Shown here in pieces: positions 1-64,000 of a DNA stretch of 64,000 nucleotides. The stretch is taken from assembly GCA_031213475.1 (NCBI GenBank), contig JARUPZ010000002.1, forward strand, positions 16,845,069 through 16,909,068, read 5' to 3'. The notes beneath the pieces are model-generated. The model was not told the origin of the DNA. It searched no databases and was given only the letters and a program-made list of their open reading frames with translations. Every line of letters starts with the position of its first letter. Position 1 is the stretch's first letter. The translations under genes and the position numbers were made by a program. Source of the stretch: Nereocystis luetkeana (lineage: Eukaryota > Sar > Phaeophyceae > Laminariales > Laminariaceae).

Positions 1-787
1 GCAGTTTTTGTTTCTTGGGAGCGGGGCGTGTTTGACGCAAAACTTTCGGTATAGTGACCGCGTCATCACTTACTCGTTTCCGCGGTAAACTTCGGCCTGC
101 CCTCCCTCAGTGCCTGGTTGGCGCACGAGACAACCGCGCTCGGTGTATTCGATGCATTCAGGAGCAACTCGTTTTGGGTCGTGTCTCACTGAAGGCGCTC
201 TGATTTTTTCACCCCCTGTCGTCTCTTATGAGGCCCGTAGCGCGCTTGTTTTCTTGATGACCGCACGGACTACTCGGGAAGTGAGGCAGTGTCATCCGTC
301 TTTCTCCACGGCAAGTCCCTCGAGCACGAGCAGCAGAAAAAAATTGAACAAATCTACACGAAAGGGATCGAAAATGAATGAAGCTAACAAAAAAAAACAC
401 TAAAATCTGTCCACGCCGCTCCTCTGACTCTACAGTGTAATGTGCCTCTCGGTCGCACGAAAACAGCGTGCGGTACCTAGCGCAGACGCCTACGTATGCC
501 ATGCTTTGCGAAGCCGTCGACTGAGCATGTGTGCCGTGCGCCACCGACGAGGCCATGAGCGACGCACTTCTATCTATATACGTTCCGCTATTAGATCCTG
601 TCTCGTGACCAAGGACTTAGATTCTGGCGATGAATTGGTGCGTGAACAACAACAATGACAACAACAACAAGAACGACAGCAACAAAAAGAAGAACATCCC
701 ACGGCTCTCACGGACGCATGCACTCATGCACGCCCCCCTCCTCGCGTGGAACTCCGAACCTCCCCCCCCCTCCCCCCCTGTCGGCAG
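1..787. other. Presumed intron or 5' part of the DUS gene; no exon identified
   Basis: No reading frame here resembles the flavin-binding N-terminus of a dihydrouridine synthase, which should precede the exon at 788. The stretch holds a CAA-rich patch at about 646-690 and a C-rich polypyrimidine run at 760-780 that leads into the acceptor AG at 786-787. It is read as the end of an intron whose upstream exons lie left of the window, or as exons too short to recognise. Confidence 0.4.
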
Positions 788-3700
788 GATCCGGAGCGCG
801 TTCGAGAGATCACGTACGGTATGATCCGAAAGGTCACGCGGACTCCGATCACGGTCAAGTGCCGAATAGGGGTCGACGACAAGGACTCGTGAGTCTTGCA
901 GCAGCCGCACGCACGCACGCGTGGTGGCGGCAGCAGCATGTGTTGGTTTGAAGGGATAGTCTACTGGCCTACTCAGTCTATCCTACTCGGTCAGCGCTTG
1001 CTAAGCCCACCCCCCTCCCTTCCCCTCCTCATCGTGTGCTTTTTTATTTGCCTGCAACTCCCGCACTAGTTTGGTATTCGTACCGTAGGTTATCTCACCG
1101 AAAACTTGTAGTTTGTGAGTTTGATGCCTTCTAAGCAGCGGTACTCGCTTCGGTTCCGAGAAGGCAGACAGACCGGTGGTAGCCTTGTGTCATGCGGTAA
1201 CACCCTTGAGCCCGAACGATGCTCTTAGTAGGAGACCGGTCGTTTCTCGCGCGTCAAGCTCAATCGTGGAAAAAACTACTTGGAATTAGTGTGGGGGTAG
1301 CTTTCTTCTGAGGCGCAAAGGGTGGAGAACTCGTGTTTCAACACCGAGCGACGCTTCTCACTACAGTAGATCGACTGCGCGGCCAGGGAAGACGGCCGTC
1401 TGCGACTGCTGTGGAGCGCGGTTTCAATCGAGCGGTGCGAAGCTTTGGGTGCTGGGATTGTCTGCGCAGCGCGTGAGCAACTGCTGGCGCTGCATGCACG
1501 AACGACAGAAAAGTATCATGTCTATGTGCACGCCATAGGCATGCCAGGTCACGTAGCCTACGGCAATGTGGGATGGGACGCGACGACGGCTTACGCCATC
1601 TACATATATGGGATGGGACAGGACGGCTTGTTAGACCTATGGGATAGGACTGGACGGGACGGCTTACACAATTTACATATCGCCAAAGAGACCGGTATTA
1701 ATCTGATGGTGTGCTGCATCGGCAGACCTAGCGGAGAAAACATTATACCACCACCGACCCCCCCCCCCTCTCCCCCATCCCCTCCCCCCGGCGATGCCGA
1801 ATATTTCGAACGCTCTTATTATCTTCTCTACAGCTACGAGGAGCTGACGGGGTTCGTGCGGGCCGTAAAAGCGGCGGGTGTCGACCACGTCATCGTGCAC
1901 GCGCGCAAGTGCTTGCTCAATGGACTGTCGACGACGGCCAATCGCACCGTTCCGCCGCTGCGGTACGACGTCGTGCACCGATTAGCGCTAGAGTTTCCCG
2001 AGTTGGAAATCGTCTTGAACGGCGGCGTAGGTAACTTGCGCGAGGTGAACGACCACCTCTTGGGACGGGGCGAGTGGGGGGGTTACGGTGGGGGCGTTGC
2101 CGGGGTTATGGTCGGGCGTGCGAGCTACTTCGACCCGTGGACCTTCCGGCATACGGACAGCGCCGTCTACGGTTCGACCGACCCAGGTAAAAGATATGTT
2201 CGGTTTTGACAGACCCTTACTTTTCAATCCTTGACTCTTATTCAAACATTGTTACGAGTTCTTGTTATTTATAGTTCATTTTTTGCGGTGAGCGTAGACA
2301 CGCAGACGAACGAACGAACGAACGGGCAAACAAACGAGCAAGCAGGCAAACAAACGAACGAACGTGTGTTGTGCATGTGTGTAAATCGTGCGCTTCGTGT
2401 TTTTAGGGCAATGAAAGGGTGTCCTCCCCCCCCCCCCTCGTATATTTTTTTGTTGGTGTAGTTGCAGTTGTTGTTTCTCACATCAACTCGTCGCCGTAGT
2501 CTAATACATGGTCACAAGACGGGTTCATGTAGTTCTGGGAGAGAAGGAGATAGTGTGTACCAGGTATAGGTCAGGCATGAAAATCGAAAAAATAGTTCAG
2601 GATCAAAATTAATGGAAAGCACGCAAACGCAGAAATTGCGGTACTCCGCGCGGATTGTCGCGGCACCCTGTCGTCCTCCGACCCGACAGACCCAAGCATC
2701 TGCTCGACGTCGTACGCAGACATTTCCCCCGTATTAAGCCGCTGGTCTGTCCTCTTGGTGCAACCTATAACACACGTAGCACCCTCTTGATGACTTTCCC
2801 TGGTCCCCTGTGTTGTGGTTTTTTAGTTTTGTTCTGCTGGGTGCGATTGTTTTTCACCACCGGTTGTTTTTTTTTCTTCTCGATTTTGCTTTTTCTTCCA
2901 TTCCAGAATTGTGTAGGAACCTGTTTTTTTCGACCACAGACTTAGATTATGGTTCCTCGTACGTATGAGCTCATGGGTTAACTCAGCCCTTTTTTTCGAC
3001 CTGCGCTGTGAAGAAAGTAGTATGTAATTTTAATTTCGAGTAATTTGTCGCGGAAGCGGGAGGGCGGTCCTAAAATGGGGTTAAGCTTGATGTTCACCAG
3101 GATAATTAAAAACGCGGGGGGAAAATAGGTGACAACAACAACCTTTTCACAAGTACAAAAATCGGTGAACGTTTCTCCACGTCTCGGCAGGCTTTACGCG
3201 GCGCGAGATAATGGAGCGCTGCGTGGACACGTTCACGGAATACGTCCGGGAGGGGCGGATGGAAGGCCCCGAGCGCAACAGAACCCGGCATCACTGCTTG
3301 GGGACGCTGGTGAAGCCTCTCGGGTACCTTTCGTCGGGCGCCAAGGTAATAGAACGCATTTATACGACCTCGTATTTTGTTGCTTGATCACCAAATGGAA
3401 ATCTTGACACGAACGCCTCGACACAGTTAAGACACCCGTGTATTCAGATGTACCAGGGTAGTTGTTTTTATCAATTTCCTCGTACGCACTGATAGGGCAC
3501 CCAAGCGTCTGAAAAAATAATGGCCGAAATCATAGTTATTATACTGTCCTGTTGATCCTGGTCGGGATAGCTGAGATGTCACCGACCTCTATCTGACACT
3601 ACTAGTGGGAGGAATCAAGGGCAAACGCGCGACTGATGTATCGCGCGGCTTGCAAAATCAAGTAAGGTACAAGTATCGAGCTTACTATTATCACGAGTAA

Positions 3701-4147
3701 TCGGGAGAACTCAAACCCGACTACATACCTTGTGCGTACGGGTTTGATGAAAAAGTAATCTCAAAACTCGCTGTAGACGTCAACGTTCTGCGTGGGTTTT
3801 TACAAAAATAGGCTCGAAAGACGCTGTAATCGACAACGTTCTTGCGTTGGTTTCTACTCAACAAGAGCTCATTTTTATTTTTTATTTTTCAAGAACTAAC
3901 GTCCGCTGCGCGCGCCGGCGAAAAAACAAAAACGGGGCATCCTGTTTCTCTGGGCGAACAGGGCAGCCGAAAGTTCCGGCAAGAGCTGGGGCGCGCGGTG
4001 CAGGCGCAATCCAAGATCGATCCGGACACTGACGCGCTCCGCGAGGTGGTGGAGGGAGCGATGGCGCTGATGCCGGACGAAGCCCTGGACCAGCCCGTCG
4101 GAGACCCTCCGGAAGACGCCCTCGGAGTGCACGCGGTTGAGGATTGA
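788..4147 (+). CDS. dusA: tRNA-dihydrouridine synthase, DusA-type (5' partial, four exons)
   Basis: Exons at 788-888, 1834-2186, 3191-3345 and 3962-4147 join in phase (795 nt, 264 residues plus stop). The family uses FMN and NADPH to reduce uridine to dihydrouridine in the tRNA D-loop. Visible family motifs in order are VKCRIGVDD, then SYEEL across the first junction, VHARK followed by GLS and the PPLRYD segment, NGG in the barrel strand, GVMVGRA (phosphate-binding end of the TIM barrel) and, in exons 3-4, the helical C-terminal domain (RHH...GTLVKPLGY, then KFRQELG). The N-terminal third, with the flavin-binding strand and the catalytic cysteine loop, is not found in the window. Introns begin GT and end AG; the acceptor of the first exon lies behind a C-rich tract. 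The long frame starting at 1445 is mostly intron read-through. The gene converges on the NASP gene at 6131. Confidence 0.88.
2303..2364. repeat. Degenerate ACGA/CAAACGAACG simple repeat
   Basis: A run of ACGA and CAAACGAACG units inside the third visible DUS intron region. It has no coding potential of its own. Confidence 0.6.
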
Positions 4148-5030
4148 CGCGATGCTTTTTAGTTTCGCTCTTCTTGCAGGATTTAGCTATGTACACAGCA
4201 GCAGCACGTCGCTTGAGGAGGGTAGTGGCTTTTTTTTTTGTTTCCTGTATTTTTTTCAGGTGTACGACCACTTTGTTTGTCGCCGTTCGCGCGGGACGCT
4301 TGTGGTATGGGAGTGGATGGCCGGAAGCCGTTTTTCCACGAATCAGATTCCTTCAATCGGATTATCTTTTTCAGCAGTTTTTGAGAAAAAAACGATGAGA
4401 GTGCGGGTACTATTTTTTCGTTCTCTCGAGAGCCCGTTTGAGACTCTCGCAGCGCACGTGGAGTTAGGATTTTGAGCGTGATGGGAAATATTCCCGTCTC
4501 TTTTGATTATTTACCATATTTCTTAAGTGGCTCTTTCCTGTTTTTTTTTTGCATGGAAGAATATTTGGGTGTCGTTCGTGTGAAACGCTTGTGATTGATG
4601 TGGAATGGGTGGAGTGTGGTCTCGACTGACCTCGTGAGGGATTGATTGAGCTCGTAATATATTATCGCCGTGGGGCACGACTTGAAACCTTCCAACATTT
4701 TTCAAAAGGAGCTTTTCTCGCCTAGCTCATGTTCTCGCAAGCTGTCGAATCCGACCAGAGCCACCAGCGACCAACTACGTTGATGGTAATACGAGTTTGT
4801 CTGAAGACATCATGCGTCATGCACTGGATGAGTTTTCGACTAACCTTGCCGGCCAAGACGACACAATACATCGTTCGAGAACCACATCAGCATTAACCTC
4901 AAAATATTGGTAAAACGGAACGCAAGGGCGAATACACGCCCTTGCTGCCCTCGCCCCGCTCCTCGCCCCACAACTCCTGATAAGGAGCGCCTCGTGTTAG
5001 GCAGCGAGAGACCTCGCGGCCGGGCGGGGT
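4148..5030. other. Intergenic 3' region of the DUS gene
   Basis: The stretch is T-rich just after the stop at 4147, as expected for a 3' UTR. Two similar blocks occur around 4310-4350 and 4570-4620 (GTGGTATGGGAGTGG-like and GTGGAATGGGTGGAG-like). No exon is recognisable. Confidence 0.4.
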
Positions 5031-5400
5031 AAGGCCAAGGCAAGGCCAAGGCAAGGCCAAGGCAAGGCCAAGGCAAGGCCAAGGCAAGGCCAAGGCAAGG
5101 CCAAGGCAAGGCCAAGGCAAGGCCAAGGCAAGACCAAGGCAAGGCCAAGGCAAGGCCAAGGCAAGGCCAAGGCAAGGCCAAGGCAAGGCAAGGCAAGGCC
5201 AAGGCAAGGCCAAGGCAAGGCCAAGGCAAGGCCAAGGCAAGGCCAAGGCAAGGCCAAGGCAAGGCCAAGGCAAGGCCAAGGCAAGGCCAAGGCAAGGCCA
5301 AGGCAAGGCCAAGGCAAGGCCAAGGCAAGGCAAGGCCAGGCCAGGCCAGGCAAGGCCAAGGCCAGGCAAGGCCAAGGCCAGGCCAAGGCGAGAGGCAAGG
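5031..5400. repeat. 11-bp minisatellite (GCCAAGGCAAG)n
   Basis: About 33 near-identical copies of an 11-bp unit run for 370 bp, decaying at the right end into GGCCAGGCAAG variants. Because 11 is not a multiple of 3, each unbroken frame cycles with an 11-residue period (LALPWPCLGLA on the minus strand), so three long minus-strand reading frames appear here. They are repeat artefacts, not genes. Confidence 0.95.
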
Positions 5401-5599
5401 CGAAGCCAAAGTAAGGCAAAGACAATGCCAAGGCAGGGCCGTTCGAGAGCGGCCAAGCCACACCAAGGTCTCGACTCAGGGCAGACCCAGCGAACAAAAA
5501 AAAATAAAGAATAAAAATTCGATGGCTTTTGATTGACGAAAGATATACCTCGGCAGCCTTGAAACGCACAACACCTGCAAACAAAGCAAAAAACGCCCC

Positions 5600-6010
5600 C
5601 CGGACGCTACGGTACCGAGAGCCCTGCCGCAGCATAAAAAACGCTTATATTACGTACACTAAATGTCACGAGACGCCTTCGCTCGTGGAAACCTATCACT
5701 TGCTCCCGCGAGCCGAGAACCCTAGCCCTGCCGCAGCAACAAAAAAGCTATACAGTGTAAGACCCCTGCTAAGGTAACGAGTACTAAGAAAGCCAGGCCT
5801 GACATTTACAGCGAAGACAAAAAATTCGGGAGCCGCTATACTGAACGTAGTGTAGAACGCACCCGTTCTCAAATAAGAAATCCAGCCTAGGCCAGCTTTC
5901 CTGTTTCTTAGTAGGTGTCCTGCAGTGTATGAAGTACTAAACACCTCGAATCGCCTTCGCTCGTGAGAACCCACCACTTGCCCGCGCAATCCGCCCAAAG
6001 CCCTGCCGCG
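5600..6010. repeat. Imperfect direct repeats (CGCCTTCGCTCG / CCCTGCCGC blocks)
   Basis: A block that includes CGCCTTCGCTCGTG, a CACTTGC segment and GCCCTGCCGC occurs at 5673-5740 and again at 5949-6012; a shorter piece with GAGAGCCCTGCCGCAGC lies at 5616-5634. The three pieces are diverged and lie just beyond the 3' end of the NASP gene. Confidence 0.6.
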
Positions 6011-6130
6011 CGCGCGATGCACCCCCCTACTACTCGTACCACTCTAACAACCCGCTCTCGCCTCCACCCCCGCCTCCGCCCTCAAAAGCGACGATGCATC
6101 TCGAAGTTCCTAGCCTGTTTTTTGTTTCCT

Positions 6131-9100
6131 TCACGAGTTGCTCTTCGCCTTCTTGGCAGTATCACCCCCCGTGGCCTCCGCTTCCTGCCCCCCCCCGCAC
6201 CCTGCCCCTACCCCGTTCGCCGTGGCCGCGGCCACCTTGATCGGGGCCACCTTCGGCGTTGGCCTTCCCTTTCGCTTCACGACCATCACGTTCGCTGCTG
6301 GTGCGCCTGCTGCGCCCCCCCCAATCCCGGAAGAAGAAAACGAAGTCGAAGAGGCGCCGAACCCTCCACCGGCGGTACCTTCCGAGCTGCCAAATCCTGG
6401 AAACCCCGGCGCTCCTGCAGTTCCTGATGGCGCGCCAAAGCCAATGGTAGTAACCTCTCCGGCGCCACTGCTTTCCGAGGCAGCCCCCGCTCCCCCCCCG
6501 TCTCCGCCCCCAAGCGAAGATGAAGCCGATGCGTCCCCGAAGCCGACGGTTGTTGACACGGCACCGCTCTTGTACTCGGCCAGGGCTTCCATGTCCTTGC
6601 CGCTGACCATGGTGTCGATCGTCTCGCGGATGGCGTCCAAAACGTCTTGAAGCTCCTCCGCCGATCCGCTGGCGAGGGAAGCGGGGGCGGCGGCAGCAGC
6701 GGCCGGAGGTTCTTCGCCGGATTCTTGCCCTCTACCTTTGCCTTTGCCCTTGCCCTTGGAGGTTTCGCTGGACGATTCCGCGCTGTCCTCGCCGTTGTTC
6801 TCTTTGCCGGGGGAAACGCACGGTGTCGGCGTTGGCGTTGCAGCCGGCGGCGGCGCGCTCAACGACGAGAGCATGGCCTCGAAGATTCCCGCCGCTAGAC
6901 GGTACTGTTCGAGCGACAGGGCCACCATCGCATCCTTTTTTTTTTCGGGGGGGGGGGTTAGGGGACGGGCAGTGGGGCGGCAGGGGCGGATGCGTTATCA
7001 TTGATTACGATTTCCGACAGAAAAAAAGTACCGGGTAGTGAGGAAATAAAAAGAAGCATTGCTGGGCGAAAAACAAAACAAAGGACCGTCGACCTCAAGA
7101 AACGCAACCGATTCTAAATGAACGTATACCTGGTAAATGACACTCGGTGTATGAAAAACCTACACCAACCCATTTTTTGAAACACAAGGGACAAACGAAC
7201 GAAAAGGAGATACACGAACTTGTCTTGAGACCCATGTCAACACACGTCTGAAAACACAACAAAGGGAACGAGCATGGGGGATAGGAACGTGTCTTGTCGA
7301 CAGCACGAGCGTGTATGTATGCAGCATGCGTGAGGCGTGCTGCGATACGGGTAAAATGTACCTTTTTGTCTACAACGATAGGGGTACTGTGCCTTTTTTG
7401 GCCTACATGCTTTCGCTTCGACCGTACAATAGGACAAGCCTAAATCGTTGGAAATACAATTCGTGCTCTACTACACGAAGATTCGAACCCGTGTCCTCGA
7501 CGACGTCAAATGTGAGGGCGTTGCCTACTGAGCTATATATAGGGGCGAAAGATCGATCGGTTACCCAGCCCAGGGTAAGCCTTATAACATAAGTTCACCA
7601 CACCTGTTTTCAAGGTACGTGCCGTGTGTCAAGTTGTTTAGGGATGGCGCTACAACAAGGTTCTACGAGGCTTGCTGACATTGGGTGTTTCTCGTTGGCC
7701 GGCCTACACTGCAATCAAGTGTATTGTTTAGACGGGATTGAGTGTTCATCGGCTTAACCCGTTTAGAACTGCAGTCCCGTCGTATTGGGGACAAACCAGT
7801 CAAATTCCAAGTAGTTTGTGCAAAAAACGGGACTGCAGTGCTAAAAGGGTCAATTTTTCATCTGATCAAAATCTGTTTTCTGGTGACTTCCGCAGGCGCG
7901 GAGCCTTGTCAATAAGTGTATATAGGTCTAACCCAACCTCGTAGCGCACGTCGCGTGTACCAGGTACCAGGTATAAAAAAAAGCGACAGCACTCGCCCAC
8001 CTTGTCAGCGCCCTCGAGCGTCGACGCGTAGAACAAGGCCTGCGCCCGGCGTACGTGCGCGTCGGCCACGCCTCGAGACACCGGGCACGGCATGGCTAAG
8101 CGGTGCTGCAGGCACTTGTCGAACTCGTCGGCGGCCTCGTTGTACATACCGTTCACCATGTTCAAATCGCCCAGTCGGAGGTGGACCTGTTGTCGCGTCA
8201 AGCGACCGAGGTCGATGGGGGTAGGGCGAGATTTGGGGCAGGGGGGGGGGGGGCGACATGAGCTTCGCTGTTGGGGGTTCGATCAGCACACGGGGTCTCG
8301 TGAACATAGGTGATACGGTTACACACAAATAATACAATACCTGTTACTACTATTGATAACACGGGGTTTCACTAACACGACCACGAGGGTCACTACTAAC
8401 GGGATATGAGTGCTGTAGGTCGCAAACTACTGTTGGAGTTCATAGAGAGCAGTAATATAACGTAATATCATCGTGTGCCGATTGTACCAGGGGTACGAAA
8501 AATAGGACGTACCAGGTACGTGCGTACCTTACGTACACACCAGAGCACAGCAGAGTCTACAAGTTGGTACGAGGTTTATGACAATCGCGCAGCGTCATGA
8601 ACGCATGAACCCCGGTATACCAGGTACCTCGTACAGAGAACAGCATTCGTCCATACGTCCATACTACAAGAACGTCCCAGGCAGTGCATCGCGCTTCCAT
8701 GGTGAACAACAGACGTCTCATCACCGGATGAACCCCTTCATCCGTTTTCGAACACAAACAAGCTGCGCGTACGTTCGTACGATACCACCCCGCTGGTTTA
8801 TCATACCTGGCACGTAAACCAGGTATCAAAGGACAGCAGTCAGTACAATATGCAAGTGTACAAGCAGTACAATGCTCACATGACTGCTGTACGATAAGAC
8901 GTACTCGTAAAGCAGAATTCTACCTTCATCAGCAGTAATTGCTGCTGTAGTAGTGTTCGTGGACCGTGGACAACAATGCTTCGAGGTCGCTGGTGTACGG
9001 TCTTATCCGTCGCTCGAGCCAACAACAACAGCAAACAGGCCCAGCCCACAACTACTCGCAACCCCGTCTTTCTCGCACACCTTGCCGATGGCGACTCGAA

Positions 9101-9614
9101 TCTCCTCTGTCAGCTCCAGCTCGCTGTAAATCCTGCGCGCCATCTCGAGGTTTTCCCAGGCAATCTCCAGGTCTTCCTCAGCCTCCTGGTCTGGCGAAGG
9201 TGCGGCGCCAGCGCCGGCGTCTCCGTCTCCATCTTCAGGGGCGGCTCCCGCCTCTCCCGCGGCGGCGCCCCCGTCCGAGGCTCCACTACCTCCATTCTCG
9301 CTTGCCCCATGGAGCTGGGCGTCTACGATGGCCATGGCCTTCTTCTTCTCGACCTCGGTGATCGCGTCACCGAACACGGCGCCTGATTCCTCGGCGTTGT
9401 ACAGCAGCGAATTTCCGTACTCGTAGTAGAGGGGGGCGAGGGCGGGGCACATCTCGTTTCCGCTGAGGACAGCGACGCGGGTCTCGAGGAGGCCGCTGAA
9501 AAAGTTGACCGCCTCTTCGAGCCGGCCATCATCAATGAGCTTGCGCCCGGCCTTGTACTGGGGGTCCGCGAGCGTGGCCGCCACGGTGTGCTCCTCTTTA
9601 TTGTCCGACGACAT
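6131..9614 (-). CDS. NASP: NASP/Sim3-family histone H3 chaperone with SHNi-TPR repeats
   Basis: Three exons on the minus strand, 9614-9081, 8186-8001 and 6934-6131, join in phase 0 (1524 nt, 507 residues). NASP proteins bind histone H3 (H3-H4) in the nucleus through TPR motifs, one of them interrupted by an acidic stretch. Visible: TPR1 at about residues 13-80 (ADPQYKAGRKLI...YYEYGNSLL), an acidic Gly/Asp/Glu insert at about 105-145, then the resumed helix EEDLEIAWENLEMAR, a second repeat VHLRLGDLNMVNGMYNEAADEF in halves across the first junction, and a third (MVALSLEQYRLAAGIFEAM). The C-terminus has the family-typical TTVGFG element and basic KRKGRP and KKAK nuclear signals. The start MSSDNKEE was chosen at 9614 because the 24 codons upstream are unlike the family. 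The last acceptor is unusual: A-rich sequence instead of a pyrimidine tract. The 5' end faces the eIF4B-like gene. Confidence 0.87.
7461..7569 (-). repeat. tRNA-derived SINE-like sequence or tRNA pseudogene in NASP intron 2
   Basis: On the minus strand a good box A (TAGCTCAGTAGGCAA) is followed by box B (GGGTTCGAATC) at tRNA spacing, but the anticodon stem does not pair well and no clean acceptor stem is visible. A 16-base leader, GGGTAACCGATCGATC, precedes it and recurs with two changes before the copy at 37321. This fits a dispersed tRNA-derived element rather than a working tRNA gene. Confidence 0.6.
7758..7849. mobile_element. piggyBac-like palindromic MITE (copy 1)
   Basis: A 92-bp hairpin element in NASP intron 2 begins CCCGTTTAGAACTGCAG and ends CTGCAGTGCTAAAAGGG. 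It is flanked by TTAA at 7754-7757 and TCAA at 7850-7853, consistent with a TTAA target duplication that has mutated on one side. Confidence 0.85.
8228..8253. repeat. Poly-G tract in NASP intron 1
   Basis: A run of about 12 G near 8241-8252 lies close to the second NASP exon. Read on the minus strand it is poly-C upstream of the acceptor at 8187, so it probably acts as a pyrimidine tract. Confidence 0.6.
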
Positions 9615-10114
9615 GCTGCTGCTATGGGGAGGTTGCCCTGAAATGGTGCAAGGGAGTGACGCTGCCCTGATGTGAGGCAATGTCAACGTCGCTTGCTTGC
9701 TCTAAGTTTTTCGTCTCCCCTCAACAAGTACGCTGCTGTGCTTGCCCCCTCCGTCGCTGCTATGGTTTCTATCTTGATATCCCAGAGCGTGGAAGGTTCA
9801 GCAACCCTCTATTGTCGTTGGTTTCCGCTAACGTCTGGTGCTAACGAACTCCAACGTCGAAGGGGGCAGGTTTTTGAAAAAGGAGGAAGTGAGGGTGCCT
9901 GCCTGGCGCCACCCGTCGGGGTGAAAATATTTGAAAAAACATACAGCCCCCCTTTGAAAATGCTTCAAGGTCATGAAAACCCCTGATGCAGAGTGGGTGG
10001 AGGGGCATAACCAGAAGACATTCAAAAATTGAATTTGGAAGGCAAGGCACCCGCCCCTCGTTCTCCGCACCAAAACTTCACCACTCGCACCACCGAGTGC
10101 AGGCTTCTGCTATC
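9615..10114. promoter_or_regulatory. Shared divergent promoter between NASP and the eIF4B-like gene
   Basis: Only 500 bp separate the two start codons (9614 on minus, 10115 on plus), and no other exon or repeat is visible between them. Both 5' UTRs and promoters must lie here. I see no clear TATA box at a fitting distance. The pairing of a histone chaperone with a translation factor on one bidirectional promoter suggests joint expression in growing cells, which is inference. Confidence 0.55.
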
Positions 10115-13100
10115 ATGGCGAAGAAAGGAGCTGTGAAGATGGGATTAGCTGACTTCCTGGGCCCGAAAGCCGCTAACGCGTCGCAGTCGGTCAAAGGGCA
10201 TATGCTTCCCTCCGGCCCCGACCCGAACAGAGAGTGAGTGTACACAGCGACTTTGGGGGGTAGAGACGACTTTTTTGTTGTGGGAGCTTGCGTTCCCTCT
10301 GTCCTTGGTGCGGGGCATGCTTACGTTCGCCGATGTTGACGTGTCCACGCGGCAAGCGCTCTCACCGGGTAATTTTTTCGGACGTCTAACCACGACCGCT
10401 GATTGAGGCCGTACGTCTGCGTGGTGCGTGTTCCGTAAAAAAATGTACTTTTATGATACTCCTCTCACACAGAAGCAGCAGTGTGCGTGGTGCGTAAGCA
10501 ACGTCGACGTCTCCACGTCCGGCATAATTGCTGGTGCTGCTGCTGCCTTGTCCTGCTGCCGCTGCCGCATGGGGTCGACGGGCCCATGTGGCGCGCTGAT
10601 GAGTTGCCCCTTCGCTTGTGGCCAACGCGTCGCCCCACTGCCGATATAACAACTAAAGCCTCACAGGGCTCAGCAGAGCGGGCGACCGCCTACGATGAAT
10701 TTTCTCGAAAAATACATTTGATACGAGTACCTCCTGGTATGATACGAGTTGACGCAAAACGTGCACACACCGACACTTTTTTGTTTTCCACATTTTTTCA
10801 ATTGTTCGAGTTCTTTCGAGTGTGGCAGGTGGTACGAACGAAAATCGACCGTTTTGGTCTCCTCTTCACGAAAATGGGTCGTGCCCGAGGTGCATTTTCA
10901 TTAACATCCTGGTGTTGCCAACTGAGACGGGCCTCCCTCGTCCGGTTTCCCCTTCCCCCCTCCCTGCCCTATCCCCTATTCGGTTATTGTACGCGGCTGA
11001 CCTGTCTTGTACTCTATTAATGACAGAAAACTTCAACAAACCAAACCCCCTCCCCCCCCCGAATTCCGTCTCCCGTAATCCCGCAACTTCTCTGCCTGTA
11101 CGACCTTTTCTTCCTTTCCTCCCTTTCATCCTCTCACCCCCCCTCCCCCGCTCTCCCGCTGTAACCCTCTTGCTCATTTGATGCAATCGGGTGGGTGGGT
11201 GGGTGGGTGGTTGGGTGGGTGGGTGGGAGATTGCGATCGATATCACTCGTGCTGTCTCTCTACCCATTATGCTTCTGCCGTCGATTCTCCCGATACTACC
11301 ACTGCTGCTCCTGTTGCTTCTGCTGTCGCTACTACTGCCCATAATCTCTACCAGTGCCTGCCCGATGTGTGCTGCTGTGCTGCTGCTACTACTGTGCCCG
11401 AATTTGCATATTACTTCCCCTGGAACCCCCTCCCTCCCGTTTTCTCCTATATTTCCTTCTCCGATCAGCTTAAGTCGTAGTTCCAGATTGTTTTCACGTT
11501 TTTCCATATTGTCCCATCCGCGTCCCAATGTTATGATTCTTTAACGTTTTTCGTCCCGTCTTCTCGTAAATACGGTCTTCGTCCTGTTTCGACTCTTTTC
11601 CACACCATCGTGAGTAATCGTATTTGAGTGCGTTTTTTGCTCATAATGCCCTGTTTTCTGTTTTCTGTTGTCCGACGTGCCGTGCTGTCCGTCCGGCCTG
11701 CCTGTTCACCTAATTTTCACCGGCCTGCAAAAAAATGAAAATAAAAAATCAGCCCCGATGAGCGCCGCGGTCCTGGAGGACGTCGCTTCGACGACGACTA
11801 TGACGGCCCCGGTGCCCGTGCAGACGGCGCAGACCAGTGGAGGCGAGGACCCGGGGCTGGCGGCGGCGGTGGTGGCATGGAGGAGCGCCGTGGCGGCGGG
11901 TACGACCACGAACGCGGAAGCATGGCTCCCGAGGACGGAACATGGCGCAGCCGTGCCCCCCCTCCCCGTCAGCAGGGCGGTGGGGGTTTCGACCGCGATG
12001 GAGGCGGTGGTGGTGGTGGTAACCGCATGGGCGGAGGTGGGGGCTTCGGAGGAGACCGCGATCGCGACGGCAGAGGCATGGGCGGCGGCGGTGGCGGCGG
12101 TTTCGACGAACGTCGCAGTGGTCCCGGAAGGGACAGCGGTTACGACAACCCTCCGGCCTCGACCAAAGAGCGCATTCGCCTCCCGCTGAAGGGTCGCACG
12201 CTTGCCCTGCCCGAGCAGCCCGCCGTGCCTGTAGCGACCGAACAGAAGGCGCCGGCCCCGGCCGCGAAGCCGAAGCCGTCGGGACCCAGATCGAACCCTT
12301 TCGGCGCTGCCAGCGCCGTCGACACCACCCAGCGGGACCTGGAGATCGAGGCCAAGGCTGAGGCCGCCCGGCTAAACACCCTGCGCCGCCGGGACGAGAC
12401 GATCCGCTCGAGCAAGCCGGCCTCCGCTGCCGTGGATGACGCCGGTGGCGGGGGGGGAAACACTGCGGCCGAGCAATCAGGAGCCCCCGCCGGAGCGGAA
12501 GAAGAGGATGGCCCGGGGTCTCCCACTACGGTCACGGTTGCGAATGGCGATGGCGGCGGTCGAAAAGGACACGACGCGGCGGATGATGGTTCTCCCATTG
12601 CGCCGAAGGCGGAGCCGGCCAAGCCCTTGGGCAGATGGGCGGCCCTCCGGCGGGAGGGGGGGGGGGGAGGAGACGACAGAGCGCCCCCCGCCCAGCGCAG
12701 GGATCGCGACGATGACCGCAGGGGTGGCGGAGGCGGAGGGTTCGACGGTCGCGGCGGCGGCCGGGACGAGAGGTCGTCCTTCGGGAGACGGAACGACGGC
12801 GACTCTGCCGGCGGCGGTGGGGGCGGAGCGGGAGGGTTTGGCGGCGGCGGCCGCATGGAGCGCGAGCCCTTCCAGCCCCCAGCCCCTCCGGCGGGGAACG
12901 CGTTCGCCAAGCGCTTCGGCTCCAACGACCGCGAAACGGACCGATCATTCCCTCGACCCCGGGCCGGAGGTATGGGAGGAGGCATGGGCGGCGGCGGGTA
13001 TGAACGCAGTAACGATGACCGACGTGGAGGCATGGGCGGGGGGATGGGCATGGGTGGTGGCTCCGACCGGTGGGATGACGACAGGCGCGGCAGCGGCGGC

Positions 13101-14322
13101 GGCGGTGGTTACGACCGCAGGGACGAGGGCCGCGGCGGGTCGGGAGGCGGGGGAGGAGGTATGCCGATGGGCGGGTCGAGGTTCAGGAGGGAAGACGACG
13201 GAGGTTCTCAGCGCCAATATGGCTCGGGAAGCGCAGAAGGGCGCCCCGCCCTCAACATCAGGCCAGCCGGTGGCAGCTCGGGTGCGACATCGTCACCGCC
13301 GTCCTCCCTGTCGAAGATGTCCATGAAGGCTACCAATCAGGCGGCGCCTGTGGTTGAGGCCGAAGCTGCCGCCGCCCCGGAGCCGGAACCGGAGGTCGAG
13401 CCGACGCCGGAACCGGAACCGGAGCCGGAAGAGCCCAAGGAGGACCCGGTCGAGGTGGCGCGATTGTCTGCGGCCGAGGCACTAGCGAGCGGTAAGCGCG
13501 GAACGGAGCTCAAAGAGTTCGTCATGGCGCAGGAGAAACGCACGACCGCGGGAACCCTGCTGGCGGCCGTGCTGGCGGGCACGGAGAGCCCCCAGGACAT
13601 GAAGTGGTCGGAGAAGGGGGAGTTTGGGCCGGCGCTGACCGCGCTGTCTGGTGGCAGCACGGAGAAGCAGATGGAGATTATCTACTCGGCGGTGGCCAAG
13701 TGCAATGCGATGGGCTTCCCGAAGGACGCCGGGGTGGCGGTGGTGCAGACGATGTTCATGGGCATGTACAACTGCGACCTCTGCGAGGAAGAGGCTTTCA
13801 TCGAGTGGAAGGTAGGGGTGCTGTTGTGTTGTTCTTTAGCTCGGGGCGCTTTATATTTATTGTTTTCGTCCGTGTTTGCGCGCAAGGGTTCTTGCGGTGG
13901 GTGCAACATTATTTTGCCGTCACGCTGTCATCCCACCACCCGCCCAGCAGCGACAAACAATTCCTATTTTTTTTTCATTCGATTTTTGTCGTGCTGCACA
14001 GTCGGTCGGTCTGTCCTTCGCTACATAGCCGCCGTCTGTTTTCTTTTCTTCTCTTTGCCGATGGTGGTGGTCATTTCGAATGGCCGATTCTCATGTTTTT
14101 TGTTTTTATTTTCGTGTGTCGCCGGAACATTTAATGAGGCGGAGAACTATCGCCCCCCATCCCCTCCTCTCCATCCATCGCCAACTCCATTTTTTGCCTC
14201 ACTCGTGTTCGCAGGACGACGTGGACAACCCGGCGGAAGGCCGCATGAAGGCCGTCATGCAGACGACCCCCTGGTTCTTATGGCTGGAGTCGGTCGACGA
14301 GGAGGAGGACGAGGAAGACTGA
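10115..14322 (+). CDS. eIF4B-like translation factor with C-terminal W2 domain
   Basis: Exons 10115-10233, 11753-13811 and 14215-14322 join in phase (2286 nt, 761 residues). The first exon encodes MAKKGAVKMGLADFLG, like the KKGK..SLTDFLA start of animal eIF4B, a cofactor of the eIF4A helicase. Next come an RGG/GG-rich stretch (about 40-130), the block RIRLPLKGRTLALPE (about 177), SNPFGAA (about 217, typical of eIF4B repeats), further Gly/Arg/Asp-rich RNA-binding-type sequence to about 520, a RPALNIRP motif, and a Glu/Pro linker (582-604). Residues about 605-761 form a complete W2 (eIF5C) HEAT domain with both aromatic/acidic boxes: EEEAFIEWKDD split by the last intron, and PWFLWLESVDEEEDEED at the end. 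No RRM or MIF4G domain is seen. The 1.5-kb first intron is T-rich with a GGGT repeat. Confidence 0.85.
11189..11227. repeat. (GGGT)n repeat in eIF4B-like intron 1
   Basis: Nine or so GGGT units with one TTGGGT interruption lie on the transcribed sense strand of the intron. Such runs can fold into G-quadruplexes in RNA and DNA. Confidence 0.85.
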
Positions 14323-16962
14323 ACGAACTGAGTCCAGGGGGGAGGGAGGGACAGGGTTTTTGCAGCAGTCGTAGTAGCCATGGGTCTGAGAAGAAGCTAT
14401 TAGCCCTCTCAGCCGAGTGGACATTTTGTTTCTCCTCTTTTTCTTTTTTTTTCTTGGTGCACAGCGGTAGAAAAGCTTTCGGGCTGGAGGGGGGGAGGGC
14501 GTGCGTGCACCTCGCCCTTACATGGTTGTTGGGGTTCGACGTAGAGGGGAGGGGAGGGGGGGGGAGGTGAAAGCATCCGAGGAATGTGGCTGCTTCGTCT
14601 TCGGGAGCGACCGTTGTTTTTTCTGTATGACTATTAGCCCATTTTTGGCATCGGGAGATCGAAAGCTTCACTCGGCAATACATCTTGGGCGCGGAGCGGT
14701 TGGGTGGAAGAGTCTGCGCCGAGATCGTCCTACGGAAACGATGACGGTCGGTGAATGAGGCCGTAGGCTTCAGGGATTCGGGTGGGAAGGTGGGAAGGGG
14801 GTGACGCTGTGGAAGGAAAAACGATAGGCCATGAGAAAAGTGTGAGTTTTTGTTGCTGTTTTGAGTGCGTGTGGCGGTTGTGACCACTTTTTCCTATTAT
14901 CAGTGGAAAACCATTTTTTTGTTTCCTTCCCCGAAGAGCATGTTCGTGTGGGACAGGGGGGGGGGGGGGGGGGGGGGGGGCAACGGGTAGGGGGGAGGGG
15001 GGGAAGCTTGCGGCGGCCTTGGCGACTGCTGCCGGTAATACTATCAAGCCCATGATCCGTGCCCGCATCAGAGTGAGGGTGGTTGCTTTGTTTTTTGCGG
15101 CGCTTTCGGGCGCCTTTTCTTTTTTCCAGACCAGAGCAGGCATGATATGGTAATGATGTATTGGTAGTTAGTGGCGTCGTGCTGTGTTTTCTGCCTCGTA
15201 GGTCTCGCAGGAGCCGGCAAATTACGCGATGGGGAGGAAGCAATAGGAGAGATGGATGGCAGGTGTCGGTGGTAACATCGGAGGGGGTGCGTATGTCTCG
15301 GTGTCCTTGCGCGTAACTAAGTAACTACCGCCCCAGAGGGTCGTAGCTTTGTTGGTTCTATTAAATTAGTAGGAGATCTGCAAGGGTGTGTGTAGTAGGA
15401 TATACACTCGGGGGTTTCCCGGGTAAGAGGCTTTTGTTGTTTGGGTCCGGTACCTCCGAGTCTATAATGCCCTGCGAAACACGTCCTTGGGAGATCAGAT
15501 CTGGTGTGTTTTTTTTCCTTGTTTTTTGTTGTTTCCGCTCTTTCGCACGACGCGAATATTCGTGCGTAAGTTTGTAGTAGCACTCCACCGCGTCCCTACC
15601 ACCTTGATGCCTCAGCCGTGCCCTGCTTATCTGTTGTTGTTGTTGTTGTTGTGTCTACATTTGGACTTTTTCAAAGTCCATGACGATGATTGGGATTTTA
15701 TCGATTGATTGGCTGATCTGGTCTTCGCCTCCGTTGACCAACAAAAAAAGAGCGCGAAGCGTGGCTGGCGCTTGGGGCCGATGTGCCCCCACCCACCATC
15801 CAGATGGTCGCGTACGTAAACTTTATTTTTTTGCTGTTTTTTGGTGCCTCTCCGGCCTGTGTGTGTCCGTGCGGGAATTTGTGTCGGAGAAGAGACACCG
15901 CACCCGCGCCCGAAATTATCTAGGTGCATGCGGGACGCGGGGGGGGGGAGGGGGGGGTATGTTTGTTCCGCTGTGGGTGCGGCGCAACTGTTGGGAGGCA
16001 GCGGAGCAGTTGATGGGCCTACCTACATGTATGAGAGTTTGGGTGGGATTATGGATTATGGTGGTGTCATTGGTTGGTAATGTTTGTCAACACGTCAGCA
16101 AGCACGCAACAACATAACTCACGTTTTTTTTTGTTTCGTCTCGGTCGGCGTCTGCAGTGCGCTCTTGGTGATGAGGGGTGGTGGGGCATCGGTGGCAATC
16201 AGTGGCAATCGGCACAAGAACAAGTAAATGCTGCCGCTGCTGCTGCAGTAGATGGACTGTCATGGCGCGTCGTGATCAAACAATGAGGGACTCGCCGCTT
16301 CTGCTCGGGTAGAAGCTGGCTGGAATTCACAGCTAGCTGATGTGTTTGTAACAGGTTTTATGAAAACTGCATCGAAATTGCTGCTGATATCCTCACGATA
16401 TGTGTGTGTGTGCTATCGTTCACGTTGATCCGTTCTACGGTCCGGTTCGATCCGGGCGCTGCAATCCCAAAGTTGATAAGTTCATGAAAGACGTCCAGCA
16501 CCCGCAGGGTGCCTGCGTGTATGATCTGCCTGGTACCAGGCGGGTGTTGATAAGGGATGCGACGGTAAAGTTGCCCTGTTCAAAACGCAATACTGTATAA
16601 TGAAGTGGTTTTTGTGAAGGAGAGCACCTGATTCGAACATCAAAAAAACATATTGCGGCTGCACGCAGTCAAATTATGTTGGTATATGAGAGCATACCTG
16701 TATGTCAATTAGATGGACACCCTTTAATCAAGTGAAACACTAAATAAATGTGGGCATCTTGACCGCAGCCAAAATCCCCGATTAAAAAAAACAAACGTTT
16801 TTATTTTCGACGTGTTCCTACCATAGTACCGGTGCATCCCAGGTGAAAAATAGATCTGTGACACAGCGGTGCCGAAAGAATACCCAGACCCCCAGATGGG
16901 TGTCGTGCGTTGTGCAGACGAGCAGACACAAAACATGGAAACAGAGAGGACTTACTTCCAAG
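14323..16962. other. Intergenic region with homopolymer tracts; no exon recognised
   Basis: After the eIF4B-like stop the sequence holds a T-rich 3' UTR-like stretch, a 25-base G run, smaller G runs near 15940-15957 and a (TTG)n patch at 15630-15650. Reading frames here are short, unconserved-looking and overlap on both strands. I see no splice-bounded coding segment. Confidence 0.4.
14956..14980. repeat. Poly-G homopolymer of 25 bases
   Basis: This is the longest uninterrupted G run in the window. It lies about 640 bp beyond the eIF4B-like stop codon. Confidence 0.9.
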
Positions 16963-17066
16963 CCTTTACTCCTTGCCCAGGACTGCAGCCCCGTTTAGGG
17001 GCAAACAATACGAACTCTACGAGTAATATGTCGTCAAAACCGGACTGTAGTAGCCCTGAAAAAGGG
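16963..17066. mobile_element. Diverged piggyBac-like MITE fragment
   Basis: The sequence keeps GACTGCAGCCCCGTTTAGGG on the left and a CCGGACTGTAG segment with AAAAAGGG on the right, but the central palindrome has decayed. It lies 95 bp left of an intact copy. Confidence 0.6.
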
Positions 17067-17161
17067 CAAAAGACTAACATAGGTGCAGCGAGGGGAGTCT
17101 TTCACAGGACACGTTTATTTATTTCTATTTTTACAACAGTAGTGATAAAACCTCCTATTAA

Positions 17162-17250
17162 CCCCTTTAGAACCGCAGTCCTGTTTGGGGACAAAACTAC
17201 TTGAAATTTGAGTGGTTTGTCCCCAGAACGGGACTGCGGTTCTAAAAGGG
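17162..17250. mobile_element. piggyBac-like palindromic MITE (copy 2, intact)
   Basis: An 89-bp near-perfect hairpin begins CCCCTTTAGAACCGCAG and ends CTGCGGTTCTAAAAGGG. Perfect TTAA duplications flank it at 17158-17161 and 17251-17254. The CCC/GGG termini with TTAA targets are the hallmark of the piggyBac superfamily. Confidence 0.92.
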
Positions 17251-17554
17251 TTAATACGAGTTGGGCTGAAAAGTGAAAGTGATGATTAAGTAAAAAAGAA
17301 GTAGTAATCCCAAAAGTGTTCACTCGTCTGAAATCATATTCATATAAAAATAAAAAACAGCTGTTAATAGGTAGGTGTGAGATCGAGGATTTGGTCGAAA
17401 CTCATGTTTGTTTGCAAGCTGTGTGTGACACTTTGATCGCGCGTCCTGCGGGTTGTACATGGTCTCTCTCATGCAGGAAGTACATACAAGTCTGTATCTT
17501 CATTCCGATGATTTTTTTCCCGGTGGTCGCGGTTTTTTCGGTTTAGGGTCTAAA

Positions 17555-17644
17555 CCCCTTTTAGGACCGCCTCGCCGTTTTGGGGACAACCCACTCAAAT
17601 TCCAAGTAGTTTGTCCCCAAAACGGGTCTGCAGTTTTAACAGGG
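17555..17644. mobile_element. piggyBac-like palindromic MITE (copy 3)
   Basis: A 90-bp copy runs from CCCCTTTTAGGACCGC to CTGCAGTTTTAACAGGG. Its flanks TAAA and CTAA are decayed TTAA duplications. Confidence 0.85.
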
Positions 17645-17731
17645 CTAACTACATAGAGACACCACTTCCGTTGCGGGGGCAAACCACTCGGAATTTTAAT
17701 CGGATTCAGGTACGGTGCACTATCAATAGTA

Positions 17732-17836
17732 TTACGGGGGACCATAGTAAATAGGGTCTATGGTATACATAAAAAACTATATATTTGACCGTTTTTACCA
17801 ACAATATTTGGTCCTATTTACTATGGTCCCCCGTAA
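17732..17836. mobile_element. TA-target palindromic MITE (copy 1)
   Basis: A 105-bp element has inverted ends TTACGGGGGACCATAGTAAA and TTTACTATGGTCCCCCGTAA, with TA on both sides (17730-17731, 17837-17838). The A/T-rich centre includes a CTATATATTTGACC segment and ACAATATTTGGTCC. TA duplication suggests mobilisation by a Tc1/mariner-type or other TA-specific transposase; none is seen in the window. Confidence 0.9.
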
Positions 17837-18810
17837 TAGTAAAAAGGGTTCAGGCAGAATTCAACCTTTTTTTTTTGTCGAAGCTGGATGGAACAACAGA
17901 GGTCTATACAAGCCTCCGATGGAGACCCTGCCCCCTGGCCCTACAGGTACAGAGCGAACCTGCGAAGGCGAGCCCGCCCTCACCTACAATACACGACGAT
18001 ACACACAGCAGTACGTAGTACACACGCAAGTCTACAAGTAGATATGCGCAGTAGTTTACTGGTATATATCGGCCAAACCGCAACAATTTCAACGGTCTCC
18101 TTTCCCTCCCGCGTTGCGCGAAAATTTGCCGAGTTGTTTCCCGTGTTTGAAGTGAGCGCGAGTAGATTCAGTGCACACCGGGGACGACCCATGTCCTGCC
18201 GACGACGCCGGTGTTAAGTGTAAATCAGTATGGACCTAGGAACCGACTATTAATACTGTGCTAGCAGGTGTTCCTCTGGCTCTGCTCTGGTCACTCACAC
18301 AAGGTAGGTGCTTAACGATGTTGGAAGTTATACTCTAGTATTAGTTGCTGCTCGCCTCGCCGAATATCTTCTCGACGAAGGAGCGAGGCATTAATCAGTC
18401 ATGCAGGCGATAACGCCTGCCAGGTGTTCTGAGGGGACGCTTGCGACAAATTGTAACGCCGCAACAGGGGACAGTACGGGATACCACAACACAACGAACA
18501 CGTGCCGGCACGGTGTCGGAGTATATCATGAAGCATGATGGGACAAATCAGATTTCGATGCCATGGTTTTTGGCGGACAGAGTTGCACCGCCAACATCTG
18601 ACACCATGCACCCAAATATTGAGCGTGGGCAAGTATTCAAATGTCGGATGACCCCTCCTCCTTGACGGTCTATGATCAGACGACTATGGTAATCCATGAT
18701 AATCAGTACCCCCCACCCACCCACCCCTCCCCGACCCCTCCCCCCTCGGCCACACCAGCGTCGAGTAAAAAAGTCGGCCTCCTATCTGCGGGAATAAAAA
18801 CTGTTGCACC

Positions 18811-18995
18811 AGTATCAGATAGGCACAATTCGATGCGAGTCGACGAGGGAAGAAAAGGCTGAAATCTTCTCGCGATAAAAAATGAAGGCACGTACCGTAG
18901 CGGGAAGGGGGGAGAAGAGCCTGCTATGTGACCCCGGATCTGAGTTACGAGTTGGAAGGAGAGAGAGAAGAAGATGTGCGAAGATAATAAATGGG
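18811..18995 (+). repeat. Dispersed repeat family R2, copy A
   Basis: This copy, with the block AAAAATGAAGGCACGTACCG and the CCCCGGATCTGAGTTACGAG segment, is nearly identical to the reverse complement of 57462-57640. Diverged relatives lie at 20816-20990 and 63160-63215. No terminal inverted repeat or coding capacity is visible, so the element class is unknown. Confidence 0.8.
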
Positions 18996-19302
18996 ATGAA
19001 AATAAATAATAAAATATACTTCGTATTCCTGGTAGTTATCGAGTCTTTGCTGCGAATACGGTACGGTTGTAGCGCCCGCCCGGCCCAGTCTCAACCCCAT
19101 TTCGGAAAACCACAACGAGCACTCTAGCAGACGCCGTGGTTTTACACAAAGCGCACGAAAAAGTTAGGAGCCCAAAGTCAATTTACTTTCGGGAGACCCA
19201 GCTCGTACGGAACAAACACTGGAGGATACATTTTCCACCAAAATACAACCACAAGCGCTACAAAATATAGTACCGGTATATACAGTGGGTACCCCGAGCT
19301 AA

Positions 19303-19391
19303 CCCTTCTAGAACTGCAGTCCCGTTTTGGTGACAATCCACTCCAAATCCAAGTAGTTCGTCCCCCAAACGGGACTGCGGTCCTAAGAGGA
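19303..19391. mobile_element. piggyBac-like palindromic MITE (copy 4)
   Basis: An 89-bp copy lies between CTAA (19299-19302) and TTAA (19392-19395). The right-hand TTAA is shared with the next copy. Confidence 0.88.
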
Positions 19392-19395
19392 TTAA

Positions 19396-19484
19396 CCCCT
19401 TTAGAACCGCAGTCCCGTTTTGGGGACAAACTACTTGAAAATTGAATGGTGTGTCCCCAAAACGGGACTTCGGTTCTAAAGGGG
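19396..19484. mobile_element. piggyBac-like palindromic MITE (copy 5)
   Basis: An 89-bp near-perfect hairpin with TTAA at 19392-19395 and 19485-19488. It sits directly next to copy 4, with a single TTAA between the two. Confidence 0.92.
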
Positions 19485-19488
19485 TTAA

Positions 19489-20815
19489 GAGCACCCCAAG
19501 ATGAGGGCAATCTGGGGTGAAGAGCGGTCGAAACGGCTTGTCGCACCATGTACCAAAAGCTACGTATTACCCGCTCCAGACAACGGCAATTCTTCGAGGT
19601 ATTTCAATAAGAGCGCGTGTTTACGCTTATTACGGAGTGCTCTTGACTCGGGGTGCCCACAGTAGTGCTAACATACGAAGGGTCTCTGGATTCCGCACTC
19701 CCTTTGCACAAGGCGCAGTGGTGTGTCACGGTTGACTTACTTGCTCACAGGATAGCTAGATAAGCGCCCTTGAACCGCACAGGGGGCCAGCATTATCACG
19801 GCAGCACAGCACAGCATCACAAAGACCTCCACACAACCGCCCGCGCTCACCCACGTACAAGACAAACAAAATACACGTACCTGGTATGTACGTACGTAGA
19901 AAAACGAAACGTTTTTTGGCCAAGATACGATACCAATAGTAAGCATTAATAGCGTTCGACATCGTATATCGATAGAACCGAATAAAATCGGAAAATCAAG
20001 CTTGCGTTTTACATTTAAAAAAAAAAAACTTTGGATGTGCATCGCATCGAACGTGTTTCCCCCTTCGTTCCCTCTCCTCTGGCATCCTCATACCTGGTAC
20101 ATATATACTTCGAAGTAGGTGTCTTAGGTTGATCATGAACGTTGTTTTTTTGACGTATCGAATATCGGAAATCGTATCGATTTGCCTCTTCGTTGGTCCG
20201 CATGCTGCCGTATAGAGCGATTAAAAACAATAACCGGTAGCTTGCGCTTCGTATATAAACCGCCATCTCCCCACTCTCCTCTGATATTGCTGACTGACCG
20301 GGCAGGCTCAACCGAGGACCTACATCAACATATAGCCATCTCTCGTCAGAAACCGGAGGTCACATGTTCGACCAACATCCTTGTTCCTGGCCGAGGGCTA
20401 AGGGGGTATAATAGATTCCCCACGAATTCCTGCAGACGACGAGCGCCCACAAAAGGCGCCCCCCTTGCTCTCTTACTCTTATTTTTTCCTTTTAGGCTGT
20501 TGAACGCTCATACACGCCCAACGTTGATACTTTACGCTTTTTGTTTTTCACGCGTATCCAAAAAATCGAAAATCGTGTCGTTTCGACTCTTCTTTCGTCG
20601 GTACGATGCTGCAACCAACGACCACTACAATGGTTGGTACCCCGCACTTCGTATAAAAGGCGGTCGTGCCGGTGGGCTACTGGTATACAATCTCGTGTCT
20701 AATACTAGTGTGGTGGATTGCTTGAAGGCGAAACTCCGCCAGTGGGACTTGTTCCTCTGCAAAACTTTTGAAGAACTGGTAGCAGATAGCGCCTAGCAGC
20801 GTTCGTGGGCATGCA
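19489..20815. other. Gene-free stretch; no exon recognised
   Basis: The region holds TACCTGGTA motifs at about 19878 and 20090 and related GTATCGAATATCGGAAATCG-type and TATCCAAAAAATCGAAAATC-type blocks near 20155 and 20550, which suggests an old duplication. Reading frames are short and show no family motifs. Confidence 0.35.
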
Positions 20816-20990
20816 CGATTCGGCGCGTGTCGAGGAGGGCAGAAAACGCTGACCTCTCCACGCCAAAAAAAGAGAAGACGCGATTCGTAGTAGGGCTGGG
20901 GGGGCGGGGGGGGGAGGGGGGGGGCGGTTGGCTGCTATGTTACCCTACAAATAGATCAGAGTTTACGAAAGGGAGGGGAGCTGGAGAAGC
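20816..20990 (+). repeat. Dispersed repeat family R2, diverged copy B
   Basis: The order of blocks (GATTCG...GAGG.AG.AAA.GCTGA, then a CTGCTATGT.ACCC segment, then GA.TCAGAGTT.ACGA) follows copy A at 18811, but a G-rich expansion at 20898-20928 interrupts it. Confidence 0.6.
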
Positions 20991-21111
20991 AGGGCGAAGG
21001 CAATACATGGTATGGATAAAAAAGGGGGGGGGGAAACATCGGCAGTCCCCCCTCATAACAGGTGACCACCACGATGACCACGACGAAGACGATAACAACG
21101 ACAACCATCTC

Positions 21112-21160
21112 ATCTCTCTCTCTCTCTCTCTCGCTCTCTCTCGCTCTCGTTTCTCTCTCT
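21112..21160. repeat. (TC)n microsatellite
   Basis: TC dinucleotide repeat with a few TCGC interruptions. It ends about 20 bp beyond the urate oxidase stop codon, so it probably lies in the 3' UTR of that minus-strand gene. Confidence 0.9.
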
Positions 21161-21180
21161 GCGCGCACCCACCCCGCCTC

Positions 21181-24100
21181 CTAGAGCCTAGACACGGGGC
21201 GCTTCATGGTAGCCTGGATGATCCCGTGGGGCTCGTCCACCGGGTAGAATATGTTCGGGAGGCCCGTGTGATCCGCGTTCGCTAAGCCGTACTTGCTGAG
21301 GTCGAAGGGTAAGTTGTGCACGTTCGGCATGTAAAACGTCACCTCCGACACCCCCGCCACGCCAGCCAAGACGGCAGAGCCCATCTGGTAGCACGTGTGC
21401 TGGACCGACGGGCTCGCGACCCCTGTGTCAGCCGGGCCCGCGAACTGCTCCACGAGGATCTTCACGATGCGGCTGCGATCCTCAACGAACGAGCGGGTAG
21501 CCCTTAGGTCGTACTCCCAGTCTCCGTCCATGCACGTCCCCAAGAGTCTGAGGCCAGGAAACGATCAACGTGTAAAATATTGCGTGCAGAGCGCAGCGCG
21601 CAACCGGCGTGTTTCTTGAGTACTTTCTGCAAAAAAAACTGCGTTAAAAAAATACACGGGGCGGCAGTTAAATCACCCTTTTCCACCGGGAAAACAACCT
21701 CAACAGTTTTTTCAAGTTTCAAGTGTTTTGTCCCCAAAAAGGTGGGGCGTGAAAGCACAGCGTATCACTCGACAGCGCACCCAGGCTCACCAACCCTAAA
21801 CCCTGACCCTAACTCTTAAGACCGGTCCTTCCGCTGAAGTTTCTGCCGTTCTTGTCATGGTTTTTCACCACCAACGGAAAGGCGTGCCCGCACGGGGTGC
21901 ATACAATACAGCACACGACCAAAACAAAAGAGGTACGCGCGCCTTTCGCGAAGCCACCCCAGGCAGAGGGGTGGAGCGGTTGCATGGACACGCTTTAGAT
22001 AGCGCTGCTTGTTTGCGTCTTGCTCGGCTTTTTGTGAGGCATCTGCCCGCCTGCGTGCCTCCCAGGCAGCGCCTTCTCACGTCATCCGCGCACGAGAGGT
22101 GGATCGGCAAGGTCTGCTCCAGCCGGCACATATGGTCGAGGCAATCGATCCGAGATTGAGACCATTCAAGCCCAGATTGAGACATTTCATTCCAAAATCG
22201 AGATACCCAATCCATGATCGAGGCATCCGTTTTCAAGATTCCAAGATGGGGAGATTCGATCCAAGAATGAGACATCAATCCAGAAATTACATTCAGTTTG
22301 GGATTGAGGTATTCAATCCCAGATTTGAGACATTCAATCGAAGGTTGAGACCTTCAACCCGAAGATCGAGACATTCAACCCAAGATTGCGGTATTCAACC
22401 CACGATTGAGACGTTCAACCCAACATCGAGACAATCAATCCGAGATTAAGACAATCAATCCGAGATTAAGACAATCAATCCGAGATTAAGACAATCAATC
22501 CGAGATTAAGACACGTTTACACGCAAAAAAACCCGACCGGCGTTTTTGGGAAGCAACTTGTGTGAAAGACTCTTCAGATGCAGCCTCTGCAATTCATCCG
22601 CAAACACAACTAATGCCCATAAAAAAATGTCCGGAGGCATGTCAGACCAAGGGAATCGTGCGTTGGCAAGGGTGTAGGGTGCAGGGCCTACTTTAGTGTT
22701 CCGCACTAAGACCTCCCGCTCTATGCCTACTGTAAACAGGAGGGTAGCTTCTATATTAATAATGAGTCCAAACGGTCCTCATATTTAGGGATAGCAGTGG
22801 TATGAATAGGTTTTGTGTCAGTTAACTTTCAAGACTGCAGTCCCGGTTTGGGGACAAACCACTCAAATTCTAAGTGTTTGCCCCCAAAACGGGACTGCAG
22901 CCCTAACAGTCCTAGAAGGGTTATGGCAGATTTTGGGCAAAATTTTGCTTTCCGGTCATGTCTCGTGATGTATTAGCTAACCGTGCGCCTTGATGCGAAA
23001 GCACCGTACCACAGCAGCGCACATGCTATAGATACCTTCCAACACCGACGCACCGACCCTCGCAAACGATAGTACAGCACGCGAGCCGTTGCCGCAACGG
23101 CTACTCGCATGCGCAACGGCAATGAACCCCACCAAAGCTAGCGGTGGCGTACGGCAAGGCTCGCTCGCCTGGAAAATATTTCACAAATCCGTTTCACCAA
23201 GAGCTCGCCGGCACCCACTCCGCAAAAATACCCGGCGGACGTTTGTCCACGTTTGTTCTTTCAAGACTGACCTGTCGGTAGCTTCGGGCAAGGAAGTGTG
23301 GTTGTCCTTGTGGAAATCGGTGAAGGAAGACTGCGTGGTCTTGAAAAGGGTCAAGCCTTTCACGCCGCCGAAAGTGCGGACGGTCACCAGCCCGCGGTCG
23401 TCCCGCGTACCTTCGCTGCGGCCGTACATGAAGTGCGGTCCGCCTTTGACGAAAGCGTGGTCGTGCTCCCTCTCCTTTCCCGTGCTATCGGGGGCGATGA
23501 CACGGTTCCAGGTGTCTTCTTTTACGGTCACGCGGCAGCGGGTTACCAGCCGCGGGTACGTGGAGAGGAAGTGCCTGGAAAGCGGGGTAGTATATACAGG
23601 CGGCGTGTTTGTGTGTATCATCGTTAATAGTATATAATAGCACGAACAGTAGGGGCAGTAGCAGTCGTAGTGGTAGTAAGTAGTAGTAATATTAATAGTG
23701 TGGGGGGGGGGGGCGAGGGTACTAATTTGTTGCTTGCCTTAGTCACTCGACCATTGACCACGCATCCCCTTCGAGACGGAGCACCGTTCCTACTCCTCGT
23801 AGAGACACCTCCAAACAGTTGAGCGCTCATTACGTTGTCTCCAAATATCAAAATGGATTTTTTTTGCTTAACTTGTCCCCTTCATTTTTCGTCCCCTCTG
23901 GCCACAATCTAACTGCTAGTAGGAGGAGAGGAGGTCGACCAAATTAGGCAAAAACAAAATCTTCACTGCGGGTCCCTTTTGAGGCAACCCATCCATTCCT
24001 TCTCCTGCCCCGCGGAGTACTAACAACGGTCCTTGTCCCCCTCAAGCTCGACGAACATCAACATATCTTCTGTGTGGGGCCGCTTCAGCCTAACCCAGTT

Positions 24101-24479
24101 ATCACGTTCATATTTTAAGAGGTTGTACACGGACGGGAAACCCTCATTACTTCTACGCTTACCATTAATAGTACGACTCTCGATTTTTCTCAGTTTCCTG
24201 CTAATATCAGCCTGGCTTTCTTAGAAGTAGTACCAGGTGTCAGGTATCAATTTTCTAACGTACACCATTTATCACCTACCTGACGACGATGACGGAAAAC
24301 GCCTCCGCGCAATCGAAAGACCTGCTCTTCGCTAGGACATAGATGGCGTTTTTCTGGGTGTCCGTGGGGATGACGGTGGAGTTGTCCTGGGCGGTGAACG
24401 CTGGGCCGGTCGGCCCGTCGAGAAGTATCTCGACGCTGAACTGCAGCACGGAGTGCAGCTGGCCCTGCCGTATTACCTT
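21181..24479 (-). CDS. uox: Urate oxidase (uricase), peroxisomal; first exon not found
   Basis: Minus-strand exons 24479-24280, 23574-23272 and 21547-21181 join in phase (870 nt, 289 residues); family length is about 300, so only a short N-terminal exon, with the conserved YGK lysine, is missing. The enzyme oxidises urate to 5-hydroxyisourate in purine breakdown. Visible: LKV-like start KVIRQGQLHSV, the strand FSVEILLDG, DNSTVIPTDTQKNAIYVLAK with the catalytic threonine, HDHAFVKGG, SSFTDFHKD...LPEATDR, SVQHTCYQMG with the active-site glutamine, PNVHNLPFDLSKYG with the conserved histidine, and VDEPHGIIQATMKR. The last three residues SRL are a PTS1 peroxisome signal. The acceptor for 24479 could alternatively lie two bases upstream. 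Introns carry minisatellite, R1 and MITE insertions. Confidence 0.9.
22139..22512. repeat. Degenerate ~24-bp minisatellite in urate oxidase intron
   Basis: Units of the type GAGATTGAGACATTCAATCC repeat about 16 times across the last intron of the urate oxidase gene. The final four copies (22430-22512, ACAATCAATCCGAGATTAAG) are almost identical, showing recent local expansion. Confidence 0.88.
22620..22712. repeat. Dispersed repeat family R1, diverged copy
   Basis: The segment GGAGGCATGTCAGACCAAGG to GTGTTCCGCACTAAGACCT matches R1 copies at 58410 and 63578. No MITE is inserted here. Confidence 0.6.
22826..22920. mobile_element. piggyBac-like palindromic MITE (copy 6)
   Basis: A 95-bp copy in a urate oxidase intron, with TTAA at 22822-22825 and TTAT at 22921-22924. 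The right arm carries a small internal duplication (CCCTAACAGTCCTAG). Confidence 0.82.
23641..23715. repeat. Interrupted (GTA)n and poly-G patch
   Basis: GTAGTAGTAGTAA-type triplets are followed by a G run in the urate oxidase intron. They read as pyrimidine-rich upstream of the exon at 23574 only partly, so a splicing role is uncertain. Confidence 0.5.
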
Positions 24480-24499
24480 CTCTCAGAAAAAGCGCACAC

Positions 24500-25630
24500 A
24501 TCACCGCGAATGTTGGGTTCGGGGTGGCGGGCGGGGAGGACGGTCGTAGTAAAAGGATACCATACGCGTATATACCAGGTACCCAGTCTGATCGAAATTA
24601 TAAGGTAGATCTTGTTGGCCACAATAGTATGTACACGTTGTACCTTGAATTTCCGATCCAAATACTGATGTTAGATATCACCACTCTTGTTCGAAAATTC
24701 ACGGACCGTTATGGAAAAAATGTTGCAAACAATGTCAGCAGTGAGTTCGACCGATTGAGTAGTTGGTACCTGGTGCTCAATTTTGAAAGCTCTGTGATAC
24801 CTCGCGAGCGTTTAGGCGTTGATAAGGAGAAATACGTACAAATGGACCACACATTTCAGGACAGAGAGTGGTATCATGTGTAAAGTCCATCTCTCACGCG
24901 AGGATTTTGAAATCCGAGAAAAAATGTCCGATCCTGTGTTTTCTAGGTGCTTACACGTGTTTTGACCCGGGGTCCTACATAATTGGGTTCGCTCTTCTCA
25001 GAATACTCGCAGCCCTTTGTTAAGAGGTATTTACAACCCGTTAATTTGTTCATCCAGGGGGGTGGTTCAAAGTTTTTGCGGGGGTTGGCACTTTCGGACA
25101 AAAGTGTGAAATATACAAGGCGCTTCGCTCCGCGGGTGGCCTACGCCGCCCGCTACGCTCGCTCAGGAAGGGAAAATACACCAAATTACTATGCAAAGCG
25201 GACAGAGGTCCATGATTGAATATAGTTTTTTAATGATCGATCGTACCTGGTATAATAATTGAAAACTGGCGACTTGATAATGCCAAGAGTCCCGCCGCCA
25301 TGCTTCAGGAGAAATCAGCTCGGACGCCATATACGCTTCGCTTCGCGGGCGGTTGCCGGTCGTACGTGGCCCTCTACGCTCGCTCACATGCCGTACGTAC
25401 GTACATACCCGAGGTAGGGTAATCCTTTTCCTCTTTCGACATGCTTGCTGTATGTACTGCTGTACGACACACAGCCCTTTCCTCTTTGAAATGGAGAGAG
25501 AAAGCACAGCACAGCACAGCAGCACCGCAAAAAACAATGAAAATGAAACCGAAAAAATTGGAAAGAAAAAAATCTGCGTCCCCTCATGAAATATTTTTTT
25601 GTCTATTGGAACACCTTGCACCGGTCAAAA
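24500..25630. other. Expected location of the urate oxidase first exon and promoter; not resolved
   Basis: No minus-strand segment here gives the expected GKSRVR-type start. A minus-strand ATG at about 25331 opens a short frame beginning MASELISPEAW with a possible donor at about 25250, but its sequence is unlike urate oxidase. A CGCTTCGCTCCGCGGG-type block occurs at about 25121 and 25336. Confidence 0.3.
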
Positions 25631-25634
25631 AATA

Positions 25635-27060
25635 AAAATAAAACGTACAGCAGAGCCTCTCTCTCAGTCTCGTACGCCACCCGCCCCTCTCGCGACCACC
25701 TCGCCACCGCTTCGGTCCGGGTAAAGCTTTCCTTACTCTCTGCCACAGTGAGCCCTGTCGCCCGCCTCGCGTTAAGCTCGGTGCTCACTGTGGCCGTCGC
25801 TCGCCAATTTGACAATATTGTTATTCAGACTGGGTACCTCCCTCATTGATTTTCAGCCCGGTCGAAAAAATAAGCACCGCTTGACTATTATCTAGCAACT
25901 TTGAACGACCCTTATATCTCGTACACACTCTATCCAAAATCACAAACGGAGGCCAGACAGAGCCCGTTCATGCATCCCTCGTGTCTCGAGGAACACGCGG
26001 CGCCTAGGGACGAAAGTGGCGACAGCACTCCTTGCAACCCCCCCTCTACCCGCCAGCACCCGCTGACACCCGCGACGGCGCCGGGCTCTCCCGCGGTGCC
26101 GTGCTCGGAGTACACGAACGCACACGAAACGAAAGAAGAAAAAAGGAAGAAAGGACCGAGAGTGCCCAGAGAAATGGAGAAAACAAAGAACCCCACGAAG
26201 CCCTTTCGAGACGGAGAACTGCTGGAAAGGTCCGCACCGGTGAAAAAAGAAAAAAAACGAACAGCAGAGCTTCTCTCTCAGCCTCGTACCCCACACGTCC
26301 CTCTCGCGACCAGCTCGCCACCGATTCGGTCCGGGTAAAGCTTTCCTCACTATCTGCCACAGTCAGCCCGGTCGACCGCCTCGCGTTAAGCCCGGTGCTC
26401 ACTGTGGCCGTCGTTCGCCAGGTCGACAATGTTGGTACTCAGACTTTGCAGCTCTCTTTTCAATTTGAACGTGGTCTCAAAAATAAGCACCGCTTGAACG
26501 TTATCTTGCAACATCGAACGACCCTTCTATCTCGTACGCAATATATCCAAAACCACAAATGGAGGCCAGACAGAGCCCGTTCGTGCATCCCTCGTGTCTC
26601 GAGGCACACGCGACGCCTAGGCCCGAAAGCGGCGACCGCGGTCCTTGCAACCCCCTCTCTACCCGCCAGCACTCGCTGACACCCGCGACGGCGCCGGGCT
26701 CTCCTGCGGTGCCGTGCTCGGATTACACGCACGCACACGAAACGAAAGAAGAAAAAAAGAAGGAAGGCCCGAGAGTGCTAAGAGAAATGGAGAAAAGAAA
26801 GAACCACTGGAAAGGTCTATCTTGTACGTACTCTCAAAAATCACAAATGGAGGCCAGGCAGAGCCCGTTCCTGCATCCCTCGTGTCTCGAGGCACACGCG
26901 ACGCCTAGGCACGAAAGCGGCGACTGCGCTCCTTGCAACTCCCCCTCTACCCGCCAGCACCCGCTGACACCCGCGACGGCGCCGGGCTCCTGCGCGGTGC
27001 CGTGCTCGGAAAAAAAACAAGAAATGATCGACAAAACAAAGAACCGCTGGAAAGGTCCGG
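25635..27060. repeat. Large diverged tandem repeat (three partial units)
   Basis: A ~600-bp unit at 25635-26230 is repeated at 26255-26815, and its second half again at 26816-27060. Shared landmarks are the GCCAGACAGAGCCCGTTC block (25951, 26569, 26851), a CTCGTGTCTCGAGG segment, the GACACCCGCGACGGCGCCGG block and CAGCAGAGC.TCTCTCTCAG (25652, 26262). Open frames differ between copies by indels, so it is not read as a protein gene. Confidence 0.85.
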
Positions 27061-27689
27061 CAAGTAATAAAAGTAGGCGGTTTCGAAGCGGGAGCTTTGA
27101 GAGGCCAAGGATGTACCAACCGAGCACGCTCAGGGATTGAGATCTAAGTAAGTGGTTCTATACCGGCGTTTCATCCGAAAAAAAGGCCAATTTTTCGGAG
27201 AAAGCGCGTTCGAAAGTGAGGGTATCAACATTTTTTCAAACTGCTGTTCTGGAGGGACGGCAAACGGCGTTGGATGTTTTTCGTACAATGGCTGGCAAGA
27301 CTCGGAAAAACAGCGGGCCCGATTCGCCCGTTTCCCGGGTCAAACACGCCTGCGAAGGTGCTGAAACCTCCATTTCCAGATATCAAAACCATTTTGCCGT
27401 GAAGAGATGGCCGGAACGTGTTGGCAATAAAATGAATACCCAAACGTGACTCATACGGTGCTTAACACTCAAAACACCAGTCGCTGGCGTGAAGCCGGTT
27501 CGATGACACTCGTAACTGAAGCACTTTCAGGCGATCGCCCACACAGCAAAAAATTATCAGTCTTTGCCAAGCCGAGCTGTGGCCGAGTCAACCTTAAAAA
27601 GTCTTGCGAATCACAGCATCAGAGTGCGCCGAATCAGCTATTAATAGAATCTTTAACACAACAACCTAGCAGTGATTACTGCCTGAGGC

Positions 27690-27725
27690 TGTAGGGTTCG
27701 GGTTAGGGTTGGGGTCGGAGGGTCG
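27690..27725. repeat. Interstitial telomere-like GGGTTA patch
   Basis: GGGTTCGGGTTAGGGTTGGG resembles degenerate TTAGGG-type telomeric DNA. It is short and internal. Confidence 0.5.
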
Positions 27726-27831
27726 GCTTTAGGCGCCTTGCACAAACCCTCTGTACATATTATATCCCCTATGAAGGGGTGATGACCAGGCCTGCCAACA
27801 TGCCTCATCACTTCTTTAGGAAAATCTAGTA

Positions 27832-27926
27832 TTTACGGGGGCCATAGTTAACAGGACCTATGATATAGATAAAAACCTATATATTTCACCATTTTTACTA
27901 ACAATATTTGGTCCTATTAACTATGG
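27832..27926. mobile_element. TA-target MITE, right end truncated (copy 2)
   Basis: It starts TTTACGGGGGCCATAG after TA and runs through the shared centre to GGTCCTATTAACTATGG, then stops without the CCCCCGTAA end. Confidence 0.8.
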
Positions 27927-28736
27927 ATAGGAAAAAGGCGTCGACAAGTATCCTGCATGCTGATTCGTTAATTTTCAATTTCCCAACTCCTGTGCGTCGT
28001 CCATGGTCGCTGCTCATGATGAGGATTTCCCATCCACTATGGAGGACCCGTCCCGCGTGTCCGGTACTACTTTGGGCATAGATTCAGCTACGAGTGGCGT
28101 CATACCGGCACCTCGTAGCTCATGTAGCAGTAGTTTCGGAGTTTCGACCCTGCGTTGGCTGTACGAGTACGATACATGATGGTACAGGAGATGCAATGAG
28201 GTTTCGCCGCTATCGGAAAACGAGAAGGGTACTATATACCTCGTACCTGGGACGTACTTTTTTCTGGAGGGGTACGCTACGTACAATCGGCCTGCATCGC
28301 TCTACCAGCTGCGTATCACCTTGGTGACCCTGACCCTTCCCTTCCCGTGGTGGTTAGCTGCAAGCATGGCCATGGCTGGGTGTGCTGGGTTGTACTTTCG
28401 TGTCGATGTTTGTTCTTTTTCACGCATTGCCACACAGGGAGTTCCACAACATTTTGAAGCGTTATCAGTAGGGAACGCCTCTACTGCACTTTTAGCTTTT
28501 GGAGGATCCTGCGAACGTCAAGATAGGGCGCCAAGACTTCGACTTGCACATGGCACACGTTGCACTTCCTGCTCTCTGTCCTACTTTTCGGATCACCCAG
28601 CACTCTCCTTTTCGTCCCGAGCCCCTTCATCGTCCCTCGTGCACCCTAGGATCTGATAATTCAGCAACTACAGAGTACACGTACTCTCTGACGACGGAAG
28701 CCAAGGAAGAAGCTTCCTTCAGAACTCAACATGGCG

Positions 28737-28990
28737 GCGCCCGTTAACGAAGATCTGCTGCTGAAGGTAGATCAGCTGACCTAGCAGATGGCCGCCCAGG
28801 ATGCGACACTAGCCGGGCTGCACCAGGAACATGGTGCAAAGAAAGAGGACAAGGCAGATGCGGAGGAGGGAGTGCCAACGGTAGTAGGCGAGAGCTTGGA
28901 GCCCATTCGGGAACATACGTTATCGTGAACAAGTGCCGAAGTTCAACGAGAACGCTCGTATGGGTTGACATGACGCATATTGCAGCTGTC
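28737..28990 (+). pseudogene. Possible decayed gag-like leader of a retroelement
   Basis: A frame starting MAAPVNEDLLLKVDQLT is broken by a TAG at about 28782, then continues QMAAQDATLAGLHQEHGAKK in the same frame to a stop near 28927. The heptad-like, charged sequence with an early Met-Ala-Ala start resembles gag leaders of LTR elements, but no protease, integrase or reverse transcriptase motif and no LTR pair is visible nearby. The assignment is weak. Confidence 0.25.
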
Positions 28991-29109
28991 TCGCCTTCTG
29001 CACCTTGCTGCCGCGAAGCCTTGGAGCCCTCGGAGGACCCCGTCCTGGTCGACTCAGGAGACGTGCTGATCAGCGATCTCCGCGCCCATCGTCCCGAAAG
29101 GAAGCTCCC

Positions 29110-29490
29110 GCTTCAGGGTTCTACACTATTTGCATGGCATTCCCACGGCATCCCATGGTGTGGCATAGGATTTCATGGCACGCCGTGGGGAGTGCCGTGG
29201 CATGCCACGAGTGGTACCAGGGCAACCCCCGCGGCAACCGCCACGGCGCTCCATGGAATGTCATGGCCACCCCCTCGGCACCCCAATGTTCACGGCACCT
29301 CAATGTTCACGGCACCTAGGTTAGGGTTAGGGTTGGGGATTGGGGTAGCGTTGGGGTTAGGGTTCCATGGTATGCCGTGGAGATCCGTGGAGGGTTCAGT
29401 GGTATACCGTGGAAGATGCCGTGGAAGGTTTGCCGTAGGTGATGCCACGGCATGTCACGGCATGTCACGGCATGTCGTGAAAAAGGGCTA
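29110..29490. repeat. Palindrome-rich CATGGCATGCCGTGG repeat array
   Basis: Short self-complementary words (GGCATGCC, CCATGG, CCACGGCATG, GCCGTGG) fill this block, ending in three exact CACGGCATGT units at about 29450-29480. A telomere-like GGTTAGGGTTAGGGTT segment is embedded at 29318-29366. The same vocabulary returns at 29950-30530. Confidence 0.85.
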
Positions 29491-29950
29491 TAATGTACAT
29501 CCCCTTAGGGCCAATTCCGCCGCACGATCGGCCACATCATTCGGCACTGCCGAGGCGGCCGGCACCTGCTGATAATATAGTGAAGAATCACCGGTGGTTT
29601 CGTGCTTCACGCCTAAAGCCGACCCTCTGACCCGAATCCTAGGGCAGTGATCAGTGCTGGGATGATGTGCTTGGTAAGACTGTATTGATAGGCTGATAGG
29701 CCGGCTAGCTTGGATGCTGTGCTTGGACTCTCGTTGGTTGATTCGGCCCGCTCGGGACGCTGTGGCTTGGAAAAGATCTAGGCGGATTGAGCCGCGTGCA
29801 ATATACCCCTTAACCAACCGAGCGCGCAAATAGCCCCCTTAGGAAGATTCACCATCAACAGGTGCTCTATACAGGGACTGCCGCTGGGAGCTCGCAAAAT
29901 ACAGGAGCGGCGGTAGTTGGGGCAGACGGCTCCACGGCTGCACGTCATTT
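29490..29950. other. Non-repetitive spacer between two palindromic arrays
   Basis: The 460 bp between the CATGG-type arrays carry no recognised exon. The long minus-strand frame over it shows no family motif. Confidence 0.3.
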
Positions 29951-30530
29951 GACCTTTAAATGGCATGCCACGACAGATGCCACGGCAAGGCTCACGGGTT
30001 ACTATCTGGCTCCAGACGTGCCACGGTTGTGCTCGTGGATATTGCCACGGCGCTTACTACAGAATATTCATGGCAAGACCCGTGGCAACAAGACCCACCA
30101 CAAGTCTCACGGCGAGGCCCAGGGGAATGTCCACAGTAAGACCTTCACCTGGCACCCTGTTCCCATTTGGTATTTTGACCCCGCAGTGGGCCCATCTCCT
30201 TTGTCACTCTGGTTCCATCCACAGCGTGCAGAAATAGAACCAGCCCTCCCCAGGAGCCACCCGAGGCCTACCTGACATCCTGTTTCCATTGCGCCTTGGC
30301 GCGGACGTTGCCGTGGGCATGGCCGCGGGGCTTGCCGCAGGCCTTGCCGTGATATGCCGTGAACATGGCGTGCTGTGGGTCTTGCCATGCCGCGTGGGGC
30401 TTGGCGTGACGTGCCGTGGCGCTTGCCGTGGGGGTTGCCGCGGCATGCCGTGGCAAATGCCGAGGGTTTTCACGACTTGTCGCGGCATGTCGTGGGCACT
30501 GCCGTGATATGTCGGCACTGCCACGAAGAA
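29950..30530. repeat. Palindrome-rich TGCCGTGGC/GCCACGGCA repeat array
   Basis: The same CATG/CCGTGG words as at 29110 appear, mostly as GCCACGGCA on the left and TGCCGTGGCA on the right of the block, so the two halves are largely inverted relative to each other. Frames on both strands stay open only because the words lack stops. Confidence 0.8.
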
Positions 30531-30544
30531 GTCAAACAGCATAC

Positions 30545-30695
30545 ATCCCTCAATCCTATAACCTGCTTGAGATGTTGTGCAGGATCTGTGTAGTAAATAC
30601 CCAACTCAGGAAACATATCTCAGATAATGCAGATCACACGACTCTCATTCAGAAATGTGAGTTAGATCATGTAGACTACAGATCAGGGATGTATC
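30545..30695. repeat. Short inverted repeat CATACATCCCTSA ... TSAGGGATGTAT
   Basis: CATACATCCCTCA at 30540-30553 is mirrored by TCAGGGATGTATC at 30684-30698, enclosing about 130 bp. This could be the termini of a small non-autonomous element; target duplications are not obvious. Confidence 0.4.
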
Positions 30696-30699
30696 TACC

Positions 30700-33680
30700 C
30701 TGAAAGATCTAGTTCATGAAGTGGGAATCGATCATCTGTCCGATGTATGAAGTGTAAGCTTTTTTGTCCAGAACCAGCATGAAAAATCGAGGATGCCAGG
30801 GGATGGAGGGAGATTCACGTTTTCGGTACATCGTACCTGGTAGGTGCGATATATCCAAGTCCGATATTTTGATGTATCGACACTTTTCGACACGATTTTT
30901 CTTCTGAAGCTTATGAAAGGTTCGAAAACCCTTCGAAAAGTGTGTGTGCGGATACGTGTCCGTGTCCGCTTGCGCTCAGAAGCTCGAAAACCTCCAATGG
31001 TTTCCCCGCCCAAACGATGCCCGACGAACAGCGCCCGACACCACAACTAAGCCACTGGCCATCGCTCATCATCTTACCGACCCTCGCCAGGTTTCAGCTC
31101 CTTCGGCGCCGCCTGCGCGAGGTTGTGCGGCTTCCCTCCTCTCTCGTCGAACTCACTCTACAGTATTAATATTAATGGTTCGAGTACCGTTCTCAAGTCT
31201 ACAATAAGACGAGCATTTCACCCTCTCCCGCTCGGCTCCTTTCAAATGTAGTGGCCGATCCTCCCTCCTCCCCCCCTCCCATCCCTCCTCCTCTCATTTC
31301 CTGGTTTGAGTCGAGATCTCGACTAGAGTTGCACAAAAAAAAAGTAGGTACAACATTGACCATGCCTATTTTTCAGTGGGGAACATGTACCAGGTACGGC
31401 GTTGACCTTGCCATGATCAAGGTATATAGGTCCCCCCTGCAAAAATATACCTACAGCAGTAATGACCATGCCTCAATCAAGGTTCGCACATCGGTACGGT
31501 GTACCAGATACAGTATTGAACATAACCACGATCGAGGTTTCGCGCAACGGTAGAGCATACCAGGTGTAGTCTTGACCATGCCAAGCGGCAACTAATTCTT
31601 GGCGGCGGTCAACACCAACGCAATATTTACTACTCAAGTCTATTTTGCTAATAGGCGACACGACATCAGGAGGAGTAATCTCTGCCGAAAATGAGGGCGT
31701 TTTCGGCCTGCTCCACTCATAGACAAACATGCCACAGCAGCAGGAGAGAAGGATGCCGATATTTTGACCCCTTTACTGGCCACCCGCTACTACACTCAAA
31801 CTAGTACATTACGCTAGAAAGAGGCCTCGACGTAACAAAAAAAACGGCCCCTTATATAGCGTATTTTTATGTGGACTGCGCCACTGACAGCACACGGCTG
31901 AGTGAATACATGTCTCCGAGCGGACGTTGGAAGAACAGAAGCACATCTGGGCCTGAGGCAAATCCGACGCAGAAAAAAAAACACCCCTCCACCTCCCCAC
32001 CCAGTCGTCGCTCACTGCGCAACAGTGGAGACGGCGACACCAGACCCAGACCCCGACTCTCGCCGCGCGGCGTTTCCCGCTCTGCGTTCCGCCGCGACAC
32101 GGGGCATGCCACCAGCGATACGGTTGGGGCCTCCAAGCTGTGACGTCAGGAACGCTTGCTGCCTCCAAGTGAGAACGCTGTGGGTGCCCTCTCCATACCT
32201 TGTCGCCAGTGACCCTTGCTGCTCCCGGCTGTGACGGCTGTGGGTCCCAGGTTCGCCGTCTTCGGGATGCGCGTATCCCTGTTGGGGCGGCAATCGCGCA
32301 GGGGACGCAGGGGTTGCATTGCGCGTGAGCACAGCGAACATGTATGTTTGGAAAAAATAGAGGGATAGTTCGAGTAAAAAAGGTTTTTAAGGTCCATCGC
32401 CGGTTCTGATTACCCTCGTCCCCCGTAACAGGAAGGTGGCTTGGAGGACAGTGAGATACTGACTACCAGGTCGCCATTTTGGGGCCCATTGTTTTCGTAG
32501 CGATGCAACAAGATGAGAAGTGTGACGTTGTCATCATCCCGTCTTGTCACGCTGTGAGCGCGCACTCCACCATAGTTCACGCTGCCGTAGCGCACGTGTC
32601 GCGCTTTTTTTTGTCTTCTTTTCAGCTCCTACTCTCAGCGCTCGTCTGCTCGTACCGATGCATCCTCCGAAATGTGTTTACTTCCAATCGCCCGCTTCGA
32701 ACCCTCTTTTTCGACAACCTTTGGCGACAGAGTCTTCAAGAGACGCTCGCACTGGAAACGTACAAGCGAACCGTAAAAAAGGCGAATAAATCCCGGCAAG
32801 TCTCCGAAGAGTCGCTCGAGACTCTGTGCACAAGCAAACAACCACTCAAAGCGGTCGGCTTCTCCTCTAACGAGAATCGGATTATTCACTTCATTAGATG
32901 GGACAAGAGAAGAACGCAAAAACCAGCGTTCAAAGCGGACAGGAGACGCCATCCCCCCGGGAAAAGCTTGAAACCATCAAGTACGAGCTATGACAGCTGT
33001 TCTATCCTCAGGCCGATTTAATCAGATACCACAGGCAGGGTCAGCACATGCTCACGCGCCCATGGTCGCAGCAGCGGCCAGTTCTGCTGTAGCAACCGGA
33101 GCGACGGCTTAAAAAATTGACACACGACACGAATTTTGAAACGAGGAAGTGTGGTGAGCTTAAGCTTTATTTTTATCAGTCCACGGGAGAACAAGATCAT
33201 TCGAGCAAGATGAACCGCTCAAACCGAGAAGTTGTGTATCAATCGAGATTGTTACGAGCCTATACCACTGGGAACCGGATGCACGAGAAAGAGCGCGGAA
33301 CTCCCGGACGGGAGGCATCATCCCCCAGGCAGATAACAGCGGCTCAAAACCATACCGTACCACGTAGCAGGCAAAATATGCAGGCAAAATACGAAGCAAC
33401 CGTTTTATCCCTCCAGTCGGTTAACCGTTTACGAGTACAACCAAAAACCGCTTCATCCGGCTGCGAGAGGGTTACTCGATCGAGATTAGTCCGCGTCGAC
33501 AGTACACGACAGCACTGACGAAAGTGGGACTTACGTACCACGTGAAACACTTTTTGCCCCCATTTTCGCACGAAAAACAGCCAAAAAAATATCTGAAAAT
33601 ACTCCAATTAGTGCAGGACACACCCTGCCTCATAAACGCACAAGAGTTGAAGCCCGGTCCAAAGTAAGAGATTACACAAC
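30700..33680. other. Gene-free stretch; no exon recognised
   Basis: Three loosely spaced GACCATGCC.....CAAGG-type units lie at 31355-31590 with TACCAGGTA motifs between them. Longer frames at 31809-32341 and 32479-33021 have no recognisable domains, no splice-bounded structure I can defend, and overlap frames on the other strand. Confidence 0.35.
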
Positions 33681-33681
33681 T

Positions 33682-33722
33682 GTAGAACTACACTCAAGTA
33701 TTTGGGGACAACATACTCAAAA
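33682..33722. mobile_element. piggyBac-like MITE fragment
   Basis: Only the left arm remains, with TGTAGAACTACACTCAAG and a TTTGGGGACAACATACTCAA segment. Confidence 0.45.
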
Positions 33723-33911
33723 TAAGGGTGGGGTCATTTTTTTCAGTCGTAAAAGGGAAACAGGTGGTGATGCTGCGTAGAGTATCTCACCAGAGCGCAC
33801 CGGCGGGGGGCGAGGGGGAAGGGGGTAAGGGATGTACAATGCCGTATGAACACGCAAGATAGCACACCCTTTTGGGAAGAAGAATTTCAAACCCGGTTTC
33901 CTCCCAAACAT

Positions 33912-33931
33912 GGGGGGGGGGGGGGGGGGGG
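33912..33931. repeat. Poly-G tract
   Basis: About 20 consecutive G. A second G-rich run (GAGGGGGGGGGGGTGGGG) lies at 34271-34296, immediately beyond the stop codon of the transposase-like gene. Confidence 0.85.
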
Positions 33932-34094
33932 CACAACGCAAATGGCGACTTTGGAAATATTTCGTCGAGAAGGTTGCATAGACGCATCGCTCGTCGTACT
34001 CAGTACACCGTCCCCGTTGTCGAGACATCCAGCAGTAAGAATCGTCCAAGAGAGTGTGTTATGTTAAGTGTTATACCGTCCTTGGATTCTCGGA

Positions 34095-34262
34095 AGTTTC
34101 CACTGGTCGTCCCATGGGAATATAGTGACCCCGTGGGACACTCCATGGGATGTCCCATGGGCTCTGCATATCCCACGGGACACCCCATGGGACGTCCTAG
34201 GTCCATGGCCCATGGTACAACATGTACCATGGGATGTCCGATGGAACACCCACGCGGTATGA
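34095..34262. repeat. Palindromic CCATGGGA/TCCCATGG repeat array
   Basis: Some ten units built on CCATGGGA and TCCCATGG, with GGGACACCCCATGGGACGTC-type words, form a self-complementary array next to the end of the transposase-like gene. It resembles the CATGG arrays at 29-30 kb in construction but not in exact word. Confidence 0.85.
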
Positions 34263-34312
34263 AATCAAACGAGGGGGGGGGGGGTGGGGGGGGGGTAGAT
34301 TGCTATTAATAG

Positions 34313-37300
34313 CTAAACACGACGACGGCCGAAGCGCACCTGACTGAAAGTGCGCGGGTTAATGTACCGTCTGCGGGTGCGAGGCGCCCCCTCTCGCCGG
34401 TCGAGGTCACCGCCGGCAGCCCCACCCGGGAACACGTATCGGCACAGGCTCAAGAACCCCAGGATGCATACCCGAAGGTCGAACCACGACGCCTGGGAGA
34501 TGAAGTGGCGTTGCCAATCCGCGCTGTCGCGGGGAGGTGAGTTCACCAGCTCGTACTCCCACTTCGAGAAGAAGTCCAGGATGTCCATGAGGCGCCGGGT
34601 GTGGATGGAGTCGCTCGATATGACGCACCCTTTGATCTTGTTCAGGCCTTGCCGCCGCTCGCACTCAGATCTCCCGTAGTTTCCTGCGGCTCGGTCGGTG
34701 CAGCGAGCAATAGCGCGGCGCGCGCGCGCGAGCGCGAGAGAAAGAGAGATTCGTCAATATGGAGGCAACGCCGGTCAGCCAGTTTAGCGAGAGGCGACCC
34801 CTCCCCGCGCCTCATTTCGACCCGACCCCTCACCTCGTCCCAAAAGCCGCAACGGTGAAAGAATACACGCGAACCCGAGCAACAAGCAAGCAAGCAGGCA
34901 GGCAGGCCGGCAGAAAGGCAAGCCACCTGTTATACTGGCCTACAGCAAGCTAGCAAGCAGGCCAGTAAAAAAGCAAGCAAGCCAAGTCAAGCACGCGCTT
35001 AGACAAGCAGACTGGCGAACGGTGTCAACTTCCCTCAACTATTATACATAAATGTCGCACACTGTTGTCTTTTTTCTGATTCTTATTTTCTGGCCTGGCT
35101 TGTGTTGCTGTGTTCTCGCGCCCGGTACGTTCAGGCATTTCACTTGCTTTTTTACCGTTTCACTAGCGATTATTTTGCCTTTTTTTTTTCTCTGTCTCAT
35201 AATCTGTGACCACAGAATGATTGTCTGTCTAGGATAAGGAATCAGAACGGACACCGGGTGTATGTACTGATGAAGCTCGTTAAGAAAGAACGGCTTATAG
35301 CGAAGACAGCACACGCCCATCGGCCAGAATAGGCCACCGATCCCCACCTCATCATGTCGATTTTTCAGGGCAGAGATTATCCTGATACGTCTAATGGTAT
35401 ATATATATCTACCTATATATATATGTATATAGCTCATGCTGCCGGGTGGGTGGGCGGGGCCCCTGCCTTCTGCATGGCTTAGCAAGATTCCTGGGTTGGA
35501 TCTGCACTACACGGAGCTTGGACAATATATCATAACGGCAAGGAGTTGGATCTACAACCAGATTATGTGAATCCGTGTCTGTCCGATGTCCGCGATGTTA
35601 ACCCTTTTAGTGCCGCAGTCCCGGTTCGGGGAACCACTACTTAGAAACTGAGTGATTTGCCCCCAGAACGGGACCGCAGTTCTTCCCTGAAAGGATTCGT
35701 GTTGTATCTCGTGTGTATTTATCTGCAGAGGATCCGCCTTGGGGATGGTTGAAACACGCGCTTCACATCCCGGTCGAAATAGTGCCATGCCCGAAAAGAG
35801 TTTTACGCCTGAAACTCAATTGAGGATCTTTGCGGCTGCGTACGATACCTGGTATATAACATGTGCGTACCCTATGGATGAAGATGAACCCTTCTACGCG
35901 TAACGTTGGGGGGGGGGAAATCGGAATGTCTCGGTATCATACATACGCACACTGTTAAATATCCGTATTTTTAGGTGTTCCGTTTCTCAATATGTTTCAC
36001 GTTCCTCAATAGGTGTGGATTCCCTACAATCTCTCAAGTGCGAGTTTTCTCAATAGGCGTGAAGCGCCCCAATAGGTGGGGGTTTTCCTTAAGGCCAGCA
36101 GGTGTGGCTTTTCTCAAACGGGGGCGGAATTCCTCGAATAGGTGGCAATTTTCTCAGTAGGTGTGGAAGGTGGTAATTTTCCCAGTAGGTGTGACAGGTG
36201 GTAATTTTCTCAGTAGGTGTGACAGGTGGTGATTTTCTCAGAAGGTGTGACGTTCCTCAACAACAACAACAAAACTGACCCCTCGCCATGCACGAACCCA
36301 AACCCAAGCTACCGTAGAACTGCAGACTCAATACTCCACACATTTGCGTCAGTAACGCCGGTAGAATGCAGAATGGAAACCTGTTGTAGAGTATATACGC
36401 ACACGCTGCTACGGTATGAGTAACACAACGACAAGTTTAGTGCATGCGGCCTCGCGCCTCGAGATGTCCTCGCGAACCGCACCCTACCGCTCGTTGAAGA
36501 CAAATTATGACGGTTGACAGTCTGCAGTAGTTTTGACCCGTCAAGACTTCTTTATACTTGTACGTATCATACTAATCTTAGTGTGATGATTTTCTTGACG
36601 GCTGTTGGTTGGCGGTCTGCAGTAGTTTTTTTCGACCCGTCAACGGCTCCTTAAATTTGGTATACTGATCCAAGTGTCGGGAGTTTTCCTCGACGGCGGC
36701 CCATCAAGGGGCAGGAGAGCCACCAACCATGGCATCATATGTGCAGCTGAAGATATCGTCACAAACCGCATCCTATTCTAGCCTATCCTATCTATCCTAT
36801 CCTATCCTATCCTATCCTATCCTATCCTATCCTATCCTATCCTATCCTATATCCTATCCTATCCTATCCTATCCTATCCTATCCTACCCTACCCTACCCT
36901 ACCCTACCCTATCCTATCCTATCCTACCCTACCCTACCCTATCCTATCGTATCGTATCGTATCCTATCCTATCGTATCGTATCCTATCGTATCTTATCAT
37001 ATCGTATCTTATCGTATCGTATCGTATCATATCGTGTATTATCTTATCGTATCGTATCGTATCATATCCTATGCTATGCTACCGTCGGAAAATGCCCCGT
37101 CCTGAATCACGTAATACCGTCGAAAATGCCGATCAAGTCGAGCAAGTTGCACGCCAGCTTCTCGAAGTTGTCCAGGCATCCGACCGGACGACCCTAATCA
37201 TCATTCTCGACACCGCCTGAGAAAAAAAAAAAACATCAGCAGACCGTGTACCGCAAAGGGAATACCGAATAAACCGACAAACCTGCCTACTACGTCGTCA

Positions 37301-40300
37301 ATGTTATAAGGACTTCCCTGGGCCGGGTAATCGATCGGTCGTTTACCCCTATAGCTCAGTAGGTAACACCAGAAAATCAGCAACCATTCTTCCCTGCCCA
37401 AGTAGGCAACATGGTGTGTGTGCCCACGTAGGGCACGCATTACCCCGTCCAAAGAGGATACTTTAGACATATTCCCGGGGTGTAATTTGACAAACCTGAC
37501 TGTTACGGGGGACCATAGTAAATAGGACCAAATATTGTTAGTAAAAATAAGGAAATATATAGGTTTTTGTCAGTACCGTAGGTCCTATTTACTATTCCCC
37601 CCTCCTACCGTAAAATAGCGCTGGACATTCCTAAGGGGAGTAATCTGATAAGACTGCCCAACGTCGGCAACATATTTTTCTCGCCTACATCTCATAGGCA
37701 ACATATTCTCCCTGCCTGATATCATAGACTACATATTTTTCCCGCCCACATAGGTAGGCCATACATTATCCTCCCCGGGGGTACTTCGATATGACACGCA
37801 GGCAAATGGGCGTTCCCTCGCCTACACTCGTAGTAACTATCAAGTACATATCACAGGCGGCATGTTTTCCCTGCTTAGATGTAGGCCAAACATTTCCCCC
37901 TCCTACGGGTACAGTTTTAGTCTTTCCCGGTGGTAGTCTGATACACCTGCCTGTTACTACAGCAGGTGGGCAATGTATTTTCCCTGCGTATCTGGGCAAT
38001 GTATCCTCCCTGCCCAAAGCAGGCCGCACGTTTTCCTCGCTACAGGGCTCTAAAGCGTAGACGTTTACGGGGGGCAATCTGACAAGCCTGCCTTCGGAGG
38101 CAACACTTCGTCCCTGCGTGTACATAGGCAACACGTCCTCCCTATCGACGTAGGCCATACCAAGTGTATTTTGCGCGCCGACGGGGAAAGTTCAGAAATG
38201 CCCCCGGGGGGTCGAACCTTAACGTTTCGTTGGCGTAGGGTTAGGGCCAGGGCTATTACGGGCGACCATATTAAATAGGACCTACGGTAAACACAAAACC
38301 GTATACAATTCTCTATTTTCACCAGCAATATTTGGTCCTATTAACTATGGTCCCCCGTAATGGAAGGCAGATACCGCACGCCCCCAGGGAGAGGCGGAAA
38401 ACATACCCAGTCGTCAGGCCGTCCGTAATCAACACAATAAAACAACAAACACACAAAACTGCTGTTGGTCATAGTATATACATGTATAGATATTCGCCGA
38501 AAAGCGCTCGTGCGAAGAGATATTTCCGAAAAAGTACAAATTTTTCACAAACATAACTATTACGGGGGACCATAGTTAATAGGACCAAATATTGTTAGTA
38601 GAAATGGTTAAATAGTCAAGTTAATAAGACCAAATATTGTTAGTAGAAATGGTTAAATATATAGGTTTTTATGTATACCACAGGTCCTATTAACTATGGC
38701 CCCCCGTAATATTAGTATGCGCTATCATATGGAGTCCCTACTTTCGTAGAGTTCCAAAGGTCCCCAGTGATGTGGTAGCTTTGACCTGCTATCGAAGGCT
38801 GTACGTGTCCTTTGTTATAGTTAGGGTAAGGAGAGAGCCCTCCACATTGGTTTAACAGCGTGGAGACGAGAGAGATCGAGGGAGGTTCGGACGGGCAAAC
38901 AAGGCCCGTCTCGACTTCAAGGAGGCTCGGGTTGTCAAGTCGAGTTCTCCCGGTTCTCGGAAAGATTCTCCGATGTAATACCACTCCTGGTGTATCTTCC
39001 GTGGGTGCATGAGCGATGACCGTTCCACGAATCTTTCCCAAAACCGCTCCTCCACAATTAAGAGTGACCAACTAATATCATCTTCCCCTTCCCCCCCCCC
39101 CCGATCGTCCTACAAGCACGACCTGCTCGTATAGTGCGCAGTTTTCGGAGTCGAAATCGGTGGGTTCGGTGACGAACGAAACATGTTACCCAAGTTTGAT
39201 GTTATTTTGTCGTTGCTGCCGCTACTGTAATTAATACCGGTATGTGAATTTGTATTTGTACTAAAACAAACACCTGTTTTTGGCTTCCAAGTGGCCAGTT
39301 TCCCTTGGAAATCTCAGAAATTGCATGCCTCCATCCAACCTCAAATATGAACACCTCGGGAAACCAGACCATTTCGCATTCATTGACTTGCGCTGCATTT
39401 AAAGCACTTGAAACAGGTAATGTAAATATGGCTAACACCGTTACGCGTATCTCCGACGCATATAGAACGGACTACCGTTTTTAGCGGTCATGCGTTAGGG
39501 CGATATGACAACAACACAAGCGGCAACACCCACAACACTACCACTACCGCTACCACCGCCACCACCACCACCAACGCTAACACCATCTCCGCCACCAACA
39601 ACACCGCCATGACCAATACCAGCACCATCACCAACACCAACAATACCTGCCCAGAGAACAGCGGAGATCCCCTCACGCGGGCGTGGCACACCCCGCAAGC
39701 CGGCATCGCGTGACGAGGGAGATGGGGCGTCGACGTGAGCCTTTCCGAGGCGGCACCGGTGGTACCACTTGAAGGGGCGGCGGCGGTGACGGCGGCGGCG
39801 GCGGTAGCGGCGGCAGACCTAAGCCTTCCCGATACACCGGTAGTACTGCCTACTGGGGCGGCGGCGGCGGCAGCTGCAGCAGCAGCGGAAGATGCAAGCC
39901 ATTCCAACGCGCTGGTAGTACCGCTTACAGCGGCGGCGGCGGCGGCGCTCGCAGTTGTGGCGGCAGAGGTAAGCCTCCCCGGCGCACCGGCTGTACCACT
40001 TACTGGGGCGGCGGCAGTCGCGGTAGCGGCGGCAGATGCAAGCCTTTCCGACGCGCCGCTAGTACCGCCTACGGGGGCAGCGGCGGCGGCGGTAGCTGCA
40101 GCGGTAGCGGCGGCAGACGCAAGCCTTTCCGACGCGCTGGTAGTATCGCCTGCAGGGGCAGCGGCGCCGGCGGTTGCGGTAGTGGCGGCAGAGGCAAGCC
40201 TTTCCGACGCACCGGTAGCACCAATTCCACAGGCGGCGGCGAGGGCGGCGGCGGCGGTCGAAGTAGTGGCGGCAGGCGCAAGGCTTCCCGGCGCACCGGA

Positions 40301-43300
40301 AGTACCACCCGCGGGGGCGGCGGCGGCGGCGGCGGTAGCGGTAGCGGCGGCAGGCGCAAGCCTTCGCGACGCACAGGTAGTGCAGCCCACCGCGGCGGTG
40401 GGGACGGCGGGGGCAGCGGTGTCGGCGGAAGCAACCAACTCAGCCCCGTAGATACTCAAAGGCTTCGCGGTCTTCAAGAAGAACTCCCGAAACTCCGACC
40501 TCCCGGTGTTCCGATCGGTCCGGTACATCCCCAGCGACCTCTCTGTCCGGGGGTTATCGCTTTCCCGCAGAGCGTCGACGACCTTCCGGGCTACGCGCGC
40601 CGGGTCGGTCATGTGGAACACCTCGTGCTTGTGGTGAGGGTGTCGGAACGCCACCCTGAGGCCGGAGTAGTCGTAGTCGGTTTCGTCGCCCCGATCTTGA
40701 AAAGTTTCCGTCCCTCCGTACAGCTGGAAGTGACGGCTGCATGACATGCTTTCGAAGTACACGGAGAAGCACACCAAACGAGGAGAGCGCACCGCACAGC
40801 AGTGGGGGGGGGGGGGACAGGGGGTGAGAAAAAGAGGGTGAAACATTATTTCCGGATACAAAAACGAGGGAAAAAAACACACTAACCTGTAAGAGTGGAT
40901 GGGGGCGGTGGGATTGATGGGCCAATCGCGTGCGACTTGTGTGAGACACGCTGGACACACTCACCATCACCCTCACCACCAAAAAAGAGAGCGAACATGC
41001 GGTCGCACAAAAAACGCACCCCCCTAACCAACCAATCGACCAAAATCGATTAGTCGACCAAGCGATCGATCCACCAATCGAACTTCGTCGAGGCATCACA
41101 GCAAATAATCGAAATTCGTCGAGGTATCACTGCGACCGATCGAACTTCGTCGAGGTATCACAGGGGCCAACCGGAACTCGTCGAGGCATTACAAGCACCA
41201 CTCAAACTTCGCCGAGGCATCACAGTGACCGTCGTTTTTTTTTTTTTTTCCCGTGGGTATTATTACGCTGTCTCCTTGGTTTCGGTTGCGACTCGTACAG
41301 TATAGTGTATATCATACGTATCCGATACGTACGTATTCTCACAATACTCGTTATTTTTGTCTGAGGCATACGATTTGTTTCTGTCACTACGGTACTGCTG
41401 TGTTACTGCTGTGTTACAGCAGCATTCTTGTGTGTATCATTTTTTTTGTTTTTATTTTTCCCTCCTCGGGGGCAATATATATATTCCACTCCAGAGTTAT
41501 TGGAGCCTGTCCTGTGACCACAGACCGTATTGTGTCGTTGCGTTAATGTGAGAACAACAACACAATTCAAATGGTGATCAGTCGAAGTTCGTTGAGGCCG
41601 TCACAGCGACCAATTGAAATTAAACAAGGCAGCACAGCGGACACTCAAAACTCGTCGAGTAATCACAGCGACCAATCAAAACTCGTCGAGGTAATACAGC
41701 GACCAGTCGAAACACGACGAGGGATCACAGCGACCAATCACGCTTCGTCGAGGTATCACAGCGACCAATTACAAGTTGTCGAGGTTATCTATTAATAAGT
41801 GACCAATCAAAATCCGTCGGGGTATCACAGCAGACAATCGACAATCATGGAGTCTCATCACTGTGAGAATAGTCGAAAATCGTGGAGGCATCAGGGCGTC
41901 CAGCCGAAGATCGTTGAGGAAATCATAGCGACCAACCGAAACATGTCGAGAGATCATAGCGATCAATCAAAACTCGTCGAGGTATCATAGTGACCAACCG
42001 AAACTCGTCGAGGTATCACAAGCGACCAATCGATCTCTGTCGAGGTCATCACAACAACCAGTCGAAAATCGCTGAGGTTTTCATGGAGGACCAATCGACG
42101 TCATCCAGTATCACAGCGACCAATTTGAACTTCGTCCATTCATCACAGCGACCAATCGAAATTCGTCGAGGCATCAGAGCGACCAATCGAATTCCGTCGA
42201 GGTTATCACAGCAACCGGTCGAAAGCCAAGCCACGCAACTCACTTTTCCACATCCCCGCCGCTCACAGCGGCGATGACATCAAAGATAACGTGCTCGTGC
42301 GGCGAAGCTAGCTCTCGCAGCACTGTCGTCAGCATCCTATGGATGTAGTCGGCGGTGAGGGAGGAAACGGCCCCTCGATAGGCGATGAAGTTGTACTCGG
42401 GGTTTCCAGTGCTAACGAAGCGCGCCTATATATCACGGTCAGGGTGGGTCAGGGTGGCAAGGGGGGGGGGGGGGGGCAAGGGCGGGGGGAGGGGTCAGGG
42501 GAAATATAAATAGAGGCAGCCTCAGAATCGGATGGTCGCATACTTTTTCTTTTCTCCGGCGAGTATCGCACACACATGACCAATCCAGAAGAGTTGTTTA
42601 TGAAGCCTCGATAAAAAAAGCACACACACGAAACACGAAACACGAAAAACACCAAAAAAGTAACACAAATCTGAAACACAAACCAAAAGCAATAAAAAAA
42701 AACAACGCAACTAAAATAATAAAAGGCGGCACAAATGGGGGCCGAGGGGGGAGGGGGGGTGGTGGGCCGTCACCTCCATCTATTGAATCGTGATCACTCC
42801 ACCCGACATGCCTCCTGGGCCAGTGTCAAGACCCCCCTGACCACCAAAAACACACACACGCACACACACAAAAAAGAAACAATATCACAAGACGCAAAAC
42901 ACGAACGATTTAGTCTACAAATTGCGGAACAAAAGAGGGGGGAGGAGGGATAATCTCCCCCGATCAATGGCGCGGCGATCTCGCGCCCCAGCATGACTAC
43001 GTGGCCCTTCGTCAGGACCGCCCCCCCCCCCTTCAGGCGATTCGTCGCGCGGCGGGTTGACAAAGGAGTCCGTCTCCCACAAGAGAACAAAAGAACAAAA
43101 GACAAACCACAAACCACGAAACAAAACAAAAACACACACACAAAATCACAACACCACCCCAAAACACCTACTAAAGTACATGAACACCAAAGCACCAAAA
43201 CACGCAAGAACAATCACGAAAAAAACATGCAGTCCGTACCAGGTAAAAAACAAATTGTGGCGTAAATGGGGGCGGGGGGGGGGGGGGATCACTCGCCTCG

Positions 43301-46163
43301 ATGTATTGCGTCGTGACCACACGCCCGAGGGTGCCCTCCGGACCATCGCCAAGACCCCCCTCCTCCGGATTGAAAAAAGACCGAGCGTCCACCAGGCCCG
43401 AGAGACCCGTGCCGTTCGGGTTGGCCCTCAAGCCGTTCCTGTTCAGTCGCACCAAGTCCCACGTGACGACGCCGACGAGGTCCGCGTTCTCGATACCCTC
43501 CGTCGCGGCCATCTGGGCGTATCTCTGAGGGGGCGTGTTTGGGACGGGGACACCTATTACAGTGACGTCATATGTACCTGGTATTGTTATTTGTCCTGAG
43601 GCTTGGCTCAACCGATCAAATCTCCCTGGCGAGGCTAGATTCAACCATTTAAGGTTCCGGAGGCGGCTGCTGCTGTAGGTTCAACCAATCAAGGCTCCTG
43701 GTGGGACTTGAATCAACCGAATCAAGGTTCCTGGCGAGGCTAAGTTCAACCAACCAAGCGAGGATAATAGATTCAACCAGTCAAGGTGTCTGGTGAGGCC
43801 ACATTCAACCCGTCTATGTTTCTGGTGAGGCTTCAACCAACCAAGGCTCCTGGTGAGGCTAGATTCAACCAATCAATCAAGGTTCAATCATGGCTCCCGA
43901 TGACACTACTGTAGGTTCAACCAATCAAGGTTCCTGGTGAGTCTAGATTCAACCAATCAAGGTTCCTGGTGAGGCTAGATCTAACCAAACAACGTTCCTG
44001 GTGAGGCTAGGTTTGACCAATCACGGTGAGGCTTGATTCAACCAATCAAGAATGGCATCTACTATAGGGTCGCGTCGGGCTTCGAGTCGAGATTCTCGCT
44101 GGTTCATGAAAACTAAGCTTCTCTCGAAACGCGGCTTTAGTTGTCATGAACGATGTCCTCACCTAAAATGTTTCCATCGTGTTGACATCACCTTCATGCT
44201 GTCATCATCATCTCGATACCGTCTCTCCTTTTTTTCTAACGAGTAAACACTAACTCGAGTCACTACTAGACTAGTTGTATCCACCCATACCCAACATGTT
44301 GCAAGGGTGTGTTCGGTATGGTACGTACCGAACCATGCCGTGGGTAGTTGCTCGGTAAATACCCTACCTACCGAACACCCAACATGTTGCAAGGGTGTGT
44401 TCGGTATGGTACGTACCGAACCATGCCGTGGGTAGTTGCTCGGTAAATACCCTACCTACCGAAGTCTTCAGTGAGGTTCGGGGCGGCCTCAAATACTCTA
44501 CCGAACACTCCGGTATGGTCCGGTACGAAATCGATAAATACCGGTACCCAACACTCCGGAAAGCTCGGTACGCCCGCCAAAAATACCCTGGGTACCGGTA
44601 CACCATATAAACCCTCGAAGAAAATTACATCGTGCGCCCGAACAGCGGGGGAAAAGGTATCGAAACCCAGCCCTGTCACATCAAGTTACAACCAACGCTT
44701 TGATGCATACAGTCGTACCGTGTCCCATAAAAAGTAGCTATTACGGGGGACCATAGTTAATAGGACCTATTCTACACACAAAAACCTATATATTCACCCA
44801 TTTTTTTACTATTAATATCAATATTTGGTCCTATTTACTATGGTCCCCCGTGATAGTTTCTCGGAGTACTTTACCGCTATTAGCTTGATATTACCAAACA
44901 AACACCTTGATGTTTGCGGTATGAGTTTGACGAATATTTTCGATGCCTTGAGCGTTTTTTTATCCCCTGGGTATCGCGATATATATAACCTTGACGGTGT
45001 CGATACTGTATCTTGATATTGCCGTCACCTACGAATGGGTGGTCGATGCCTTGGTGGTGTCGACAACTTGCTATTTTATGTTGCCGTCACGACGATGTTG
45101 CCCGTACCTTGATGCTGCAACATGCCCCCGGCCTCGACAAGTCGACACCTTGATTGACACTGCCGTGACTAGATTTTGTTCCTATGTATGTCGACATCGT
45201 CAACACCTCGAGATTGCCATCAACACCCTTACCACCGTGAGCTCGCCCTTACCTTGGTATAGGCTATACCTTGCAATGTTGCCATCACTTCGGCAGCATC
45301 AGTACCATGACGCTATCGGTATATCGACAATGTCATCACGTTGATGTTGCCGGCACCTTGATGCTGCAGCATCGCCCCGGTGTTGTCAGCACCTTGATAT
45401 TGGCAGTACTTTGATGTCGATAACTTCATACCACCACCACCTTGATGTTCCCATTCCCTTGACAACTTCAAATAAAATAGCCATCATGCCGATGTTGCAT
45501 CAATACCTTGATGCGACATCACCTTGATGCTGTCGATACATTCGTATGCCCATCACCTTGACACGCCCAGTATCTTGAAATCGACATCACCTTAATGATG
45601 CCAACACCTCACACAAATAAATGCCAATACCTCGACATTGTCAACACCTTGACAGTGTCATCACTTTGCCACTGTCAACACCTTGACATACCCTTGATGT
45701 CATTGCCATCATCTCGTGTGTTGCTACCCTGATAGCAATGCCACCGCTCGACACTACTACGGGGGACCCTAGTAAATAGGACCAAACACTGCTATTAAAA
45801 TAGTAAAAATAGCGAAAAATAAAGGTCTTTGTGTGTACCGTAGGTCCTACTTAATGTGGCCCCCCGTAACAGCGCCGCTCCCTTGATACCATTCCCGCCA
45901 CCTCCGCAATAGTGCTACCACATCGACCAGGCCCGTACCTTGATGCCATCGACCAGTAACCCGGACCTCGTATCAGTGGCGGCCCGCACCCCCCTCCTCA
46001 GCTGCTCTACCCGCGACGGGCTCGGCAGGTGCAGTGCCTCGCTGAGGGCGCCGTACGCGGCCGAGTCGGCGACTCCCTCTGCACAGCACGCAAGCCGCAG
46101 TACGCCTGGGTGGAATCGAAACCCTTTCGTGCCAGCGAGGCGGGTGTCCCACTGCCCCAGGGC
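34313..46163 (-). CDS. P-element/THAP9-like transposase-type gene (partial, at least six exons)
   Basis: Minus-strand exons 46163-45939, 43524-43297, 42425-42244, 40736 to about 40440 (frame open to 39488), 37193-37118 and 34683-34313 (stop). Phases agree at every junction I can test. Order of motifs follows P-like transposases: FRFHPGVLRLA...LHLPSPSRVEQLRR; LLVDGIKV, the usual place of the first catalytic Asp; ADLVGVVTWD; TTQYIEARF...GAVSSLTADY; AAVSGGDVENRHFQLYG, where families usually have SDGA..NR.FF.L.G, so the second Asp appears to be Gly; VFHMTDPARVARKVVDAL, the counterpart of D.PHL.K..RN; DNFEKLACNLLDLIGIFDG; and HTRRLMDILDFFSKWEYEL with FISQASWFDLRVCILGF near the end. One intron starts GC. 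Exons for the N-terminal DNA-binding domain and between 40440 and 37193 are missing. Could be a decayed transposon or a domesticated gene. Confidence 0.55.
35205..35300 (+). repeat. Dispersed repeat family R6, copy A
   Basis: TGTGACCACAGAATGATTGT through ATCAGAACGGACACCGG to AAAGAACGGCTT matches 60285-60390 and 63310-63395 in order and spacing, with many substitutions. Confidence 0.6.
35602..35694. mobile_element. piggyBac-like palindromic MITE (copy 7)
   Basis: The left end is CCCTTTTAGTGCCGCAG after TTAA at 35598-35601. The right end has decayed to CGCAGTTCTTCCCTGAAAGG. Confidence 0.8.
36005..36260. repeat. Degenerate ~26-30-bp minisatellite (TTTTCTCAGTAGGTGTGACAG)
   Basis: Ten or so units of the form TTCTCAATAGGTGTGG...; the last three (36150-36250) are nearly identical with GTGACAGGTGGTAATTTTC. 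It lies in the last intron of the transposase-like gene. Confidence 0.85.
36773..37080. repeat. Pentanucleotide microsatellite (CCTAT)n with CCTAC and CGTAT variants
   Basis: About 60 five-base units run for 308 bp, first CTATC, then ACCCT blocks, then CGTAT/CATAT variants. The plus-strand frame across it (repeating Y-P-I-L-S) is a repeat artefact. It ends 38 bp from the exon at 37118. Confidence 0.95.
37321..37370 (+). repeat. tRNA-derived fragment with shared leader
   Basis: GGGTAATCGATCGGTC is followed by CCCCTATAGCTCAGTAGG, matching the leader and box A of the tRNA-like element at 7461-7569. Homology ends after the D-arm; there is no box B. Confidence 0.6.
37503..37613. mobile_element. 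TA-target palindromic MITE (copy 3)
   Basis: TTACGGGGGACCATAGTAAA on the left, a decayed CCTACCGTAA on the right, and the shared centre with AATATTGTTAGTAAAAATAA. Confidence 0.85.
37614..38165. repeat. Degenerate GTAGGCAACATATTTTCC-type minisatellite
   Basis: Units of roughly 35-45 bp combine GTAGGCAACA or GGGCAATGTA with TTTTCCCTGCC and end in a CCCGGGGGTA-like block. They begin already around 37390, left of the MITE at 37503, so the MITE inserted within the array. Confidence 0.8.
38256..38360. mobile_element. TA-target palindromic MITE (copy 4)
   Basis: It runs from TTACGGGCGACCATATTAAA to TTAACTATGGTCCCCCGTAA, with TA on the left and a mutated TG on the right. Confidence 0.88.
38560..38709. 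mobile_element. TA-target palindromic MITE with internal duplication (copy 5)
   Basis: At 150 bp this copy is longer because the left-arm block TTAATAGGACCAAATATTGT plus its AGTAGAAATGGTTAAATA continuation is present twice in tandem (38577 and 38618). TA flanks both ends (38558-38559, 38710-38711). Confidence 0.9.
38712..39487. other. Intronic or intergenic stretch of the transposase-like gene
   Basis: Two minus-strand frames (38712-39071 and 39202-39438) lie where an exon of the transposase core is expected, but neither shows the SKM.V.LA.QVLS-type motif I looked for. A C-run at 39097-39106 is present. Confidence 0.3.
39738..40437. repeat. Coding-type GC-rich minisatellite, open on both strands
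   Basis: About nine units of 75-87 bp share GGCGGCAGACGCAAGCCTTT and CCGACGCGCTGGTAGT-like blocks separated by GGCGGCGG stretches. On the minus strand they continue the transposase-like exon in frame as Ala/Thr-rich repeats with a SERLASAA core; on the plus strand they form a 238-residue open frame with a SLSDAPVV core. Unit lengths are mostly multiples of three, which keeps both open. Confidence 0.88.
41090..42235. repeat. 31-bp minisatellite (CGACCAATCGAAACTCGTCGAGGTATCACAG type)
   Basis: Roughly 30 diverged copies of a 31-bp unit with core TCGTCGAGG and ATCACAGCGACCAAT. The array is interrupted at about 41231-41573 by a retroposon-like insertion. It lies in an intron of the minus-strand transposase-like gene. 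Confidence 0.9.
41231..41573 (+). mobile_element. Retroposon-like insertion, family R5 (copy A)
   Basis: The insert ends TTAATGTGAGAACAACAACA, preceded by a CTGTGACCACAGAC segment, and interrupts the 31-bp minisatellite. The same 3' part occurs at 59815-59876 and 61826-61912, each ending in (CAA)n. A T-run marks its left edge. Short tandem 3' tails are typical of non-LTR retroposons or SINEs. Confidence 0.55.
42454..42500. repeat. G-rich tract upstream of the 42425 exon (poly-C on the sense strand)
   Basis: GGGTCAGGGTGGCAAGGGGGGGGGGGG on plus reads as a long C-rich pyrimidine stretch ahead of the acceptor at 42426-42427 on minus. The same arrangement precedes several other exons of this window. 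Confidence 0.6.
42765..43095 (-). pseudogene. Two decayed duplicate copies of the transposase-like exon 43524-43297
   Basis: At 42770-42850 the minus strand reads GGTCTTGACACTGGCCCAGG and ends CAATAGATGGAG before GT, parallel to the CTTGGCGATGGTCCGGAG segment and CAATACATCGAG before GC in the real exon; an in-frame TAG replaces TAC. At 42955-43095 another copy keeps SFVNP and GHVVMLGREI-type pieces but is split between two frames at an 11-base C run. Skipping both gives a phase-correct join of 43297 to 42425. Confidence 0.6.
43600..44052. repeat. ~30-bp minisatellite (AACCAATCAAGGTTCCTGGTGAGGCTAGATTC)
   Basis: About 15 copies with core CAACCAATCAAGG and CTGGTGAGGCTAG fill the intron upstream of the 43524 exon. 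Several copies lack part of the unit. Confidence 0.9.
44287..44462. repeat. Exact ~88-bp tandem duplication
   Basis: The block beginning ACCCAACATGTTGCAAGGG and ending CCTACCTACCGAA occurs twice in a row without visible change. Each unit contains the palindrome GTACGTAC within GGTATGGTACGTACCGAACC. Further GGTACC/TACCGAACACTCCGG words follow to 44610. Confidence 0.9.
44741..44853. mobile_element. TA-target palindromic MITE (copy 6)
   Basis: 113 bp between TA dinucleotides (44739-44740 and 44854-44855); ends TTACGGGGGACCATAG and CTATGGTCCCCCGTGA. Confidence 0.92.
44880..45935. repeat. Degenerate CACCTTGATG minisatellite
   Basis: Units of about 27-33 bp built on ACCTTGATG.TGCC.TCA run for a kilobase between the two upstream exons of the transposase-like gene. 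Copies are strongly diverged. A TA-target MITE is inserted at 45757-45869. Confidence 0.85.
45757..45869. mobile_element. TA-target palindromic MITE (copy 7)
   Basis: It starts CTACGGGGGACCCTAG after TA and ends GTGGCCCCCCGTAA before CA, within the CACCTTGATG minisatellite. Confidence 0.85.
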
Positions 46164-46189
46164 CTGAAGATGGGCAGGGGGGATGCATG

Positions 46190-46510
46190 TGGGTTGGCGT
46201 CGGGGTGGGGGGGGGGGTGGAGGGTGGGTAGGGGGGGAGTGAGTGGGGTGGGGGATGGCGGAGGGGGGGTGGGGGGGGGGGGGGGCGAACTCATTGTTTT
46301 TTGCTTGCCTTAGTCGTTTTACCAATGGCCACGCATCTCTTTTGAGACGCAGCACGGGGCGTGGGTGGGGTGGGGGAGTGGGATGGGGGAGTGGGGTGAG
46401 GGGGTGGGGTGGGGGAGGGGGGTGAAAGCCCCGACTGACCACGGCGGGGGCGCGGGGGTTGAGGGGGGGGGGGTGGGGGAGTGGAGTGGAAACCTCGACT
46501 GACCCCCCCC
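46190..46510. repeat. G-rich low-complexity block
   Basis: Long runs of G separated by T or TG (GGGTGGGG type) fill 46200-46500, giving proline-rich frames on minus that are not genes. On the minus strand it is a 300-base C-rich tract just upstream of the exon at 46163. Confidence 0.9.
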
Positions 46511-46854
46511 CCCCCACCCCTATTTTATGTAGGTTGGGTTGGCGTCGGTTGGCATCGATACTGTAAAACATGCCGCTCACTACGTGAGCTAGACAACCAG
46601 GGTACCGTTTTTTTTGTTTTTTTTGTGGGCGGTCGCCCACAGCTGGTTGTCGAGTTAGATCATTTGTGCGAGGTAAAGAACCTTTACTCCGCACAAGGGA
46701 ATTGATCGTATCACGTAGTGTTCAAGGTAAGGCACCCAAGAGGCAGTTAAATAGTACCCTCATTGCTGTCTCTGGAAATGCCTACACCGGAAATCAAATT
46801 AACTCATTGAAGCTGTCATCCACATGCAAGTCCGCCTCACAAGCGGTTCTTAGT

Positions 46855-47035
46855 AGGATGCAGCTCACCCTTCATGCGACTCGCCGGACACCTCACGGCG
46901 CTTCGCGCTTGGTGCAAGCAATGTCTGCCTGGTCGGTGAAAACCCGACATGCTCCGTCCCGGCATTGTAGGGATGCGAGGGTCTATGTTCATACGACCAC
47001 GGCCATGCATGAGATCGAGTACACCTCTCCTATCG
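46855..47035. repeat. Dispersed repeat family R3, copy A
   Basis: The block CTTGGTGCAAGCAATGTCTG, then GTGAAAACCCGACATGCTCC and GGATGCGAGGGTCTA, recurs at 53440-53620 (diverged) and 54722-54845. It has no terminal repeats that I can see. Confidence 0.8.
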
Positions 47036-47039
47036 AGTA

Positions 47040-47930
47040 CACCCCTCCCGCCCCCCGTCCCCCCCCCTACGACCTCTCAGCTCTCTCCACCTAATTGCAC
47101 ACCGCCACCTCAGAATGCGACCGACGAATGTACAAACCGACGACACTCAAGGGGCTGGTATCTACGAAACTACGTACCGGGTTGGGCACGGCAAGCATTT
47201 AGCGCGTCAATATCGGCGCACTGAACACGCCGACGTTACAGAGGGCCGACGGGCTTACAGACCGGGCGTATACGACACAACAATGTCCAGACCTTCATTG
47301 CCGACGCCATACACTTTAACGGTTCTAGTACCGACGCAAGCAGATTGCCGAGCGTGGGATAACGGCGCTCAGGGCTTCAGCGGCGACCTTTTCAATCCTT
47401 TTGCGACTCGCCGATAAAAAAAAATCGACCCAACTTCAAACCCAAGCGGGTTTCTACCCCTAAAGCCTGGGTGCACCTCTGAAGGGTTTTTCGTAACCTG
47501 CCTTCTCGTTTAAGGTTATAACCCCAGCAAACCCCTGCATTGTAACCCCTGCCAGCTCCTCGGGAAACCTGGGCGCTTTTGTAATGGGGTTATATCTGTC
47601 AGAGTGCATGTAGTGCAAAGAACGATTCAAGAGTACATTGGGTTTTGTACCGTGTATTGTTGTATGGTGGTCTGCTTGGATAAGAAACCGTCAGTGCATT
47701 GTGGCCGCTTCGACGCCTGTTCTGTGAGATATCGATTCACCCTATTTTTTACTCTACCCGAACCTCTACTCAGCGCTACAGCTACTGCGTGCTCTGCTGC
47801 TGCGGTATCGTCCATATCCTACTTTCTCCTGGCAGGTTACACTAGGCCGTTTAGCAAGGCGCATTTTTTTGCCTATTAATATAATACATAGGCGAAAAGC
47901 CTCTTCAAAATGAAGCCGTGCTTTTCCTGC
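47040..47930. other. Gene-free stretch; no exon recognised
   Basis: Short frames on both strands, a C-run at 47055-47068, and a direct repeat AACCCCTGC around 47530-47555. Nothing coding can be supported. Confidence 0.35.
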
Positions 47931-47934
47931 CGGC

Positions 47935-49150
47935 AAAAACGTCTCTCCATACCGGGATGCGTAGTACAGTCTTCCATCATCTAACCAGTCTGCCTGATTG
48001 CCGGTCTGCTGTGTACCGGCTGTCCGCATTTTATTCGCAGTATCACTGATTGCCAGACCTGTTTGGGGCCGATTCCCACAAAACTCGGCGTTTACAGAGG
48101 AAGCGGCCGAGTTCGGGCTAACGCGCGGGGCGTGTTTCGTGGCCCGCCGTCTCAATGCTGTCGGGGTCGCCGGGCTGCCGTGATTTCGGTGGTGTATGTG
48201 GTTTTGAGCGCGGCGTGATTCCGGGTGTTTTCGCTTCGTTTTTTTGTTTCTTGGAACGCGCACGGCCTGCTGCAAGTATGAAAGCCGCCTTGCCTCGCTT
48301 ACCTCTCTACGTCGTAGTATTGCGGGGGGCCAGAGTGAAAAGGACCAAAATATTGTTGGTGAAAAAAGCGAAATATAGAGGTTTTTGTGTGTACAGTAGG
48401 TCCCTTTTACTACAGTATGGTCCCCCGTTATAGTGGGGTGCGTATAGGCTTCCATTATCCAGTTAGTCTGTCTGCTTGATAGTCTGCTGCGTGCTGGCCG
48501 TCTGCTTTTTTTTCGCGCCATCGGTGGTTGCGAGGGCTGTACGTGGCCGATTTCCACAAACCTGGGGATCTATAGATGCGGGCGAGGGTGGGCCAGCCAG
48601 CGCGTGAGGCTTGGTTCGCCGCAAGCGATCTTGAGGTGGTCGCAGTCGCCGGCCAGCTGTGGTTTTGGCGGTGTGTTTTTAGTGCGGAAATATTTTACGC
48701 GGGGGAGAGGGGGGGGGCTCCGTTTTTTTTTCTTCGAATGCATACGGCCTGCTGAAAGTATGAGGCCGCCTTGCCTCATTTACCTCTCTACTATGAATAG
48801 GCTTCTCTTATTGAAATAGTATGTTTGTCTGTCTGCTGTGTACCGCTGTCCACTGCCTGTCTGCCTTTCTTCGAATTATCATTGATTGCAAGAGCTGTGC
48901 GTGGCCGATTTTCACAAACTCGGGATCTATAGAAGCGGGCGAGTATGGGCTAACGCGTGGGACGTGTTTTAACCGCACGCCGTCTCGAGATGGTCGCGGT
49001 CGCTGGGATGTTATGGCTTGGGTCGTGCGTCCAAAGTGCGGCGGGATTTCGTGGTTTTTGTTTTTGTTTCTTGTTCTTCAAATGCACACGGCCAGCTGCA
49101 AGTATTCGGCCGCCTTGCCTCCTTTACCTCGGTACTGCTGTAGCGTAACC
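47935..49150. repeat. Triplicated ~350-bp tandem repeat
   Basis: Three diverged copies at about 47935-48310, 48431-48795 and 48796-49140 share a GTCTGC.TG..TGTGTACCG-like start, GTGGCCGATTTTCACAAACTC, GCGGGCGAGTATGGGCTAAC and the end block AAGTATGA.GCCGCCTTGCCTC followed by TTTACCTC. A TA-target MITE lies exactly between copies 1 and 2. Confidence 0.85.
48320..48430. mobile_element. TA-target palindromic MITE (copy 8)
   Basis: TTGCGGGGGGCCAGAG to TATGGTCCCCCGTTA between TA dinucleotides (48318-48319, 48431-48432). The junction between tandem copies 2 and 3 lacks it. Confidence 0.88.
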
Positions 49151-49359
49151 CCTGCCAACCCCGCATCATAACCCCTTCCAACCCCTTGCAAACCCTTCTA
49201 CAGGGGATATACATCAAACCCCTGTTGTAGCTGTACACACATTTTGCGGACAACCTACTAGTACTGGGAAATAAAGTTGGAAAACATCATACGAAGTATA
49301 CACAGCAGTACACACTGAAAGGAAGGGGCGAATTGCCATTAAACAAGAAAAAAAAAACA

Positions 49360-49566
49360 GGGCTCTTCACGGGTCATGTATGGCCCCAACCCGCGAGTCG
49401 GGTCAGGAACTTTTCGAAATCTCGCGGGTCGGGTCAGGTCGGGTCGGGCCGGTTCGGGTCGGGTCAGGAGGATTTCGATATTCCCACGGATCGGGTCCGT
49501 TCACCGTTTCCCGGCCCGACCCGAGCTGACCCGCGAGATTTGACCGGACCCGTGAGCAGCCCTGAT
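49360..49566. mobile_element. hAT-like non-autonomous element
   Basis: Ends CAGGGCTCTTCACGGGTC and GACCCGTGAGCAGCCCTG are imperfect inverted repeats with the CAGGG start common in hAT elements. The interior is made of GGGTCGGGTCAGGTCGGGTC on the left and its complement on the right. An 8-bp target duplication is not evident. Confidence 0.65.
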
Positions 49567-50154
49567 TGTTTTGACCCTTTACGGATTCACATGCAACGGC
49601 AAGAAACACAGCGAGAGCAGCGGTGGTGGTGTCACAATCTGTCTACGATCAAAGAGATCTGCGGTAACGGCGCGGCTATTTTTTTCAATCCCTGGACTGC
49701 AGCACTTGAGAGCAGCCCACACGCTGCTTCGGTGCGCGCTTCGCGCTCACGGCCTCCGGCGGCCACCGCGGAGGGCTGGACCACATTTCTGTACCACTAA
49801 GTCAAGTGGGGGCAGGGCGCCGCGCGGGATCAGGCCATCAGGGCCTCGTGGGGTCAGAGGGTAGAGGTGTCGACCATGTAAAATGGAGTTAGGGTCCATT
49901 GGGCACCCCTGTCTCACCCCCAAAAAAATCGCTCATATGCTTCTATTAGCGTGTGGACAGCACTTAGGTGCTTGCAGTCCACACAGGCTGCAGACAATAG
50001 GCGCCGTCCTGCAGTGCGTGTTTGGTGCCAATCACGCCGCCAGCGTGTTGTAGAACTCCTTGCGTTGAGTGCTGTATACAGTTCGGATCTGTAGGGGGTG
50101 AGACATTTTAGAGGGCGGGGAGCTTGCCTCTTATCCGCGAAAATGTTTTTTTGA

Positions 50155-50605
50155 CACACCCTCGAGCACCAGACGAACAAAACTGACCCTAACCCCAACC
50201 CTACGCCCATCAGACCGAAACAACCATTGGCGAAAAAGGTTTCGACACACCTTTGTGTACGAGACTAACAGAGCTGACCCTAACCCCCAATCCTATGCCC
50301 ATCAGACCGAATCAACCATTGGCGAAAATGGTTTCGACACACCTTTGTGTACGAGACTAACATAACTGATCCTAACCCCCAATCCTACTGCTAGTCAGAC
50401 CGAACCAACCATTGGCAAAAATGGTATTGACACACCCTCGAGCACGAGACAAATATAACTGGCCCTAGCCCCGACCCTATACCAATCAGACCGAACCAAC
50501 CATTGGCAAAAATGGTCTAGACACACCCTCGGGCACGAGACATATACAACTGACCCTAGCCCCGACCCTATGCCAATCAGACCGAACCAACCATTGTTTA
50601 ATGTT
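50155..50605. repeat. ~92-bp tandem repeat with CCCTAACCCC core
   Basis: Five units of 91-95 bp, each with CAGACCGAA.CAACCATTGGC, TTCGACACACC, a TACGAGACTAAC segment and CTGACCCTAACCCC. The last part of each unit is telomere-like. Confidence 0.9.
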
Positions 50606-50609
50606 TCGA

Positions 50610-50697
50610 CGCTTTTAGTACCGCAGTCCGGTTTTGGGGACTAACTACTCAGAATTTGAGTGTGAATTCGAGTGTGACTGCAGTCGTCCTAAAAGGG
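50610..50697. mobile_element. piggyBac-like palindromic MITE (copy 8)
   Basis: An 88-bp diverged copy from CGCTTTTAGTACCGCAG to CTGCAGTCGTCCTAAAAGGG; no TTAA is preserved. Confidence 0.75.
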
Positions 50698-50804
50698 ATA
50701 CAATGGCACCTTTGTCTCGTAAAACGGTTTCTCGGACGGCAGAGTACAACAGCCGAGATGACACAGATAAGACAACCCTTTCCCAACACATGCCCCCCCC
50801 CCGG

Positions 50805-50940
50805 CTACCTAAAACTGGAGCCTCAGAAAAGCATGCCTTATGTACATATGACCTAAAACTGGAGCCTCAGAAAAGCATGCCTCACGTACATACGACCTAA
50901 AACTGGAGCCTCAGAAAAACATGCCTTACGTACATACGTA
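50805..50940. repeat. ~53-bp tandem triplication
   Basis: ACCTAAAACTGGAGCCTCAG followed by an AAAAGCATGCCTTATGTACA-type continuation appears three times in a row with few changes (50810, 50851, 50898). Confidence 0.85.
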
Positions 50941-51514
50941 GTGCGCCGACGTTTCTTTTACCAGTGGTATATCCAAAAAACAGGGCTCGCACGTGTATGC
51001 TCAACGACTACTCTGTCTCCCGCCTTGGTCCTCGCACTCCTCTCTGCTCTATCAACAACCATCTCCCGCCAACTAGTTGGCATCCACTAATTAATAGGCT
51101 TTCACGGCAAAGCGCCCCGTGACCATACCTCCTGCGTCAAATATAGCTCCTGCTTCTGCTTTCTGCTTCATTCAGCACTGCTTTCCTTCTATCTCATCTC
51201 TTCCGTTTTTCCCTGATATGATACGACAAAAAATTCGGCAAAAACGTAAATACGCAGAAGAGACCAAGGGGCGTGAAGCAAAAGCTCCGTGTCGTGCAAA
51301 GCGGGAGATAGGGTGGGTAGAGTTTCCTTGCTAACGTCGGCACCCCACATTTTATTTCTCAGTCCCTCCGTAGCGGTGGCGTAGCACCGCGCAGCAGGCT
51401 TACATTCCTAGACTATAGCCGCGTCACTAGCGCGACTCTTTTTCCGCTCTGGAAGGGAAGGACTGTCGCCAGGTCCTTCCATCGTGTTGATCCTAACCCT
51501 AAACCCAACCTTAA

Positions 51515-51603
51515 CCCTTTTAGAACCGCAGTCCCGTTTTGAGGACAAACCACTCAAATTTCAAGTAGTTTGTCCCCAAAACGGTACTGCGGTTCTAAAT
51601 GGG
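51515..51603. mobile_element. piggyBac-like palindromic MITE (copy 9, intact)
   Basis: 89 bp, CCCTTTTAGAACCGCAG to CTGCGGTTCTAAATGGG, with TTAA at 51511-51514 and 51604-51607. Confidence 0.92.
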
Positions 51604-51652
51604 TTAAACCTGACCCTAAACCTGACCCTAAACCTGACCCTAAACCTATAGT
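51604..51652. repeat. Telomere-like CCTAAACCTGAC repeat
   Basis: CCTGACCCTAAA occurs four times directly right of the intact MITE; CCTAACCCTAAACCCAACC lies on its left. The MITE therefore seems to have inserted into a degenerate telomere-like tract. Confidence 0.75.
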
Positions 51653-51659
51653 ATCCCGT

Positions 51660-53160
51660 GTCGAGTTCGAATAGTGACACCTTGTGCCAGCTGTCCGAAA
51701 ACGCCATCTTCTACGGCCCCAGTGAGGATAGTCTTTCTCCGGGCCTACCTCCCCCATTGCTTGGTGGCTTATCAAAAACCACCTATCATGAAAGGTCTCG
51801 GTACCGCTCGCCCCAAGCACTTCGATAAAAATGGCATCCACCATCCATGTAGAACACCGTCCATCATGCCATGCTATCATCGACGCGCTTGCATCGGCGA
51901 CAATGTCCTCTCCCACTCCCAACCCCCCCTTGTTTTCACCAGCACCTTCCTCCTTCCTTCTGGCCTCCTTTTGACCGCCTGGGGCTCACGTCCACCATAT
52001 ACCGCTCTGTCGTAAATATAAGGAATATTTGGGTATTACTCTTAAATACTATGCACCCCAAACGAAACCCAACGTTCGTTAAAGTTTACGTACTTAATGG
52101 CAACGCATTTTGTCCGCCTTAAGCATCCTGCTTTACCCCACCTACTTGTTTCATCCGAAAAACGCCGCGCGACAAACGCCGCGTCTTCCCCCCGTAATAG
52201 CCGTAAGACTTTACGGAACTCCTCATTTCTCTTGCCGAACAGTTCCAACACCCACATTATCAGCAACGTAAATGCGATACTGCCAGGACTTTTCAGACCA
52301 CCCTTCTCCATGACGAAACGCCTTCCTGCATCCTTGTCAACCAAATACCCTACGTCAACGGCCCCGTAACTCTCTGCTGACCGGCCTTCCCCATGTGCGC
52401 TCTCTTGATGCATTGTATTGCCCACCTGACCAACGGGTTAGCTCAGGGAACAGGCGGCCCCACGAACTGCTCGGGGGGGGAAAAATAAAACGCCACACCG
52501 AGTTCGCTGTGAGCGTCGACTCCTTCTTTTATCTTTTTCTGCGCAACAGTGAGTACACCCCTTGAGTTCGGCCAGCTCCGACACCAACTACCTTTCCCCC
52601 ATCCCCTCCTGCAGCCAGCATCCCTTGCCATAGAACAACCTCCAACCATGGACACCCTCAAAATCGCCTCTTAATTATTTCCTGTTGATTCTGCAACTCT
52701 TCCAAGAGCGAACCCTCGAGCAATATTGCCAAACTCGTGTACTGCTCTCTGTCCCTCAGTTCCAGTACCTGAAGAGCGATCCCGAAACAGACCTACGCAA
52801 GGGTTCAAGTTAATCTACTTGATATTCCGATTGGTATTGACTTTCATTTGGTCTATCTGCTATTAATAGTCCGCCATAGACTCTACGAACGTGCCTTGCC
52901 GGAACCCCCTCACCTCTTCCCTCTGCTTTAAACGCCCTCCACCCGCCTCATCAATGCCCAGCCTGGCTCCTTTCTGTCATCCATCCGCAACACATCTAAC
53001 ACACCGTGGGTTACGGCTGCCTCATACTTTTTGTCGTCCTTGAAATTGCTTCCTCCTCTCCTGCTCAGTCTACCGGTTCCCCTTCGCGTGTTCCCCATCA
53101 CGAACGCCACCATGGCCATTGCCCATGACTTCAAGCAGATTGATGGATGCTATCTACACC
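51660..53160 (-). pseudogene. Decayed protein-coding element of unknown family
   Basis: Minus-strand frames with protein-like composition follow one another: 53134-52928 (KSWAMAMVAFVMGNTRRG), 52425-52042 (VDVGYLVDKDAGRRF, then AFTLLIMWVLELFGKRNEEF) and 51922-51660 (WMVDAIFIEVLGA, then FLISHQAMGEVGPEKDY). Stops and frame changes separate them, and I see no splice pattern that restores one frame. Repeat families R3 on both sides and the absence of neighbours suggest a dead mobile element, but I do not recognise the protein. Confidence 0.4.
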
Positions 53161-53439
53161 GCGAAATTGGTCCAGGCTAGATTCCTCACTTCGAGAAACG
53201 TTGTGTTCCGCACTTGCTTTCGTATAAACGCTCCTAAATTTATTATTTTCCCGGAAACTCCAGGCTGAGTTTTCTGTGGGGCTCTCCTCGAAGGCATGCC
53301 TTATCACCAGAGAGTCCCTAGTGTAAAGAAGCTGAAAGGCGTCGCTATTATCCTCTCCTCCCCGTACCCTCCGACGCTGTTATCCACATGCAAGAAAGTA
53401 AGCACAGTATGCCGAAGTCCGCCTTACAAACGGTTAATA

Positions 53440-53620
53440 GTAGGATGCATCTCGCATGATGCAGCTCGCCAATCACCTCATACGACTCGCCGAACACCTC
53501 AAGGCGCTTCGCGCTTGGTGCAAGCAATATGCCTGCCTGGTTAGTGAAAAGTCTGCGTTGGCCGTTCCAGCTTTGTAGAAATGCGAGGATATATACTCTT
53601 ACGACCAGCCACGCACGACA
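53440..53620. repeat. Dispersed repeat family R3, diverged copy B
   Basis: It shares GCGCTTCGCGCTTGGTGCAA, CAAGCAATATGCCTGCC and a GATGC-like to ATGCGAGGATATA continuation with copy A at 46855. Confidence 0.7.
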
Positions 53621-53629
53621 ATAAATACG

Positions 53630-54720
53630 CCCCCCCATTTCCTCCCTCCTACTAGAAACCACATCCATCGCCCAAAATCGACCGAACGTTGACACAGCAA
53701 CCGCAACACTCGCCTCGGTTCAACCTGTACTACCTTCCCCACGCACCACCACCCCTGATAAGCACCGCTTCAATTCAAATGCAGAATACTTGACCTCAGC
53801 AGCCTACTGTTGAGAGATTGGGATACACGCGAATTCCCTTTCAGGTTTGGCTATTACAAACACAGGTCTCGAGTTGTCGTTCAAGCGTGTGTGCTGCGAG
53901 CTTCGTTGGGAACGCTTTGTTGCAGTATATCCAATCCAAGGGGAAAGAGGCTTTAATGTGGAGGGGCTCAGTACCATACGCTTCCTATGGCACCGTGGAC
54001 GATATACCGTCCGGACCCGACTACGAATAAGGATGCAGGTGCACCCCCCCCTGCTGACATGTCGGCCTCTCACGCATCTGCTACCCCAGAGGCGACTCCG
54101 CTATCGGTGTTTGCAGCTCATCGCGTTAACCCTCCGCGCTGACCTTGCAGTAGTTGCCACAACTTTCTGTACCAACTCTATTGAGTGAGGTGCCTCGGCT
54201 GGTCGTCAGCGAGTGTGAGTTCACCATATTGGCTACACCAGCACAGCGCGCTGATACACAAGCTACACGCCAATAAAGTCAACAAGGTCGGATCTCTATA
54301 CACACCCTCGCCCAGTTCCGTTCCGTTGCCTGGTTCAATCACTTTCTTTGTGGGATGAGAAAGCGATTCGCCCCCCTCCCCCCATCCATGCCACAGTCTG
54401 GAACGGGACCGATACACACCCTGCGCCATCTTAAAAATTTGACGCCTTTTGCGGAAACAAAGACGAGATTCCTCACGACTCTTCGACTCTCCCTGATCCG
54501 CACCCGGGTAGCTGTGGGTATTAAAACCTCTGCCAGGCAGAGAAAATATTTCCATGCCAGGTATACTGTACCTGGTACGCATTATGGTGTTTCGGTAAGA
54601 TATGGCGGAAGAATAAACCTAGGGACCGTCCACTCTGTGTATTTAACGCATGAAAGTGGTCTCTGGTGACGCTTTGGTCACCACAACCTAAACGCTTTAC
54701 ACTGATCGACCGTGGGTTGC
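53630..54720. other. Gene-free stretch; no exon recognised
   Basis: Two TACCTGGTA motifs lie close together around 54563-54577. Frames at 53847-54188 and 54178-54582 overlap on opposite strands and show no domain. Confidence 0.35.
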
Positions 54721-54721
54721 T

Positions 54722-54845
54722 TGCTTGGTGCAAGCAATGTCTGCCTGGTCTGTGAAAACCCGACGTGCTCCGTCCCGGCATTATACGTATAAGGATGCGA
54801 GGGTCTAAGGTCATACGACTATACGGCCATGCATGGTCATGAATA
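54722..54845. repeat. Dispersed repeat family R3, copy C
   Basis: TGGTGCAAGCAATGTCTGCC to GGCCATGCATG, close to copy A, with a short ATACGTATA insertion. Confidence 0.8.
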
Positions 54846-55049
54846 CACCACCACCCCTCCTAACCGAAGCACTATGTATATGTTCGAAGGTAATTATGTA
54901 CTGCTGTACGATCAAGGGCGGCCGACAATGTGGCGAGAAGGGCCGTCCCCGCGCTTCGCGCCACATCAACAAAAAAAAAAGAAGTTTTCGTACCAACATC
55001 ATCACCAGAACTTTACGATGAAACCCGAACGAAAACCAAACAGTTTTGA

Positions 55050-55188
55050 AACCAAACGAAACTGAATTGATTGTGAGCCGAATCCGAAACCGAAACCATT
55101 TTATTTATCGGAAAACAAACGAAAACGAAACGAAACTGAATTGATTGTGAGTCGAATCCGAAACCGAAACCATTTTATTTACTGGTAC
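55050..55188. repeat. ~75-bp tandem duplication
   Basis: CGAAACTGAATTGATTGTGA followed by GCCGAATCCGAAACCGAAAC and CATTTTATTTA is present twice (from about 55060 and 55131) with one or two changes. The right copy ends next to a CTGGTACTGGTAG patch. Confidence 0.9.
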
Positions 55189-55936
55189 TGGTAGTGAGAG
55201 TGCACAGCAGCAGCAGCAGTCTCTATGATGTTGACTCTCAAGACTAAAGACTCACCAGGGACAACCTCGCGTATTTATGCTCGACGATATATTGAAGATA
55301 CATGTACTGTATGTACTGTATGTACGAGAAGAAGTATCTTGAAGAATTACACAAAACAACAACAGCCCCGATCAAGTATGTAAGCGAACGTATCATATGG
55401 CAGGAATAGCACTACGAACACACGTAGTACAGCTGTAGGTAGTACGCCCAATTCCCGTATATGAATGACTCGTCCGCTCATTCACATGCTCAACTATATA
55501 TATATATACAGCAGCCACCACAGGTAGTACAGAGTACCAGGTATACGAGTATAGCACTTTAGAGTACGTATAAGTATATGTATACAGCAGTTGCGTAGTA
55601 CGACAAGAAGAAGAGTTCTTGGGCGTTTGGCCGGCTGAAGATCAACTGCTATAATAATAGCAGCTAGCTGTTGTTGCTTTTAAACACAGAAATATCAGCT
55701 GCTGCTGCATGCTGCTTTTGATGCTGCCCCGCCCGGCTGCATGCTCGCCGGAGATTACAGCAGCACAGCGCCAGGATACATAATACGTACCGGTAGCTGA
55801 CGCCACAAAGCTACATATACCTGGTACCACCTGCAGTAGTAGTACCTGGTACCTGGTAGTAGAGGACAGGTTTTGGGAAAGGTTCTGCGCCGAAATTGGT
55901 TGACTATTATAGTAATAATAATAGTGAAATATCACT

Positions 55937-56042
55937 AATACGGGGAACCATAGTTAACAGGACCTATGGTATACATAAAAACCTGTATGTGTAACCATTT
56001 TTACAAACAATATTTGGTCCTGTTAACTATGGCCCCCCTTAA
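55937..56042. mobile_element. TA-target palindromic MITE (copy 9)
   Basis: 106 bp from ATACGGGGAACCATAG to CTATGGCCCCCCTTAA between TA dinucleotides (55935-55936, 56043-56044). Confidence 0.9.
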
Positions 56043-56734
56043 TACTACTGCTGTTTTGATGTTGTGTACTCGTACATATACTCCTGCATTTTCATCATAC
56101 GCACTCGTTAACACTCGCGCGAAGTGTTATTATGCAACGAGTATGATTATCGATAGTGTCAGTGAGTGTAGGATTGTACTGGATGCAGTATCATCTCTTG
56201 CCATGAACATTTGTGCCGAGCAAGATCAGAAGCATCGCATACTCCATGATCAACAACATGAGGACACCCGCATACATCAACAACAAAGCTAGCACTACTA
56301 CTACTACTACTACTGCAGGGTATACTACTGTACTACAGCAGCACAAGGAACAGCCAAATACCTGTCGTCTATCGTCGTAGTCTTTACTCGTAGCCTACAC
56401 TATTAATACCATATACCTGGTATATCTAACGGGGTACCAGGTATCAGCCAACCGTCAAACGAGTGAAACATGCGTACTCGTACGCAGCAGCAGCAGTAGT
56501 AGTAGTAGTACAACGAACGCACAAGAACCCGAAGCAACAACACGTCAACACTTGCTTGGGGATTATCAAGTGCGCAGTAGGTGCACGCCACATTCATCAG
56601 TAGGCACCCATGCCACAATGTGTGTTTGTAACCACATCTCTCACAGTACTACTGTAGCTACATACCAGGTATATGTGACAGGGTGGCAGCACGTGTTCAA
56701 TTTTGGGTCGATTGGATCGTCCACGTACTATTAA

Positions 56735-56825
56735 TCCTTTTAGGACTGCAGTCCCGATATCGGGGAAAAACGATTCTAATTCCAAGTGATTTGTACCCAA
56801 AATGGGACTGCGGTCCTAAAAAGGG
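56735..56825. mobile_element. piggyBac-like palindromic MITE (copy 10)
   Basis: 91 bp, TCCTTTTAGGACTGCAG to CTGCGGTCCTAAAAAGGG, with TTAA at 56731-56734 and TTAT at 56826-56829. It lies only 160 bp upstream of the ATG at 56985, within the presumed promoter or 5' UTR. Confidence 0.85.
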
Positions 56826-56984
56826 TTATTACCAGAATTGCTCCGGACCTTCAGGACGTAAATACTTAATTCTAAAGCTTTCCAGGACTGTTGAAAACCC
56901 CTCCTCGAAGTCGAACCCCGAGAAGAACGAACAACCACCACCTCCCCGTAGCCCGCAGCCAAAGGTAGCATCCCGCATGTGATC

Positions 56985-57287
56985 ATGGGGAACAAGGCAT
57001 CTTCTCCAGCGAGGTCCTCCGACAGGGGAAGCCGTAGAAACGAGATCAGTCCCCGGAGCGACGAGAATGGTCGGGATAGGCCGTCGTCATCACGAAGAGG
57101 CCGATCCACGACGAGCACGAACAACCCCACCTCCGTAGAGAGTAGGTCTCCGATGCCCAGGAGGACAACTAGAAACGCAAGCAACGCGAACAGCTTACCC
57201 GCGGACGAGGCGTACATGATGGAGCTCGAGTCGGAGCAGCAGGAAATGGACAGGCCACAGGAGATGTCTTGGTATCAGATGGCCAAG
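56985..57287 (+). CDS. First exon of a probably N-myristoylated protein (partial)
   Basis: A 101-codon exon runs from ATG to a good donor (GCCAAG before GTGTGG) in phase 0. It starts MGNKASS, which fits an N-myristoylation signal (Gly2, Ser6), so the product may sit on a membrane. Residues 7-75 are Ser/Arg-rich and look disordered; the end EMSWYQMAK is more ordered-looking. That ending reminds me of the lead-in to alpha/beta-hydrolase proteins of stramenopiles, but the continuation is not found in the remaining 6.7 kb, so the function is open. A GTG 6 bp upstream is in frame but less likely. The following intron starts with a T-rich stretch and holds an R2 repeat copy and a tRNA-like element. 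Confidence 0.6.
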
Positions 57288-57429
57288 GTGTGGCGTGTTT
57301 TGGGGTCTTTCAATCTGTCTCTCTCTCGGTCTCTTTTCTTTCTTTCTTTCCCTCTGCCATGGTTCTGCCCACACCAGTTTGCCTTGTTTTGAGTTGGACA
57401 CCAGTGCCTGCAGCAGCGCGTACTGCTGT

Positions 57430-57455
57430 ATTTTTTTTTTTTTTTTTTTTTTTTC
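57430..57455. repeat. Poly-T tract
   Basis: A run of about 24 T lies directly at the left edge of R2 copy C. In the orientation of that copy it is a poly-A tail, as in a retroposed sequence. Confidence 0.85.
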
Positions 57456-57461
57456 ATCCCA

Positions 57462-57640
57462 TTCATTATCTTCGCACATCTTCTTGTCTCTCTCCTTCCA
57501 ACTCGTAACTCAGATCCGGGGTCACATAGCAGGCTCTTCTCCCCCCTTCCCGCTACGGTACGTGCCTTCATTTTTTATCGCGAGAAGATTTCAGCCTTTT
57601 CTTCCCTCGTCGACTCGCATCGAATCGTGCCTACCCACGC
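57462..57640 (-). repeat. Dispersed repeat family R2, copy C
   Basis: The reverse complement matches 18811-18995 almost base for base, from the GATTCGATGCGAGTCGACGA segment to a GAAGATGTGCGAAGATAATG-type end. In that orientation poly-A follows immediately. Copy A at 18995 continues with the A/T-rich AAAATAAATAATAAAATA. Confidence 0.85.
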
Positions 57641-57700
57641 TGCAAGGCGCTCTCAACAATTGAATCCCTTTTTTTTATTTTTGCAAATAAAGTCAAAGTC

Positions 57701-57778
57701 CGACCCTCCTGGGGCTCGAACCCATGACTCAAACAAGTAGAATTCGAGGTTAACCACTTGAACCACCGGGGCGACCGG
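57701..57778 (-). repeat. tRNA-derived retroposed sequence
   Basis: On minus: box A TGGTTCAAGTGGTTAA, box B GGGTTCGAGCC, a six-of-seven-pair acceptor stem with wobble pairs, and an anticodon arm that forms six pairs around a nine-base loop, which is not canonical. An A-rich tail of about 30 bases follows the 3' end instead of a T-run terminator. This fits a retroposed tRNA or SINE head better than a working tRNA gene. Confidence 0.6.
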
Positions 57779-58409
57779 CCACAGCAGTAGTATAGACACG
57801 TTCCCGACTATCAATACTGCGGTGTGCTACCAGCTACCATATATAAACACGAGTATACACGTATCGCGTACCAGGTACTATCGACTACCAGGTGTCGTAT
57901 GCCAGGTATACTATCGTACCCTCCGATGCCTCGTGCCTGATATTTATCTCACAGCAGTTTGTTTCCTCGACTGACGGCGCGTTCTGCTCCACGCGTCGAA
58001 AGTACGCAGGCCGGCTCATCGTCGTTCTGGTTTCTTTCTGTTCGTTGTTCTGCTTTCATCGTGTTCCACCCACGCAATACGAACACACAATACTGGTATC
58101 AATAGGCACTTGAATGCTCTGTACGCCGTACGCGCTTGCCTTTGTTTTTTTTACTATTAATAATACCAGTATTTTTTTTTACCGGTGTTTTCTACGAACG
58201 AACGTACGTGACGGTCTTTTACTTTGCATTGCGAACTGCAGTGGGTGATGACTACAGCAGTACGTATACTCTTAATTAAGAGTCAAGAGTCAATACAAAA
58301 ACACCATGTACTCGTACTAACAGCAGGGCTTCGTATTGATTGTACCTGTACCTGGTACACGACAATAGACTACCCTCGTATATCTAGTTACGTCTCAGAC
58401 AAATTTGTC

Positions 58410-58690
58410 AGGAGACATGCCAAGCAAGGCAAAACGTGCGCTGTCAAGGGTGTAGGGCCGAGTGTTCCACACTAAAACCTATTACGGGGGACCATGGTAA
58501 ATAGGACCAAATATTGTTTGTAAAAAAAGGGAAACATACACGTTTTTGTCTATACCATAGGTCCTACTCCGGAGTATTTACTATGGCCCCCCGTGATAGG
58601 AGTTTGATGTCAGTCGAGGCATGTCGAGGCAAAGTTGCTGTCCGTGCAGGGGTGAAAATGCTGTCTCCTGACGTCTTTGGTCCAAAATGA
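58410..58690 (+). repeat. Dispersed repeat family R1, copy with MITE insertion
   Basis: GAGACATGCCAAGCAAGGCA to CACTAAAACC, then the MITE at 58482-58596, then TTGATGTCAGTCGAGGCATG to GCTGTCTCCTGACGTCTTT. The sister copy at 63578-63720 has the same order without the MITE. Confidence 0.85.
58482..58596. mobile_element. TA-target palindromic MITE (copy 10)
   Basis: 115 bp from TTACGGGGGACCATGG to CTATGGCCCCCCGTGA, with TA at 58480-58481 and 58597-58598. A CTCCGGAGTA insertion is present in the right arm. Confidence 0.92.
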
Positions 58691-58699
58691 CACCACCGC

Positions 58700-59814
58700 C
58701 CCCCCCCCCCCCCCCCAAACGGAGGGTTGAGTGCTGGATTTCTCGACGACGGAGAGAGCGTATTGAATGCCCTGAGCGAAGCGTCTATAGAAATATCTCA
58801 AAACGAGATTTTTCCAACGCCACCATTTTCGTTGTGTGTTCCCCTTAAGGCATGTTTTGGAGGAAATCGGCTCTTAAAGTCGTTCCGGGGGGCGTGTTAA
58901 GTTGTGTGTTAAAAACGCTGGTATTAATATACAGTACACTCGTTCGTATTAGTTGCTGTTTTCTTGCGTGTTGATACGATACACTCTACGTACTCGTCGC
59001 ATGAATATGATATCATGGGCACATAGGCACGGGTGCTTTCTCGTGCACTCTCCGCTCTCTGAGATGAGTATCTGATAGAGATGGTGAGATAGATAGAGCA
59101 ATACGCGTACGTACCGCGTCGTACTCGTACCGGGTACGCATCGGGTGTCGTACTACGAGTACAACAGCAGTACATATATGCCAGGTATTATACACTGGTA
59201 AGTGGTAAGTACCGTACCTGTTTTTTGTCTATATTTTCAATCCTCCGCGAAAAGCAAAGGCACAGCGCGAGTTGTCTGTCGCGACGACTGCTGCTGCTGT
59301 GATGCCGCCGCCGCCGCCGCCGCTGCCGCTGCTGCTGCTGCTGCTGCTGCTAGCTTTGTTACAACAGAAACGCTTTACGAGACGGTCCGGCCGGCCTTAA
59401 AACCTCCTTCCTCTTCAGCAGGCACCTACATACTGCTGCAGCTGCACCGTTGCTCTGGTCTACTGCCTACGAATACGTATATACGACAACACGACTACCG
59501 CCGTACATACACACAGTATTTTTTTTCCCCCGAGTAATTATATTGCACCGCCTTCCCCCCGGGATGACTCGGCGGTGACTCGGCGGTACGTGCAACTTTC
59601 GTGACTTCGGACAATTTGAAAATCAAAAGAGAAACTCTGGAACCCTTTTTCCGTGGGTACAGCGGTGCACAGCAGTATCAGCGCCAGTGCAGTGCCCATT
59701 GTGCTGGACGTGCGAGGACTTCTACCGTCAAGGTAGGTCGAGCCTCAAGCGGCTGAACATCTCTGCTTATCGCAACATGCACCGCAGAGGTATACGGATC
59801 TTTCTAGGGCTCCA
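58700..59814. other. Gene-free stretch with simple repeats
   Basis: It includes a C-run at 58698-58715, TACCAGGTA-like motifs near 59180, and the CTG/CCG triplet patch at 59300-59352. No exon is recognised. Confidence 0.35.
59300..59352. repeat. Trinucleotide repeat (GCC)n(GCT)n
   Basis: About seven GCC units pass into about nine GCT units. The plus-strand frame gives poly-alanine, but no supporting gene structure is seen. Confidence 0.9.
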
Positions 59815-59876
59815 GTACCTTTCTGTGACCACGACTCCTCGATTTGAGAGTTCATATGAGAACAACAACATAACAT
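59815..59876 (+). repeat. Retroposon-like family R5, copy B (3' end)
   Basis: GGGCTCCAGTACCTTTCTGTGACCA-type start (begins near 59809) through GAGAGTTCATATGAGAACAA and ending in CAACATAACAT. The 3' end is shared with 41573 and 61912. Confidence 0.6.
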
Positions 59877-60284
59877 AGATACAGTATCGTGTGTGCGATG
59901 TTATTTTTCCGTTTATCGACATCCAGCACTTCCTTGTTACTTTTTTCCTTGGTTCTTTGTCTTACTCTGTTTACAAGCAGTGGTGTTTTTTCTTATTTTT
60001 TTTCTTTCTTTTTTCCAGCTCGTTCTTTTTCAAGTGTTGGCCACCTCGATTGCGGGGGGGGGGCACGACAGATTGTTTCTCCTAGTTTTTGCTTTCATTT
60101 TTTTTCTTCTTCTTTTTCGATTTGTCTACCTTGTTTTTGTTTTCTCTTTGATTGTTTCTTTTCGTTTCACTATTTCATAGATTGCGTATGTCGTGCCTGT
60201 CGTATCTAGTATGATGACATGGCTTTGCATTGCCCACTGCAGTGCATACTGCACACGTGGCAACGTAGTATTTCTGTGGCGTAG

Positions 60285-60390
60285 CTTTGTGACCACAGAA
60301 CTTGTATCTCTTCTAGGATTGAAGAATCGGCACGGACACTGGTTGTGCTGGATGTCGACGGGTAGAAAGAACGGTTCAATGTGAAGAACA
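60285..60390 (+). repeat. Dispersed repeat family R6, copy B
   Basis: TTTGTGACCACAGAACTTGT, then GAATCGGCACGGACACTGG, then GATGTCGACGGGTAGAAAGA. It shares the last two blocks closely with 63310-63395. Confidence 0.75.
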
Positions 60391-61825
60391 CACACACCCA
60401 GTGTGCGTGCTGATTCTTCATCCATACTACCAGAGAAAAAGATAGCGCATTATGCCTGATGCCCTGGATGCGAAAAACAGGCCCACCAGAAGCATCACAC
60501 GCAGCTTCCAAAATGTGAGCTTCGACGGAATTGTCGACCTCACAACCGAATACGTTTTTTTCTCGTTTATTTTTCAACATAAAACCAGACAAAGTGCAGG
60601 AAAGAAAAGAGCTACGAGTAAAGAAACAAAGAACGGATCGTATACTGGTACCTGGTACCTGGTTCCGTTCCCCTCGCTGCCTCGGCAAGGAATGCTGCGA
60701 GGCATGCCCTATCAGGCTAATAGCGAGTGGGGTAGGTCTTTCTGGCGGGTGTAAGGCCGGACTCACCCTCAAGGAGTGATACCTTCTTGCTGCTGCCTGT
60801 GGCCGCGAGGCTCAGGCGGCAGTAGAGTTGGGTCGTACGTGGTGCGTCAGGCACGGAGACCTACGATTCGCGCGTCTTTTTAGGCAGCTGCGGCAGAGCA
60901 GCAATGCTCAATCGGGGTGTCCATGCGCGGAGGCAGGCGCCACCACAGGCCACACTACGGCACAGTCTATTGCGCCGGTAGGAGGCTGGATTCGACGACG
61001 AGGGAGGAGGGAGACTGAGCGTCGACGTGCGGGGAAGAGACGGATTGACCTCCCCCTGCGCGAGAATTTTTATTTCCCAGATCAGAACCGCAAGTGCGAG
61101 GAGCATTTTGTTTTTCAGGATGACGGAGAAAGGGAAACGACTGGAGGGGAATGGCAACGAGTGCACGCGCAAAGGAGCGGGTGGATTGGGCCAAGGCGAT
61201 GATGCGGCCATGAAGAGCGGCAGGAAGACGGTGCATGGAGACCCATGATTTGCGCGCACACTATCATCACGAGAGAAGCAGTCATAGTTTGTTTTTTCCT
61301 GGTTTTGTTTTTCACGAGGCAGAATAGTATCTACCGGTACTCGTCACTGGTTTTTGTAGTTTAACGAGTTGTATACCCTTCATGGGGAATAACCTACGCA
61401 ATTATCAGGGACGTGGTATCATAACTGCTGTGCTGCACCTTTTTGTGTCAGACAGTCCAGGAAGAGATGACGATCGTTGATATTCGTGTGGCAGTAAGGT
61501 TCGATTGCTCCTTTTTTCACTGCATATCCGCGAGTCTTCACTCTGTGACAGCACTCCAGATAGCAGGCAGGTGTGTTCCTCTTTCGTTTTCACGACTACC
61601 GTGCGTTTCGTACGGTGCAGGCAGCACTTCAGACAGCATCCGCTGTAGTCAGCAGCCACGAGTTGGTTAGTGGTGGGAACGGGGGTACTCTTCTATATTA
61701 TAGTTGAGAGGATATACCCGCGGCCATGTTAGTTCAGTTTTGCACATTGGTTTTATCTTGTGTGCGCTTTTTCCGTCTCGTGTATTTTGAGGCAGCCGAA
61801 TTTTCGATTTTTTTGTTTTTCGGAT
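60391..61825. other. Gene-free stretch; no exon recognised
   Basis: Frames at 60828-61259 on both strands are moderately long but lack domains and agree with no splice sites I trust. Adjacent CTGGTACCTGGTACCTGG words lie at 60645-60662. Confidence 0.35.
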
Positions 61826-61912
61826 CTTCCTAGGGCTCCAGCACCTTTGTGTGACCACGGACTCCTTCGTCAGAGAGTTAATGTGAGAACAACAACAACA
61901 ACAACAACAACC
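61826..61912 (+). repeat. Retroposon-like family R5, copy C with (CAA)n tail
   Basis: CTTCCTAGGGCTCCAGCACC through TGTGACCACGGACTC and GAGTTAATGTGAGAACAACA, ending in about seven CAA units. Three overlapping TACCTGGTA/TACCAGGTA words follow directly. Confidence 0.65.
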
Positions 61913-61938
61913 TGGTACCTGGTACCAGGTATGTTCTT

Positions 61939-62712
61939 AGGGCCGTTTTTAACGACCGTTTTTTTTTTTTTTTTTTTGATCATCACTTTTACTTGCCAAC
62001 CTAACGTGAAATAGCAAAAAACTTGCTTTTTTAGCAAGACAAAAATTCCATAAAGTTGCCTATACCTTCTATCGTGAAACGCTGCATATATGGCAATATT
62101 TGGCAAATTTTCACATCATAACGCCCTCAGATTTTATTCGAACCCCCCACAGCAGCAGCAGCAGCAGGTAGCCGACGGCACGCCGACGCTCTCTATGGAG
62201 TAAATGCTGCCGCAGAAAGGACTCCAAGCACAGCCCATGTACCTCAGAGGTCGGTAGTTGTACCTCAGAGGTCGGTAGTCCTTCCAGCCCGGCCAAAACC
62301 CCCCGGGAAAAGCTGGGACGACCGCTGTTTGTGATTCTGTTTTAGCCCCCGCACAAAACGACACCCATGTTGCATCCACACGGGGCTCACGGCCAGCGTC
62401 GCCAGCCCTATCATCGCTGTGATCAATGCCACTGGGTATCCTTGATATCTCCCTCTACTACACAAGTTAGAGCGAGTCCAGCGCAGGGCGTCGCGGGGTG
62501 GTCTGGTTTGGTCAAACCTTGCGTTCGCGTTCTTGGGCTAAAATAGCAAATAAAATAGCAAATATCACTTTCCATAAACTTGCCAACGAAGCAGACCGGA
62601 AATATGCCAAGCAAACTTTGACATGTTTTTTGCTATTTTGGCAAGTAAAAAAATCGATATTATGGAATTTGAGCAAGTTTTTTGCTAAATATGCGTCGTT
62701 AAAAACGGCCCT
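61939..62712. mobile_element. 774-bp non-autonomous DNA transposon with 18-bp TIRs
   Basis: Perfect terminal inverted repeats, AGGGCCGTTTTTAACGAC at 61939-61956 and its complement at 62695-62712. Subterminal blocks TTTTACTTGCCAA and TAGCAAAAAAC also lie in inverted orientation near both ends. The interior has CAG/GCA triplets at 62150-62168, a tandem GTACCTCAGAGGTCGGTAGT duplication at 62237-62280 and no transposase. A target duplication is not obvious. Confidence 0.8.
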
Positions 62713-63309
62713 CACCTGCTGTTTTACGAGCTCTTGCGCTATTCCACTCTGTCGAAATATTAGTAACATTTTAATGTATTGCCTAGTAATTCAAGGGATC
62801 CTTATTTGGGGCAGGGTGGTATATTAGACTACAGCAGTATGCTGCCATATTTCAGCTATATTTGGATGTCTACACTCTTATCAATACCTGGTACATGAAC
62901 ATGAAGCGCAATTAATTCCATACCTTGACGCTATACTCCTACAGACAGCGGCAGCAGTATACACTCGTAGAGCCCGAGCCCCGAGCATCCAACACAAAGT
63001 CCATACGCTCATATTGGCTTGCCGTACTAATCTCTATAAATAGCTAGGATTGTGTTTTTTGCTTAAAAATTGATACGCGGAAAGCTCGAAAGCGTGAGTT
63101 ATCGTATTAATAGCTACATTCGATGAAAAACGACGAGCAGTGGGAATGCTGAACCCTATGCGCGACAAAAAATGAAGGCACGTAACGGGGGGCAGAAGGG
63201 ACGACACCTGTGACCACGGCTTGTCCAGAAGAAGACCGCTGAGAGGGTAAAATAAAACCTCCGACGAGTTAATCCGGAAAGTAAAAGTAAAAAATAAAGA
63301 TAAAACAAG
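62713..63309. other. Gene-free stretch with a partial R2 copy
   Basis: At 63160-63215 ACAAAAAATGAAGGCACGTA followed by GGGGGGCAGAAGGGACG and CCTGTGACC is a diverged R2 relative. No exon is recognised. Confidence 0.4.
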
Positions 63310-63395
63310 AATTGGAGAATCGGCACGGACACTCCAGAAACTGCTGTAGGCGTACAGTACCGGATGTCGACGGGTGGAACGAAAAGAACGGTTTA
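63310..63395 (+). repeat. Dispersed repeat family R6, copy C
   Basis: GAATCGGCACGGACACTCCA to GATGTCGACGGGTGGAACGA and AAGAACGGTTT, like 60318-60380 with an 18-base insertion. Confidence 0.75.
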
Positions 63396-63577
63396 ACCCT
63401 CCCTTGGAACTTGAAAGGCGAAGCTTGTCAGTCACACGTGACGATTGCTGCAACGGGCGCTGACCTCGTGATGATTGGGGGATGATACCAAGTTGGTGTC
63501 CGAGTTGCAAAGGTATAAGTCGCGCGGCTCGGGTGCAACATGATCCCACCCGTACGTCAAAGGTGTCAGTGGAGAGA

Positions 63578-63720
63578 CATGTCAAGCAACGCAAGACGGG
63601 CGCTGTCAAGGGTGTGTTCCGCACTAAAACCTAGTAGCTTGGTGTCAGTCTAGGCATGTCGCGGGCAAAGTTGCTGTCTGTCTGTCAAGGGGTGGAAAGT
63701 GCCGTCTCCTGACTTCTTTT
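63578..63720 (+). repeat. Dispersed repeat family R1, empty-site copy
   Basis: GAGACATGTCAAGCAACGCA to GCACTAAAACCTAGTAGCTT and on to GCCGTCTCCTGACTTCTTTT without interruption. It corresponds to 58410-58690 minus the MITE. Confidence 0.85.
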
Positions 63721-63949
63721 GCTGCTCCTATTAATAGACGGTTGATAGCATCAGATCTACCACTGTTTTGTGGTGGCTATGTCGGTGTCTCGAAGCGGTT
63801 AATAATGGGAAGAACACCCCCCCTGCCCACTGCTGTATCCACTCTTTCCCTAAATATAGGGAACGTTTGTATACAAATATTAAATGAAAGGGTAACTATA
63901 TTTAGGGAGAAAGTGGTGAGTTCTATTATTAATAGTAGTGAACGTATGA

Positions 63950-64000
63950 TACAGGCAGGCAGTAACAGCAGTAGCAGCAGCATCAGCAGCAGCAGCCGTA
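63950..64000. repeat. (CAG)n microsatellite at the window edge
   Basis: Interrupted CAG/TAG triplets continue to the end of the window. Confidence 0.85.

What the first reader, a model, noticed from the sequence alone, without database searches (positions are those of the whole stretch)
10115..14322. eIF4B-like protein fused to a complete W2 domain
One phase-consistent three-exon gene starts with an eIF4B-type leader (GLADFLG, later SNPFGAA) and ends in a ~157-residue W2/eIF5C domain with both aromatic/acidic boxes. In the eukaryotes I know, W2 belongs to eIF4G, eIF2B-epsilon, eIF5 and 5MP, not to eIF4B. If true, a single protein could link the eIF4A-helicase cofactor to the eIF2/eIF1/kinase surfaces that W2 contacts.
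Basis: partly seen in the sequence, partly recalled or inferred. Interest (0 to 1): 0.75.

Follow-up and report, generated by a model that had tools for sequence, protein, structure and literature searches.

The report
eIF4B-like factor with W2 tail
This brown-alga gene joins the protein-synthesis helper eIF4B to a W2 domain that other organisms carry on different initiation factors; the join is real and shared by relatives, and it hints at a more direct link between mRNA unwinding and the small-ribosome complex.

Summary
Three exons (10115-10233, 11753-13811, 14215-14322; GT-AG) join in frame to 761 residues. The C-terminus is a complete W2 domain (Pfam E=8.8e-15, residues 679-760). The eIF4B part is also real: a profile of 16 animal and fungal eIF4B-type boxes hits residues 179-258 (E=8.9e-8; next window ORF 0.51, best of 2000 shuffles 0.79), and MGLADFLGP in exon 1 scores best of 96,375 nine-residue windows for the eIF4B N-terminus. 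The box and the first half of W2 share one stop-free exon. Nine of 20 relatives carry box and W2 in one ORF: seven brown-algal or like them, two from a more distant unnamed group. No RRM was found. By sequence the W2 is closest to eIF4G2/DAP5 and eIF4G1, ahead of eIF5 and eIF2B-epsilon. One copy was found in its 465-Mb genome. Eight literature searches listed no report of the fusion. Most likely it is an RRM-less eIF4B whose W2 tail docks to the preinitiation complex, probably through eIF2-beta; that mechanism is inferred. Exon 1 lacks transcript support.

The parts
10115..10233 (+). exon 1: start codon and eIF4B-type N-terminus (residues 1-40, last codon split)
   Evidence: frame, GT donor; motif rank
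10139..10165 (+). MGLADFLGP, eIF4B N-terminal motif (residues 9-17)
   Evidence: best of 96,375 stop-free 9-mers in six frames, 15.6 bits against 13.8 for the next; 0 of 1000 shuffles; HMM only E=1.1
10234..11752 (+). intron 1, GT-AG
   Evidence: no RRM in 10 plus-strand ORFs tested of 44 listed on both strands
11753..13811 (+). exon 2: Gly/Arg/Asp-rich body, eIF4B box, first part of W2
12168..12407 (+). eIF4B box, ERIRLPLKGRT...SNPFGAASAVDTTQRDLEIEAK (residues 179-258)
   Evidence: E=8.9e-8 with a profile of 16 eIF4B-type proteins; 8.1e-7 fungi only, 6.7e-4 animals only
12876..12914 (+). PPAPPAGNAFAKR, like the eIF4B PAPPPKENAWAKR stretch (residues 415-427)
   Evidence: best of 85,450 13-mers, 13.5 bits against 12.2; 3 of 1000 shuffles; not seen in P0013 or P0015
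13446..13811 (+). W2 region, part 1 (residues 605-726), with aromatic/acidic box 1 at 13767-13811 (YNCDLCEEEAFIEWK)
13812..14214 (+). intron 2, GT-AG, at the same codon in relatives
14215..14322 (+). exon 3: end of W2 (residues 727-761) with box 2 at 14263-14319 (TTPWFLWLESVDEEEDEED) and stop codon

Best explanation
One nuclear, apparently single-copy brown-algal gene encodes an eIF4B-type initiation factor without the RRM and with a C-terminal W2 HEAT domain of the eIF4G/DAP5 type. Shown by sequence: the gene model (exon 1 least firmly), eIF4B landmarks in their usual order, a complete W2 domain, and conservation of the fusion. Inferred: the N-terminus and Gly/Arg-rich body do what they do in yeast eIF4B (contact the 40S subunit and RNA, support eIF4A). 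Inferred: the W2 tail, through its acidic boxes, holds the protein on the preinitiation complex, most likely via the basic tail of eIF2-beta, so that mRNA unwinding and preinitiation-complex binding are joined in one chain.
For: W2 Pfam 8.8e-15. Box and first half of W2 in one stop-free exon. eIF4B box profile 8.9e-8, controls 0.51 and 0.79; group-wise profiles 8.1e-7 and 6.7e-4. N-terminal motif best of 96,375 windows. P0013 and P0015 join a near-animal eIF4B box to the same W2; an alignment of P0013 and L. digitata finds named animal eIF4Bs from E=1.4e-4 in 5.8 billion sequences. Nine of 20 relatives hold both parts in one ORF. W2 profile against solved chains: eIF4G2 1.8e-13, eIF4G1 4.8e-8, eIF5 5.4e-6, eIF2B-epsilon 1.2e-4. 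Model matches W2 structures. In yeast the N-terminal domain and repeats bind 40S and the RRM is dispensable (PMC8762332, passages). DAP5 needs E862 for eIF2-beta (PMC4402527 section 21); by my count it aligns with E718 here.
Confidence: 0.65

Rival explanations
1. Same fusion, but the W2 tail acts as a decoy or regulator like 5MP/BZW: it competes with eIF5 for eIF2-beta and tunes start-codon choice instead of tethering eIF4B productively.
For: eIF5, eIF2B-epsilon, 5MP/BZW and eIF4G W2 domains are homologous (PMC9467303, passages); both acidic boxes are kept.
Against: The sequence is nearer the eIF4G type than eIF5; attachment to a helicase cofactor points to a local, productive role.
Confidence: 0.15
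2. The W2 tail is mainly a kinase docking site, as reported for the third HEAT domain of animal eIF4G with Mnk, not a preinitiation-complex contact.
For: Animal eIF4G HEAT3 binds Mnk (PMC3850090, passage), and this W2 is eIF4G-like.
Against: Whether this alga has an Mnk-type kinase was not tested; DAP5, the nearest W2, associates with eIF2-beta.
Confidence: 0.12
3. Not eIF4B at all: a low-complexity Gly/Arg-rich RNA-binding protein, or a stripped DAP5-like protein, that resembles eIF4B by chance.
For: No RRM; strong Gly/Arg bias; eIF4G-type W2.
Against: Box profile far above shuffles and other ORFs; near-animal box in P0013 and P0015; no MIF4G or MA3 match at E<=1.
Confidence: 0.05
4. Model artefact: two neighbouring genes joined by wrong splicing.
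For: No RNA evidence; exon 1 is short and unsupported by relatives.
Against: Box and half of W2 are in one exon; 9 of 20 relatives agree; P0013 and P0015 reach the end of W2 without a stop or intron.
Confidence: 0.03

Closest known systems
eIF4B of animals and fungi (fish and Periplaneta eIF4B, S. pombe eIF4B)
   Same: DFL-type N-terminus, Gly/Arg/Asp-rich body, RPxLNLKPRS...FGGAKPVDT box, PAPPPKENAWAKR-like stretch, in the same order
   Different: No RRM found here; those proteins list PF00076 and no W2 in the precomputed domains
eIF4G2/DAP5 and eIF4G1
   Same: C-terminal W2 of nearest sequence (1.8e-13 and 4.8e-8)
   Different: No MIF4G or MA3 domain (no match at E<=1)
eIF5, eIF2B-epsilon, 5MP/BZW
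   Different: No eIF5/eIF2B N-terminal domain or MA3 match; lower W2 sequence scores

Membership tests
W2 domain (PF02020) | match above the curated cut-off over the whole profile | tested here: met
   55 bits against 30, positions 2-79 of 79
W2 domain (PF02020) | W2 HEAT fold | tested here: met
eIF4B (broad sense) | RPxLNLKPRS...FGGAKPVDT box | tested here: met
   E=8.9e-8, controls 0.51 and 0.79
eIF4B (broad sense) | N-terminal DFL motif | tested here: met
   gapless score best of 96,375 windows, 0 of 1000 shuffles; weaker by HMM, E=1.1, and no hit to the joined protein
eIF4B (broad sense) | stimulation of eIF4A; 40S and RNA binding | not testable with these tools
   needs bench work
eIF4B, animal/fungal type | RRM (PF00076) | tested here: not met
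   no match at E<=1 in the joined protein or in 10 of 44 listed ORFs of intron 1 and its edges; so not filed under this type
eIF4B, plant type (PF06273) | match to PF06273 | tested here: not met
   not among Pfam matches at E<=1
eIF4G/DAP5 | MIF4G and MA3 domains before W2 | tested here: not met
   no match at E<=1
eIF5 or eIF2B-epsilon | eIF5/eIF2B N-terminal domain (PF01873) or other non-W2 domain of these factors | tested here: not met
   no such Pfam match at E<=1

The most novel reading that the evidence does not exclude
In these algae the link between the eIF4A helicase module and the preinitiation complex has moved from eIF4G to eIF4B: eIF4B took on an eIF4G-type W2 domain, while the alga's own eIF4G keeps at most a faint W2-like end without a recognisable second aromatic/acidic box, so eIF4B rather than eIF4G contacts eIF2-beta.
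Probability: 0.25. Interest if true: 0.75.

Novelty: new variant of a known kind. Interest (0 to 1): 0.57.

Why it matters
W2 domains are docking modules through which initiation factors meet eIF2, eIF1 and kinases, and eIF4B is the helicase cofactor whose tie to the preinitiation complex differs between yeast and animals. A natural fusion kept in brown algae and a more distant group suggests that the two activities work together, gives one protein in which that tie can be tested, and shows that domain wiring of initiation factors is not the same in all eukaryotes.

Tried and rejected
Rejected: prediction artefact (box and W2 share one exon; 9 of 20 relatives agree). Rejected: recent copy of the genome's own eIF5 tail (L001 is a distinct eIF5-type W2, 17 of 60 residues identical). 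Not found: an RRM hidden in intron 1 (10 ORFs tested of 44 listed; two chance-level other matches, 0.078 and 0.13). The joined protein has two further sub-threshold Pfam matches, Trypan_PARP 0.018 and SPESP1 0.25, in its Pro/Glu-rich stretch.

Not accepted as shown: 'W2 moved from eIF4G to eIF4B'. The genome's eIF4G (contig C35, about 518.7-541 kb: LRPGG repeats, MIF4G and MA3 pieces) ends in a piece with a sub-threshold W2 match (E=0.023, 15.2 bits against a cut-off of 30). My exon choice there is a guess, and the MA3 piece is also sub-threshold (0.093).

Led nowhere: three viral-contig scans and one genome-contig scan found no relative. S. pombe eIF4B (P0041) against the own genome gave 10 places at E<=1; nine overlap the query's RRM stretch and one covers query 229-287. 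I read two of the 10: L013 is another RRM protein, L021 shows no eIF4B motif. That query did not list the window gene either, so it does not show that no second eIF4B exists. The 'viral' structure library was not searched.

Literature: answered searches are (12 of 57 listed); no listed title or abstract start describes an eIF4B-W2 fusion. Read as passages: PMC3388326, PMC3352336, PMC3850090, PMC8762332, PMC9467303, PMC12787238, PMC3399392; PMC4402527 as abstract and section 21. The library leaves out most subscription papers.

Full report
What is there. On the plus strand, exons 10115-10233, 11753-13811 and 14215-14322 join in one frame to 761 residues plus stop, with GT-AG at both introns. 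The window lies on contig C2 of a 465-Mb genome. The Laminaria digitata protein P0001 matches that genome at E<=0.001 in two places only, exon 2 (89% identical) and exon 3 (92%); 74 of 107 candidates were scored, so the gene looks single-copy.

The eIF4B part is real. No Pfam family was matched by the eIF4B part at E<=1. I built a profile from 16 RRM-bearing eIF4B-type proteins of animals and fungi (eight named eIF4B). It hits the window protein at 30.5 bits, E=8.9e-8 for a nominal 5000 sequences; the next of 1429 window ORFs has E=0.51 and the best of 2000 shuffles 0.79. Fungi-only and animals-only profiles give 8.1e-7 and 6.7e-4, each first among the window ORFs (next 4.2 and 1.5; best shuffles 0.15 and 1.5). 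Two more landmarks sit in the usual order. MGLADFLGP in exon 1 scores best of 96,375 stop-free nine-residue windows in six frames (0 of 1000 shuffles reach it). PPAPPAGNAFAKR scores best of 85,450 (3 of 1000 shuffles reach it). Against this, the N-terminal HMM ranks the exon-1 ORF first of 1429 but only at E=1.1 and gives no hit to the joined protein, and the second landmark is not found in P0013 or P0015. The best bridge is P0013, an unnamed relative whose single ORF holds RPRLNLKPRSAPKE...SSLFGGAKPVDTAAREAEV, close to the animal box, and the W2 ending QTTPWFLWLE. An alignment of P0013 and L. digitata returned named animal eIF4Bs from E=1.4e-4 in 5.8 billion sequences.

The fusion is conserved. 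Of 20 relatives with this W2 (P0001-P0020), nine carry the eIF4B box and W2 sequence in one ORF: P0001-P0007, P0013, P0015. The other 11 show no box and are mostly short C-terminal pieces of 97-355 residues. In P0002-P0007 the ORF runs into intron 2, so their W2 is cut there. P0001-P0012 are brown algal by name (two: Laminaria digitata, Ectocarpus sp.) or by similarity. P0013-P0020 form a second unnamed group, 30-38% identical to P0001. The second intron sits at the same codon in 10 of 10 unspliced ORFs.

What is missing. There is no RRM match in the protein or in the 10 intron ORFs tested. In yeast the eIF4B RRM is dispensable while the N-terminal domain and repeats bind 40S (PMC8762332, passages). 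No relative shows exon 1, the least certain part. A review states that eIF4B has not been identified in dinoflagellates (PMC12787238, passage); RRM-less forms like this one could be overlooked, which is my inference.

How it most likely works (inferred). The eIF4B-type N-terminus and Gly/Arg-rich body should contact 40S, RNA and eIF4A; the W2 tail should contact a preinitiation-complex partner. DAP5, the nearest W2, needs E862 to associate with eIF2-beta (PMC4402527 section 21). By my count along the 3d3m alignment that residue aligns with E718 here, in CEEEAFIEW; the brown-algal relatives keep Glu and the P0013 group has Asp. eIF2-beta is therefore the first partner to test. Rivals are a 5MP-like decoy role and kinase docking.

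Own-genome context. The genome has a separate eIF5-type W2 (L001) and an eIF4G on contig C35 with LRPGG repeats, MIF4G and MA3 pieces, ending in a sub-threshold W2-like piece (E=0.023) with no second aromatic/acidic box that I can recognise. Plant eIF4G lacks W2 (PMC3352336, passage). This leaves open, but does not show, that eIF4B has taken over the W2 role.

Verdict. Observation and reading both hold. It is a conserved, apparently undescribed domain architecture of a known factor (eight answered searches), with a mechanism that can be tested.

Noticed in passing
7866-9701, minus strand: Divergent neighbour whose first ATG (9614) lies 501 bases from the eIF4B start; one exon has sub-threshold TPR_2 (3.1e-4) and SHNi-TPR (0.0019) matches, so perhaps a NASP-type histone chaperone sharing the promoter region.
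   Followed up: partly
1370-2209, plus strand: Open frame with a dihydrouridine synthase match (PF01207, E=1.2e-13).
   Followed up: no
39488-40960, minus strand: A 490-codon open frame, second longest of those listed, with no Pfam match at E<=0.01.
   Followed up: no
L008-L010 (G000:C35, about 518.7-541 kb): The genome's eIF4G has iso4G-like LRPGG repeats and a weak W2-like end (E=0.023) lacking a recognisable second aromatic/acidic box.
   Followed up: partly
13362-13450: Pro/Glu repeat (PEPEPEVEPTPEPEPEPEEP) just before W2, kept in brown-algal relatives; P0013-P0019 have an Ala/Lys/Glu-rich stretch there instead.
   Followed up: no
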